Shown: piece after piece, positions 1-49,747 of the stretch
Layout: each line of letters opens with the position of its first letter
Numbering within the stretch: the stretch's first letter is position 1
Source of the DNA: Muribaculaceae bacterium
GTDB taxonomy: Bacteria; Bacteroidota; Bacteroidia; Bacteroidales; Muribaculaceae
DNA length: 49,747 nt
NCBI GenBank assembly: GCA_017427945.1
Contig: JAFRRT010000015.1
Coordinates: 1 to 49,747, forward strand
Direction: 5' to 3'
Position numbers and translations under genes: made by a program
Notes under the pieces: model-generated
The model's database searches: none
What the model was told of the DNA's origin: nothing
The model's input: only the letters and a program-made list of their open reading frames with translations

Positions 1-71
1 ACGGAGACAGCAACGTGAGCATTGCCGACGTCACGGCCCTGATCGACCTGCTGCTGACAAACCAGAACTAA
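1..71 (+). CDS. C-terminal end of a dockerin type I repeat protein (partial)
   Basis: Only the last 22 codons are in the window, read in the frame starting at base 3 and ending in TAA at 69-71. The peptide GDSNVSIADVTALIDLLL is a typical dockerin calcium-binding half repeat (D/N-rich loop followed by a helix). It closely resembles the two repeats in the protein at 33744-35093. The rest of the protein and its function lie outside the window. In gut Bacteroidales such repeats usually end large secreted proteins that are not part of a cellulosome. Confidence 0.75.
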   Translation, partial: GDSNVSIADVTALIDLLLTNQN

Positions 72-105
72 AATATGTAGAGAATGGTCTAAATTCCTCT
101 ATTTT

Positions 106-142
106 GCGGGGTGCGGCGGCGCTGGCTGCCCGCCCCGCTTTT
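106..142 (+). terminator. Rho-independent terminator after the dockerin protein
   Basis: GCGGGG (106-111) pairs with CCCCGC (133-138) around a GC-rich interior, and TTTTC follows directly. It lies 35 bases after the stop of the partial gene at 1-71. Confidence 0.7.
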
Positions 143-148
143 CATTGC

Positions 149-389
149 AACAACTGAACAATCTGAACCGTCTGAGAGCTGACGCACTTATTTAGGCTTC
201 AGGCATTGGGCTTTAGGGGGCTGACGCACTCTTTCTACAACAACAGAACAATCTGAACCGTCTGAGAGCTGACGCGCTTATTAAGGCATTAGGCTTTAGG
301 CGTTAGGTTTCAGGCATCAGGGGGCTGACGCACTCTTTCTACAACAACTGAACATTCTGAACTGTCTGAAGGCTGACGCGCTTGATTTT
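149..389 (+). repeat. Three degenerate direct repeats with TTAGG-type tracts
   Basis: A unit beginning AACAACTGAACAATCTGAAC and ending CTGACGC occurs at about 149, 239 and 342; the third copy is more diverged. Between copies lie tracts made of TTTAGG/TTAGGC-like words and the motif GGGGGCTGACGCACTC (twice). The spacing, about 90 and 103 bases, is irregular. A reverse-oriented relative of the tract plus motif occurs at 29196-29240. Confidence 0.75.
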
Positions 390-390
390 A

Positions 391-407
391 ACCGCCCTGC
401 GGGCGGT
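391..407. repeat. Perfect GC hairpin closing the repeat block
   Basis: ACCGCCC (391-397), loop TGC, GGGCGGT (401-407) is a perfect 7-bp stem. No T-tract follows, so it is not an obvious terminator. A similar hairpin at 29166-29181 sits next to the same TTAGG and GACGCACTC motifs. Confidence 0.6.
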
Positions 408-565
408 CACATTGTTTTAGGCGACGTTTGTGGTAGCTCTTTGTAATATTCGGAATTCGCTTTGTCCCAGCAGGCTTGTGCTGCAACATTCAGAAAACTC
501 AGATTGCTCTGTTGTTTGAAAAGATTGTGGTTGGTCAGTTAAAGTCTAAGGTCTGGCAGCTAATA

Positions 566-597
566 TTTGCCCAATTCAGCAGAAATCTATAATTTTG
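566..597 (+). promoter_or_regulatory. Promoter of the histidine kinase operon
   Basis: TTTG (566-569), a 20-base spacer and TAATTTTG (590-597) match the Bacteroidota -33/-7 pattern. Transcription should begin near 602, giving a leader of about 15 bases before the ATG at 617. Confidence 0.7.
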
Positions 598-616
598 CCA
601 CTCAATAATATGCAGC

Positions 617-1864
617 ATGGCTAACCTGCGCAACATATATGACTCACGACGCATCTGGAAGGTGGTGTTTATCGCCATCTCGCTGATGCTGGTGGCACTG
701 TTCCTCTATATCTCCAACAACCTGGTGAAGGACCTTGCCGAGCAGGAGCGTGAGCGCATGGAAATCTGGGCCAATGCGACACAAGAGCTGGCGACGATGG
801 GCAGCGGAGCCGAGGTGGATGCCGACGGTAATCCCGTGGGTATTGCCACGACCGATGTCGACTTCCTGCTGAGCATCATCGAGGCCAACCACAACATCCC
901 CGTGCTGCTGGTCGATGATCAGGACAACATCCTGTTGCACCGTAACTTCCGCCTGCCGGAGGTCGAGGACAGCCTCGCCTTTGAGATCTCGCCCTCTAAC
1001 TTGAAGTTCCTGAACAAAAAGCTCCACCACCTCAAGAACACCGAGAACAAGATTGACATCAAGATTGACGAGAATACCACACAGTACCTCTACTATGAGG
1101 ACTCGACGCTGCTGCGCCGACTCGCCTACTTCCCCTACATCCAGTTGGCGGTGCTCATCTTGTTCTTCGCCATTGCCTATTTTGCCCTGATGAGCATCAA
1201 GAAGGCCGAGCAGAACAAGGTGTGGGTGGGACTGTCAAAGGAGACCGCCCACCAGTTGGGAACTCCCATTTCATCGCTGATGGCTTGGACCCAGCTGCTT
1301 GACTCGATGGGTGTGGACAAGAGCATCGTCACCGATATGGACAAGGATGTGAAACGACTATCGACCATCGCCGACCGCTTCTCCAAAATCGGCTCCATGC
1401 CCGACAAGGAACTCACGTCCATCAACGAGGCTGTCGTCAACAGCCTGGAATACATGCGAGCCCGCATTCCCAAGCGTGTGACACTCCACATCCACACCAA
1501 CGACCAGACCAACAACGGCGTGATGCTCAGCCAGACGCTATTCGCATGGGTGATGGAGAATCTCACCAAGAATGCCGTCGATGCCATGGACGGCGAGGGA
1601 CGCCTGGACATCACCGTTGAGGACAGCCCCAACAATGTCGTCATCCTGGTTAAGGACACCGGCAAGGGCATCCCCCGCAAGAACTTCAAGAACGTCTTCA
1701 ACCCTGGCTTCACCACCAAGAAGCGCGGCTGGGGATTGGGCCTGACGCTGGTAAAACGCATCATCGAGGAATACCACAACGGCCAAATCTACATCAAAGA
1801 GTCTGAAGTGGGCAAGGGTACCACATTTGCCATCGAACTCCCTAAAGTCAAGTCAGAGTCATGA
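617..1864 (+). CDS. Membrane sensor histidine kinase
   Basis: This 415-residue protein is a transmembrane histidine kinase that autophosphorylates and should pass phosphate to a response regulator. One membrane helix lies near residues 15-32 and a second near 167-191, enclosing a periplasmic sensor region of about 135 residues. The phosphoacceptor motif ETAHQLGTPISSL carries His212. The ATPase domain has the N box (ENLTKNAVDAM), G1 (DTGKGIP) and G2 (GWGLGLTLVKRI) motifs. The ATG at 617 lies 19 bases after a good -7 box. The stop overlaps the next start by 4 bases (ATGA), so translation is probably coupled to the MBL hydrolase. No response regulator is adjacent, so this is an orphan kinase within the window. 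The signal is unknown. Confidence 0.93.
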   Translation: MANLRNIYDSRRIWKVVFIAISLMLVALFLYISNNLVKDLAEQERERMEIWANATQELATMGSGAEVDADGNPVGIATTDVDFLLSIIEANHNIPVLLVDDQDNILLHRNFRLPEVEDSLAFEISPSNLKFLNKKLHHLKNTENKIDIKIDENTTQYLYYEDSTLLRRLAYFPYIQLAVLILFFAIAYFALMSIKKAEQNKVWVGLSKETAHQLGTPISSLMAWTQLLDSMGVDKSIVTDMDKDVKRLSTIADRFSKIGSMPDKELTSINEAVVNSLEYMRARIPKRVTLHIHTNDQTNNGVMLSQTLFAWVMENLTKNAVDAMDGEGRLDITVEDSPNNVVILVKDTGKGIPRKNFKNVFNPGFTTKKRGWGLGLTLVKRIIEEYHNGQIYIKESEVGKGTTFAIELPKVKSES

Positions 1865-2691
1865 GCACCACCGGCAACAATACCTCTCGCGTCACCATGT
1901 TAGGCACGGGCAATGCCATGTGCGTCAACTGCTATAACACCTGTTTTTATCTCCACACCCCGCGTGGCGGCATGCTTGTGGACGGCGGCGGCGGCAATGG
2001 TATCTTGAGCCGTCTTATCAATGCCAATATCCCCTTTGAGAGCATTCGGCACATGTTCGTTACCCACACCCATACCGACCACATCCTGGGTGCCATCTGG
2101 ATGATGCGCAAGATTTCGCCTATGATTTTCAAGGGTAAGCACAAGGGGCCTTTCACCATCTATTGCAACGACGTCGTGCGTCAAGCCCTCTACACGATGG
2201 GAGAACTCATGATTCCGCGCAAAATCTTCGATTCCATCGGTCAGACCATCATCCTGCGTGAAGTGCATGACGGTGAGACCGTGGAGATTGACGACATGAA
2301 GGTGAGGTTCTTTGACATCGCGTCAACCAAGGTCAAGCAATATGGCTTCGAGGCCAAGCTGCCCGACGGTCAACGCCTGGTGTGCCTAGGCGATGAGCCT
2401 TACAGCATGCAGAGCGAGCCTTATGCCCGCGACTGCGACTGGCTGATGTGTGAAGCCTTCTGCCTCTACAAGGACCGCTTTGCCTTCAACCCCTACGAGA
2501 AGAGCCACAGCACCGCACTCGATGCCGGCATGCTGGCTCAGGAACTCGGGGTAAAGCACCTTGTCCTCTACCACACCGAGGACACCAACCTCGACAACCG
2601 CGCTGCGGCCTACACCGCCGAAGCCGCCCAATATTTCAAAGGCCCTATCCTCGTCCCTGCCGACCTGGAATCCTTCGACCTAAATCCCTGA
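1861..2691 (+). CDS. MBL-fold metallohydrolase, RNase Z-like
   Basis: This 276-residue protein has the metallo-beta-lactamase metal-binding motif THTHTDH (His69, His71, Asp73, His74). A later CLGDEP and a C-terminal LVLYHTED supply the remaining likely metal ligands. The arrangement resembles RNase Z-like or phosphodiesterase-like members of the fold rather than true beta-lactamases. There is no signal peptide, so it should be cytoplasmic. The start overlaps the histidine kinase stop by 4 bases, and the next gene follows after 7 bases, so the three genes form one operon. Hydrolase activity on a phosphodiester or similar substrate is inferred from the fold. The real substrate is unknown. Confidence 0.88.
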   Translation: MSTTGNNTSRVTMLGTGNAMCVNCYNTCFYLHTPRGGMLVDGGGGNGILSRLINANIPFESIRHMFVTHTHTDHILGAIWMMRKISPMIFKGKHKGPFTIYCNDVVRQALYTMGELMIPRKIFDSIGQTIILREVHDGETVEIDDMKVRFFDIASTKVKQYGFEAKLPDGQRLVCLGDEPYSMQSEPYARDCDWLMCEAFCLYKDRFAFNPYEKSHSTALDAGMLAQELGVKHLVLYHTEDTNLDNRAAAYTAEAAQYFKGPILVPADLESFDLNP

Positions 2692-2698
2692 AAAGTGA

Positions 2699-4783
2699 AT
2701 GAATAGACGATGGACATATTGGTTATGGGGCTTGGCCGTGGGGCTGGCGCTTGCGGCATGTGCCAGCATCGGTTCTCCCGAGGGCGGACCGCGTGACTAC
2801 ACCCCGCCGCAAGTGATGAAAAGTTCTCCCGAGCCGGGAACCGTCAACTTCAAGGGTAATAAGGTGGAAATCACCTTCGACGAAATCGTCAACCTCAAGG
2901 ACCAGCAAAAGAAGGTCATCATCTCGCCGGCACCCAGGACCCAGCCGCTCATCCGCACGGTGGGCAAGAAGGTGACCGTGGAATTTCGCGACCCACTGGA
3001 GGAGAACACGACCTATGTCATCGACTTTTCTAATGCTATCGAGGACAACAACGAGGGCAACCAACTGGACGGCTACACGTTTGCCTTTTCGACCGGTGAA
3101 GTGATTGACACGTTGGCTGTGTCGGGCATCGTCTTGCGCGCCAATGACCTCGAGCCGATGCAGCATGTCATCGTGGGCTTGCACAGCAACCTCGACGATA
3201 GCGCGTTCACCTCTCTGCCGCTGGAACGCGTGAGCCGCACCAATGACAGGGGAAAATTCACCATCCGCAACCTCAAACCCGGCAGTTACCACCTCTTTGC
3301 CATCAATGACGTTGACGGCGACTACCGCATGGCGAGAACCGAGGACATCGCTTTCCTCGACGAAATCATCATGCCGACGACCAGCGAATACACCTCTCAG
3401 GACACCGTCTTCACCTTTGACCGACGCGTCGATACCGTGATGACGGCCACCCACACGCTCTACCTGCCCAACGACCTGCTGTTGTGCATGTTCAACGAGG
3501 GTTACCGCTCACACTATGTAAAACAGACGACACGTCCCGAGGCCAACAAGCTGCATGTGCTCTTCGGCGCGCCCAACGATACCTTGCCCGCCATGGATAT
3601 CATCCGTCCCGCCGTGCATCAGGACAACTGGTGCCAAGTGGAAAGAACGGCCGACAACGACTCGTTGTTCTACTGGCTGACCGACTCGGCCCTCATCAAG
3701 ACCGATACCATCATCGTTGCCATGACCTACTTGCGGACCGACACCGCCGACCGTTTGGAACAGGTCACCGATACCATCCGCTTTGGCTACCGCAAGCCCA
3801 GCGCACAGGTCAAGGAAGAGGAGAAGAAGGCCAAAGAACGTGAGGAGCGTGAGAAACGCCTTGCCCAGTTGCTGGAAAAGCAGGAGAAGGCGGCAGCCCA
3901 AGGAAAAGAATTGAACGAGGGCGAACTCGAAGAACTCAAGGAACTGCAGCGGGAAAACCCCGACGACATTCCCAAACTCAAGATGGAACTCGCCAAGAGC
4001 GGTACCATCGATGTGGGCGATTCCATCGTCCTCAAGTTCGAGACGCCCATTGCCGCCATCGACCCGGCTGGAGTGCATTTCGAAATCAAGCGTGATACCC
4101 TATGGGTGCCCTATACCGGCAAGGTGGAACCCTTCCGCCCTGTGGACGACTACAACCCCATGCGCTACTGGATGCCTGTCACCACCCTGCCCGATTCCAC
4201 TTACCGTCTGACCATCGACAGCGCTGCAGTTACATCGGTCTATGGCCTGCACAACGAGGAATTGAAGAAGGAATTGAAAGTCAGGGGACTGGAAGAGTAC
4301 GCCAACATCTATTTCAAGGTCAATGTCAAGCAGAACGCCTTTGTCGAACTGCTGAACAGCAGCGAGAAGGTGATACGCACCGTGGAAGTCAATAACGGCG
4401 AATTTGAGCTGTTAAACGTCAGTCCGGGCTCCTATTACCTGCGCCTCACCATCGACAGTAACGCCAACGGCAAGTGGGACACGGGCAATTACAAGGAGCA
4501 CCTCCAGCCCGAGGAAGTATATTACTACCCCAAGAAACTGCGCCTGTGCGCCAACTGGGACCTTGACGAGAACTGGAACATCTACCAGACAGCCATCGAC
4601 TTGCAGAAGCCTGAGGAAATCAAGCACAACAAGCCTGAACAGGCCAAGAATAAGGTCGAAAAGAAACAAGACAAGACCCGTGACGAGTCCGAGGAGGATG
4701 AAGACGAATTCGGCACAGGGATGAACCGGACTTATACCGGCAACAAGTACAACGATGCTAAAAACAGACGCCTGAACAGGTAA
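2699..4783 (+). CDS. Ig-like domain lipoprotein (Big_5 type)
   Basis: This 694-residue protein has a signal peptide with a lipobox (ALAAC, Cys21), so it should be a lipidated envelope protein. Residues of about 30-130 (from SPEGGPRDYTPP) match a bacterial Ig-like domain family common in Bacteroidota. A carboxypeptidase-regulatory-like stretch follows (DRGKFTIRNLKPGSYHL, then DVDGDYRMA). Around residues 370-430 is a strongly charged Lys/Glu coiled coil, followed by further beta domains and a repeat of the same theme (NNGEFELLNVSPGSYYLRL, then DSNANGKWD). The tail is Lys/Glu/Asp-rich. It probably has a structural or sensory envelope role. Being third in an operon with a membrane histidine kinase makes a sensing partner possible, but that is inference. 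Confidence 0.82.
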   Translation: MNRRWTYWLWGLAVGLALAACASIGSPEGGPRDYTPPQVMKSSPEPGTVNFKGNKVEITFDEIVNLKDQQKKVIISPAPRTQPLIRTVGKKVTVEFRDPLEENTTYVIDFSNAIEDNNEGNQLDGYTFAFSTGEVIDTLAVSGIVLRANDLEPMQHVIVGLHSNLDDSAFTSLPLERVSRTNDRGKFTIRNLKPGSYHLFAINDVDGDYRMARTEDIAFLDEIIMPTTSEYTSQDTVFTFDRRVDTVMTATHTLYLPNDLLLCMFNEGYRSHYVKQTTRPEANKLHVLFGAPNDTLPAMDIIRPAVHQDNWCQVERTADNDSLFYWLTDSALIKTDTIIVAMTYLRTDTADRLEQVTDTIRFGYRKPSAQVKEEEKKAKEREEREKRLAQLLEKQEKAAAQGKELNEGELEELKELQRENPDDIPKLKMELAKSGTIDVGDSIVLKFETPIAAIDPAGVHFEIKRDTLWVPYTGKVEPFRPVDDYNPMRYWMPVTTLPDSTYRLTIDSAAVTSVYGLHNEELKKELKVRGLEEYANIYFKVNVKQNAFVELLNSSEKVIRTVEVNNGEFELLNVSPGSYYLRLTIDSNANGKWDTGNYKEHLQPEEVYYYPKKLRLCANWDLDENWNIYQTAIDLQKPEEIKHNKPEQAKNKVEKKQDKTRDESEEDEDEFGTGMNRTYTGNKYNDAKNRRLNR

Positions 4784-4813
4784 AGCATAGCAGTACCAAG
4801 TTCAGACCTGACT

Positions 4814-5521
4814 TCACTCCATGGGGATAGCCTTGATGGTGCCTAACTTGCGCACGGTGACCTTCGACGGGACGCCCTTGTAATAAACCTTTCCTGTACC
4901 GCTGCCGCTCACCTTGAGTTCGCCGCCATTCACATGGCAGCCCATCGAACCTGTTCCCATGATGCGGCACGACACGTTGACGGCAGTCACCTGATCGGCC
5001 TGAATCTCACCGGTACCTATCAGCCTCAGCGACAGGTCGTCACACGAGCCGTCGGCAATGATTTTTCCTTTGCCGCTCAAAATCTGTAATTCCAGCTGCG
5101 AGGCGCGGACATTCCTCACGATGACCTTTCCGTTATCGGTCAAACGCACCTTGAAGGTCTTCATGGGCGGCAGGCCCACGACGCGCAAAGTAGATTCACC
5201 GGAGTTTTCCGCTTCACTCAGTTCAGAGGAATAAACGGTAATGGTCGGCAGATTGCCAAGTCGTTCATATTCATCTGCCACCTGAATGTTCAACTGACCC
5301 TTGTTCGACACACTGAATATGAGATGGTCGGCGACCTCCTGTGTGCAGGAAAAGACCGCAAAGCCTGCCGAGTCGGCGTTGCAACTGTAATTCACGTTGA
5401 TGTTGTCAAGAACCGACAGACGGGTGAAATTACCCAGCTTGACCTCATGGCGCACCGTTTGTGCACAGGCCAGCAGTGACACAGCAAACACGAATATGAC
5501 ACTAATCAATCCTCTTTTCAT
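4814..5521 (-). CDS. Secreted GIN/DUF2807-domain protein
   Basis: This 235-residue exported protein begins with a signal peptide that ends SLLACAQ; Cys19 could be a lipobox cysteine. The mature part fits the head-GIN (DUF2807) family, a right-handed beta-helix of short repeats. It opens with a typical FTRLSVLDNINVNYS segment and continues with DNGKVIVRNV, GKGKIIAD, GTGEIQA, GTGSM and GSGTGKV turns. The biochemical role of the family is not established. The start overlaps the end of dusB by 20 bases, so the two are probably co-transcribed. The stop lies 30 bases from that of the convergent lipoprotein gene. Confidence 0.85.
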   Translation of the reverse strand: MKRGLISVIFVFAVSLLACAQTVRHEVKLGNFTRLSVLDNINVNYSCNADSAGFAVFSCTQEVADHLIFSVSNKGQLNIQVADEYERLGNLPTITVYSSELSEAENSGESTLRVVGLPPMKTFKVRLTDNGKVIVRNVRASQLELQILSGKGKIIADGSCDDLSLRLIGTGEIQADQVTAVNVSCRIMGTGSMGCHVNGGELKVSGSGTGKVYYKGVPSKVTVRKLGTIKAIPME

Positions 5522-6533
5522 TGTTGTTGTCTTCCTCCAATTGTGTTTCTAAATTCGGTAATATATCGTTTTCAATCTTGTCAAGAATGGCCTCCAGTTC
5601 TGCACGCGTATCGGCACGCAGCATGGCGATGCGCATGGGGCGGAAGTTGCGTATGCCCTTGAACAGCGGTGTAGCGGCGAGGTGACGACGAATGTGCAGG
5701 ATGCCGCGGTATTCATCGATGCGGTCGATGCTCTCGGCAATCTGGCGGCGGATGAGCGACATCTTCTCACTATGGCTGATGACAGGAACAGAGCCCGTGA
5801 GCAAGTACTGTTTCATCTCCTTGAAAATCCATGGGGCACCGATGCTGGCACGGCCCACCATCACACCGTCAACGCCGTAACGGTCAAAGCACTCCTTGAG
5901 GCGCTCGGGTGTGGTGACATCGCCGTTGCCGATGATGGGAATCTTCATCCTCGGATTATTTTTCACTTCGCCTATGAGGGTCCAGTCGGCCTCACCGGTG
6001 TAAATCTGGGAGCGTGTGCGGCCGTGAATTGTGAGGGCGGCGATACCGCAGTCCTGCAGTTGCTCGGCGAGCTCGACGATAATCTTGTGGTCGTGGTCCC
6101 ACCCCAGACGCGTCTTCACCGTGACGGGCACGTCAACGGCATTGACCACCGCACGGGTGATTTCAAGCATGAGCGGAATGTTGCGCAACATGCCTGCACC
6201 GCTGCCCTTACCCGCTATCTTCTTCACGGGGCAGCCCCAGTTGATGTCGATGATTTCGGGATGGGCGGTGGCGGCAATGCGTGCGGCCTCGACCATAGAG
6301 TCCACATCGCGGCCATAAATCTGGATAGCTGCGGGTCGCTCGCCAGGGGCAATCGTCATCTTCTGGATGGAGCGCTCGATGTTGCGTATCAGCGCATCGG
6401 CACTGACAAACTCGGTATAGACCATATCGGCACCCTGTTCACGGCAGATGAGCCTGAACGACTGGTCGGTGACATCCTCCATTGGAGCCAGCATCACCGG
6501 ACGATCGCCTAAGTCTATGTTCCCGATTTTCAT
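5502..6533 (-). CDS. dusB: tRNA-dihydrouridine synthase
   Basis: This 343-residue FMN-dependent enzyme reduces specific uridines in tRNA D-loops to dihydrouridine. It starts with the DUS signature LAPMEDVTDQSFR and carries the catalytic-cysteine motif DINWGCPVKK. Further landmarks are KTRLGWD, LTIHGRTRSQIYTGEADW, GNGDVTTPE and MVGRASIGAPWIF. The length and the C-terminal helical region fit DusB of Bacteroidota. The GIN-domain gene overlaps its 3' end by 20 bases. A near-consensus promoter lies upstream at 6565-6595. Confidence 0.95.
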   Translation of the reverse strand: MKIGNIDLGDRPVMLAPMEDVTDQSFRLICREQGADMVYTEFVSADALIRNIERSIQKMTIAPGERPAAIQIYGRDVDSMVEAARIAATAHPEIIDINWGCPVKKIAGKGSGAGMLRNIPLMLEITRAVVNAVDVPVTVKTRLGWDHDHKIIVELAEQLQDCGIAALTIHGRTRSQIYTGEADWTLIGEVKNNPRMKIPIIGNGDVTTPERLKECFDRYGVDGVMVGRASIGAPWIFKEMKQYLLTGSVPVISHSEKMSLIRRQIAESIDRIDEYRGILHIRRHLAATPLFKGIRNFRPMRIAMLRADTRAELEAILDKIENDILPNLETQLEEDNNNEKRID

Positions 6534-6564
6534 CGTGTGGCAGGTATTTGGCTGTTTTACTCTG

Positions 6565-6595
6565 CGAAATTACGACATTTTACCCATTCGCACAA
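6565..6595 (-). promoter_or_regulatory. Promoter of dusB
   Basis: On the minus strand, TTG (6595-6593), a 20-base spacer and TAATTTCG (6572-6565) fit the -33/-7 pattern with one mismatch in the -7 box. Confidence 0.45.
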
Positions 6596-6643
6596 CCCCT
6601 TAACGCATTTTAGGACATTATTCGGGATTTTAACGACACAGCC

Positions 6644-6701
6644 AAATAACAAAAACTCCCACGCCATGACGATGGTAAAACCATGCCCCATGACGTGAGA
6701 G
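6644..6701 (-). terminator. Rho-independent terminator after the beta-barrel protein
   Basis: On the minus strand a long stem (CTCTCACGTCATG pairing with CATGGCGTGGGAG, one mismatch and one bulge-like position) is followed by TTTTTGTTAT. It lies 33 bases past the stop at 6734. Confidence 0.8.
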
Positions 6702-6733
6702 ACAAAGAAAAATGAAGCAAGTAATTAATAACC

Positions 6734-9043
6734 CTACAATCGTTCCTTCTCGCTGTCACCAGCTCCTGTGCCCTTGTACTTGCTCTGAGCAGCATTGAAC
6801 TTGTAGCGCACCGTCAGTTCCACTTGGCGCGTGTCGCGGCGATTCTGCTGATAAAGCGAGCGCTTGCCAAAGCGCAACGACACATGCTCCTGTGAATTCA
6901 GCAAATTGGTGCCCCCAACCTTTACCGACAGGCGGTCGTTGAGGAAAGTCTTGGTCAGGCTCAGGTCAAGTACGCTTGTAGCCCTAGTGAGAGATACATT
7001 TTCTTGGTCACCCTTGCTGGTAAACATGAAATCAGCACTGGCGGTGAGCGTGGGAGACAATCTGAAATTGTTGTTGAACTGTACAAAATATATGGGACGC
7101 TCGGGGCTGACGACACCGGTGGGTGACGGGATTTTCATCCATTCCTTGACAAAACCCATCGTGAGCGAGGGCTGATAGAGGCCGAAGCGGGGGGCAAGAG
7201 TCAGTACCAATTGCAGGGCATCCTCATTATCGACATTCTCGTGGTAAAGCCATGAGACCGACTCATTGCCAGGCACTTCCTTGCCGACATAGACGATGAT
7301 GTCATCGGTATGTTTATACTCCAGCATCAAGGTCACCCAGCGGTACATTGCCATCAGCGAAGCATTGTGGCGGATTGCTGGCTTGAGCAGCGGGTTACCG
7401 CTCTCCCATGTGAAACGGTTGGCGTACGTCACACTGCTCTTCAGTTCATGATAATAAGGTCGTTTGATCTTGGCCGAATAGTTAGCCATCAGTTGCACCT
7501 GACCGGCTTGTGCCATCAGGCCTACACTGGGGAACAGATGGTGGTAGTTGCGGCTCTGCTCAGCGATGCGCACGCCCTGGTTATAGTAGTCGGTGGTCAC
7601 ATTCTCGTTGCGCAGACCCAACATCATCTGGCCGAAAGGCAATGGACGGGCATACTCGGCAAACAGGATATAGTTGTTTTCGCGCTGCTCGGTATAGACC
7701 GTCGGCACAATCTGCTCGGGGTTGATGTAGTCGTCGTTGCGACGCGTGTGGTCAAACTCAGTGCCCACCTGCAGGTTGCCACCCCACAGCATCCACGACA
7801 GCACGAGTTTGGTGGCACATAGCTGATTGCGTGTCACGCTCTGGCTGGTCACAATGCGGCTATACTGCTCCTGGCTCACCTCATCATTAAACTGCCATTT
7901 GCGGTCCTTGTAGAAGACATAATCGCTGTTAAAATCGATTGAGGTGCCACCCACCTGGCCGCTGTAGTAGACATTGAGCGTGTGAGGCATATTGTGCTTA
8001 GAGGACTCGTATATGTCATTGTCCAAGTGGTCGTAGAACTGGCCATTGGCGGTCACATCGGCAGTGAATGTGCCACGCGTGCGATCCAGGAAATGAGCTT
8101 TAGTGTCATAGCGGAAACCAGCCGAATGGCTGTCGTTGAAGATATAGTTGGCACCAATCGAAGTGTAGAGCGAGTTGGAGTGATTCTTGACATCCATCAC
8201 TTGGTCCATGTGCCATACGGTATCGCCTATGACGTCAAGAATAACATCATCGTTCTGTATGTAGCGGTCATCATTGTACCACACGCTGCCAAACACATCA
8301 AGCCCCTTGTGGCGGTAGTTCCAGTTGGTGCCAAGCGCCAAGTCCGGACCTTTGCTCAGATAATAAGAAGCCTGGGTGTTGAAACTGAAGCCCTCGCCCT
8401 GCGGGCGCTTGGTCTTGATGAGAATCACAGCGTTGACTGTCGCATCATATTTCGCTCCAGGGTTGGTAATCAGTTCCACGCTCTTGATGTCCTCGCTGCT
8501 GATCTGATCCAGTTCGGTGTTACTCTGCAGTTTGCGACCATTGACATAGATGAGCGGTGCACCCTTGCCGAACACCTCGATGCCGTCCTTGGTCTGCTGT
8601 ACGCCCGGCAGGTTTTGCAGCACGGCCTTGGCGGTGCCTACCTTGCTCAACAGAGTGTTTTCCACATCGGTCTTGAGGCCCTCGCCGGTGAGCTTGAACT
8701 CGGGACGCTCACCCTTGATGACCACCTCGCCCAATTGGGTCGATTCAGGCTCCAGTGTAATGATGCCCAGGTCGGGTTGAACGCCATCTAATACCATTGT
8801 TTTGTAGCCCAGGTAGGAAACCTTGATGATAGGGCAAGCGGAATTGCCCGTGAGAGTGAATGCACCATCGGCATCGGTGACGGTTCCCGAGACAAACGCG
8901 CTGTCACTGGCGTTAAGCAAAACCACGTTAGCGAATGCGGCAGGCTCGCCCAACTCATCAACGACCTTGCCTGTGAATGTGGCTCCCGATGCCGTCATCA
9001 CGGTCACCAGTGCCATCAACAGTATAAAAATGTTTCTTTTCAT
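6734..9043 (-). CDS. Outer-membrane beta-barrel, TonB-receptor-like protein
   Basis: This 769-residue protein starts with a signal peptide (about residues 1-20). A carboxypeptidase-regulatory-like domain follows (FTGKVVDELGEPAAFANVVL, about 21-100). A plug-like region comes next (EVVIKGERPEF, then a GAKYDATVNAVI motif) and a long C-terminal beta-barrel ends in ELTVRYKF. This is the outer membrane beta-barrel family whose members resemble TonB-dependent receptors but are not paired with SusD. It probably sits in the outer membrane, and its substrate is unknown. It is monocistronic, with its own terminator at 6644-6701. The upstream region has no clear -7 box but carries two CTTTCACC direct repeats 21 bases apart. 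Confidence 0.88.
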   Translation of the reverse strand: MKRNIFILLMALVTVMTASGATFTGKVVDELGEPAAFANVVLLNASDSAFVSGTVTDADGAFTLTGNSACPIIKVSYLGYKTMVLDGVQPDLGIITLEPESTQLGEVVIKGERPEFKLTGEGLKTDVENTLLSKVGTAKAVLQNLPGVQQTKDGIEVFGKGAPLIYVNGRKLQSNTELDQISSEDIKSVELITNPGAKYDATVNAVILIKTKRPQGEGFSFNTQASYYLSKGPDLALGTNWNYRHKGLDVFGSVWYNDDRYIQNDDVILDVIGDTVWHMDQVMDVKNHSNSLYTSIGANYIFNDSHSAGFRYDTKAHFLDRTRGTFTADVTANGQFYDHLDNDIYESSKHNMPHTLNVYYSGQVGGTSIDFNSDYVFYKDRKWQFNDEVSQEQYSRIVTSQSVTRNQLCATKLVLSWMLWGGNLQVGTEFDHTRRNDDYINPEQIVPTVYTEQRENNYILFAEYARPLPFGQMMLGLRNENVTTDYYNQGVRIAEQSRNYHHLFPSVGLMAQAGQVQLMANYSAKIKRPYYHELKSSVTYANRFTWESGNPLLKPAIRHNASLMAMYRWVTLMLEYKHTDDIIVYVGKEVPGNESVSWLYHENVDNEDALQLVLTLAPRFGLYQPSLTMGFVKEWMKIPSPTGVVSPERPIYFVQFNNNFRLSPTLTASADFMFTSKGDQENVSLTRATSVLDLSLTKTFLNDRLSVKVGGTNLLNSQEHVSLRFGKRSLYQQNRRDTRQVELTVRYKFNAAQSKYKGTGAGDSEKERL

Positions 9044-9140
9044 TGTTCTATAGCGTTTTTAGTGAATATTCTCGCAACTGGCGGCAACATGATCCCGCCC
9101 GTCACCCTATAGACGCATATCACCCCATGAAAAGTTGCAC

Positions 9141-9169
9141 CTTTCACCATATTTTCCCTCACTTTCACC
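9141..9169. repeat. Pair of CTTTCACC direct repeats
   Basis: CTTTCACC occurs at 9141-9148 and 9162-9169, exactly 21 bases apart (two helical turns), about 100 bases upstream of the ATG at 9043. This is the geometry of a dimeric regulator site such as that of LytTR-type proteins. That interpretation is inference. Confidence 0.4.
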
Positions 9170-9204
9170 CTTTGGTGTGTTAAAAAGACCTTGCCTGTGT
9201 ATGA

Positions 9205-9239
9205 CAAGGGGCAGCCACTGCAATGGTAGCTGCCCCTTG
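9205..9239 (-). terminator. Terminator hairpin after the nuclease-like operon
   Basis: CAAGGGGCAGC (9205-9215) and GCTGCCCCTTG (9229-9239) form a perfect 11-bp stem, 20 bases past the stop at 9259. The T-tract on the minus strand comes only about 20 bases later, so termination is probable but not textbook. Confidence 0.65.
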
Positions 9240-9258
9240 ATGATGTGTCAATAATGGG

Positions 9259-10377
9259 TTACTTGATTTCCTTCACGAGATAAATCATGGTCGGGAAGTG
9301 GTCACTGTAGCCGTTCAGGAACACGCCACCCGAGAAGGTGCGCAGGGGATAACCCTGTCGGTCGCCCTCACTGCTGCGCAGGAACTTGCGGTTCAGCACC
9401 TCGGCGCTCGAGTAGGTCAAGGTGGGCTTGTCCTTGCTGTCGTAATTCTTCAGGAAGTAATTGGTGAAGATAATCTGGTCGAACAGGTTCCAGTTGCCCC
9501 TGTAACCCAGGGTGCCAATACCCTTGTTGAGGATGTTCCACCACGGGTTGTAGCATGAGCCTGGCTCAAAACAATCCTTGATATCCTTTTTGGCTCCCAA
9601 CGCCTCAGAGCAACTTTTGTTTTTCGGGTCATCGTTCAAGTCGCCCATGAAGATGATGCCCTGATTGGGGTCGTCACGCAACAGGGAGTCGATGGTCTCG
9701 CGGGCCATGCGGCCGGCGGCTTCACGCAGGCTGCTCGTAACTTCCTCCCCACCCCTTCTTGAAGGCCAGTGATTGATCATGAGTGTCACCTTCTCGCCGG
9801 CGAGCATGCCGGTGACAGTCAACTGGTCACGAGTGCGAAAATCGGGATTATCAGTCACATATTTACCGATGTTTTGGGTGGTCACATTGAGCACCTTGAA
9901 GAAACGCGGATTGTAAAGGAAAGCCACATCAATACCACGAGGATCAGGACTGTCGTGATGAATTATCTGGTAGCGGCGGTCCCTGATTTCGGGCTGTTGC
10001 ACAAGGTCCTGCAAGACCGTGATGTTCTCTATCTCGCTCACGCCCACGATAACGGGACCTACGGCAGGAGAGCCCTTTACCTCCATCTGGCTAATGGCAT
10101 AGGCCATGTTGTGCACCTTTTGCCAATACTTCAAGCTGTTCCACTGATAAGCGCCTTGAGGCGTGAACTCGTAGTCACGCGCACCATTGTTGTTGATGGT
10201 GTCGAACAGATTCTCCAAGTTATAGAACATCACGCCATACCTCGTGTAAGAGCGCTCCTGATCGTCCTGAACCTGGTCATCAGGTCCATTCAAGGGTTGC
10301 GGTGCTTTAGCCAAAAGCAACGCTGGCAGCAAAGCCGCCAGCGCCATAGTTGTCATTAATCTTTTCAGTTCCATCAT
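9259..10377 (-). CDS. Secreted endonuclease/exonuclease/phosphatase family protein (copy 2)
   Basis: This 372-residue protein has a signal peptide (about 1-24) and a complete DNase-I-like (EEP) fold. Visible motifs are YNLENLFD (Asn53, Glu55), GVSEIEN (Glu115), INHWPS (Asn202, His203), GDLNDDP (Asp246, Asn248) and GYSDHFP (Asp359, His360). These residues bind the divalent metal and the phosphate, so the enzyme should cleave phosphodiester or phosphomonoester bonds outside the cytoplasm. It is the last gene of a four-gene operon, 34 bases after a close paralogue whose C-terminal 100 residues are almost identical. The exact substrate (DNA, RNA or a lipid or sugar phosphate) cannot be read from the motifs. 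Confidence 0.9.
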   Translation of the reverse strand: MMELKRLMTTMALAALLPALLLAKAPQPLNGPDDQVQDDQERSYTRYGVMFYNLENLFDTINNNGARDYEFTPQGAYQWNSLKYWQKVHNMAYAISQMEVKGSPAVGPVIVGVSEIENITVLQDLVQQPEIRDRRYQIIHHDSPDPRGIDVAFLYNPRFFKVLNVTTQNIGKYVTDNPDFRTRDQLTVTGMLAGEKVTLMINHWPSRRGGEEVTSSLREAAGRMARETIDSLLRDDPNQGIIFMGDLNDDPKNKSCSEALGAKKDIKDCFEPGSCYNPWWNILNKGIGTLGYRGNWNLFDQIIFTNYFLKNYDSKDKPTLTYSSAEVLNRKFLRSSEGDRQGYPLRTFSGGVFLNGYSDHFPTMIYLVKEIK

Positions 10378-10411
10378 TCTGGTTGTTATTGACCATCTGA
10401 TACTACTGTTG

Positions 10412-11578
10412 TTACTTGATTTCCTTGACCAGATAAATCATGGTCGGGAAGTGGTCACTGTAACCGTTCAGGAACACGCCGCCCGAGAAGGTGCGCAGGG
10501 GATAACCCTGGCGGTCGCCTTCACTACTGCGCAAGAACTTGCGGTTCAGCACCTCGGCACTCGAGTAGGTCAAGGTGGGCTTGTCCTTGCTGTCGTAGTT
10601 CTTCAGGAAGTAATTGGTGAAGATAATCTGGTCGAACAGGTTCCAGTTGCCCTTGTAACCCAGAGTACCGATACCCTTGTTAAGGATGTTCCACCACGGG
10701 TTGTAGCACGAGCCGGGCTCAATGCAGTCCTTGATTTCCTTCTTGGCTCCCAAGGCCTCGCAGCAACTCTTGTTCTGCGGGTCATCGTTCAAGTCACCCA
10801 TGAAGATGATACCCTGATTGGGGTCGTCACGCAACAGGGAGTCGATGGTCTCGCGGGCCATGCGGCCTGCAGCCTCACGCAGGTAGCTCGAAGCCTCCTC
10901 ACCGCCCAATCGCGAGGGCCAGTGGTTGATCATGAGTGTCACCTTCTCGCCAGCGAGCATACCGGTGACGGTCAACTGGTCACGGCTACGGAACTCGGGA
11001 TAGTCAGGCAGATACTTGTTGACACTCTGCGTGGTGACATTCAGCACCTTGAAGAAACGCGGATTATAGAGGAAAGCCACATCAACACCACGGCGGTCGG
11101 GACTGTCATGATGCACAATCTGGTAGCGACGGTCTCTGATTTCGGGCTGACGCACGAGGTCCTGAAGCACGGTGATGTTCTCAATCTCGCTCACACCCAC
11201 GATGACGGGACCTTCGGCAGGCGAACCCTTTACCTCCATCTGGCTGATGGCATAGGCCATGTTGTGCTCCTTTTGCCAATACTTGGTGCCGTTCCACTGA
11301 CGGGCACCCTCAGGCGAGAACTCCTTGTCATAAACACCATTGTTGTTGATGGTGTCGAACAGGTTCTCCAGGTTATAGAACATCACGCCATATCTTGTGT
11401 AGCGACGCTCCTGATCCTCCTGGGGCTGCTCTTGCTTGTTGGTGTCAAGCCGAACCTCCTGAGTGTCGATAATCACGGCTTGCTTGGCCGGAGCCTCAGT
11501 CTGTCCAAAAGCCCTTGCTGGCAGTAAAACTGCCAGCGTAAGGGCTAAGAATAATACCTTTTTCATCATCTTAATCAA
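10412..11578 (-). CDS. Secreted endonuclease/exonuclease/phosphatase family protein (copy 1)
   Basis: This 388-residue paralogue of the next gene has a signal peptide (about 1-25) followed by a longer linker. The full EEP catalytic set is present: YNLENLFD (Asn69, Glu71), GVSEIEN, INHWPS (His219), GDLNDDP (Asp262, Asn264) and GYSDHFP (Asp375, His376). It starts only 13 bases after the stop of the DUF5689 lipoprotein gene, so the two are almost certainly co-transcribed. The substrate is probably a nucleic acid or other phosphoester delivered at the cell surface, inferred from fold and context. The two copies differ mainly in the N-terminal linker and a few surface positions. Confidence 0.9.
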   Translation of the reverse strand: MIKMMKKVLFLALTLAVLLPARAFGQTEAPAKQAVIIDTQEVRLDTNKQEQPQEDQERRYTRYGVMFYNLENLFDTINNNGVYDKEFSPEGARQWNGTKYWQKEHNMAYAISQMEVKGSPAEGPVIVGVSEIENITVLQDLVRQPEIRDRRYQIVHHDSPDRRGVDVAFLYNPRFFKVLNVTTQSVNKYLPDYPEFRSRDQLTVTGMLAGEKVTLMINHWPSRLGGEEASSYLREAAGRMARETIDSLLRDDPNQGIIFMGDLNDDPQNKSCCEALGAKKEIKDCIEPGSCYNPWWNILNKGIGTLGYKGNWNLFDQIIFTNYFLKNYDSKDKPTLTYSSAEVLNRKFLRSSEGDRQGYPLRTFSGGVFLNGYSDHFPTMIYLVKEIK

Positions 11579-11591
11579 TTAAGTGTGACCA

Positions 11592-13832
11592 TCAATTGGC
11601 GCCTTCCCAGGTAACGTTCCAAATCGATACACGGTCCTTGTTGCCCGTTGAACTTGTCGGGCACAGGTTCGTGAACTCGATGGTGAAGTCACCTTGTACC
11701 GAGCATGCCTCCTCGAATGTGTAAGCATTCTTTTGAGTCACATTATTGTTGGTGATTGTCCATGATTTGACCACATTGCCGTCCTTCTTGACATCAACAC
11801 GGAAGGAGAGGTCCTTGCCCGAGTAAGCACAGCCATAGTTGAAGGTCAACTTTGACAAACCGCCTGACAACGTCGGAGAAACGATAGTACCTACCTTGTC
11901 GGTACCGCCGTTGATGGTCGGAGCCTTAGCGGGATCGGTCGATGAACCAGGCATGAAGCCGATAAACTCAAACACGGGGTTGCTGCCGGTGCCACCCTCA
12001 AGCAGTGTGCAGTTGGTGGCTACCCAGCCCTTGGTCGACGTGTAGGTGCCTACCGTCGTGGTGGCCTTGGGCATGGTCTCGAAGTCGGCACGATTGGCGG
12101 CGGGAGCGCTGCCACCCTTGCCAAAGGCTACGTCATCGACACACCAGGTAGCATAGTTGGCATCCTGGGTAGCATAGAAGCGGAAGCCGATGTAGTAAAC
12201 ACCGTCAGCCCACTGACTGAGGTCGAGGTCGCCCGACTCTACCCAACTGCTGTAACCGCTGGCAGGTGCCGTGGCGAGCTTGGGATTGAGCTGAACCTTC
12301 ACAGTAGCTGCCGTGGGATCCTTGGCATTGAGGATGTAAACCTCAAACTTGGTCGTCGTGCTGCCATAGCCGTTCACCTGAGTGCGGAAGGTCAGAACCT
12401 TGCTGGTGGCATTAGCGATGTCCAAAGCGGGTGAGATAAGCCAAGCGTCGAACGGAGGCTGAGTACCCTTATAACCCGTCATGGCGGCATAGCCGTTGTC
12501 ATTGAAGGTGGTCTGATACCATGCCTTGTCACCGCTTACCTTCACATTCTCCCAAGTGCTGGGAAGACCTGTGTCGAAACCTTCCTGCAGTTCGGTTACG
12601 CCCTTCTCGGGATAAGGATAAGGCAATTTATACTCATCGGTAGAGCCCTTGTTACCTGTGACACCAGGTACTCCAGCATGATTGGCAAGGGTACCCTTAA
12701 CCATAAACTTGCCTTTATAATAGAAGGCATTGTCCTTCAGGTTGGCCTGCTCACGGAACAAGGTGTTCTGGGGCAGCGGAACGATGATACACTTGGTGTA
12801 GTCCTTGCATTCGGGATCATCGGCAAGCACCAGGGTGTTATCCATCGTGGTGGGAGCCTTCCACTCAATGTCGTTATTACTGGTCACCGTGGTTACCTCG
12901 GGAGCGATAGCGCCCACTGCATAACCGGTTACCCAACCCTTACCGGCATTCTGTGCCTCGATGGCCATAGCAACGGTATAGGGATTGGATGCGGTACCGG
13001 GTTGACCGCCGCCAATGACGTCGGCCGAGCTGCGCAGCACGAGCTGCCAGGTCGTACCATAGGAGCCGAGAAGACCGATAACGTCAACTTCGCCCTCAGG
13101 AAGGATTTCGGCACGGAAGTCAGCATAGTTGCTGTTGCGCACCGTAATAGTGTTGTGATTGGCATCCTCAAGGGTGCGGTTGGTCGATGAGCTGGCCTCG
13201 GAATAAGTGGTTTCGCCGTTGGCCTCGGTAAAGGTCACACCATTCAGGCGCACGAGCCTGCCCTGATACTTCATCAAGGTCTCGGCATCGGTCTTGTTCA
13301 CGAAGTCGCCAAGCGATACGTCGAGCGTGTCGATCTTGGACAGGTCGGGAAGACCGTTGATTTCAACCAACGACTCCCACATGGCCTGCGGCAGGAAGGT
13401 AGCCTCCCAAGCGTTACCCGAAGCGTACCACTGCGGATAACCCAGCTGCTGCTGACCGTTGTACTTGCCCACAAAGTAACCCTTCATCGGCAGTACGATT
13501 TCCTGACCGATGCGGTAGTTGTTGAACAGGCTGTTCTGGTTAATGGAGATGGGCAGTCCCACTCCCGACTCATCCATGATGTAGAGGCACTTGTAGATGT
13601 TGCCGCTCTCGTCACTGCTGGTTACCCAACCATGGATGATCTCGTCCTCTTTGACAGTGTCAATATAGTTCCTGTCATCCTGCCAGTGTTTGGCTTTAAA
13701 TTCAGCGATGGTCATGTTGGCGTGGTGCTCGGCGGTGGGAATCACCATGGGGGGCTGGTCAAACTCATCACTGCAAGCAGCGGTGAACACCAACAGAAGC
13801 ATCAAGCTGAGATAATAATTAAAACGTTTCAT
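11592..13832 (-). CDS. DUF5689 / choice-of-anchor surface lipoprotein
   Basis: This 746-residue lipoprotein has signal and lipobox FTAAC with Cys20. Residues of about 38-270 fit DUF5689, an OB-fold-like domain (TIAEFKAKHW, GWVTSSDESGNIYK). A second OB-like DUF6359-type unit follows (SNPYTVAMAIEAQN, GKGWVTGYAVG). Then comes a choice-of-anchor J module (EGFDTGLPSTWENV, AWLISPALDIAN) and a final beta-sandwich (about 600-746). OB folds often bind nucleic acids or oligosaccharides. It lies 57 bases after a TonB-dependent receptor and 13 bases before the first EEP enzyme, so it may take the place of SusD as the surface binding lipoprotein of this locus. That role is inference. Confidence 0.85.
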   Translation of the reverse strand: MKRFNYYLSLMLLLVFTAACSDEFDQPPMVIPTAEHHANMTIAEFKAKHWQDDRNYIDTVKEDEIIHGWVTSSDESGNIYKCLYIMDESGVGLPISINQNSLFNNYRIGQEIVLPMKGYFVGKYNGQQQLGYPQWYASGNAWEATFLPQAMWESLVEINGLPDLSKIDTLDVSLGDFVNKTDAETLMKYQGRLVRLNGVTFTEANGETTYSEASSSTNRTLEDANHNTITVRNSNYADFRAEILPEGEVDVIGLLGSYGTTWQLVLRSSADVIGGGQPGTASNPYTVAMAIEAQNAGKGWVTGYAVGAIAPEVTTVTSNNDIEWKAPTTMDNTLVLADDPECKDYTKCIIVPLPQNTLFREQANLKDNAFYYKGKFMVKGTLANHAGVPGVTGNKGSTDEYKLPYPYPEKGVTELQEGFDTGLPSTWENVKVSGDKAWYQTTFNDNGYAAMTGYKGTQPPFDAWLISPALDIANATSKVLTFRTQVNGYGSTTTKFEVYILNAKDPTAATVKVQLNPKLATAPASGYSSWVESGDLDLSQWADGVYYIGFRFYATQDANYATWCVDDVAFGKGGSAPAANRADFETMPKATTTVGTYTSTKGWVATNCTLLEGGTGSNPVFEFIGFMPGSSTDPAKAPTINGGTDKVGTIVSPTLSGGLSKLTFNYGCAYSGKDLSFRVDVKKDGNVVKSWTITNNNVTQKNAYTFEEACSVQGDFTIEFTNLCPTSSTGNKDRVSIWNVTWEGAN

Positions 13833-13889
13833 AGTGTTTGTATTGTTAGTTTTATTTATATCTTGTTTATTGATGTGATTGTAACGGTT

Positions 13890-16652
13890 TTAGAATCGCA
13901 GACCCAAGTTCAGGAACATCTTGAACCCTTGAGCATAATAGTACTTGTTGGGGAACTTGTTCGCCGTGTTGGCATAGTCCTTGGTGTCGATACGACCCTG
14001 CTGATAACCACCCGTCTGGATGTTCTTGTTGTCAAGGATGTTATTCAGATTCAGGTTGATGTTTAACGATGACGAGCGGTTGAGGTAAATCACATGACCA
14101 ATGCTGGCATTGATTATCAGGGCCTCGTTAAGTTTCTCCTGCTGGCTGATGTCCTTAATCATCTGGGCCAACTCTTCTTCGCTGTTGGCCATGGTGTACA
14201 GGTTAGGCATCGTCTCGTGACGAACAGGCGAAATGTTCACATAAGAGCGATTCATCCATACGCCGTTCAGCTCGACGAACCACTGCTTGGGACCAGCCCA
14301 GTTGAATGCTAACGAGTAGCACTCTTGAGGCGTGCCGGCCACATAGAAGTTCTTGAGGTAAACCGTGGTAGTCACATCGGGACTCGTTCCGTTCTCATAA
14401 CTGCGGGTACCGGTGGGACGGTTCTTGTATTGGTAGCGGGCGATGTTAGCAGCGCCGCTCACGGTGAGCGAGGACGAGAGCTTATAGCTTGCACCAACTT
14501 CTACACCCTTGTACTGCTTGTGGATGCCCTCGAGCGCGTAGTTCATGAACGTGCTGTGCATATCATCATAGTATGCCGTACGCTCCACGTTGTCGCGCTG
14601 GTCGGTGAAGAAGGCTGTTACAATGGCCTTGAAGTTGCGATAGCTCATCGCATAGCTCAGGTCGGCCGAAAAGATTTTCTCGACCTTCAGGTCAATCACA
14701 TCGTCCTTGACACGAGGTGAAATGTAAGCGTCATAGGGACGCGGAGCATCGGTGCCATAGTAGGCATGACCCATAAAGCTGTTGCGGCCATCGAGTTTGA
14801 AGGTGATACCAGCCTTGGCGCCATAGGTCAAGAAGCGGTGAACATCACCCTTGCCATAGGAGTTCTCGGGAGCGCGGCCATTACGCATGTGGCCGTCACG
14901 CTGGAACTGGAAGTATTCACCCTTCACACTGGCGAACAATTCCCACTTGGCCAGGTTGAGCACCCACTGGTGCCACAATTGGGCCTTGAGGGTAAGAATG
15001 TCGTAGTCGTAGCCGAAACGGTCACCCTTCTGCACCTTGCGGTTGGGGTTATCCATATCGTTCTGGGCCATATCGGGATTGTCGGGGAAGTCACGCTCGC
15101 TGAAGTTATCGATATCCATCCAATAGCGGCCACCCAACAGGTCCTTGATTGTCTTGTAGTAAGACGACACGGTATAGTTGGCATTGGCACCAGTCTGCAT
15201 CGTCAGCTGGTTAGAGAAACGCTTATTCAGCACCGAGGAGAGCGTAAAGCTCGACTGGTTGCTGTGACGTTTTTCAAGTATGTAGGTCGAGCCGAGTTCC
15301 TGACCAGTCTGATCGGTCAAGTAATTGTTCTTGTAGTTGACCTGGTACAGGTCATTCCAGCGAATCTGCGTATACTCACTTTCGCTGGTCCAGCGATCGG
15401 TGTACAGGTCGATAACCTCGTCATCGGAATAATATGACGGCAGATAGCGGTAATAGTCGGGACGCGGGTCGGCAGCCTTGTGCCAGTTCAACGCGGCCTT
15501 GCTGTAGAATGACTTGTGGTAAGCGAAACCTGTGTTCAGCGAGGTGTGATCATTGGGCTTCCACAACCAGTTCAGGATGGCGGTGGGGTCAAACGACTCT
15601 ACCACGCGGGCATTGCGTTTCTTGCCCTCCTGCCAGCCCCAATCAGGGCTGTACATGTTGCTGCCAACCAGGCGGCAGCATTCCTCATACACGGCCGAGT
15701 TGGCGGCACGCTTGGTAGGAGCACCAAAGGTAGTCAGCGTCAATGAGTGCTGCGGGTTGAAGACCTTCTGCAATGCAAGGAAGTAACCCCAACTGTTATA
15801 GAACGAACCGGGATAGACACCCTCATCGGCATAGCGGACAACAGCCGAGAGCGTCATTGCCCAACCGTGCTTGTTCAGGCCCGTAGCATGAGTCACCATA
15901 CCTCGCCAGCGGTAGTTACCGTTGGTATAGGCCAGACTCAGGCGGGTACCGGGAGCATAGTCGGCGGCAAAAGTCTTGATGTTGTTGGCACCGCCAATAC
16001 CACCAAAGCCGTAACTGTTTTCCTCCAGACCCATGCCGATGGTCTTGTTCCTGAACGCCTGGTTCATACCACCCGTCATCGAGTAGTTGAAGGCAAACCT
16101 GATACCGTCGTTGAAGGGGATGCTGTTGATGTAGGTCTCGGTCTTGTTGCTCTCATAACCACGGATGCGGAAACGCATCGTGCTGAAGTTGTAGCTTGAA
16201 GCCTGATAGAAGGGGTTGTCGGTAGCACCACTCAACAGAGCGATCTCCTGAGTATTGCCCTCCTCATCCTCAAGCTGCGACTCCGAGAGTGCCATATCGG
16301 CAAGCGCACTGCGGAATTCCAGTGATTGAGCCGACTCAAACGAGACAGGTTCAATCATGATTCTGCCAAGGTCCTCCACTACATTCGAGGAGAGAAAAAC
16401 CTCACGCATACAGTCAATGTAACCGTAGGCGAGGATCAGCAGCTGATCGGTGCCAGGCACAGCGTCGTCGATGACAAATGTGCCGTCCTCCCCTGTCGAT
16501 ACCGCATTGCCCTGATTATCGAGCATCACGGTGGCGTCGGCTACGGGAAGGCCGCTCTTGGCGTCAACCACCACACCTTGCACGCCTGTCCGCTGAGCCA
16601 GCAGCGGCAGGGTCACAAAGAGTGCTAATAGCAAAAACAGTTTAAGTCTCAT
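13890..16652 (-). CDS. TonB-dependent receptor of the DUF5689/nuclease-like operon
   Basis: This 920-residue outer-membrane receptor has a signal peptide (about 1-19). A carboxypeptidase-regulatory-like domain follows (VQGVVVDAKSGLPVADATVM, about 22-105). The plug domain comes next (RIRGYESNKTETYINSIPFN and a GFGGIGGANNI segment, about 150-235), then a long barrel ending FLNLGLRF. It should import a ligand across the outer membrane using TonB energy. There is no SusD partner; the next gene is a DUF5689 lipoprotein and then two EEP enzymes, which points to a phosphorus- or nucleic-acid-containing ligand. A clear promoter lies at 16770-16802, giving a leader of about 110 bases. Confidence 0.9.
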   Translation of the reverse strand: MRLKLFLLLALFVTLPLLAQRTGVQGVVVDAKSGLPVADATVMLDNQGNAVSTGEDGTFVIDDAVPGTDQLLILAYGYIDCMREVFLSSNVVEDLGRIMIEPVSFESAQSLEFRSALADMALSESQLEDEEGNTQEIALLSGATDNPFYQASSYNFSTMRFRIRGYESNKTETYINSIPFNDGIRFAFNYSMTGGMNQAFRNKTIGMGLEENSYGFGGIGGANNIKTFAADYAPGTRLSLAYTNGNYRWRGMVTHATGLNKHGWAMTLSAVVRYADEGVYPGSFYNSWGYFLALQKVFNPQHSLTLTTFGAPTKRAANSAVYEECCRLVGSNMYSPDWGWQEGKKRNARVVESFDPTAILNWLWKPNDHTSLNTGFAYHKSFYSKAALNWHKAADPRPDYYRYLPSYYSDDEVIDLYTDRWTSESEYTQIRWNDLYQVNYKNNYLTDQTGQELGSTYILEKRHSNQSSFTLSSVLNKRFSNQLTMQTGANANYTVSSYYKTIKDLLGGRYWMDIDNFSERDFPDNPDMAQNDMDNPNRKVQKGDRFGYDYDILTLKAQLWHQWVLNLAKWELFASVKGEYFQFQRDGHMRNGRAPENSYGKGDVHRFLTYGAKAGITFKLDGRNSFMGHAYYGTDAPRPYDAYISPRVKDDVIDLKVEKIFSADLSYAMSYRNFKAIVTAFFTDQRDNVERTAYYDDMHSTFMNYALEGIHKQYKGVEVGASYKLSSSLTVSGAANIARYQYKNRPTGTRSYENGTSPDVTTTVYLKNFYVAGTPQECYSLAFNWAGPKQWFVELNGVWMNRSYVNISPVRHETMPNLYTMANSEEELAQMIKDISQQEKLNEALIINASIGHVIYLNRSSSLNINLNLNNILDNKNIQTGGYQQGRIDTKDYANTANKFPNKYYYAQGFKMFLNLGLRF

Positions 16653-16769
16653 AAAAACACATATTTTTTTAAAGTTATTGATTGCTTTTTATAGACCTTT
16701 GTCTTACAGATCATTAAGTTAAATTAATGAAAAACCTAAGAATCTTCATGTGTTACCATGAAAATTTTT

Positions 16770-16802
16770 CAAAAGTACAGCAATTTTTTTGACTTGCCAA
16801 AA
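16770..16802 (-). promoter_or_regulatory. Promoter of the TonB receptor/DUF5689/nuclease-like operon
   Basis: On the minus strand, TTTTGG (16802-16797), a 19-base spacer and TACTTTTG (16777-16770) match the Bacteroidota promoter well. Predicted transcription start is near 16764. Confidence 0.75.
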
Positions 16803-16842
16803 GAAAAAAACACTATTTTCGGTTTTTTGGCAAACCCGAAAA
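16803..16842 (-). terminator. Terminator after the SemiSWEET gene
   Basis: On the minus strand TTTTCGG (16842-16836) pairs with CCGAAAA (16822-16816), followed by TAGTG and a run of seven T. It begins directly at the stop codon and ends just upstream of the next promoter. Confidence 0.65.
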
Positions 16843-17130
16843 CTATTTCTTCTTCCAGTAGTCGTTGTACATCTTGATACCGAACACGATGGCGCTCGAC
16901 GTAGTCGTGATGACATTGGTAATGAACAGCGGCCAGTTCTTGAGCAGCAGACCTTGGATGGCAAAGAAGATACCGCCCAAACCCATCATCAGGAACGTGG
17001 GCACGGCGATACCCTCGGTGTCATGGGTACGTATCGTATAGATTGCCTGGGGCATATAACCCAGAATCATACAAATGGATGCTGCGTAACCTACAATGTC
17101 GGTCAAGTTGTTTGAGATAAAATCCATCAT
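16843..17130 (-). CDS. SemiSWEET / PQ-loop sugar transporter
   Basis: This 95-residue protein has three predicted membrane helices (about 10-28, 44-62 and 68-86). The PQ motif lies in the first helix (ILGYMPQAIYT) and a second conserved region reads GIAVPTFLMM. Length and layout match bacterial SemiSWEETs, which work as dimers and carry sugars across the inner membrane by facilitated diffusion. It ends in a basic tail (YWKKK). It lies 57 bases downstream of the tricorn protease gene, with a strong terminator hairpin in the gap, so it is probably transcribed separately. No clear -7 box was found for it. The substrate is unknown. Confidence 0.88.
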   Translation of the reverse strand: MMDFISNNLTDIVGYAASICMILGYMPQAIYTIRTHDTEGIAVPTFLMMGLGGIFFAIQGLLLKNWPLFITNVITTTSSAIVFGIKMYNDYWKKK

Positions 17131-17145
17131 AATAGTACTGTTATT

Positions 17146-17173
17146 TTAAAAGTGGGGCCCGTTGGGGCCCCAC
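17146..17173 (-). terminator. Terminator after the tricorn-type protease
   Basis: GTGGGGCCC (17152-17160), loop GTTG and GGGCCCCAC (17165-17173) form a perfect 9-bp stem. TTTTAAAATAA follows on the minus strand. Confidence 0.8.
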
Positions 17174-17187
17174 ATAGTTAATATCCG

Positions 17188-20100
17188 TTATTTCAGTCCG
17201 CACTCACGCATCAGCTCATGAACAGCAGCCTTGAGCTGCAAATCCTCGCCGTTGATCACGGTCTCAGGATTATTGGCAACCTTGATGTCAGGCTCAAGCT
17301 GCGTGTTCTCGAGGTAATTGCCCTCGGGCAGCAGGTAGCCGATGATGGGGATGCCGAAGATGAGCGATGAATCCTGAAGCCGCTCCCACGACACACTGGT
17401 CATCGTGCCGGGAACGGGCATGCCTACCAGCTTGCCCAACTTGTCATGGCTGTAAACCCACGGCGTGCCGTGAGCATTACTGTAGTTGGCCTCGCACTGC
17501 AGCATGATGCTGGGCTTGTTCCAGCGGCGGCTGGGCATGTCACATGCCTCACGTCCGCGCACAACCTGCGTGAAGTACTTCTGACCGCTGAAAAGGATTT
17601 CGATGTCTTCATGCAGACGGCCACCGCCGTTGAAGCGGGTGTCGATGACGATACCGTCGCACTTGTTGTATTTACCCAATACCTGGCTGTAGATGTCGCG
17701 GTAGCTGGCGTCGTTCATCGACTCCAGATGCACATAGCCCAGACGACCGCCCGACAGGCTGTCGACGATGTGGGCATTGCGCTTTACCCAGCGCTTGTAC
17801 ATCAGGTCACTCAGGGCACCCTTGGTAATGGGCTTCACCACCTCTTCCCAGCGTTTGCCGGTCTTGGGGTTGCAGAACGAGAGCAGGGTTTTCTTGCCGG
17901 CCTGGCCGTTAAGCAGCTCGGTATAATCGTTCTCCTCGTCGATGGCAATGCCGTTGATTTTCTCAAGGATGGTGCCGGGCGTCACCTGGCTCTTGGCCTT
18001 GGCAACAGGGCCACCTTCGATGATTTCGTCAATCTTGAGGCCATTGCCGGTGTAGTTCCAGTTGTAGATAAGGCCCAAGTCAGAGGTAGCCTCGCCTGCG
18101 GTGGGATAGTAGCGGCCACCGGTGTGCGATGCGTTGAGCTCACCCAACAGCTCACTCAGCAACTCGGCAAAGTCGTAGTTGTTGTTGATATGAGGCAGGA
18201 ACTTACGGTAAGTTTCCACGTTGGCTTTCCAGTCACATCCGTGGTAATTGAGGTTGTAGAAGCGTTTCTCAATCTGCTTGTCCACATGGTTGAACATGTA
18301 CTCACGCTCGGCATTGAGGTCCATCTTCATGTCGGCCTTGTAGTCGATGCCCGTGAGTTTGTCGCCTGATACGGTAAGCTTCTGCATCTTGCTGTTACCC
18401 AGCACATACAGCGTCTTGCCGTCCTTGCTGGCCTGGATGTCGGCACCACCGCCGCCCATCTTGTTCAGCAGCTTGGTCTCATGCTTGCGCAGGTCCATCT
18501 TCCACAGGTCAAAACCTTTCTCAAAGGCCGACAGGTAATACAGCGACTCACCGTCAGGCGTAATCATGCAGCCCGAGATGCTGCTCGAGTTGGGCGTCAC
18601 GCGCACGATGCGGTCCTCGATGCCTGCCAGTTCCACATTGATGTCCTTGCTGGCGGGTTTCTCATCGGCTTTTTTGTCGGCGGCTTTGCCTTTCTTCTTG
18701 CTGTTCTTGCTTTCTTCGGCCTTCTTCTCCTCGGCCTTCTTGGCTTCCTTCTCAGCCTCGGTCAACAATTCATAGTCCTCTTTGTTCAGGTTGTAGCGGT
18801 CCAGCGCTTCCTGGTTGACAAATGCCAGGAACACGTCATCTTGCGAGCCCCACGAAGCGTGGCTGCGCATACCGTAACGGTTGCTGCGGAAGATGATGGC
18901 GTTGCCCTCCATCACCCAACGCGGATCCTCGCTGATGTAGGCGCTGCCCGTGATGTTGGTAATGGGGCCGCCGGCAGCCGAGACGATGCCGATGTCGGTA
19001 TAGGGATCACGCTGGTTGCCGATGAACTCAAGAGCGAACCACTTGCCGTCGGGTGACCACGAGTAGTTGAAGTCGCCGTTGGTCTCATACCACGTCGAGC
19101 CGTCGGTCACCTGAGTCACCTGCTTGCTCTTGAGGTCCATCACCTTAAGGTTGAAACGGTCCTCGATGAAGGCGAGCTTCTTGCCGTCGGGCGACAGGCA
19201 GGGATGCGTGCGCTCCACAGTGGTCGAGGGCAGCAGTATTTCCTCCTTGATGAGGGTGGCGTTGGCAAAGTTAGGATCGTCCTTGCGGTCGATGGTAGCG
19301 AGCACCAGTTCCCAATTGCCGTTGCGCTCGGTAGCATAGGCCAGCGTGCGGTTATCTGAGCCCCACGATACCCAATTCTCGGCAGCAGGAGTGTTGGTGA
19401 TGCGCTTGGTGGTGTTGTATTCCACCGAGGTCACAAATACCTCGCCGCGCACCACAAAGGCAACCATCTTGCCGTCGGGCGACACGGCAGCGTCGGTGGC
19501 GCCGCGCGTGTGCGACATATTCTGGATTTGGTCGCTGTCGTCATGCCACAGGCTCACGGCAACCTTGTTGGGCTGACCGCCTTGACGCATGGTGTAGATT
19601 TCGCCGTCCTGGGTAAAACACAGCATGCCGTTGTCAGCGATAGACAGGAAACGCACGGGATTTACCGTGAAATCGGTAACAGCCTTCAACTGGCTGGGAC
19701 GGTCGATGGGGAACGAATAGACGTTCATCGAACCGCCGTTGCGCTCGCTCAGGAAATAGACGGTCTTGCCGTCGGGACTGAGGACGGGGTTGCGGTCCTC
19801 ACCGGCGATATTGGTCAGGTTGGTGTGTTTGCCGGTCTTGGCATCATAGCGCCAGATGTCGCGGGTAATGGAAGAGGTGTGGTGCTTGCGCCACTCGTCT
19901 TCACCACCCTTGCGGTCCTGATAGACGAAGTAGTCGCCCGTTTTGTCCCATGTGATGTACTCGGCAGGGGTGCCCAGTTCGCGAACACTGCGGCCACCCT
20001 CTACAGGCACCTTATAGACCTCGGTCAGACTGCCGGCAGGGAACAACATGCTGCTGGCGGCATCCTGAATAGCCGCGCTGAAGTAGATATACTTGCCGTC

Positions 20101-20451
20101 GGGGCTGAAGGCCCAAGGCTTCTCGGCGGCGCTGTTGCGCGTCAGCTGACGGGGTTGGCCACCGGTCGAGGGCATTACAAACACGTCAAAATTGCCCTTG
20201 CGGTCGCTGGCAAACGCCAGCATCGTGCCGTCAGGAGACCACACCGGCAGGGTTTCATAACTCGACTGCGAGGTCAGCTGCACAGCCTGTCCGCCGCTCG
20301 AGGGCACCACATAGATGTCACCCTTGTAGCAGAACGCGATTTTGTTGCCGTCAGGCGAAATGCGCGCATAGCGCATCCACATGGGCGTGGTGTCGGCCAT
20401 CGCGGCCATCGCCGTCATCACAGCGATCAAAACGAGGATTTTCTTCATCAT
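17188..20451 (-). CDS. Tricorn-type S41 family protease, exported
   Basis: This 1087-residue tricorn-core protease has a signal peptide (about 1-19). Many WD40-like/PD40 beta-propeller repeats follow (SPDGKxIAF-type motifs from about 30 to 560), then a PDZ domain near 830-870 (GTILEKINGIAID) and the C-terminal S41 catalytic domain. Catalytic residues fit Tricorn: His776 in NASHTGGRY, nucleophile Ser991 in ANYSNAHG and Glu1048 in NYLENT. Their spacing (215 and 57) is close to that in archaeal Tricorn. A Lys/Glu/Ala-rich insert of about 50 residues sits between the propellers and the PDZ domain. It should degrade peptides in the periplasm. It is monocistronic with its own terminator. Confidence 0.93.
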   Translation of the reverse strand: MMKKILVLIAVMTAMAAMADTTPMWMRYARISPDGNKIAFCYKGDIYVVPSSGGQAVQLTSQSSYETLPVWSPDGTMLAFASDRKGNFDVFVMPSTGGQPRQLTRNSAAEKPWAFSPDGKYIYFSAAIQDAASSMLFPAGSLTEVYKVPVEGGRSVRELGTPAEYITWDKTGDYFVYQDRKGGEDEWRKHHTSSITRDIWRYDAKTGKHTNLTNIAGEDRNPVLSPDGKTVYFLSERNGGSMNVYSFPIDRPSQLKAVTDFTVNPVRFLSIADNGMLCFTQDGEIYTMRQGGQPNKVAVSLWHDDSDQIQNMSHTRGATDAAVSPDGKMVAFVVRGEVFVTSVEYNTTKRITNTPAAENWVSWGSDNRTLAYATERNGNWELVLATIDRKDDPNFANATLIKEEILLPSTTVERTHPCLSPDGKKLAFIEDRFNLKVMDLKSKQVTQVTDGSTWYETNGDFNYSWSPDGKWFALEFIGNQRDPYTDIGIVSAAGGPITNITGSAYISEDPRWVMEGNAIIFRSNRYGMRSHASWGSQDDVFLAFVNQEALDRYNLNKEDYELLTEAEKEAKKAEEKKAEESKNSKKKGKAADKKADEKPASKDINVELAGIEDRIVRVTPNSSSISGCMITPDGESLYYLSAFEKGFDLWKMDLRKHETKLLNKMGGGGADIQASKDGKTLYVLGNSKMQKLTVSGDKLTGIDYKADMKMDLNAEREYMFNHVDKQIEKRFYNLNYHGCDWKANVETYRKFLPHINNNYDFAELLSELLGELNASHTGGRYYPTAGEATSDLGLIYNWNYTGNGLKIDEIIEGGPVAKAKSQVTPGTILEKINGIAIDEENDYTELLNGQAGKKTLLSFCNPKTGKRWEEVVKPITKGALSDLMYKRWVKRNAHIVDSLSGGRLGYVHLESMNDASYRDIYSQVLGKYNKCDGIVIDTRFNGGGRLHEDIEILFSGQKYFTQVVRGREACDMPSRRWNKPSIMLQCEANYSNAHGTPWVYSHDKLGKLVGMPVPGTMTSVSWERLQDSSLIFGIPIIGYLLPEGNYLENTQLEPDIKVANNPETVINGEDLQLKAAVHELMRECGLK

Positions 20452-20482
20452 TCCTATTATTTATTGATTGGGTTTAATCCTG

Positions 20483-20490
20483 CAAATTTA
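20483..20490 (-). promoter_or_regulatory. -7 box of the tricorn protease gene
   Basis: TAAATTTG on the minus strand, followed by C, lies 32 bases upstream of the ATG at 20451. The matching -33 element is weak. Confidence 0.55.
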
Positions 20491-20545
20491 CATAAAAAGT
20501 ATGGGAATCGGAGCCTGCACGCCACTTTTTATTTGATAATCGGCC

Positions 20546-20587
20546 AAAAAGGCATCGGCCAATGCCGTGATATGACATCGACCGATG
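20546..20587 (-). terminator. Possible terminator after the 297-residue secreted protein
   Basis: On the minus strand CATCGGTC (20587-20580) can pair with GGCCGATG (20560-20553, one G-T pair), followed by CCTTTTT. The loop is long, so this is tentative. Confidence 0.4.
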
Positions 20588-20628
20588 GTAGTAGTGTGAT
20601 GCAGTCTTCATCTGCATGATTCTATGGC

Positions 20629-21522
20629 TTATTCGTTAGAATCATTCCAATCCATATTAAATAAATACTTGAGGCCTTTTGCTTTCTCACTCAGCTGAGC
20701 GCCATGAGACTCCATCCAATTGAGATATTTCATCGTGATCTCACCTATACTACTCATAACAGTGGAAAAATCTACGCCCGAGAAATCCACGATCTTGCGG
20801 TAAGACTCATTGGAGTATAACTTCGCGCCATAGTCGAGGTCCTCGAGTGTCATTACTCCATAGGCACTATTCAATGAAACCACGGTATAATTATCATTAA
20901 TCCATTTTTTGATGTTGGCAATTTCCTTGGTTTCATCTGAGTCCTCAAGCCATTGCTTTGGGAAGAACTGGTCCATAAAACTCAGCATCTTTTCCTCGAG
21001 ACCACTTGCCTCCATCATATTTTTGAATTTGGCGGCATACTCTGGGTCGATGTCGGGGTTCACTGGTATCTTCTTGACATCTTCCATACTTTTGAATGAG
21101 GGCAAATATTCTTGCATTATCGAGTTAAGCCTATCATTCATCTCGTTCTGATGAGCTAAAAATGTCTGACACTCAGGAGTGGATAATATTGCATTGGCGG
21201 TTTTTAAATCAGCCTCAGTGACAGCGCGTTCCTTCATGATTGGCACCATCATATCAACCAACAGGTCAACAAAACATTCGTTGATGTAACGCTCGGTCAA
21301 TTGTTCCAGGTCAACATTGTCGCTCTGCTGCAGTAAGGAATTGTTTAACTCGTCACAGAAGTTCTTCATTGTCGTCATTCCGCTTTGCTCAGCAGATAGC
21401 AACAAATAATCTTTCAAAGCATCGCGGTAACTGTCCTGGGAATAGCCCACCATGGTTGTCAATACAACCAACAAAGTAACCAATAATCTTAATACATTCA
21501 GTCGTGTAGCCATATTGTTCAT
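20629..21522 (-). CDS. Secreted helical protein, DUF2059-like (paralogue A)
   Basis: This 297-residue exported protein has a signal peptide ending near residue 28 (VGYSQ), and the mature part begins DSYRDALKDYL. The body is predicted mostly helical. It contains LTERYINECFVDLLVDMMVP, then a TEADLK segment and PECQTFLAHQ, which resemble the DUF2059 family of unknown function. The C-terminal part (SAYGVMTLEDLDYGAKLYSN) is shared with the protein at 21783-22811. No catalytic motif is visible. It has its own promoter (21558-21589), so it is not simply the second gene of a two-gene operon. The methionine of MNNMATRLNV is used; Met4 is possible. Confidence 0.75.
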   Translation of the reverse strand: MNNMATRLNVLRLLVTLLVVLTTMVGYSQDSYRDALKDYLLLSAEQSGMTTMKNFCDELNNSLLQQSDNVDLEQLTERYINECFVDLLVDMMVPIMKERAVTEADLKTANAILSTPECQTFLAHQNEMNDRLNSIMQEYLPSFKSMEDVKKIPVNPDIDPEYAAKFKNMMEASGLEEKMLSFMDQFFPKQWLEDSDETKEIANIKKWINDNYTVVSLNSAYGVMTLEDLDYGAKLYSNESYRKIVDFSGVDFSTVMSSIGEITMKYLNWMESHGAQLSEKAKGLKYLFNMDWNDSNE

Positions 21523-21557
21523 TTTTATATTATACGATTGTTCATTTCAGCGGTCCA

Positions 21558-21589
21558 CAAATTTACGCATTCTTCTCTATGCAGACCAA
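21558..21589 (-). promoter_or_regulatory. Promoter of DUF2059-like paralogue A
   Basis: On the minus strand, TTG (21589-21587), a 21-base spacer and TAAATTTG (21565-21558) fit the consensus, 36 bases upstream of the ATG. Confidence 0.65.
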
Positions 21590-21705
21590 TAAAAACGGCC
21601 ATTATTTTCTAATTGTCCATTATTTTTTTCAGAAATGTGTCTAATTATTTGACACTTTATACCATTTCATCAGTTTAAAGACGAATTATCCTATTAGTAT
21701 TTGCC

Positions 21706-21746
21706 CCAAAAACGGCACCAGCCGCTGTCACTGACAACGGCTGATG
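21706..21746 (-). terminator. Terminator after DUF2059-like paralogue B
   Basis: On the minus strand CATCAGCCGTTGTC pairs with GACAGCGGCTGGTG (few G-T pairs) around AGT, followed by CCGTTTTTGG. It lies 37 bases past the stop at 21783. Confidence 0.75.
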
Positions 21747-21782
21747 GGATATCAATAAACAAATGCCTATCCCGGCTTGGGA

Positions 21783-22811
21783 TTATTCGCCTTGTTCCAA
21801 ATCCTCGAGATTCAAATCATACCAAGGCTTATCAGTTTCATCGTCATTATAATCATTACCAAATGAGGGCATCGCTATTCCTTGCCTGCCTAATAATGCT
21901 TGCCAGAATTTCGCGGCCACTGCGGGATCCTCGGTGACCTTTGCGCCTTGTTCCTTCATCCAATCCGCGTATTTGACCATAAAATGGCCAACTTTTTGAT
22001 TTTCAAGATCAGCAGTGCTGCCGTAGCTATTGAGCTTACAATAAGACTCATTGGAGAAAAGCGTGGCGGCAAAATCAAGGTCTTCGAGAGTCAAATTACC
22101 GTATGCACTGTTCAGCAAAACAGCGGGACAACTAGTAACCATCCAATCGTTGAATGCCTTATTGGATTCTTGTTCCTTGGGATCATCGGAGACGTCTTCA
22201 TCGAGCCTATGCATCAGCGCATCCATCATACTCTTTCCTAATACCGATTCCATAATCACGTCATTGAATTTGGCGGCATAGGCCGCATCGATATCCGCAT
22301 TGGGCTGAGTAGGCGGTCCCAAAAGATCTAATATATGGCCGCTCCAATCCTTGTCAACATCTATCACCACGTCATCATCTAAATCCACGTCCTCATCTAA
22401 ATTCATTTTTTCACTCATCGTCATGAATGGCATCATCCAATCGACGATGAAGTCTCCCATCCATTTTTTCTGGTGGTCTTCAAAGGTCTTGGCCTCGGGC
22501 GAAGATTGCAGCAGTGCCACTTCTTTCAAATCGGTCTCGGTCAAATCGCGTGTCATCGCTATACCCGTGAACCAATCAATCATGTCATTTTCAAACTGCT
22601 CATCAATATAGCGTTTTGTCAACTGGCCAATGTCCAACTGACCGTCGCTCTCATACAATATGCTCATATCTAAAATGAGCGACTTTGAGTTTTCAAATTG
22701 GTCAATTGCTGTCAGATACTGCTTTACTGCCTCGCGATAACTGTCCTGGGCATAACCGCTGGCGGCAATAAGCATCAACGCTAACGAAATCAATAATCTT
22801 GCTTTTTTCAT
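21783..22811 (-). CDS. Secreted helical protein, DUF2059-like (paralogue B)
   Basis: The start is set at Met 22811 (MKKARLLISLALML), not at an in-frame ATG 20 codons upstream, because the signal peptide begins here and the upstream codons lie between it and the promoter. This gives 342 residues. The mature part begins DSYREAVKQYL, as in paralogue A. LTKRYIDEQFENDMIDWFTG and the SAYGNLTLEDLDFAATLFSN segment are also shared, so the two genes arose by duplication. It differs by an acidic linker (residues of about 125-150, rich in Asp and Glu) and a longer C-terminus. The function is unknown. Its own promoter and terminator flank it. Confidence 0.78.
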   Translation of the reverse strand: MKKARLLISLALMLIAASGYAQDSYREAVKQYLTAIDQFENSKSLILDMSILYESDGQLDIGQLTKRYIDEQFENDMIDWFTGIAMTRDLTETDLKEVALLQSSPEAKTFEDHQKKWMGDFIVDWMMPFMTMSEKMNLDEDVDLDDDVVIDVDKDWSGHILDLLGPPTQPNADIDAAYAAKFNDVIMESVLGKSMMDALMHRLDEDVSDDPKEQESNKAFNDWMVTSCPAVLLNSAYGNLTLEDLDFAATLFSNESYCKLNSYGSTADLENQKVGHFMVKYADWMKEQGAKVTEDPAVAAKFWQALLGRQGIAMPSFGNDYNDDETDKPWYDLNLEDLEQGE

Positions 22812-22856
22812 AACGTTATAGTTTTTAAGTTTAATTTGTTTGGTACCTTGATTGTG

Positions 22857-22888
22857 CAAATATACTAACAATAGTCTGATGATTCAAA
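22857..22888 (-). promoter_or_regulatory. Promoter of DUF2059-like paralogue B
   Basis: On the minus strand, TTTG (22888-22885), a 20-base spacer and TATATTTG (22864-22857). Predicted transcription start is near 22852, so the leader is about 40 bases. Confidence 0.75.
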
Positions 22889-22939
22889 TTTTAATACCAT
22901 TTCTTCAACAACATCATGACAAATTTCGCGTTTTAAAGG

Positions 22940-22968
22940 TTGTATCACAAAAAATGTTCCTAAATTTG
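22940..22968 (+). promoter_or_regulatory. Promoter of the DUF1573-MeaB-NUDIX operon
   Basis: TTG (22940-22942), an 18-base spacer and TAAATTTG (22961-22968). The ATG at 22999 follows after 30 bases. Confidence 0.65.
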
Positions 22969-22998
22969 CAGGTTAAACCAACATAACAAAACAAGACA

Positions 22999-23391
22999 AT
23001 GACTAAACGTTTTTTGATAGCGCTTTTTGCCATCTGCTCGGTAGCTTTCAGTGGTATCGCTGACGACAAGCAGGCCGAGGCAACCTTCGAGGTTAAGAGC
23101 CACGACTTCGGTACAATCAAGGAGGAAAAAGGCCCGGTTTCCTGCACCTTTGAGTTTACCAACACTGGCGAGAAGCCGCTCATCATCATCGACGCTACGG
23201 CTTCGTGCGGCTGCACTAGGCCCGAATATCCCACCAAGCCCATCAAGCCGGGCAAGAAAGGTAAAATCAAGGTCACCTACAGCCCCATAGGACGACCAGG
23301 CACCTTCAAGAAGACCGTGAAAATCAAGACCAACGGCCGTGAGCGTTCTACAACACTGCGCATCGAAGGCACTGTCATTCCCAAAAAGTGA
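22999..23391 (+). CDS. Secreted DUF1573 protein, single domain
   Basis: This 130-residue exported protein has a signal peptide (about 1-21) and one DUF1573 domain, an Ig-like fold related to ASPM-SPD2-Hydin domains. Hallmarks are FEVKSHDFGTIKEEKGPVSC, FTNTGEKPLIIIDATASCGC and the YSPIGRPGTFKKTVKIKTNG strand pair. The two cysteines of SCGC are conserved in the family. The role of DUF1573 is not established; a binding or structural function in the envelope is likely. It is the first gene of a five-gene operon, and its stop overlaps the next start by 4 bases (GTGA). Confidence 0.88.
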   Translation: MTKRFLIALFAICSVAFSGIADDKQAEATFEVKSHDFGTIKEEKGPVSCTFEFTNTGEKPLIIIDATASCGCTRPEYPTKPIKPGKKGKIKVTYSPIGRPGTFKKTVKIKTNGRERSTTLRIEGTVIPKK

Positions 23392-24488
23392 AGCGTCTTT
23401 TCACCATAGCATTGCTTGCCGCCATGGCAATAGCGGTTGTAGCACAGCCGCAAGCCTCGTGGCTTGAACGGCACCATGACTTCGGTGTCATTAAGGAGGC
23501 CGACGGAAAAGTGTCCTGCCGACTGCGGTTGACCAACACAGGCAACGAGCCACTCATCATCGTCAAGGTGCAGACAGGCTGCGGTTGTACCGCCGTCAAT
23601 TACACCGAAGAGCCCATTCCCCCCGGCGACACTGCCGCCGTTACCCTCACCTACAACCCCTCGGGACGCCCTGGACAATTCACCAAGCAGGCGTTGATAT
23701 TCACCAATACCGAACCCAAACGCACGATACTGGAAATCACGGGCAACGTCATTCCCACCGACCGCACCCTTGACAAACAATATCCGCTCAAAGCTGGTTC
23801 CCTGCGCGTCAGTCAGGGAAACATCCCCTTTGGCGAACTTACCAGCGGCAAGAACAAGTCGCTCTACCTAAGTGCCTATAACGCATCTACCGACACCCTG
23901 CTGGTCCAGGTCGCCGGCGATAAGCCCCACTTGCATTGCGGCATCGTCCCCGACACGGTACCCCCTGCAAAGGTCACCGCGCTCACGGTGCATTACCTGA
24001 CGGGGCACGCTCCCCAATGGGGACTCAACGTGGACACCTTGACGCTCTCGTGCCGGCCCCTGCATCAACCGTCATCGGCAACGGCTGGCTCAACGACCGT
24101 GAATGTGATGGCGCAGGTGATGGAAGACTTTTCCAAGCTCAATGAAGAGCAGCTTCGCGACGCACCCGTCGCTGCAGTTGATTGTAGTGACCGGCTCGAC
24201 TTCGGCAACATCAGGAAGGGTGAAAAGGCCACACGGTCGTTCCAGCTCACCAACAAGGGCAAGCAACCTCTCATCATCAGGCGGTTGTGGGCACCCGATG
24301 GCGAAGGTATTACCGTCAAAGCCAACAAAGAAGAGCTCAAATGCGGCAAGTCAGCGACCATTACAGTGACACTCGATACATCCAAGGTCGATGGCGACCT
24401 GATCAACATTCCGTTGACGCTGATGTGCAACGACCCGCAAACGCCACGCCAGACCATCCGCCTGGTGGGCATCATCGACAAACAGTAA
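23388..24488 (+). CDS. Secreted protein with two or three DUF1573-like domains
   Basis: This 366-residue exported protein starts at GTG (23388), overlapping the stop of the previous gene by 4 bases, with a signal peptide ending VVAQ (about 19). The first DUF1573 domain (about 25-120) has HHDFGVIKEADGKVSC, TGCGCTAV and YNPSGRPGQFTKQ. A middle region (about 125-240) looks like a diverged Ig-like domain (GNIPFGELTSGKNKSLYL). The last (about 255-366) has DRLDFGNIRKGEKATRSF and NKGKQPLIIRRL. It is clearly an expanded paralogue of its neighbour. Coupled translation and shared domains suggest that the two proteins act together. The function is unknown. Confidence 0.88.
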   Translation: MKRLFTIALLAAMAIAVVAQPQASWLERHHDFGVIKEADGKVSCRLRLTNTGNEPLIIVKVQTGCGCTAVNYTEEPIPPGDTAAVTLTYNPSGRPGQFTKQALIFTNTEPKRTILEITGNVIPTDRTLDKQYPLKAGSLRVSQGNIPFGELTSGKNKSLYLSAYNASTDTLLVQVAGDKPHLHCGIVPDTVPPAKVTALTVHYLTGHAPQWGLNVDTLTLSCRPLHQPSSATAGSTTVNVMAQVMEDFSKLNEEQLRDAPVAAVDCSDRLDFGNIRKGEKATRSFQLTNKGKQPLIIRRLWAPDGEGITVKANKEELKCGKSATITVTLDTSKVDGDLINIPLTLMCNDPQTPRQTIRLVGIIDKQ

Positions 24489-24506
24489 ACTCATTATTAT
24501 ATATAT

Positions 24507-25661
24507 ATGGCAAAGAAATCCAAGATTGTACAACATACCGAGGAATGTCCCTCAATGCACCACCCTGAGAACGATGAGCAGTACACGGGGCTGCAGGTCA
24601 ACAGTGGCGTTGAGCAGCTGCCCAGCGTCAATCCTTACCTGAAGCGCAAACGCAAACCGCAGCTCACGCCAGCCGAGTATGTCGAGGGAATACGCAAGGG
24701 CAACCGTGCCGTGCTGGGACAGGCCGTGACGCTGGTCGAGAGCCGCAACGCCGAGCACCAGATCATCGCCCAGGAGGTCATTGAGAAATGTCTTCCCTAT
24801 ACCGGCAATTCACGCCGCATCGGCATTACGGGCGTTCCGGGAGCCGGCAAGAGCACCTCAATCGACTCCTTTGGCATGCACGTCATCAAGCAGGGGCACA
24901 AACTGGCGGTCCTTGCCATCGACCCCAGCAGCGAGCGTTCCAAGGGTTCCATCTTGGGTGACAAGACACGCATGGAGCGTCTGGCCATTGAGCCCGACGT
25001 GTTCATTCGCCCTTCCCCCTCGGCAGGCTCACTGGGCGGTGTGGCACGCAAGACGCGCGAGACCATCGTGCTGTGCGAGGCAGCGGGCTATGATACCATC
25101 TTTGTCGAGACTGTCGGTGTGGGACAGAGCGAGATTGCCGTCCACTCGATGGTGGACTACTTCCTGCTCATCCAGCTTGCAGGCACAGGCGATGAGCTGC
25201 AGGGCATCAAGCGCGGCATCATGGAGATGGCCGACGGCATCGTCATCAACAAGTGCGACGGCGACAATATCGAGCGCGCCGAACTGGCAGCCGCCCAGTT
25301 CCGCAACGCCCTCCACCTCTATCCCCTACCCCCCAGCGGTTTCCTGCCCGAAGTCATCACCTATTCGGGCTACTACGACCTGAATATCGAGGGCGTGTGG
25401 GACATGATTGACCGCTACTTTGCCCATGTTAAGGCCAGTGGCTACTTTGACGAGAAACGCCACGAGCAGGAGCGCTACTGGATGCGTGAGACCATCAACG
25501 AGCAACTGCTGGCTCGTTTCTACTTCGACCCCGAAATCGAACGCTTGCTCGACATCAAGGAAGAAACCGTGCTTGCCGGTAAGCAGACCTCGTTTGTCGC
25601 CGCCAGCGACGTGCTCAACTTCTACTATAACAAAATAACCAACGAACACTCCAAACGATGA
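24507..25661 (+). CDS. meaB: Methylmalonyl-CoA mutase-associated GTPase MeaB
   Basis: This 384-residue G3E/ArgK-type P-loop GTPase loads and protects the adenosylcobalamin cofactor of methylmalonyl-CoA mutase. Landmarks are Walker A GVPGAGKST (about 109-117), AIDPSS, a GDKTRM segment, the switch region FVETVGVGQSE, and NKCD for guanine recognition. Length and a C-terminal dimerisation helix fit MeaB. The mutase genes are not in this window; in Bacteroidales the pathway makes propionate from succinate. It begins 18 bases after the second DUF1573 gene and overlaps the next gene by 4 bases, an unexpected operon setting for this enzyme. Confidence 0.95.
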   Translation: MAKKSKIVQHTEECPSMHHPENDEQYTGLQVNSGVEQLPSVNPYLKRKRKPQLTPAEYVEGIRKGNRAVLGQAVTLVESRNAEHQIIAQEVIEKCLPYTGNSRRIGITGVPGAGKSTSIDSFGMHVIKQGHKLAVLAIDPSSERSKGSILGDKTRMERLAIEPDVFIRPSPSAGSLGGVARKTRETIVLCEAAGYDTIFVETVGVGQSEIAVHSMVDYFLLIQLAGTGDELQGIKRGIMEMADGIVINKCDGDNIERAELAAAQFRNALHLYPLPPSGFLPEVITYSGYYDLNIEGVWDMIDRYFAHVKASGYFDEKRHEQERYWMRETINEQLLARFYFDPEIERLLDIKEETVLAGKQTSFVAASDVLNFYYNKITNEHSKR

Positions 25662-26137
25662 AACGCTTAACAATTCTCCTGGCCCTGGGCGCCCTGCTGC
25701 TGGTTTGCAGCAACTGCAGCCTGTTCAACAAGATGAACATGGCCGAAAACGTAAACAAAACGGCTTCGCCTATCAACTTCACCACGCTCAATAACTACTT
25801 TGTGCGTAATGACGTGGACTGCTCCAAAATGCAGCGCCTCATCCTGGACAATCAAGCCGACTTCAAGGGATTCTTCGGTGAGGCTGCTCATATGGGTGGC
25901 CGACCCACCGCGGTGAACTGGAAGACACAGTATGTGTTGGCTGTCATCCTGCCCGAGACCAACCGCGAAACAACCATCAAACCCATTGCCGTCAAGCAAG
26001 ATGGTTCCCGTGTAGTGCTCAGCTATGAGGTAAAGCGCGGCGACATGGGGTCCTACACGATGGTGCCGTTCACTGCAGTGGCCGTTGACAAGCCTGCCAG
26101 CAACCAACAGATGGAAATCTTCTTCCTGGAAAAATAA
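25658..26137 (+). CDS. Small exported protein, probable lipoprotein
   Basis: This 159-residue protein starts with a hydrophobic signal sequence (MKRLTILLALGALLLVCSNC). Cys17 or Cys20 could be lipidated, but neither has an ideal lipobox. The mature part is small and likely beta-rich, with NYFVRND, DFKGFFGEA and a closing NQQMEIFFLEK strand. I do not recognise a named family. The start overlaps the MeaB stop by 4 bases (ATGA) and the NUDIX gene follows after 7 bases, so it belongs to this operon. It has no visible catalytic motif, and its function is unknown. Confidence 0.78.
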   Translation: MKRLTILLALGALLLVCSNCSLFNKMNMAENVNKTASPINFTTLNNYFVRNDVDCSKMQRLILDNQADFKGFFGEAAHMGGRPTAVNWKTQYVLAVILPETNRETTIKPIAVKQDGSRVVLSYEVKRGDMGSYTMVPFTAVAVDKPASNQQMEIFFLEK

Positions 26138-26144
26138 CCGCATC

Positions 26145-26666
26145 ATGGGAGAATACACCTATCGATATCCGCATCCTGCCGTGACGACCGACTGTGTCGT
26201 GTTCGGCTATGACGGGCTGCACCTCAACGTCCTGCTCATTGAGCGCGGTGGCGAGCCATACAAGGGCTGCTGGGCCTTCCCCGGCGGTTTCCTCAATATT
26301 GACGAGGACGCCCCCGACGGCGCCCGGCGCGAACTGCTTGAGGAAACCGGACTCCAGGTGACCAACATCGAGCAGCTTGGAGCCTTTGCCACGCCCGACC
26401 GCGACCCGCGCGAGCGTGTCATCTCCATCGCCTTCTTCACCCTCACGCGCATGCAACAGGTGCAGGGCGGCGACGACGCGGCAACGGCCCGCTGGTTCCC
26501 CATCAACCAGTTGCCGCCGTTGGCCTTCGACCACAAGCAGATGTTTGACATGGCGCTGCAGCGCCTCTCGGATTACCTCAAGCTCAAAACCGGCAATTTC
26601 TTCAGCAGCGACTTCTCCTACGAGGAAATCGACATGATCTATTTTGCCACCCTTACCGAGCGTTGA
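26145..26666 (+). CDS. NUDIX hydrolase
   Basis: The start is placed at 26145 (MGEYTYRYPHPAV). The in-frame ATG at 26085 would overlap the previous gene by 53 bases and add a sequence unlike any NUDIX N-terminus. The 173-residue protein has a perfect Nudix box from GFLNIDE through REL to LEETGL (pattern G-x5-E-x7-REUxEExGU), which binds Mg2+ and hydrolyses a nucleoside diphosphate linked to another group. LLIERGGEPYKGCWAFPGGF resembles ADP-ribose pyrophosphatase-type and sugar-operon NUDIX proteins. It is cytoplasmic and the last gene of a five-gene operon. The substrate is not determined by the box. Confidence 0.92.
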   Translation: MGEYTYRYPHPAVTTDCVVFGYDGLHLNVLLIERGGEPYKGCWAFPGGFLNIDEDAPDGARRELLEETGLQVTNIEQLGAFATPDRDPRERVISIAFFTLTRMQQVQGGDDAATARWFPINQLPPLAFDHKQMFDMALQRLSDYLKLKTGNFFSSDFSYEEIDMIYFATLTER

Positions 26667-26853
26667 CACCTCATCTTGGGCCTGAACCCCAAAACATAAA
26701 ACCCAAATCCTAAGGCCATACGCCTATAGCCTGATGACATAATCCACTTGTTAATTTCTGCTAAATCGCGGAGATTTTGGTTTATTTGTGTAAATCTTTG
26801 TTAAATTATGGCTGTTTTATGTCACAAAATTATGTTGTATAACATATTTGCAC

Positions 26854-26861
26854 TACTTTTG
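26854..26861 (+). promoter_or_regulatory. -7 box of the candidate small RNA
   Basis: TACTTTTG followed by CAG is a strong -7 box. No gene follows for 230 bases, but a terminator lies about 150 bases downstream. The -33 element is unclear. Confidence 0.6.
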
Positions 26862-26865
26862 CAGT

Positions 26866-27020
26866 GGTTTTTCATGGTAATAGTTTTTAAGGTTATGAAA
26901 ATCCAGATGCCGGGAGGCATTTGCTTTTTCGAGTAAAACAAATGTTTAAGGTTTATGTTAATGGTATTAGAAGGTTAATTAGTTAAGCAATCCCCGACGT
27001 GAGTCGAGGATTTTCTTTTT
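26866..27020 (+). ncRNA. Candidate structured small RNA of about 155 nt
   Basis: The unit is bounded by the -7 box at 26854-26861 and a Rho-independent terminator at 26989-27020, and no reading frame of useful length fits inside it. Visible structure includes a compact hairpin ATGCC-GGGA-GGCAT and an overlapping stem between CATTTG and CAAATG, so alternative pairings are possible. It could be a trans-acting small RNA, a 6S-like RNA or an attenuator-type leader. I cannot assign a family. The next gene has its own promoter after the terminator, which argues against a simple leader. Confidence 0.5.
26989..27020 (+). terminator. Terminator of the candidate small RNA
   Basis: AATCCCCGAC (26989-26998), loop GTGA and GTCGAGGATT (from 27003) pair with one mismatch, followed by TTCTTTTTT. 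Confidence 0.75.
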
Positions 27021-27029
27021 TATTACCCC

Positions 27030-27057
27030 TTGCTTTCAGATAATTCTTATACCTTTG
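27030..27057 (+). promoter_or_regulatory. Promoter of the DUF3298 gene pair
   Basis: TTG (27030-27032), a 17-base spacer and TACCTTTG (27050-27057), about 32 bases before the ATG at 27090. Confidence 0.65.
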
Positions 27058-27089
27058 CATCAACGTAACATCATCAACTATTAACGGCT

Positions 27090-27929
27090 ATGAACAAGAT
27101 TCTCATTTTTGTCCTCACGGCAGTGACCATCCTGTGCTCATGCAGCAACGGCAATAACAACGCAGACATGCTTGCCGACAACGACACCACCCTGTGCCAG
27201 TTCAGCAACATCAAGCTTAATAAGATGTACTCCTATTGCGACAAGGACGGTGACACCACCTACTTTGACAACACTTTTACCGCCCTTTGGCCCGAGATCA
27301 TCAATGGAAAGCCCTGCGACGAGTTGCAGCAGGCTCTGTTCAGGGCCATGACCGACAGCGCCGAACTCAATCAACTTGACATGGTCGCAGACTTTCTCCT
27401 CAATCCCGCCAGCTATACCGAGTGTGACATCAACCGCCTCACACCTGTCAAGGCCGTCAAGGCCGACGAGGGCAAGCTCTCGACCAGCGAGGTGAATGTC
27501 GTTATGGAAAGAATGACCGACCGCCTGCTCACTTATCGCCTATCCACCTACTCCTACATGGCCGGTGGAGCGCACGGCATCTACGCCAACAACTACGTCA
27601 CCTATGACCTTGACAGCTGCAAGGCTGTCACTCTGGCCGATGTCATCGCCGATACCACCCTGCTGCGTTCGACCATTCTCAAGTCCATCAAGCAGGCCTA
27701 CGACTACGGCACCGATGATCTGTTTATCCCCGACAATGGACTCCTGCCCCTGCCACGCGACTTCTTTATACAGGACCAAGTGCTGCACGCTGTCTATCAG
27801 GTCTATGAGATTGCAAGCTATGCCCAAGGTGCTATTGATGCTCCTATCTACCCCTATATGCTCAAGCCCGAGGAAATGAAGCGCCTCTTCACTCCCTATG
27901 GCCTACAGCTGATTGATTATGACTTCTAA
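27090..27929 (+). CDS. DUF3298/RsiV-type lipoprotein (paralogue A)
   Basis: This 279-residue protein has a signal sequence with Cys18 as probable lipid site (TILCSC). The C-terminal half has the DUF3298 hallmark AGGAHGIYANNYVTYDLDS followed by LADVIADTTLL, and a later HAVYQVYEIASYAQG segment. In RsiV, the anti-sigma factor of sigma-V, this domain binds lysozyme. Here there is no transmembrane anti-sigma part, so the protein is more likely a surface or periplasmic binding protein. The next gene is a homologue beginning 25 bases later. The inferred role, binding a host or cell-wall ligand, is speculative. Confidence 0.83.
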   Translation: MNKILIFVLTAVTILCSCSNGNNNADMLADNDTTLCQFSNIKLNKMYSYCDKDGDTTYFDNTFTALWPEIINGKPCDELQQALFRAMTDSAELNQLDMVADFLLNPASYTECDINRLTPVKAVKADEGKLSTSEVNVVMERMTDRLLTYRLSTYSYMAGGAHGIYANNYVTYDLDSCKAVTLADVIADTTLLRSTILKSIKQAYDYGTDDLFIPDNGLLPLPRDFFIQDQVLHAVYQVYEIASYAQGAIDAPIYPYMLKPEEMKRLFTPYGLQLIDYDF

Positions 27930-27954
27930 TCTTCAACCCAAAGCCTCACCACAA

Positions 27955-28791
27955 ATGAAAAAGATTTCCATCTTACTGACGATCATCGCGTTCCTGGCAT
28001 GGGCACGTCCCGCCATGGGACAAGAGTCAGACTACGGCAAAATGTGCCAGTTCGTTAACATCAACAAAACCGTCAAAGCCAAGATTGAAACAGGAGATGA
28101 GACCAGCTATCAACGCAACTCCGTTAAAGCCCTTTGGCCCGTAATGCTCAATGGCAAGGATTGTCCCAAGCTGCAAGAGACTATCTGCTACTGGATGGCG
28201 GACAAGAAGGGCACCACGAACATGAACACAGCCATCGAGGCTGCGCTCTATTCCGACTGCGAGGACAGGCCTTTTGGCGAAAGCGGGCCTTATCTTATTC
28301 TTGACGACTTTGACGAAGATGAAGTCTCCTCTAACATCTCGGTCAGCACGCTTGAACTCCAGAGTCTGGGCAACAGGTTTGTCCTTTACCATCTGCTTTT
28401 CAACAAATACTATGCAGGTGCCGCCCACGGCATGTATGTCCACTACTACATCACCTATGACACCCAGCGTGATCATGTCGTCACCCTCGAGGATATCCTT
28501 ATTGACCCGGAATTAATCCGCCCACACATCTTGAACTCTATCGAGCTCAAGTATCAATACACTAAAGATGACCTGTTCTTGCCCGAGGACAACATCCCCA
28601 ACGTCCCCGCTGTCTTCTACTTCGAAAGCGGTTTCCTGCATCTCGTCTATCAGGTCTATGAGATTGCAAGCTTCGCCCAAGGCATAATTGATGTGCCCTT
28701 ATTTTATCACTACAATGAGGATTATTACGATATCCTGACGCCTTATGGCAAAGAAATAATGAAGGAATCTTTCTCAGAAGATTTATACTAA
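27955..28791 (+). CDS. Secreted DUF3298/RsiV-type protein (paralogue B)
   Basis: The start is set at 27955 (MKKISILLTIIAFLAW), where a clear signal peptide begins. The longer in-frame option at 27913 would overlap the previous gene and place a polar stretch before the signal. The 278-residue protein repeats the plan of paralogue A: GKMCQFVNINK, ALWPVMLNGKDCPKLQ, YYAGAAHGMYVHYYITYDTQ and HLVYQVYEIASFAQGIID. The signal peptide appears to be of the non-lipid type (MGQ/ES), so the pair may include one anchored and one soluble protein. It is probably co-transcribed with paralogue A. The function is unknown. Confidence 0.83.
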   Translation: MKKISILLTIIAFLAWARPAMGQESDYGKMCQFVNINKTVKAKIETGDETSYQRNSVKALWPVMLNGKDCPKLQETICYWMADKKGTTNMNTAIEAALYSDCEDRPFGESGPYLILDDFDEDEVSSNISVSTLELQSLGNRFVLYHLLFNKYYAGAAHGMYVHYYITYDTQRDHVVTLEDILIDPELIRPHILNSIELKYQYTKDDLFLPEDNIPNVPAVFYFESGFLHLVYQVYEIASFAQGIIDVPLFYHYNEDYYDILTPYGKEIMKESFSEDLY

Positions 28792-28819
28792 TAAGCTGTT
28801 TCCCAAATAATTATATTTT

Positions 28820-28862
28820 GACAAAGATTTTTTTGGAAAAATTTTTCCAAAAGTTCTTTGTC
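28820..28862. repeat. 43-base near-perfect palindrome before tRNA-Asp
   Basis: The outer arms GACAAAGA and TCTTTGTC and the inner arms TTTTGGAAAA and TTTTTCCAAAA pair around a central A, with two mismatched positions between them. The right arm overlaps the TTTG of the tRNA promoter (28857-28860). It may be a terminator for the DUF3298 pair or an operator. Confidence 0.75.
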
Positions 28863-28887
28863 AATCCAAAATCTTGCAGTACCTTTG
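28857..28887 (+). promoter_or_regulatory. Promoter of tRNA-Asp
   Basis: TTTG (28857-28860), a 19-base spacer and TACCTTTG (28880-28887). The tRNA starts 43 bases after the -7 box. Confidence 0.7.
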
Positions 28888-28929
28888 CAGTCGCTTTGGA
28901 AAAGAAATGCTCCATAGCACTCACATGTT

Positions 28930-29003
28930 GGTGTGTTAGTTCAGTTGGTTAGAATACCTGCCTGTCACGCAGGGGGTCGCGTGTTCGAGTCACGTACACA
29001 CCG
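28930..29003 (+). tRNA. tRNA-Asp (GTC)
   Basis: A full 74-nt cloverleaf can be drawn. Acceptor arms are GGTGTGT (28930-28936) and ACACACC (28996-29002), with discriminator G at 29003. The D arm is GTTC/GAAT. The anticodon arm CCTGC-CTGTCAC-GCAGG gives anticodon GTC. The T arm is GCGTG-TTCGAGT-CACGT. The CCA end is not encoded; CA follows the discriminator. Confidence 0.95.
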
Positions 29004-29098
29004 CAGTGGAGAGAGGATTTGGGTAAGCGTGCTTCGGCAGCTTGCCCATTCTTTTTTGAACGATATAGCACCAAGCTATTGAATGCCGCGACACTTAA

Positions 29099-29181
29099 CC
29101 GTGCTTACGCACGGGAAATTATTCAAATTATTATAAAAATTTATATATATAATTTGTTAAATTTCCCGCCCGTTAGGGCGG
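29099..29181. repeat. Cluster of three adjoining inverted repeats
   Basis: CCGTGC-TTAC-GCACGG lies at 29099-29114. An AT-rich inverted repeat, CGGGAAATT (29112-29120) with AATTTCCCG (29160-29168), contains an inner CAAATTAT/ATAATTTG pair. CCGCCC-GTTA-GGGCGG lies at 29166-29181. The central repeat shares bases with both neighbours, so its folding competes with theirs. Confidence 0.7.
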
Positions 29182-29195
29182 TCCGATATTCCAGG

Positions 29196-29240
29196 CGCCG
29201 AGTGCGTCAAGCCCCCTAAAGCCTAACACCTAAAACCTTA
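29196..29240 (-). repeat. Reverse copy of the TTAGG/GACGCACTC element
   Basis: On the minus strand this reads GGTTTTAGGTGTTAGGCTTT, then AGGGGGCTTGACGCACTC, then GGCGC, followed by the hairpin at 29166-29181. The order (tract, motif, GC hairpin) is the same as at 270-407 on the plus strand. Confidence 0.6.
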
Positions 29241-29271
29241 CTTGAAAAAATTCGCGTAATTCGTAGTTTAA

Positions 29272-31488
<2,217 letters not shown>

Positions 31489-31598
31489 CTAAATTAATAA
31501 AAATGTTTCAATTTCCTGCCTTTTAGGGCGCTAATTATTTTCTGGCATCTTTAATGGCTCACTCACAACCTCCATTCCTCGCCCTTCACTCTTAACTC

Positions 31599-31640
31599 AA
31601 AAAGTACAGGCGACCCCCGCATCGCGGGAATCGCCTGACT
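31599..31640 (-). terminator. Terminator after the 505-residue secreted protein
   Basis: On the minus strand AGTCAGGCGATTCCCGC pairs with GCGGGGGTCGCCTGTACT around GAT, followed by TTTTTG. It lies 49 bases past the stop at 31689. Confidence 0.85.
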
Positions 31641-31688
31641 TTTCAATCCCTAAATGGGATATGTGTATGAACTAAACTCAGTGTTAGC

Positions 31689-33206
31689 TTACTTCATAAC
31701 CTTAACGGTCGAGGTGGTGCCGTCGGTGTAGGTCACAACCACGATGGTCATGCCGTTAGCCTGGCTCATCTCCTGACCAGCCATGTTGAAGTAGCGTACA
31801 CCAGCAACGTTCTGGCCGTTGATCAGCTCATCGATTGAGGTGGGAACCTTCTTGGGAACTAAGAAGGTGTAGGTGGTAACAGCACTAGCCTGGCAGGTCG
31901 GACCTTCGGTGGTGTAAGCAGTAACGGTTACATAGTAGTCCTCATCGCCGCGTACATAGCTGTAGTCACCGTTATAAACGAGCTGGCCATCGGTGTTGGG
32001 ATCGGGAGTTACGGTTACGGTAACAGCGGTCTCACCAACAGTCTCCTTGATAGTGGGAGCGTTAACCTCTTCCTTAGCCTTAGCGGGGATAGTGGTTTCT
32101 ACAGTTGCAGTGGTGGGCTTGTAGCCGGGAAGTTCGTTAGTTGCAACAACCTTGATTGTCTGCTCAGCATAGGTCTGAGGAATGTTGTCGCCACCAGTCC
32201 AAACCTGACCATCAACGTAGATTACATACTCAGTAGCATTGGTAACAACAACAGTTACACTACCATCTTCCTGAGTGTTGAAAGCAACAGTGGGCTCGGG
32301 TGAGCTGGGCTGAGCGATCTCAACCTGCTTCTCGGCCTTAACAGCTTCGCCTTCGAAGTGCTCGGTGTCACCAACAGCAACGTTCAAAACGATGTTGTAA
32401 ACGCCATAGTCGGGAGTCTGACCAAGTACGAGGGTAGCATTGCCTTCATTGTCCCAAGTTACGGTAACGGGCTGTTCGTTAACGGTAACGGTAACGACAG
32501 CAGCGGGGTCGTTAGCCTCGTAGTGCAGGGGAACATTGTAACCCTCAGCATCGCCGATAACAGCGGTAGCAACGAACGGGGTCTTCTCGGGCTCGGGAGG
32601 AGTTTGCTGGGTGAAGGTGATGTGGCAAACATGAGCCTCTGAATTATATTCCGGACCAGCCATGGGAATAACGTCAGCACGAGCGTCATTACCACTTGAG
32701 AAGTTAGAAGTAAGGGTAATCGTACCATCGAAGTTAGCCTTAGCGCCATCAACCACAGGCTTTACATAAATCTGGAAGAAGAGAAGGTCTTCATCAGCGG
32801 GTTCCCACTTAACGGCACCATACTGTACCCAACCATTACCATCGGGATTCCAGTAGCCATAAGTTGCACCAGTGAAGCCCATGAAGGCATAAACGTCACC
32901 AGCAAGGTTAGCCTCAGTGTTCAGGGTTTTAGTGGTACCCTTGTTGTTCTGGTAGGAAACTGAAAGACCGTTGGATTCGTCGGTTACGAAACCATCATCT
33001 TCGGGATCAGCTACCAAGTTGTCAGAATAAACGAGTTCGCAGCCATAGGCATTGAAAGCCACGTCAATGTGGCACATAACATCTACCAATACCGGCTGAT
33101 TGAGCTGTTCCTCGGTCAGTTCCACATCAGGAATGTAGAAATAGGTCTCGGCTGACACGACACCTGCCATGAGCAGCGCAGCAAGAGTAAATAAAAATTT
33201 CTTCAT
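31689..33206 (-). CDS. Large secreted beta-rich protein with sorting-type C-terminus
   Basis: This 505-residue exported protein has a signal peptide (about 1-19). An N-terminal beta domain (about 20-200) has cohesin-like or dockerin-partner-like features (hydrophobic strands, NAYGCELVYSD), but I cannot assign it. Two or three Ig/Big-like repeats rich in Thr and Val follow (about 210-430). The end (residues of about 455-505) reads GVRYFNMAGQEMSQANGMTI and closes in TDGTTSTVKVMK, which fits the C-terminal sorting domain of the type IX secretion system in Prevotella-like bacteria. So it is probably exported to the cell surface. A long leader of about 310 bases precedes it. Confidence 0.78.
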   Translation of the reverse strand: MKKFLFTLAALLMAGVVSAETYFYIPDVELTEEQLNQPVLVDVMCHIDVAFNAYGCELVYSDNLVADPEDDGFVTDESNGLSVSYQNNKGTTKTLNTEANLAGDVYAFMGFTGATYGYWNPDGNGWVQYGAVKWEPADEDLLFFQIYVKPVVDGAKANFDGTITLTSNFSSGNDARADVIPMAGPEYNSEAHVCHITFTQQTPPEPEKTPFVATAVIGDAEGYNVPLHYEANDPAAVVTVTVNEQPVTVTWDNEGNATLVLGQTPDYGVYNIVLNVAVGDTEHFEGEAVKAEKQVEIAQPSSPEPTVAFNTQEDGSVTVVVTNATEYVIYVDGQVWTGGDNIPQTYAEQTIKVVATNELPGYKPTTATVETTIPAKAKEEVNAPTIKETVGETAVTVTVTPDPNTDGQLVYNGDYSYVRGDEDYYVTVTAYTTEGPTCQASAVTTYTFLVPKKVPTSIDELINGQNVAGVRYFNMAGQEMSQANGMTIVVVTYTDGTTSTVKVMK

Positions 33207-33529
33207 AATTGAATAAAATTTAAATTGTTAATAAAAAATAAAGTTATTAATAAAACAAATAAAATTCTTTCACATTCAAGGTTTAAAACATTGTTGATTC
33301 ATCAAAGAGTTCCGGAATAACTGATTCGTCCGTATTGTCATTTTGTCACATCAAGAGAAATTGTCATATCGGCCATCCAACGGGGCTTTTTTCAACTATT
33401 CCAGCAAGTCAAGACTTGGTTAATCTGGAATTTAAGTCCCTCATCAAACAGCATTTACATTACAATTCCCTTAATTCTCATAATCTTTAGATTTCAATGA
33501 AATCATGCTTACTGGTTTATCTTGTCTCG

Positions 33530-33560
33530 CAAAGATACACTCATTTTTCTTACTGACAAA
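33530..33560 (-). promoter_or_regulatory. Promoter of the 505-residue secreted protein
   Basis: On the minus strand TTTG (33560-33557), a 19-base spacer and TATCTTTG (33537-33530), followed by C, form one of the best consensus matches in the window. It lies 324 bases upstream of the ATG. Confidence 0.7.
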
Positions 33561-33660
33561 ATAAATTCATCTTTTTTTTTCAAAAAAAACAACCACACGC
33601 ATGAGAGTCCCTTATTAGGACTCACAAATTGTTCCCCCAGAAACTCTCGTATAACTCAAA

Positions 33661-33682
33661 GCACTCCGAGTGCTCGGAGTGC
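33661..33682 (-). terminator. Terminator hairpin of the VTC/DUF4956 operon
   Basis: GCACTCCGA (33661-33669), loop GTGC and TCGGAGTGC (33674-33682) form a perfect 9-bp stem, 62 bases past the stop at 33744. TTTGAGTTAT follows on the minus strand. A second hairpin (GAGTCC/GGACTC, 33605-33623) comes next. Confidence 0.55.
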
Positions 33683-33743
33683 TCAGTAAACTAATAAATC
33701 ACATTAGGTCCCTTAAAGAGCCGACGGTGATACTCAAAGGACC

Positions 33744-35093
33744 TTAGTAAACCACCTCGAAGAGGCGCTTGTCGCTGTCATTGCGCGTAGTGTAGCCTTC
33801 TTTGACAGTGAGTGTGCCATCGACATCGATGGCCCTGCCGTTTAGTGAGCAGCTGTAGAACGATCCGCCGCTGATGGTGCAGTCGGTATCGCATTTCACG
33901 CCCTTAGGCTCCACCGTCTTTTGCGCTCCAGTGCACACCACATTCAGTTCACCTCCGCTGAACAGGAACGGCTCTGCCACATTGAGTCCCTTGGCATCAT
34001 CACCTGTGCACTTGATGTTGAGCGTGCCGCCGGTCATGGTGAGGTTACGGTCCGACTTGACACCTGCGCAGGTAGTGTAAACATCATTGCCCAGGCTGTC
34101 GGTCTCGTGGCGGGTAGCACCGCTGTTGAGGATGGTGATGCGACCGCCGGCAATCCACACAAGGCTGTCGCAGTTGATGCCCTTGGCTCCTTCGCCCGCA
34201 ATTTCCATATTGATAACGCCGCCCTTAATATAGACAAAGTCCTTGCCACGGATGCCGTGACCGCTGGTGCTGTTGAGATAGAGCTTGGTGCCGGGTCTAA
34301 CAAACACATAGTCGTCGCTCGACATGCAGTTCTTGCCCACGCTATAAACGTTGAGCGTACCCTTGCCGCTGACAAGTATCTGGCCCTCGCTGAAGACGGT
34401 TCCCTTTTGGTCCTCACCCTCGGTCATGACGTAGTTCTCACCGTCGCACAGCGTGTTGACAGTGCCCTCGTTCACAACAAGGTAGAACGACTTGCCGCAC
34501 TGGTTGTTAATGGCAGCACCCTGTGGGTTTGTGATGGACACACCGTTGAGCTGCAACTGGAATTTCCTGTCACAGTAGAACTTGAGAGAGCCATTGCCGG
34601 TCGAGCCTGTGACGACATATTTCACGCGCTTGGCAGCACTGGTGATGGTGACATGCGCACCATCGACCGAGGCCATGACAGTTGTGGGGTTGCCTGTCAC
34701 CGTCGCGGTCTCGCCGTCAAATGCTATATTCACCGTGGTGACCCATACCGTGTTCTCGACATAGTCTTCATAGTCCTCGTCATCCTCATCATCGGTGAAA
34801 CTCTCGGTGCCCTCGTCCAGAGCGCTAAAGTCCAGTTCAATATTCTTGGGTTTAAGGGTGTTGCCACCGCCCAGGATGATGTCGATGATGGCATTGATGT
34901 CGGCAATGTTCACCTCGTCGTCGCCGTTCACGTCGGCCGTGGTGGAGCTATTGCCGCCCAAGATGACATCTATGATGGCATTGACATCGGCGATGTTCAC
35001 CTCACCATCGGTATTCACGTCTCCTGTCACCGCCATCGCCTGGCTAAAAGCGAGCAATGCAGTGAGCGCAGCAAGTATAATATACTTTTTCAT
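33744..35093 (-). CDS. Dockerin-repeat protein with Cthe_2159-type beta-helix
   Basis: This 449-residue exported protein has a signal peptide (about 1-21). Two dockerin type I half repeats follow: GDVNTDGEVNIADVNAIIDV (about 24-43) and DVNGDDEVNIADINAIID (about 54-71). After a linker rich in Asp and Glu (about 85-108) comes a right-handed parallel beta-helix of the Cthe_2159 carbohydrate-binding family (about 115-449), with GAAINNQCGKSFYLVVNEGT, ISGKGTLNVYS-like turns and HGIRGKDFVYIKGG. Known members bind polygalacturonate or cellulose and calcium. It is the last gene of a five-gene operon, 14 bases after a homologous lipoprotein gene. Having the dockerin at the N-terminus is less common than the C-terminal position. 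Confidence 0.87.
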   Translation of the reverse strand: MKKYIILAALTALLAFSQAMAVTGDVNTDGEVNIADVNAIIDVILGGNSSTTADVNGDDEVNIADINAIIDIILGGGNTLKPKNIELDFSALDEGTESFTDDEDDEDYEDYVENTVWVTTVNIAFDGETATVTGNPTTVMASVDGAHVTITSAAKRVKYVVTGSTGNGSLKFYCDRKFQLQLNGVSITNPQGAAINNQCGKSFYLVVNEGTVNTLCDGENYVMTEGEDQKGTVFSEGQILVSGKGTLNVYSVGKNCMSSDDYVFVRPGTKLYLNSTSGHGIRGKDFVYIKGGVINMEIAGEGAKGINCDSLVWIAGGRITILNSGATRHETDSLGNDVYTTCAGVKSDRNLTMTGGTLNIKCTGDDAKGLNVAEPFLFSGGELNVVCTGAQKTVEPKGVKCDTDCTISGGSFYSCSLNGRAIDVDGTLTVKEGYTTRNDSDKRLFEVVY

Positions 35094-35107
35094 AATTCTT
35101 GTTTGGG

Positions 35108-36325
35108 TTAATAGGCTATCGTTAAAAGCTTGGCAGTCAATTGATAGGTGATGTAGCCTGGAGCAATGGAGGTAGCTCCTGCAACATCCAGCGGATCGCT
35201 GCGACGGCTGTAGCTGTAAAAGTAGCCACCCTTGATGTAGAAGCTGCCGTCAATCTTCACGCCCTTGGGCTTTTTCATTTCCTTGGTGCCCGTGGCTACG
35301 GCCTGGAAATGGCCATCATTGACAATGACATTCTGCTTGGCATTCAGGCCCTTACCGCCGTCACCGGTCGCCTTGAGTTTGACAACACCGGCATTGACTG
35401 TGAGCAGTGTGTCACACACAAGTGCAGCACAGGCCGTAGTATCGCTGTCGCCGTCATCGTTGGCGCCAAGGCGGGTATCACCCTGACTGATGGCGACCAG
35501 GCGACCGCCATTGATGGTCATCTCGCCGCCGCTGCGCACGCCCTTGGCGCCCGCGCCAGTGGTCGCTACATTCACGGCACCACCGTCAACAATGATGCCG
35601 TCATTGGCGCGCAAGCCGTCAAGCGCACTGCTATAGACGTTGATTTTCACTCCCGGACGAATGCGGATGTAGTCATCGCTGCGGATGCCGCCGCGACCCT
35701 CGGCTATAACATCGAGCTGACCTTTGCCGCTGAAGATGATCTGGCCCTCGCTGAACAGGGCCGCTTTCTGGTCCTCCTCATCAACCATCGTGTAGAATGT
35801 GCCATCTTGCAGTCTGTTGACAGAACCCTCGGCCAGCACGACATACATCGATTTGCTGCCCTGATTATTGATGGCTGCTCCGTGGGGATTGGTAATTTCG
35901 GCTCCGTTGAGCAACAGCTGGAAACGCTTGTCACCATAGAACTTCAACGAGCCGTCGGTCGTCCTACCACTGACAACGAATTTCACAGGCCCTGAGATGT
36001 TCATCACCGTGACATGGTTGCCGTTAGTCTGTACAGCTACGCCGGGAACCGTGCCTTCCACCACAGGCGAAGGTCCGCCAAAGGTGATGTAAATGATCTT
36101 GTTCCACGGGCTGTTTTCCACATAGTCGTTGTAGGCCGAGTCATTCTCGTCGGTGACAGGGACATCGGCTGCCTCAGTCAATTCGCTGTAGTCCAGCTTA
36201 ATCTCTGCCGGCTCCATCTGGTATTGGGCGATGATGTCGTCAAAGTCGGTGTCATCGTTCACGCACGATGTCGCCACCAGGCTCAGCAGGGTCAAAAACA
36301 GGCTATAGTGTAGAATTCTTTTCAT
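35108..36325 (-). CDS. Cthe_2159-type beta-helix lipoprotein
   Basis: This 405-residue lipoprotein has signal and lipobox LVATSC with Cys21. A short linker and one Cthe_2159-type beta-helix domain (about 90-405) follow, with GAAINNQGSKSMYVVLAEGS, FSGKGQLDVIAEGRGGIRSD and NVATTGAGAKGVRSGG turns. The domain is close to that of the next gene, so the pair arose by duplication; this copy is membrane-anchored and the other carries dockerin repeats instead. It likely binds a polyanionic or glycan polymer together with calcium. It starts 6 bases before the end of the DUF2490 gene region, which indicates one operon. No enzymatic residues are evident. Confidence 0.87.
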   Translation of the reverse strand: MKRILHYSLFLTLLSLVATSCVNDDTDFDDIIAQYQMEPAEIKLDYSELTEAADVPVTDENDSAYNDYVENSPWNKIIYITFGGPSPVVEGTVPGVAVQTNGNHVTVMNISGPVKFVVSGRTTDGSLKFYGDKRFQLLLNGAEITNPHGAAINNQGSKSMYVVLAEGSVNRLQDGTFYTMVDEEDQKAALFSEGQIIFSGKGQLDVIAEGRGGIRSDDYIRIRPGVKINVYSSALDGLRANDGIIVDGGAVNVATTGAGAKGVRSGGEMTINGGRLVAISQGDTRLGANDDGDSDTTACAALVCDTLLTVNAGVVKLKATGDGGKGLNAKQNVIVNDGHFQAVATGTKEMKKPKGVKIDGSFYIKGGYFYSYSRRSDPLDVAGATSIAPGYITYQLTAKLLTIAY

Positions 36326-36330
36326 ATCTT

Positions 36331-37089
36331 TCAGAATTTATAGGTGTAGCCCAAGCCCAGCATATGGATATCGCCCTCGGTATCACTGCTGCTGTTGACA
36401 ATCTGGTAACGATAAAAAGCCTGGAAACTGTGTTTCTTCTTAATGGTGTGGTTCACACCCAGATGCATGCGCGTCTTGTCAAGGCCGCTCCTCGTGTAAA
36501 ACTCCACGTTGGCGAACGGGTCGAACTTGCACTTGGGAATGTCCCACTCAACCTGCAGGCGGCTGCGCAACACGTTCTTGCCCTTGCCGCGCACTTCATG
36601 GTCCTCCCACATGGCCTCATCAAAGTCAAAGTTGTCGATGACCTTCGAGGGGCGGTAGGTGTACTGCCAACGCTCACGCAGGCTCAATTCCACGCGCTGT
36701 ATCTTGTAGCTACCTGTGAGCGACACGTTAAAGCGGTGGCGTACACCCCAATAGCTGGGGCGCCAGTTGTTGTAGTTCACGCCGTCGTCCTGATAAGTAA
36801 TCTCCTCACGGTTGTTGTCAAAGAGCAGGACGTAACCGGCGCTTGCCTTGAGCCACGGCAGGAACTTATAGCTCGCGTCGGCACCCAGACTCACACGTTC
36901 GGCCGTGCGAAAGTCGTTGCGGGAGCGGAACTCGGCCTCGGCACCCACACTCAGCTTCTTGGAGAACTTATGAGACACACCTGCCGAGAGCACAAGCCCG
37001 GCATCGTCGGCGTGCGACGGTGTCGGGATGATGGCGGCTAACACTAACAGCAACAGTGCCGTCAGTTGGTTTCTTTGACTTCTTCCCAT
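36331..37089 (-). CDS. DUF2490 outer-membrane beta-barrel protein
   Basis: This 252-residue protein has a signal peptide (about 1-26) and about twelve amphipathic strands ending in HMLGLGYTYKF, a typical outer-membrane barrel with a C-terminal aromatic residue. It fits DUF2490, a small barrel family common in Bacteroidota. Strand pairs such as GAEAEFRSRNDFRTAERVSL and LRERWQYTYRPSK show the alternating pattern. The start overlaps the end of the DUF4956 gene by 28 bases, so translation is coupled. In this operon it would provide an outer-membrane channel or anchor for a polymer or its binding proteins. That role is inference. Confidence 0.85.
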   Translation of the reverse strand: MGRSQRNQLTALLLLVLAAIIPTPSHADDAGLVLSAGVSHKFSKKLSVGAEAEFRSRNDFRTAERVSLGADASYKFLPWLKASAGYVLLFDNNREEITYQDDGVNYNNWRPSYWGVRHRFNVSLTGSYKIQRVELSLRERWQYTYRPSKVIDNFDFDEAMWEDHEVRGKGKNVLRSRLQVEWDIPKCKFDPFANVEFYTRSGLDKTRMHLGVNHTIKKKHSFQAFYRYQIVNSSSDTEGDIHMLGLGYTYKF

Positions 37090-37796
37090 TCGTATCTTGG
37101 AATTTTCAGGGTGTTATTGACGTGGCTCGTGGGAACGCCGTCGGTCTCGTATTCTATCTTGAGAATAGCACTGTCCTTGAGGAAGTCCACCGAACCCACC
37201 TTGACCTTGGTGATCTTCAAACCGGTGCGCTTCTGCAAGTCTTCAATGAGGTCCTCGCGACGTTCAGGAGAGATGAGCTCGATGCGGTCATACAAAATTA
37301 GCTTGCTTGAGAGGTTGCCGCGCAGCACAAAGGCCTCGAACAGCCAAATCAATCCGGCAATCGCCAAGTTGGGGACGGCAAGTTCGGCAAAGCTCATCGT
37401 ATCGGCCAGGGCATTGATAACCGAGAGGCAGATGACGCTGAACATGTAGGTCATCTCACGCACGGGAATCGTTTCGGTACGGTATCGCAGGATGCCAAAG
37501 ATGGCGAACAGTCCCAAGGCAAAGCCTATCTTCACCTTCACGCTACCCAGCAGATAGATGAGGAAGAAAATGCTCACACTCAGCAGGATAAGTGTAAAGA
37601 AGTAGTCACGGCGGTGCGTCTTGCGGTAATACAGGAAATGCACAATGAACCACACGATGACAAACAGGAACAGGAAACGCAGCAGCATCTCCATAAACCC
37701 TGCACCGTCATACCAATTGATTCCGAATGCCTTTGTCGCGGCATTATGAACGGCGTCCACACTATTCTCTAATCCTAAATCTTGAAGTAGTATCAT
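37062..37796 (-). CDS. DUF4956 inner-membrane protein
   Basis: This 244-residue protein has about five membrane helices (about 37-56, 66-83, 87-104, 118-134 and 140-160). A cytoplasmic C-terminal domain of about 75 residues follows (LISPERREDLIEDLQKRTGL to ILKIEYETDG) with a ferredoxin-like pattern. The conserved loop ILRYRTETIPVREMTYMF is the most recognisable DUF4956 feature. In many bacteria DUF4956 genes sit next to VTC-domain polyphosphate polymerase genes, as here (31 bases downstream). The probable role is to carry, or form a channel for, the polymer made by the VTC enzyme; this is an inference from gene neighbourhood, not a shown activity. Confidence 0.88.
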   Translation of the reverse strand: MILLQDLGLENSVDAVHNAATKAFGINWYDGAGFMEMLLRFLFLFVIVWFIVHFLYYRKTHRRDYFFTLILLSVSIFFLIYLLGSVKVKIGFALGLFAIFGILRYRTETIPVREMTYMFSVICLSVINALADTMSFAELAVPNLAIAGLIWLFEAFVLRGNLSSKLILYDRIELISPERREDLIEDLQKRTGLKITKVKVGSVDFLKDSAILKIEYETDGVPTSHVNNTLKIPRYEWEEVKETN

Positions 37797-37827
37797 TTTT
37801 TATTTTGATTTTGTTATTGGCTTGTTA

Positions 37828-38622
37828 TTAACATTGGGCACGGGACAACAGGCGCTCTATCATGTGCAACCGCTCCTTGAAGTTGTTGCGCTTCAACGAG
37901 GGATTGGTCAACGCCGACCCCATGCAGTATTTGCTGAAACCGCTCGGCTTGATGCGCAAGTTGCGCAGCATCCCCAGGATGGGCGATGGCTGCAGGCCAT
38001 CACGCTTCAGCTCAATGATGGCAAGCCCTGTCAAGTCGGCATCTTTGCCTGTAACCATGTTGTGGAAACACAGGTCGAAGTCGATGGTCAAACGCTCGGT
38101 CTTGGCCTTGTTCACCAGCGTGATGCGGTGGAAATGGTTCTCAAGGTGCTCGGTCAGCACAGTGGGGTCATAGCGCAGATGCTTGCGCAGAAACATGTCA
38201 TAGGAGCGGTATTGCTCGTCCTGGCGCAGGAACCTGATGCCGTGGTCGGGGTGCTTTGGGTCAAAGCCCACCATATCGACACGTTTCTTCTTGGTGCGAC
38301 CATGGTTGTTCTTGGTCTTCACTTCCAAGAAGTTAAGCCCCGAGTCCACATAGGAGCGGATGCGCAGCTTTTGGCGCCCCGCATGACCGTTCTGGTGAAC
38401 GATATACATGTTGTTGTCGGGGGTGTCAAAGTAGGCGGTGTAGTATTCCGCAATGCGTATCCCGTCAACATCTTGCACGCGATAATCGTTTTGGGCAAGT
38501 TCCAACAACAGCATGAGCCGATCAACCGTCGTCACAAATTTGGTGTCGGTGCGGTTCATCAGCTTGATGCCACTCATCTCGTCTAGACCGATGGGTTGGT
38601 ACGTTGAAATGATCTTGTCCAT
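37828..38622 (-). CDS. VTC-domain polyphosphate polymerase-like protein
   Basis: This 264-residue cytoplasmic protein has the triphosphate-tunnel fold of the VTC4 catalytic domain. Tunnel residues are visible as RTDTKF (Arg24, Lys28), KLRIRSY (Arg87, Arg89), FLEVKTK (Glu100, Lys102, Lys104), ELKRDG (Glu204, Lys206) and GFSKYCMG (Lys231). In yeast VTC4 this domain makes inorganic polyphosphate from ATP and passes it through a membrane. Here the protein has no membrane part of its own; the next gene (DUF4956) supplies one. It is the first gene of the operon, with a clear promoter at 38646-38674. Product and direction of transport are inferred. Confidence 0.9.
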   Translation of the reverse strand: MDKIISTYQPIGLDEMSGIKLMNRTDTKFVTTVDRLMLLLELAQNDYRVQDVDGIRIAEYYTAYFDTPDNNMYIVHQNGHAGRQKLRIRSYVDSGLNFLEVKTKNNHGRTKKKRVDMVGFDPKHPDHGIRFLRQDEQYRSYDMFLRKHLRYDPTVLTEHLENHFHRITLVNKAKTERLTIDFDLCFHNMVTGKDADLTGLAIIELKRDGLQPSPILGMLRNLRIKPSGFSKYCMGSALTNPSLKRNNFKERLHMIERLLSRAQC

Positions 38623-38645
38623 ATATTATTAAACGCAAAGAGACG

Positions 38646-38674
38646 CAAAAGTATATAAATTAACTCAATTTCAA
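38646..38674 (-). promoter_or_regulatory. Promoter of the VTC/DUF4956 operon
   Basis: On the minus strand TTG (38674-38672), an 18-base spacer and TACTTTTG (38653-38646), with the ATG 23 bases downstream. Confidence 0.7.
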
Positions 38675-38784
38675 CACCTGAATTGTGTTTTTTTACCTAA
38701 AATTCAACCGATTATTGTTATTTATCAACCAATTTCAATAATCACCAACCCCAAAAACTCCTAACTCCTGTTAAAAACAGCCAC

Positions 38785-38835
38785 CTGGGACTTTGTTCCA
38801 AAGCTCTGCCACAGCCAGAACTGCCTAATACCTAA
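38785..38835 (-). repeat. Dispersed hairpin element, copy C
   Basis: The plus strand reads GGGACTTTGTTCCAAAGCTC, then TGCCACAGCC, then CCTAATACCT. The core hairpin is CTTTG-TTC-CAAAG. A related copy at 40727-40775 has CTCTG-TGC-CAGAG at the same place, so the stem is kept while its sequence differs. Confidence 0.65.
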
Positions 38836-38872
38836 AAAAGCAGGGGGTCAATCACATGATTGGCCCTCTGCG
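38835..38872 (-). terminator. Terminator after the DUF4923 gene
   Basis: On the minus strand GCAGAGGGCCAATCA pairs with TGATTGACCCCCTGC (two mismatched pairs), followed by TTTTTT. It lies 29 bases past the stop at 38901. Confidence 0.85.
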
Positions 38873-38900
38873 AAGCTTTTTTCCCTGTAGAGAACTGCCT

Positions 38901-39608
38901 TTACTGGTAGCGTGCAACGTCAAAGCCCAGACGCACGCCGTCGAACTGCTTACTCAGGTCGCCCACGGTCTGCAATGTGCTGTTGCCGCTTACGGCAGCC
39001 ACAGCCTGCAGCACCTTCAGCAGGTTCTTGCTCTCGAAGGTCAAGCCCAGTCCGCGGGTCGTGCGGGTAATGTAGGCATTAGTGCTGAAAAGCATCGTCT
39101 TAAGCTTGATGGTGCTTTTCGACGGGTCATAGGTATAGGTTCCGCTCACGGGAATGCCCTTGATCTTGGCGGCAAACTGATGATCCTGAGTGAACTGGAA
39201 CAGCGTATTGCTGGAATTGAGGCCCAGGGTGTTATACACGGGCAGCAGCTTCTCCTTGCAGGTCTCGGCAGCGACAGCGCCACCAGCCTTGGCAAGCAGA
39301 TTCTCACTCGTGAACGCACAAGCCGGCTCGGTATAGGCCCATGTGCCGTACAGCTCACTCTCGTTCACCGTGACACTGCCAATTACCAGCCCTAACAGGC
39401 CGTCAACAGTATTTCCTCCCAAACCGCCCAGGACACCGCCTAGGACGCCACCTAAAACATCGCCCAGACCGCCGCCTTGGCCAGTAGTTGTACCGTTACC
39501 GGTATCTCCACCCAGAATGCCACCCAGGTTGCCCAGCATGCCGCTTTGGCATCCTGTTCCCAGCAGCATCATGGCAGCTGCGAGCATTGTCATAAAAAAC
39601 TTTTTCAT
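38901..39608 (-). CDS. DUF4923-type lipoprotein
   Basis: This 235-residue lipoprotein has lipobox LGTGC with Cys20. A Gly/Leu-rich low-complexity stretch (about 24-75, GGLGDVLGGVLGG-type) follows and then a compact beta-rich domain (about 76-235). Landmarks are LYGTWAYTEPACAFTSENLL, FQFTQDHQFAAKIKGIPVSG and YTYDPSKSTIKL. This fits DUF4923, a lipocalin-like family of Bacteroidota with unknown function. It is monocistronic, with its own promoter at 39657-39686 and terminator at 38835-38872. The glycine-rich stretch probably acts as a flexible linker from the membrane anchor. Confidence 0.85.
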   Translation of the reverse strand: MKKFFMTMLAAAMMLLGTGCQSGMLGNLGGILGGDTGNGTTTGQGGGLGDVLGGVLGGVLGGLGGNTVDGLLGLVIGSVTVNESELYGTWAYTEPACAFTSENLLAKAGGAVAAETCKEKLLPVYNTLGLNSSNTLFQFTQDHQFAAKIKGIPVSGTYTYDPSKSTIKLKTMLFSTNAYITRTTRGLGLTFESKNLLKVLQAVAAVSGNSTLQTVGDLSKQFDGVRLGFDVARYQ

Positions 39609-39656
39609 CTCTTTGGTTATTTAATAGTAATGATTAATAATTGCGTTGTTTGGGGG

Positions 39657-39686
39657 CAAATATATAATAAATGTGTGACATATCAA
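39657..39686 (-). promoter_or_regulatory. Promoter of the DUF4923 gene
   Basis: On the minus strand TTG (39686-39684), a 19-base spacer and TATATTTG (39664-39657), followed by CC. Confidence 0.7.
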
Positions 39687-39749
39687 CCATTTTTGTGGAA
39701 ATTTCGCACAAAAATGTCCTTTTTCGTGTCAATATGCCTTTATGGATTG

Positions 39750-40652
39750 TCAGGCAATTGGTGTATTGTCTTTGGTGGGCTCCATGTGTACTGTCACATG
39801 GGTATCGGCACCATAACGACGTTTGAGTTCGTGTTCAATTTCCGTTGCCTGGTCATGCGCCTCGTTGAGTGACAGGTTGCCGTCCATGCGCACGTGGGTC
39901 TCGATGGCGATATGGTTGCCGATGCGACGAGTGCGCAGATTGTGCGGTTCACTCACCCCAGGGAACGACTTGATGATGCCCACTATCTCCTGCACGGTTT
40001 CAACGGGCAGTGAACATTCCGTTAGTTCGCCGATGCTGCCCTTGAGCAGGCCAACAGCCACCTTCACCAGCATGAAGCCCACTACGACTGACGCCAGCGG
40101 GTCAAGGACCGTCCAACGGTCGCCCAACAAAATGGCACCGCCAATGCCTATCGCGGCACCTATCGATGACATGGCGTCGCTGCGGTGATGCCACGCGTTG
40201 GCGATAACAGCCTGGGAATCAAGAGACTTGCCATAATGAATCGTATAGCGGTAAAGTCCCTCCTTAACCAGGATAGACAACAATGCCGCCCACAGCGCCA
40301 ACTTACCGGGTGCGACCAGCTGCGCTCCACCCAGCCAGTCCACAAACTTCACCACGCCCGACACGATGATGCCCGTGGCGGCAGCCACCAGACCCAGTCC
40401 GATGAAGAACGAAGCAACAGTCTCAAATTTTCCGTGGCCATAGTCATGGGACTCATCCTGGGGCTTGGCACTGATTTTGACGAACACCAATACCACCAGG
40501 TCGGTGATGAAGTCCGACAACGAGTGCACCGCGTCGGCAATCATCGCCGAGCTGTGCCCTAAAATGCCCGCGACAAACTTGAAGGTCAGCAGCGCCACGT
40601 TTCCCGCGCTACCCACCAGCGTAACCTTGTATATTTCCTTCTCACGTGTCAT
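39750..40652 (-). CDS. Cation diffusion facilitator (Zn/Mn/Fe efflux) transporter
   Basis: The start is set at 40652 (MTREKEIYKVTL). The upstream in-frame ATG at 40706 lies before a strong -7 box (40684-40677), so it could not be transcribed from this promoter. The 300-residue protein has the CDF fold. Six membrane helices carry the metal motifs DAVHSLSDFITD (Asp40 to Asp51) and HHRSDAMSS, and a C-terminal cytoplasmic domain (about 205-300) has THVTVHMEP. It exports divalent cations such as Zn2+ or Fe2+ in exchange for protons. The gene appears to be monocistronic. The metal cannot be fixed from these motifs alone. Confidence 0.93.
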   Translation of the reverse strand: MTREKEIYKVTLVGSAGNVALLTFKFVAGILGHSSAMIADAVHSLSDFITDLVVLVFVKISAKPQDESHDYGHGKFETVASFFIGLGLVAAATGIIVSGVVKFVDWLGGAQLVAPGKLALWAALLSILVKEGLYRYTIHYGKSLDSQAVIANAWHHRSDAMSSIGAAIGIGGAILLGDRWTVLDPLASVVVGFMLVKVAVGLLKGSIGELTECSLPVETVQEIVGIIKSFPGVSEPHNLRTRRIGNHIAIETHVRMDGNLSLNEAHDQATEIEHELKRRYGADTHVTVHMEPTKDNTPIA

Positions 40653-40676
40653 GTCACGCGCTCTTAAGTAACACGG

Positions 40677-40707
40677 CAAAAGTACAGTTTTTTCTCCACC
40701 ACCCAAA
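40677..40707 (-). promoter_or_regulatory. Promoter of the cation diffusion facilitator gene
   Basis: On the minus strand TTTG (40707-40704), a 19-base spacer and TACTTTTG (40684-40677), 24 bases upstream of the chosen ATG. It decides the start. Confidence 0.75.
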
Positions 40708-40726
40708 TATTTCTTTTAAAAAACAT

Positions 40727-40775
40727 CCCGGTACTCTGTGCCAGAGCTCCGCCGCAGCCCTCAAAACCTAATATC
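40727..40775 (-). repeat. Dispersed hairpin element, copy D
   Basis: The plus strand reads GGTACTCTGTGCCAGAGCTC, then CGCCGCAGCC, then CCTAATATCT. It aligns with copy C at 38785-38835 over about 45 bases, with paired changes in the CTCTG/CAGAG stem. On the minus strand a TTTTTT run follows after about 12 bases, so it might also terminate the regulator gene. Confidence 0.65.
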
Positions 40776-40778
40776 TAC

Positions 40779-42443
40779 TCAATTTTCGGGAGCATACATG
40801 CCGATGGCCTTGACTTGGTTCTCAAAGTCGTTACGGTCGCCCAAGGCGCCGTTTTTGATTTTGGCGCGATAATTATAGATGGTGTTGACCGAGTAGTGGA
40901 GGAAATCGGCAATGCGACTGCTGTCCTCGATGCCCAATCGGATGAGAGCAAAGATGCGGAGGTCGGTATTCAGCGTTCCCTTGGCGGGCATTTCGATACG
41001 ACACTCAGGACGTAGCAGTGCATTGAAATCATCGACAAAGTTGGGGAACAGGTGCAAGAAGGTGGCGTCAAACATCTCGTAAAGTTCCATCAGGTTGTGA
41101 TCACGCAACTCGCTGTTTTCGGTGAACTTATAGAGGGCATCCAGATTCTTGGCCTTGACCATTTTGTTGACGCGTTTGCGCATCTCGTCAAGGCGGTCAA
41201 TATAGAACGAGCACAAGTGGATGAAACGTCCCACATACTCGTCCTTGACACGGTTGGACTCGTTAAGTTTGAGGTTTGTTTCGCGCATCTGATTGTTGAG
41301 GTCCGAGAGCTGAGCGTTCAGCTGTTCCAGCCGTTGATTGCTGTCCCTCAGCTCATTACGAGCCCTCGCGAGTTTCCTGCGCTGACTATTGCTGTAGAAC
41401 AATATGCCCAAGAACAAGGCCGACAACAAACTCGAGACGATTGCCAGAACAAGCAGCAGGCGGTTGGCACGCTTAAGCGAGGCCTCATAGTTGTCGCTGA
41501 TAGCAGTCAATACCGGCGAAATCTGGCTATTGCGCTTCACGGTGTTGAACTTGCCGGCGCACTGCCATGCAAAACGGATGTAGCGGTAAGCGCGTTCCAT
41601 GTCACCGTCGGCCATGAGCATGTTGGCCAGTTCCCACAAAGCGCCCTGATCCATCACGGCATTCTTGACATCACCCAGTGCCGACTCGGTGACCCAATAA
41701 CGGGCCTGCACCGAATCATTCAGCAACCTGTAATCCAAATGCCGGTAAAACGCCACAATGGCATATTCATGAGAACCCGGTTGAACCTGTTTGAGGCGCA
41801 GGTCGCTATAGTGCAACGCACCATGGGCATCTCCAGCTGTATAACACTCCAACTCCTTGATTTGCAACGCTTCGTCACTTGAACAGAGGGTCGTGTCGAT
41901 TAAATGGCGGTAGTGGTCACTGTTGGCATAATACTCCCGTTGCAGGCGAGGCACCTTGCAATAGTAGCCAAGTTCACTGTACAGGTGGGAGATGGTGCTG
42001 TAATACTTTTGGCGATTGCGGGGGTCGCTGATTTTTTCGGCATCAAGACCTCGCAAAATGTCCATCGCCTCATAATACATTCCTGATTCAGTACACTGAT
42101 AGGCCAGTAATAAGCGGCACTCGTCGGCCTTGATATGATCACCCTGTTTCTCGGCCAGGGTGATGCAGCGGTCAATATAGTAGATGGCCGAATCGTTCAT
42201 GTAGGGATGGTATTCTTCATATAGGCGCCTGCACATCTCGTACTGCACTCCCACGTCACCGGTCACTTCCAGTGCCGACTTGGATTGCTGGATGCGCTGC
42301 TCACGTTCCTGGACATACCGGTCGGTATTGCTGATGGCCTCGTCAAGTTTCCTGTACTCCTGCTCAAGGTCAATGTCACCCGCCAACAAGTTCAGCGGGA
42401 ACAAAAAGAGCAAAAAAGTCGATATCTTGATGGTTAATTTCAA
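40779..42443 (-). CDS. Membrane-spanning DUF6377 TPR/HTH regulator
   Basis: The start is placed at the TTG at 42443 (KLTIKISTFLLFLFPLNLLA signal peptide). The ATG at 42485 lies upstream of the -7 box TACTTTTG (42479-42472), so it would not be in the transcript. The resulting protein is about 554 residues. Periplasmic TPR-like helical repeats (about 25-310) lead to one membrane helix (about 320-345), a coiled coil (about 350-420) and a C-terminal domain. Its last part (LGIEDSSRIADFLHYSVNTI) looks like a LuxR-type helix-turn-helix. DUF6377 proteins commonly border susCD pairs. Lying divergent to susC here, it probably senses a glycan signal and controls that operon. Confidence 0.82.
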   Translation of the reverse strand: MKLTIKISTFLLFLFPLNLLAGDIDLEQEYRKLDEAISNTDRYVQEREQRIQQSKSALEVTGDVGVQYEMCRRLYEEYHPYMNDSAIYYIDRCITLAEKQGDHIKADECRLLLAYQCTESGMYYEAMDILRGLDAEKISDPRNRQKYYSTISHLYSELGYYCKVPRLQREYYANSDHYRHLIDTTLCSSDEALQIKELECYTAGDAHGALHYSDLRLKQVQPGSHEYAIVAFYRHLDYRLLNDSVQARYWVTESALGDVKNAVMDQGALWELANMLMADGDMERAYRYIRFAWQCAGKFNTVKRNSQISPVLTAISDNYEASLKRANRLLLVLAIVSSLLSALFLGILFYSNSQRRKLARARNELRDSNQRLEQLNAQLSDLNNQMRETNLKLNESNRVKDEYVGRFIHLCSFYIDRLDEMRKRVNKMVKAKNLDALYKFTENSELRDHNLMELYEMFDATFLHLFPNFVDDFNALLRPECRIEMPAKGTLNTDLRIFALIRLGIEDSSRIADFLHYSVNTIYNYRAKIKNGALGDRNDFENQVKAIGMYAPEN

Positions 42444-42471
42444 TGGTTTTGTACTTTTATGGCTTACCTTG

Positions 42472-42479
42472 CAAAAGTA
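42472..42479 (-). promoter_or_regulatory. -7 box of the DUF6377 regulator
   Basis: TACTTTTG followed by CA on the minus strand. It overlaps codons 3-5 of the longest possible reading frame, so the frame must begin further downstream. No good -33 element is visible. Confidence 0.6.
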
Positions 42480-42597
42480 GTCCAAATATTCGAGAAAAAT
42501 AGGTAAAACGACAAAAAAATTGGATTAAACCACCGATTATAGTCATTTCCATGGTCTGTATTTTAACCACTTTTTAACGATTGGCAATTTTCAGTAT

Positions 42598-42617
42598 ATT
42601 ACTTATTATTAAGTAAT
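42598..42617. promoter_or_regulatory. Inverted repeat, possible operator of susC
   Basis: ATTACTTA (42598-42605), spacer TTAT and TAAGTAAT (42610-42617) form a perfect 8-bp inverted repeat about 70 bases upstream of the susC -7 box. That is a position where an activator could bind. Confidence 0.5.
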
Positions 42618-42687
42618 TACAAAAATTTAAGCCTCAAAATCATCCACTTTTTTGTTTTTGAGGTGAACAACACATATTATATATACC

Positions 42688-42695
42688 TAAATTTG
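42688..42695 (+). promoter_or_regulatory. -7 box of the susC operon
   Basis: TAAATTTG followed by C. No TTTG lies at the usual distance upstream, which is common for promoters that need an activator. The leader would be about 105 bases. Confidence 0.55.
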
Positions 42696-42806
42696 CGAAG
42701 TGAGTGACCCGAGAAATCGTGTTCGCCACCAACCAAATGCCATTCATGATACTATAATTTTTTGTTAACCAACACAATATTTTTTTAAACCAATAAACAA
42801 TGTGAC

Positions 42807-45800
42807 ATGAAAGAGAAAAGATTACTTTCACTGCTATTGACAGTCATGCTGTCCATAGCGGCATTTGCACAGAATCAGACCTTCACCGGTACCGTGGTTG
42901 ATCCCAACGGCGAACCGGTGATTGGCGCAACGATTGTGCAAAAGGGCACGTCGAACACTACCGTTACGGACTTCGACGGCAATTTCTCCATCAACGCACC
43001 CGCTGGTGCCGAGTTGGAAATCAGTTACGTAGGCTATGGCAAGCAGACCTTGCTTGCCGGCAATGACATGCACATCACCATGACCGAGGACGCCGAGTTG
43101 CTCAACGAGGTGGTCGTTATCGGTTACGGTGTGCAGAAGAAGAGCGTTGTGACAGCCTCTATCGCCAAGGTCTCGTCAGATGACCTGGAAGGTAAGACGC
43201 GTCTGCGTGCCGAGGATGCCCTGAAGGGTATGGCCGCTGGTGTCAACGTCACCTCTTCATCCGGTCAGCCCGGTTCGCAGTCGATGATCCGCATTCGTGG
43301 TATCGGCACCATCAACGACTCCAATCCCCTTTACATCATTGACGGTATGCCCACCGACCAGTATGGTATGGAGAGCGTGAACCCCAATGATATTGAGAGT
43401 ATTGAAGTGCTGAAGGATGCCGCTTCGGGCGCTATCTACGGTGCTCGTGCCGCCAACGGTGTAATCCTCGTGACTACCAAGAAGGGTAAAGCCGGCAAGG
43501 CCAACATCAACTACAGCTTCTCTTATGGCTGGCAGAATCCTTGGCGTCACCGCGACGTGACCGGTGCCACCGACTATGCCATCCTGCAGAACGAGCGCCG
43601 CTTGGAGAACGGTATGACTCCCCTCTATGCTGATCCTTACAACCTGACCGACGCCAATGGCGACAAAATCGTGGGCTTCGGTACCGACTGGCAGGAGCTC
43701 CTCTTCAACAAGAATGCTCCCATCGTGCAGCACGATGTATCGGTCAGCGGTGCCTCCGAGAAGGTGAACTACTACCTCTCGCTGGGCTACTTTACCCAAG
43801 ACGGTATCGTGGGCGGTAACTACGGACAGTCGAACTATGATCGTCTGACCATCCGCTCCAACAACCAGTTCAACCTCCTCGATGCCACCAAGGAGCGCAA
43901 CTTCCTGAACAAGTTGGACTTAGGAGCCAACCTTTCTTACATGCGCGTACATAATACAGGCATCGATGCCAACTCAACTTGGGGTTCACCTCTGGGCTCA
44001 GCCCTCTATCTCGCTCCCACCCTGCCCGTTACCCTGAGGGGCGCAGTGGCACAGGAGATGATAGACCGCTACAGCGCTTATGACCTCTACTATGATGAGA
44101 ATGGCAATCCTTACACGATTCCCGGCTTTATTGGCAGCTATCAGGAGCAGAACAACCCCATCGCCATCATGCAGGGCAACCCCACCAAGAACTGGAGCCA
44201 TAAGTTCATGCCCAAGTTCTCCATCGACCTGCAACTGTGGGATGCACTGAAGTATCACTTCACCTACAGCGCCGAGCTCTCATTCTGGGGTTACAACGCA
44301 GCTACCCTGCAGAAGTACTACCTGTCGGGTAACAACAATGCCGACCACACCTCGGCCACTTCTTACAAGGGTGACAACTGTACCTGGCAGATTGAAAACA
44401 CCGTAACCTATGACAAGACCTTCGGCAAGCACACCATCGGCATCGTGCTCGGCCAAAGTGCCTTGAAGTTCAAGGGCAACGAGTTGGGCGGTTCACACTG
44501 GAACCTCGTGAACATCGACAAACCCAGCATCAACTACACCACCGGCGGTGACCTGGAAATCAGCACCGACGCCGACGGTAAGATGATTGGTGCTACGAGC
44601 CTGGTTAGTGCATGGGGTGGTCCCTACACCGAGCATCGCCTGTCATCGTTGTTCGCCCGTGTAAGCTACAACTACGACGAGCGCTACATGTTCCAAGCTA
44701 CCGTACGTCGTGACGGTTCGAGCCGCTTCGGTTCAAACCACAGGTATGGTGTGTTCCCCTCATTCTCAGTGGGTTGGAATATCATGAACGAGAACTTTAT
44801 GGAAGACCACCGCGACTGGCTGAACAACATGAAGTTGCGCTTCAGCTGGGGTAAGAACGGTAACGATAACATCGGTGACTTCGCCTACACCACTCTGACG
44901 GCACTGGGCAACACCAGCAACTACTACTTCGGACAGACCGCCGCGATGGTTTACGGCTCCAAGGCCAACCGTCTGGCTAACGAAGACCTGAAATGGGAGG
45001 AGAGCGAACAGACCGACCTCGGCCTCGACCTCGGCTTCTGGAACAACAAGCTGACCTTCAGCGTTGACTACTACATCAAGAAAACCAACGGTATGATCAT
45101 CGAGATGCCCATCCCCAGCTACGTGGGTGAGGCTCGTCCGTTGGCCAACGTCGGCGACATGAAGAACAGCGGTGTTGAGTTCGAACTTGGTTACAGGTGG
45201 AACATCGGCAATGTAAACTTCGCGATGAAGGGCAATGCCAGCTATCTGAAGAATGAGCTTGTGAACCTGGGTAATGACACCGGCTTCCTGAACTACGGCA
45301 TCAGCCAGTTCAGCGATGGTGGCACTCGCGCCGAGAACGGCCAGCCCTTCCCCTTCTTCTATGGCTACAAGACCGACGGCATCTTGCAGAACATGGCTGA
45401 GGCTCAAGCCTATAACGCCATGTACGGCACCTCGTCAAATCCCGGCGACTTCCGCTTCGTGGACACCAACGGTGACGGCAAGATCACCAGCGACGACCGT
45501 ACCAACATCGGTAACGGTGTGCCCGACTGGACTTATGGTCTGACCTTAGACGTTGATTGGGCAGGTTTCGACTTTGGCGTATTCTTCCAGGGCGTGAGCG
45601 GTGCCGACGTATTCGACGCCACCTACCGCCAGGATATCGCCTCGGGTAACTATCCCACCTGGGTGCTCCAGCGCTGGACGGGTGAAGGCACCAGCAACAC
45701 CGTGCCTACCCTGGGTGACTCTAAGAACTGGGTTTGCAGTGACATGTACATTCAGGACGGCAGCTACCTGCGCCTGAAGAACATCACTCTGGGTTACACC

Positions 45801-45995
45801 CTGCCCCAGTTCCTCACCAACAAGATCGGCATCAGCCGTCTGCGCATCTACGGCCGTGCCGAGAATCTCTTTACATGGACCAAGTACTGGGGCTTCGATC
45901 CTGAGATCGGCTCCGGTTCCACCAGCCTTGGCGTGGACTACGGTGTATATCCGCAGGCACGCACTTACACTGTCGGATTCAACATCTCATTCTAA
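42807..45995 (+). CDS. SusC/RagA-type TonB-linked outer-membrane receptor
   Basis: This 1062-residue receptor has a signal peptide (about 1-21). A carboxypeptidase-regulatory-like domain follows (TFTGTVVDPNGEPVIGATIV, about 25-95), then a TonB box NEVVVIGYG (100-108). The plug domain has GSQSMIRIRGIGTINDSNPL, YIIDGMP and GVILVTTKKG, and the barrel ends RTYTVGFNISF. With SusD it forms the pair that imports oligosaccharides across the outer membrane; the substrate is not readable from sequence. SusD follows after 24 bases and a surface lipoprotein after that. The region upstream carries a putative operator and faces the DUF6377 regulator. Confidence 0.96.
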   Translation: MKEKRLLSLLLTVMLSIAAFAQNQTFTGTVVDPNGEPVIGATIVQKGTSNTTVTDFDGNFSINAPAGAELEISYVGYGKQTLLAGNDMHITMTEDAELLNEVVVIGYGVQKKSVVTASIAKVSSDDLEGKTRLRAEDALKGMAAGVNVTSSSGQPGSQSMIRIRGIGTINDSNPLYIIDGMPTDQYGMESVNPNDIESIEVLKDAASGAIYGARAANGVILVTTKKGKAGKANINYSFSYGWQNPWRHRDVTGATDYAILQNERRLENGMTPLYADPYNLTDANGDKIVGFGTDWQELLFNKNAPIVQHDVSVSGASEKVNYYLSLGYFTQDGIVGGNYGQSNYDRLTIRSNNQFNLLDATKERNFLNKLDLGANLSYMRVHNTGIDANSTWGSPLGSALYLAPTLPVTLRGAVAQEMIDRYSAYDLYYDENGNPYTIPGFIGSYQEQNNPIAIMQGNPTKNWSHKFMPKFSIDLQLWDALKYHFTYSAELSFWGYNAATLQKYYLSGNNNADHTSATSYKGDNCTWQIENTVTYDKTFGKHTIGIVLGQSALKFKGNELGGSHWNLVNIDKPSINYTTGGDLEISTDADGKMIGATSLVSAWGGPYTEHRLSSLFARVSYNYDERYMFQATVRRDGSSRFGSNHRYGVFPSFSVGWNIMNENFMEDHRDWLNNMKLRFSWGKNGNDNIGDFAYTTLTALGNTSNYYFGQTAAMVYGSKANRLANEDLKWEESEQTDLGLDLGFWNNKLTFSVDYYIKKTNGMIIEMPIPSYVGEARPLANVGDMKNSGVEFELGYRWNIGNVNFAMKGNASYLKNELVNLGNDTGFLNYGISQFSDGGTRAENGQPFPFFYGYKTDGILQNMAEAQAYNAMYGTSSNPGDFRFVDTNGDGKITSDDRTNIGNGVPDWTYGLTLDVDWAGFDFGVFFQGVSGADVFDATYRQDIASGNYPTWVLQRWTGEGTSNTVPTLGDSKNWVCSDMYIQDGSYLRLKNITLGYTLPQFLTNKIGISRLRIYGRAENLFTWTKYWGFDPEIGSGSTSLGVDYGVYPQARTYTVGFNISF

Positions 45996-46019
45996 ACAAT
46001 CCTATAAAGAATTTTCAAT

Positions 46020-47555
46020 ATGAAAAAGCATATTTCTATTATAGCAGGTTTATGTGCAGCATTTCTCGCTTTGACTGCCTGCAGCGACGATTTTCTTGAG
46101 GTGAAGAACCCGACGGGTGAACCTCTTGAGGAATACTACACCACCGAGACCGCCCTCAATGAGGCACTTACGGCGGCCTACGCTCCTCTGCACTGGCCCG
46201 ATTGGGACGGCTCAGCCTACAATGACCTCACTGTTGACGGTGAAATCATGGGTGATGACTTCTTCCCCGGCGGTGCCGACAACACCGACAACCAGCACTG
46301 GCACCGTCTGTTCAACTTCGCAGCCGACGGCAACAACACGCTGGCCACCCTTTGGGGCGACTTCTATAGCGGCATCAAGCGTTGCAACGATGCTATCAAG
46401 TATTCAACGTGGGAAGGCGAAGCCAGCGCCGATTTCCGTCGTTCGATGGAGATGCAGGCCCGTCTCTTGCGCGTGTACTATTATAACATCCTCTGGCACT
46501 ACTACGGCAACGTGCCCTTCTATCTGGAGAACCTCTCACTGCCTTACACTGCTCCGCAGATGAGTGCCGATGAGATCTACAACCAGCTCATTCCCGAACT
46601 CGAGGAAATCATTGCCTCGAACGTTCTTCCCATGCGTTGGCCCAATGCCGAGGCTGGTCGCGTGAGCCAGGCTTTCGCCTACATGCTCTACGCCGAGATG
46701 GTAATGTACCAGAACGACAATGCACGTTATTCACAGGCTCTCTCCTACATGAAGCAGATTATCAGCGACAGCAACTACAGGCTTAACCCCAGCTTCTATG
46801 ATCTGTGGCAGGAGAGTGGCGAGTGGTGCTCTGAGAGCATCTTCGAGATCAACTACAATGACGACCAGGCTCAGCGCGACTGGGGCACTCCCCTTGCTGC
46901 CGGTGGTACCGTCTTCCCCACCCTGTGCTCACCTAACGGCTGGGGCGGCGGCGAAGGCTGGGACAGCGGTAACGACGGCTGGGGCTTCCTGCCCATGCGC
47001 TTAGAGGCTTACAACATGTATGCCGAGGGCGACCTGCGTCGCGATGTTACCTGCTGGGACGTTCGTGGCTACAGCTACACCGAGCGTTATCAGGATACCC
47101 ACATCTGGCACGGCAAGTATCGTCCGCAGACGGCTAACAATCAGGACTGCCCCACTTCCAAGAACCTGAACTACAACAACAACAAGCGCATCTATCGTTA
47201 TGCCGAGACCCTGCTGAATGCCGCTGAGCTGATTCTCCAGACCGGAGGTAGCGTATCTGAGGCTGCAGGCTATGTGAACGAGGTTCGCGCTCGTGCAGGT
47301 CTTCCTGCGCTCAACGGTGTGACCATCGACGACATCTTCACCGAGCGTCACTTGGAGTTCTGCGGCGAGGGTAAGCGTTACTTCGACCTCGTGCGTGCCG
47401 AGGGCATCGCAGGTGCCACTCAAAAGGCTTCTACCGTTCTGGTTCCCGACAGCTATGGCTACCGTACCAACAGCTGGACTCCCAGCAAGAAGTACATCCC
47501 CCTGGCACAGTCTGAGCTCGATGCTGATCCCACGCTGGTTCAGAATAACTATTAA
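46020..47555 (+). CDS. SusD/RagB-type surface glycan-binding lipoprotein
   Basis: This 511-residue lipoprotein has lipobox LALTAC with Cys21. The mature N-terminus (DDFLEVKNPTGE) is typical of SusD. TPR-like helices (about 40-300) surround the glycan-binding face, with GDFYSGIKRCNDAIKYS and YYNILWHYYGNVPFYLENLS segments. The C-terminal half has RIYRYAETLLNAAELILQTG, EVRARAGLPAL, TERHLEFCGEGKRYFDLVR and KYIPLAQSELDADPTL, all family signatures. It closes the SusC barrel at the cell surface and delivers oligosaccharides. It lies 24 bases after susC, and the next gene starts 30 bases later, so all three form one operon. Confidence 0.96.
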   Translation: MKKHISIIAGLCAAFLALTACSDDFLEVKNPTGEPLEEYYTTETALNEALTAAYAPLHWPDWDGSAYNDLTVDGEIMGDDFFPGGADNTDNQHWHRLFNFAADGNNTLATLWGDFYSGIKRCNDAIKYSTWEGEASADFRRSMEMQARLLRVYYYNILWHYYGNVPFYLENLSLPYTAPQMSADEIYNQLIPELEEIIASNVLPMRWPNAEAGRVSQAFAYMLYAEMVMYQNDNARYSQALSYMKQIISDSNYRLNPSFYDLWQESGEWCSESIFEINYNDDQAQRDWGTPLAAGGTVFPTLCSPNGWGGGEGWDSGNDGWGFLPMRLEAYNMYAEGDLRRDVTCWDVRGYSYTERYQDTHIWHGKYRPQTANNQDCPTSKNLNYNNNKRIYRYAETLLNAAELILQTGGSVSEAAGYVNEVRARAGLPALNGVTIDDIFTERHLEFCGEGKRYFDLVRAEGIAGATQKASTVLVPDSYGYRTNSWTPSKKYIPLAQSELDADPTLVQNNY

Positions 47556-47585
47556 TTTTGATGAATTAATTAGACATAAAATATT

Positions 47586-49532
47586 ATGATTACCAAGATA
47601 AACAAAATAAGCAGCGCAATAACGCTTATCGGTTATTGCTTATTGGCTATCGCTTTCACCGCCTGCTCCCCCGACGAATTTGAGGGCGCCGATCCCAACG
47701 GCATCCCCACGGTGAGCGGTGTTGACTTCTCGCTCTCGGTTGACCAGGAGACCAACCAGATGATAGCCAGCTACACCCCGCAGCCCGGCACCTATCCCAT
47801 CTGGATTCTTGACGGTACTTCCTACTCTACCCTTCAGGAGGTAGGTTACAAGAACGACGAGGCAGGTACCCACACCATTGAGCTGCGCCTTGGCAACCGC
47901 AACGGTATCAGCCAGACCGGTGTGAAGAAGGAATACACCTTCAACGAGTCTAAGATTGACTATACCAACGACTTCCGCCGTATCACCGAGAAGGAGTGGC
48001 GCTTCGACAACAAGGAAGTGGCTCACTTGGCTTGCGGTCCTGCCGGCACTGCCGGTAACGGTTGGTGGTCAGCTCAGCCCGACGAGAAGAAGGACTTTGG
48101 TATGTATGACGACCGTATCACCTTCACTGCCGATAACCGCAAGGGTGGTACCTTCACCTACAATGCCGGTGAGGACGGTTTGACCTATGTGAACAAGGGT
48201 ACGACCAAGTGGGGTCCTGAAGCATCTGAAGACTGGGATGCCACCATCGGCAACCAGACCAGTACGTGGAGTTTCGAGGTGTATGACTGGGAAGATGCCG
48301 ACGGCAACGTTTCCAAGCAGACCTACATCCAGTTGGCTGCCAACACCCTCTTCCCCTACATCAGCTCTGATGCTCAGTACGAGAATCCCCGTTTCCGCAT
48401 CGAGACGCTGACCGCCAAGAAGATGGTCCTCATTTATGAGACTCCTGACCGCAGCATCGCATGGCGCTTCATCTTCACCAGCGAGGAGGGCGAGAAGGAG
48501 TTCAGCGGCTTTGATCCCAACAGCGACTTCAACATGTGGAAGAATGTTGACTACAGCATGTTCTTCTGGTATGCTCCCGGCTGGAGCCAGATTGCTGACC
48601 CGGGCTTTGTAGCCAATGGTAATGACTACACCATCACTCTGCCCGAGGCTACTACCGACCAGTGGCAGGCACAGGTGGCATTCAAGACCACCAACATCTC
48701 TACCACGGCCGACAAGAATTATGACTTCTCATGCATTCTCAACAGTGACAAGGATCTGAACGGTGTGACTGTGAAGCTCGTGATGGACGGTGACGACAAT
48801 GTATTCTACTTTACCGACCGCATCGACCTGAAGGCCAACCAAGACTACATCTTCTGGAAGAGCGACATGCCCGGTATCGACATGGAGCGCGTGAACCTCT
48901 TCTTCGACTTTGGTGGATGCCAGGCTGGTACAACGGTCAACATCTCCAACATCGTGCTGAAAGACCATGCCAACGATGATGGCACCGTGCTGCCGACTGA
49001 GGATCCCACGCCCACAGTGGATTGGGTTGACGTAAATTCACCCGAGAACCTGGGTGCCGGTTTCAACACCGCAGGTACCATGAATTTCTGGTGGGCCGAT
49101 GCCGGCTGGAGCCAGATTGCCGATCCAACTTTCTCATTTGACAATGGCGTTTACACCATCCATGCCGATAATGCAACCGTATCGGAGTGGCAAGCTCAGT
49201 GCTCAATCACTGGGGTTCCCTTGCACATCGAGAAAGGCCAAGCCTATGACGTTCGCGTGACCATCAATACCAATATGGAGTTAGGCCGTTGCTCTGTCAA
49301 GGTCAATAAGGATCCTGATATCACCAACGATCCCAATACACTCTTCTACCAGGGGAATGTAGTCCTTGAAGATGGTGAGAACGTTCTTCAGTTCATTGGC
49401 GTTGTTGCCAAGAATAATGGTGAAGAAATCGAATTTGATCAGGGTAAGTTCATCTTTGACTTTGGTGGATGTCCTGCAGGATTCGAGGCCAAGATCAGCA
49501 ATTTCATCATTCAGAAGCATAAGGCTCAATAA
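47586..49532 (+). CDS. SusE-position surface lipoprotein with tandem beta-sandwich modules
   Basis: This 648-residue lipoprotein has lipobox IAFTAC with Cys27. An N-terminal PKD/Ig-like domain (about 40-130) precedes a middle domain (about 135-300) and two clearly related modules. The first runs about 310-460 (FWYAPGWSQIADPGF, QWQAQVAF, FFDFGGC, NISNIVLKDH). The second runs about 490-648 (FWWADAGWSQIADPTF, EWQAQCSI, IFDFGGC, ISNFIIQKH). They resemble CBM4/9-like carbohydrate-binding sandwiches. The position after susCD is that of SusE/SusF, which bind glycans at the cell surface. I recognise no exact family. A hairpin follows at 49542-49582. Confidence 0.85.
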   Translation: MITKINKISSAITLIGYCLLAIAFTACSPDEFEGADPNGIPTVSGVDFSLSVDQETNQMIASYTPQPGTYPIWILDGTSYSTLQEVGYKNDEAGTHTIELRLGNRNGISQTGVKKEYTFNESKIDYTNDFRRITEKEWRFDNKEVAHLACGPAGTAGNGWWSAQPDEKKDFGMYDDRITFTADNRKGGTFTYNAGEDGLTYVNKGTTKWGPEASEDWDATIGNQTSTWSFEVYDWEDADGNVSKQTYIQLAANTLFPYISSDAQYENPRFRIETLTAKKMVLIYETPDRSIAWRFIFTSEEGEKEFSGFDPNSDFNMWKNVDYSMFFWYAPGWSQIADPGFVANGNDYTITLPEATTDQWQAQVAFKTTNISTTADKNYDFSCILNSDKDLNGVTVKLVMDGDDNVFYFTDRIDLKANQDYIFWKSDMPGIDMERVNLFFDFGGCQAGTTVNISNIVLKDHANDDGTVLPTEDPTPTVDWVDVNSPENLGAGFNTAGTMNFWWADAGWSQIADPTFSFDNGVYTIHADNATVSEWQAQCSITGVPLHIEKGQAYDVRVTINTNMELGRCSVKVNKDPDITNDPNTLFYQGNVVLEDGENVLQFIGVVAKNNGEEIEFDQGKFIFDFGGCPAGFEAKISNFIIQKHKAQ

Positions 49533-49541
49533 TATTTGTGC

Positions 49542-49582
49542 AAACCTCAGCCATGAAGACTTGTTTTCAATGGCTGAGGTTT
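49542..49582 (+). terminator. Hairpin after the susC operon
   Basis: AAACCTCAGCCAT (49542-49554) and ATGGCTGAGGTTT (49570-49582) form a perfect 13-bp stem, 10 bases after the stop. There is no strong T-tract, so the terminator role is likely rather than certain. Confidence 0.6.
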
Positions 49583-49612
49583 AGCCAAATTATTTAAAAC
49601 CCGCAACATTAC

Positions 49613-49747
49613 TGTCCCGTTAAAGTGGACAAAGCGCTCTTTGAAATAATTGAAATTCAGTCTACTACAGCCCTTTTTAAAGGTGCGACGATTTGAATTT
49701 GTATTTTTGCGGTCAAAGATCTGACTGCAATGAACAAGGCCAAATAC
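49613..49747 (+). mobile_element. Possible left end of an insertion sequence (partial)
   Basis: TGTCC and GGACA form a short inverted repeat in TGTCCCGTTAAAGTGGACA at about 49614-49632, a form often seen at transposon ends. A -7 box TATTTTTG (49702-49709) and an ATG at 49730 follow, reading MNKAKY up to the window edge. The start MNK(A/G)KY resembles IS4-type transposases of Bacteroidales. Only six codons are visible, so this is tentative. Confidence 0.4.
49730..49747 (+). CDS. Start of a gene cut by the window edge, possibly a transposase
   Basis: ATG at 49730 opens a frame reading MNKAKY to the last base. It lies 21 bases after a -7 box, so a real gene start is plausible. See the insertion-sequence entry for the reason to suspect a transposase. 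Six residues cannot prove it. Confidence 0.4.

Follow-up and report, generated by a model that had tools for sequence, protein, structure and literature searches.

What might a bacterium do with an operon that joins a polyphosphate polymerase-like enzyme of the VTC family to proteins of the cell envelope and surface? Such an operon lies in the window analyzed here, a 49,747-nucleotide stretch of DNA from a gut bacterium of the Muribaculaceae (contig JAFRRT010000015.1). The original prediction was that its products could make a polyanion in the cytoplasm, pass it through both membranes and hold it, with calcium, at the surface.

Organization of the operon and its products

Five minus-strand genes follow one Bacteroidota-type promoter. 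In order, they encode a VTC-domain polyphosphate polymerase-like enzyme (P0001, 264 aa, 37828..38622; PF09359, 3e-27), a putative DUF4956 inner-membrane partner (P0002, 244 aa, 37062..37796; PF16316, 3.1e-53), a predicted DUF2490 outer-membrane beta-barrel (P0003, 252 aa, 36331..37089; PF10677, 4.5e-30), a putative Cthe_2159-type surface lipoprotein (P0004, 405 aa, 35108..36325; PF14262, 5.5e-42), and a protein with a type I dockerin and a Cthe_2159 domain (P0005, 449 aa, 33744..35093; PF00404, 2.2e-6, and PF14262, 1.1e-40). The Pfam matches of all five proteins exceed the curated cut-offs. Successive genes are separated by 31, -28, 5 and 14 bases, the negative value being the overlap of the DUF4956 and DUF2490 genes, and the ORF and Pfam scan reproduced to the base the coordinates and gaps given originally.

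The promoter (38646..38674, minus strand), as read from the sequence, consists of a -33 TTG (38674-38672), 18 bases, and the -7 element TACTTTTG (38653-38646), which we take to be of the Bacteroidota TAnnTTTG type. This motif, predicted from the single sequence, is present and is kept in all nine of the closest named relatives (loci L172-L180), where it starts 15-27 bases ahead of the VTC start. A sigma-70 scan, whose model is no test of a TAnnTTTG-type promoter, did not list the site. The hairpins expected after the last gene are strong (two, 33650..33744, minus strand; -36.6 kcal/mol, z = -4.06 versus shuffles). They were not listed by an intrinsic-terminator scan that requires a T-run, and it is possible that they act as a transcript terminator or 3' stabilizer. 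The layout suggests a single transcript for all five genes.

P0001 scored 96.1 bits against PF09359 (cut-off 23), and its best solved relative by profile search was yeast Vtc4 (4.4e-15); a single-sequence search found zero PDB chains. The claim that it retains the tunnel residues was borne out by profile and alignment. When numbered against Vtc4, its basic tunnel residues and metal-binding Glu are kept: R24, K28, D66, R87, R89, E100 and K102 align with Vtc4 R196, K200, D243, R264, R266, E279 and K281, and K112, R166, R177, E204, S230 and K231 align with K294, R361, R373, E426, S457 and K458. The tunnel residues are invariant in all 66 aligned proteins and at least 98% conserved in 133. Substitutions of R264, R266 and E426 impair yeast VTC, according to the available text of PMC9911596. 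P0001 has no SPX domain, and Pfam detected only VTC and one sub-threshold peptidase match. Since neither PPK1 nor PPK2 was matched in the window's genome, VTC is the only polyphosphate polymerase recognized there. As judged from the sequence, polyphosphate synthesis by this enzyme is likely.

The AlphaFold2 model of P0002 (pLDDT 82.9) has roughly five transmembrane helices and ends in a small alpha/beta domain. The model gave no specific fold match, and DUF4956 searches matched no Vtc chain. In comparisons with the MgtC family, Pfam MgtC was detected in 13 of 73 DUF4956 members (best value 0.0072), and hhalign with E. coli YhiD gave 0.2%.

As anticipated, P0003 was modeled as a barrel (pLDDT 92). 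Its best structural matches include KdgM, VhGalP and NanC, with autotransporter barrels tied, within 1 Z. KdgM and NanC are uptake channels. No sequence relationship to these acidic-sugar porins (PDB 4fqe, 4pr7, 2wjr) was detectable: the profile comparison with KdgM gave an E value of 0.31, and hhalign with NanC gave a probability of 10% that involved the signal peptide only. DUF2490 is itself the TCDB putative porin family 1.B.81, whose functions are not established there (PMC4827864, as available in part). The polar face of DUF2490, assigned by alternation in strands and not from coordinates, has 18 columns with at least 80% Lys/Arg versus 4 acidic-type columns. As modeled, the protein is a basic-lined barrel, like KdgM porins in its basic lumen.

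P0004 matches PDB 4peu and 4phb (3.5e-13), deposited as 'Uncharacterized protein', which we take to be Clostridium thermocellum Cthe_2159. P0005 has a signal-peptide-like start and shares 42% identity with P0004, of which it is a tandem paralogue. Acidic polysaccharide is a known ligand of the Cthe_2159 family. The assignment of P0004 as a lipoprotein stood: its mature start, CVNDDTDFDD, has the lipobox Cys and acidic residues at +4/+5, and several relatives have CQKDDTD at the equivalent start. Surface export signals of Bacteroidota lipoproteins are given as QKDDE/SDDDD in the available part of PMC5080379, and of the Cthe_2159 proteins encoded at VTC loci, 54 have a lipobox and 45 of these carry an acidic, surface-export-like signal.

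VTC loci and their exchangeable partners

The search for co-occurrence of the four families that had been proposed as a check revealed a neighborhood kept far beyond close strains. Within 7 kb of VTC, DUF4956 was found at 129 of 133 loci, in agreement with the proposed VTC/DUF4956 adjacency, DUF2490 at 84 and Cthe_2159 at 30; DUF4956 was on the strand of VTC and less than 300 bases away at 127. Among 149 genomes of the order, genome-level association with VTC, with relatedness ignored, gave p values of 4.5e-34 for DUF4956, 5.1e-6 for DUF2490 and 9e-4 for Cthe_2159. VTC and Cthe_2159 were within 7 kb in 7 of the 20 genomes drawn from the order that hold both (0.13 expected, p 1.6e-11). In 14 control genomes, VTC and DUF4956 were matched in the same three, with Cthe_2159 in one of these and CotH in the other two.

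The five-gene form (VTC-DUF4956-DUF2490-Cthe_2159-Cthe_2159) belongs to part of this genus, 6 of whose 15 VTC loci in a draw from the family have it; the general form is a two-gene core with an exchangeable partner. One five-gene locus, L050, has an extra copy upstream. VTC-DUF4956 stands without DUF2490 or Cthe_2159 in the surrounding 7 kb at 31 of 133 loci with VTC first and at 14 more with DUF4956 first. CotH kinases take the place of Cthe_2159 at other VTC loci: CotH is present at 28 of the 133, and the two never occur together. CotH also recurs as a partner on a Deinococcus plasmid and in Gram-positives (PMC7112168, available in part). The VTC tree shows about 10 changes of the Cthe_2159 label, and well-supported branches force 4 of these, so the link to VTC has been remade or lost repeatedly. 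At three loci (L164-L166), DUF2490 and Cthe_2159 lie within 4 kb of each other without VTC, and the genomes with such separate loci (G042, G120, G001) all have VTC-DUF4956 elsewhere. On Aminobacter, Shinella and Nitratireductor plasmids, a protein annotated as phytase-like is next or next but one to DUF4956-VTC; the Nitratireductor locus also has an annotated phosphate transporter, and its phytase-like protein has a signal-peptide-like start.

Possible functions of the operon

An enzyme, an inner-membrane partner, a positively lined barrel and two putative surface binders encoded in one operon may make an anionic polymer inside the cell and display it outside. We lean to this synthesis-and-display reading tentatively, as a real possibility that falls somewhat short of probable. 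VTC would polymerize phosphate from ATP on the cytoplasmic side of the inner membrane, and DUF4956, as its dedicated membrane partner, would probably pass the growing chain across, as the yeast Vtc membrane domains do. The basic-lined DUF2490 barrel would offer the anionic chain a route outward, where the anchored Cthe_2159 lipoprotein and its secreted dockerin-tagged paralogue would bind and organize polyphosphate, perhaps with calcium. The partners that replace one another at these loci (Cthe_2159, CotH and phytase-like proteins) are from usually secreted families, which would fit a product that leaves the cell.

The same loci can be read in other ways. VTC-DUF4956 might help to make, regulate or decorate a surface polysaccharide bound by Cthe_2159, with polyphosphate as a signal or energy source and not the displayed polymer; the ligands of Cthe_2159 proteins fit this role, as do neighboring ORFs at L093 and L102 that look glycosyltransferase-like by eye. 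VTC, DUF4956 and CotH are contiguous with Gram-positive Pel operons (PMC7112168, available in part), and Streptococcus intermedius mutants in SIR_1592, by gene order presumably the DUF4956 gene, and SIR_1594 (CotH) are altered in Pel level and aggregation (PMC12345266, available in part). Nevertheless, we consider this role unlikely: zero glycosyltransferase or Pel genes were found among the five operon genes and 20 Pfam-scanned neighbor proteins of other loci, a small sample, and alphaproteobacterial loci carry phosphate genes instead. It is likewise doubtful that VTC-DUF4956 serves to make or regulate a cytoplasmic polyphosphate store or phosphate balance, with the three envelope genes sharing the promoter for common conditions. 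The VTC-DUF4956 linkage, far tighter than that of either to the rest, and the loci with the pair alone would suit a store; however, the DUF2490 gene, which overlaps that of DUF4956 by 28 bases, is repeatedly retained, partners of secreted type also turn up time and again in other phyla, and the repeated remaking or loss of the Cthe_2159 link also argues against it.

Quite improbable, in our estimate, is capture of acidic oligosaccharides, in which Cthe_2159 would bind pectic acid at the surface, KdgM-like DUF2490 would import oligomers, and VTC-DUF4956 would adjust energy or phosphate. The fold matches of the barrel, the known Cthe_2159 ligands, the rumen origin of many relatives and the three VTC-free loci are consistent with capture, but the five genes include no pectinase, SusC/SusD or sugar transporter, the constant VTC-DUF4956 pairing is left unexplained, and the genomes with separate DUF2490-Cthe_2159 loci all carry that pair. 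We give very little credence to export of polyphosphate as a phosphoryl donor for secreted CotH kinases, which would power extracellular protein phosphorylation where ATP is scarce. In its favor, CotH is the other partner that recurs at VTC loci. The window's genome has 11 CotH matches, none on the window's contig (C9); since a dockerin domain is in the open frame of 10 of these 11 and also in P0005, these components may nonetheless come together on a surface assembled through dockerins. Bacteroides ihuae, a control genome with VTC, DUF4956, DUF2490 and Cthe_2159 and no CotH match, counts against this donor role.

If synthesis and display is correct, many gut and environmental Bacteroidales would make and display polyphosphate by a dedicated PPK-free route, and DUF4956 and DUF2490 would gain roles as its inner- and outer-membrane parts. 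Because the gene set is present in the named genomes of B. salyersiae and B. ihuae, this reading is directly testable.

Comparison with known systems

The operon shares with the yeast VTC complex the catalytic domain, the tunnel residues and the association of a polymerase with a membrane partner (PMC9911596, available in part; PDB 3g3q, 8i6v), but here these are separate small proteins, SPX is absent, and DUF4956 matched no Vtc chain in the searches. With C. thermocellum Cthe_2159 there is a beta-helix domain family in common (3.5e-13), whereas here it forms a surface-type lipoprotein and a dockerin fusion inside a VTC operon. In B. thetaiotaomicron, BT3498-BT3499, encoding DUF4956 and DUF2490, form the same gene pair and appear together in a table from an iron transcriptome (PMC10434189, available in part).

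A close parallel is reported in Gram-positive Pel operons, where VTC (polyphosphate polymerase), DUF4956, CotH and DUF4832 are accessory genes (PMC7112168 and PMC12345266, available in part). The novelty originally claimed went too far: VTC-DUF4956 with a secreted partner was already published for these clusters, and the operon described here differs by the barrel and two Cthe_2159 proteins. Both have VTC adjoining DUF4956, a secreted partner and a tie to the cell surface; unlike the Pel cassette, this operon lacks CotH and DUF4832 and belongs to a Gram-negative envelope. In the available text of PMC12345266, the authors state that they did not find this kind of gene set away from the Pel locus; the Deinococcus plasmid has CotH-VTC-DUF4956, and none of the genes annotated in the 12.7 kb displayed is a pel gene, in a PLSDB gene table that is incomplete. 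If polymer display is the correct reading, the unexplained VTC-DUF4956-CotH sets of Pel clusters would follow a common logic with this operon, in which a core that exports polymer is combined with an extracytoplasmic partner that can be exchanged.

Operon layout and the putative polymerase

All five genes of the operon, namely VTC, DUF4956, DUF2490, a Cthe_2159 lipoprotein (P0004) and a dockerin-bearing Cthe_2159 protein (P0005), were confirmed in the window sequence with the coordinates and spacing of the original prediction, and every product scored above the curated cut-off for its own Pfam family. The predicted promoter has its -33/-7 elements at 38674-38646 (minus strand), which we take to be of the Bacteroidota type, and a TAnnTTTG box starts 15-27 bases upstream of the VTC start in all nine closest named relatives. 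Two hairpins follow the operon, as had been proposed, and fold far better than shuffled sequences (z -4.06); neither was among the matches of a T-run terminator scan. The five genes presumably share one transcript. Also on the minus strand, positions 31689-33206 encode a secreted-looking protein of 505 aa, for which neither Pfam nor NCBIfam gave a match at E 0.1; beside relatives' operons it has a single fragment match.

The solved proteins closest to VTC by profile are yeast Vtc4 chains (3g3q, 4.4e-15), followed by Vtc2 (2e-10) and Vtc3 (1.7e-6). Thirteen aligned positions, from R24/R196 through K231/K458 (operon VTC/Vtc4), are identical to Vtc4, and the tunnel residues reported earlier are borne out by these shared positions, including R264, R266 and E426 of Vtc4. 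Replacing these three together impairs yeast VTC, a complex that couples synthesis to passage through the membrane (PMC9911596). Since neither PPK1 nor PPK2 has a match in the window's genome (~96% complete), VTC is the only polyphosphate polymerase recognized there. VTC probably makes polyphosphate.

Conservation of the VTC neighborhood

VTC was found in 74 of 149 genomes of an order draw and 54 of 198 of a family draw (window's genome counted in each), and in 15 of 16 genus members among those listed. The original prediction had proposed a search for co-occurrence, and VTC neighbors did recur, both across 133 fetched loci (54 from the family draw, window included, and 79 from the order draw), scanned with profiles built for this analysis, and across 80 named loci. 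DUF4956 lies within 7 kb of VTC in 129 of the 133 loci and, in 127, on the same strand no more than 300 bases away; it was not found within 7 kb at L052, L057, L073 and L159, the last a contig end. The first three, from family-level genomes, have full-length VTC without DUF4956 in the fetched stretch. It is very likely that DUF4956 acts together with VTC.

Within 7 kb of VTC, DUF2490 occurs in 84 and Cthe_2159 in 30 of the 133 loci; among the named loci, DUF4956 is present in 78, DUF2490 in 72 and Cthe_2159 in 41 (on the opposite strand in 4), with L244 of Bacteroides salyersiae and L247 of Bacteroides ihuae among them. The strict order VTC-DUF4956-DUF2490-Cthe_2159-Cthe_2159 is seen in 5/133 and 14/80 loci, with one additional locus in each set carrying a further upstream copy. 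VTC and Cthe_2159 occur together in 20 genomes of the order draw and lie no more than 7 kb apart in seven of these, compared with 0.13 expected under random placement (p 1.6e-11, on the same assumption). In a tree of 132 VTC proteins, which has several long, possibly misplaced branches, there are 10 changes in the Cthe_2159 label, 4 of them forced by well-supported branches, and 20 in the CotH label, 9 of them forced.

In 22 loci (e.g., L062:5415-5837, L101, L103), a small secreted-looking ~140-aa family without a Pfam match sits directly upstream of VTC; a second, lipoprotein-like ~160-aa family is present in 20 loci, mostly one gene beyond the position of the first. In L079 (G229:C134:12427-13074), the VTC match is interrupted by one in-frame TAG, which could mean that the gene is disrupted, that the assembly is wrong here or that another genetic code is used.

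Putative surface proteins, dockerins and CotH kinases

The mature P0004 starts with CVNDDTDFDD, and several relatives read CQKDDTD or CVKDDTD at this point. The two sets of VTC loci, which overlap, together contain 95 Cthe_2159 proteins on the same strand. A simple lipobox pattern, wrong for a few, picks out 54 of them; in 45 of the 54, positions +2 to +6 include two or more acidic residues, fitting the surface-export signal of Bacteroidota lipoproteins (PMC5080379). P0005 is a tandem paralogue of P0004 (42% identical) with a dockerin at 34875-35024; a dockerin motif was detected in 8 of the 95, by a pattern strict enough that others may have escaped it. Cellulose and polygalacturonate are the ligands known for Cthe_2159, and Cthe_2159 and CotH are both listed as domains special to anaerobic rumen fungi (PMC6712302).

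The window's genome (2.77 Mb, Bacteroidales) has 136 dockerin type I matches, seemingly a very large set for a genome of this kind. Its sole cohesin match site is a 375-aa protein (L256:2148-3275; contig C6, ~140,250-140,990) with two weak cohesin-like domains and, by eye, a C-terminal dockerin. The genome also has eleven CotH matches, none of them on the window's contig.

At other VTC loci, a domain scan of 20 representative neighbors revealed CotH kinase-domain proteins, some also carrying lamin-tail, leucine-rich-repeat, beta-helix or secretion-tail domains. A profile made for this analysis places CotH near VTC in 28/133 loci; CotH occurs together with Cthe_2159 at none of the 133 and at one of the 80 named loci. 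VTC and DUF4956 match in the same three of 14 control genomes, of which Bacteroides ihuae has Cthe_2159 matches and the other two CotH. DUF4956 precedes VTC at 14/133 loci (L093, L102, L104, L110, L120, L123 and others), often with large CotH proteins, some with leucine-rich repeats or beta-helices; neighbors at L093 and L102 resemble glycosyltransferases by eye.

The proposed display model and known systems

Passage of the polyphosphate chain across the inner membrane is somewhat favored, and chances are even that DUF2490 serves the chain as an anion channel. That Cthe_2159 then holds polyphosphate outside is doubtful; with another surface role allowed for this last step, the whole model falls a little short of even odds. 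CotH kinases might phosphorylate extracellularly with exported polyphosphate as donor. This reading, of low probability, is kept alive by the 10 of 11 CotH domains (contigs C8, C10, C15, C18, C35 and C37) that lie in one open frame with a dockerin, judged by hand from coordinates, reading frame and frame length, and is weakened by Bacteroides ihuae, which has the operon families and no CotH match.

No description of the VTC-DUF4956-DUF2490-Cthe_2159 set was found among the matches listed, in literature searched short of most subscription papers. In Bacteroides thetaiotaomicron, BT3498 is DUF4956 and BT3499 DUF2490 (PMC10434189). Outside Bacteroidota, four of 16 plasmid matches were opened for gene context, with annotations as deposited: one of Deinococcus taeanensis has CotH-VTC-DUF4956, and those of Aminobacter, Shinella and Nitratireductor carry DUF4956-VTC followed by a phytase-like protein. 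In Nitratireductor, this protein starts, by eye, with a signal peptide, and an inorganic phosphate transporter is encoded between it and DUF4956-VTC. Clostridium perfringens has VTC, CotH and a membrane protein labeled 'tubulin' together (PMC2879425), the last presumably DUF4956. In streptococci, clostridia and bifidobacteria, Pel clusters are accompanied by CotH, a polyphosphate polymerase and DUF4956 (PMC7112168), and Streptococcus intermedius mutants in SIR_1592, by gene order probably the DUF4956 gene, and SIR_1594 (CotH) have altered Pel levels and aggregation (PMC12345266). The authors of that paper report no such trio outside Pel loci, a statement qualified by the CotH-near-VTC loci and the Deinococcus taeanensis plasmid described here.
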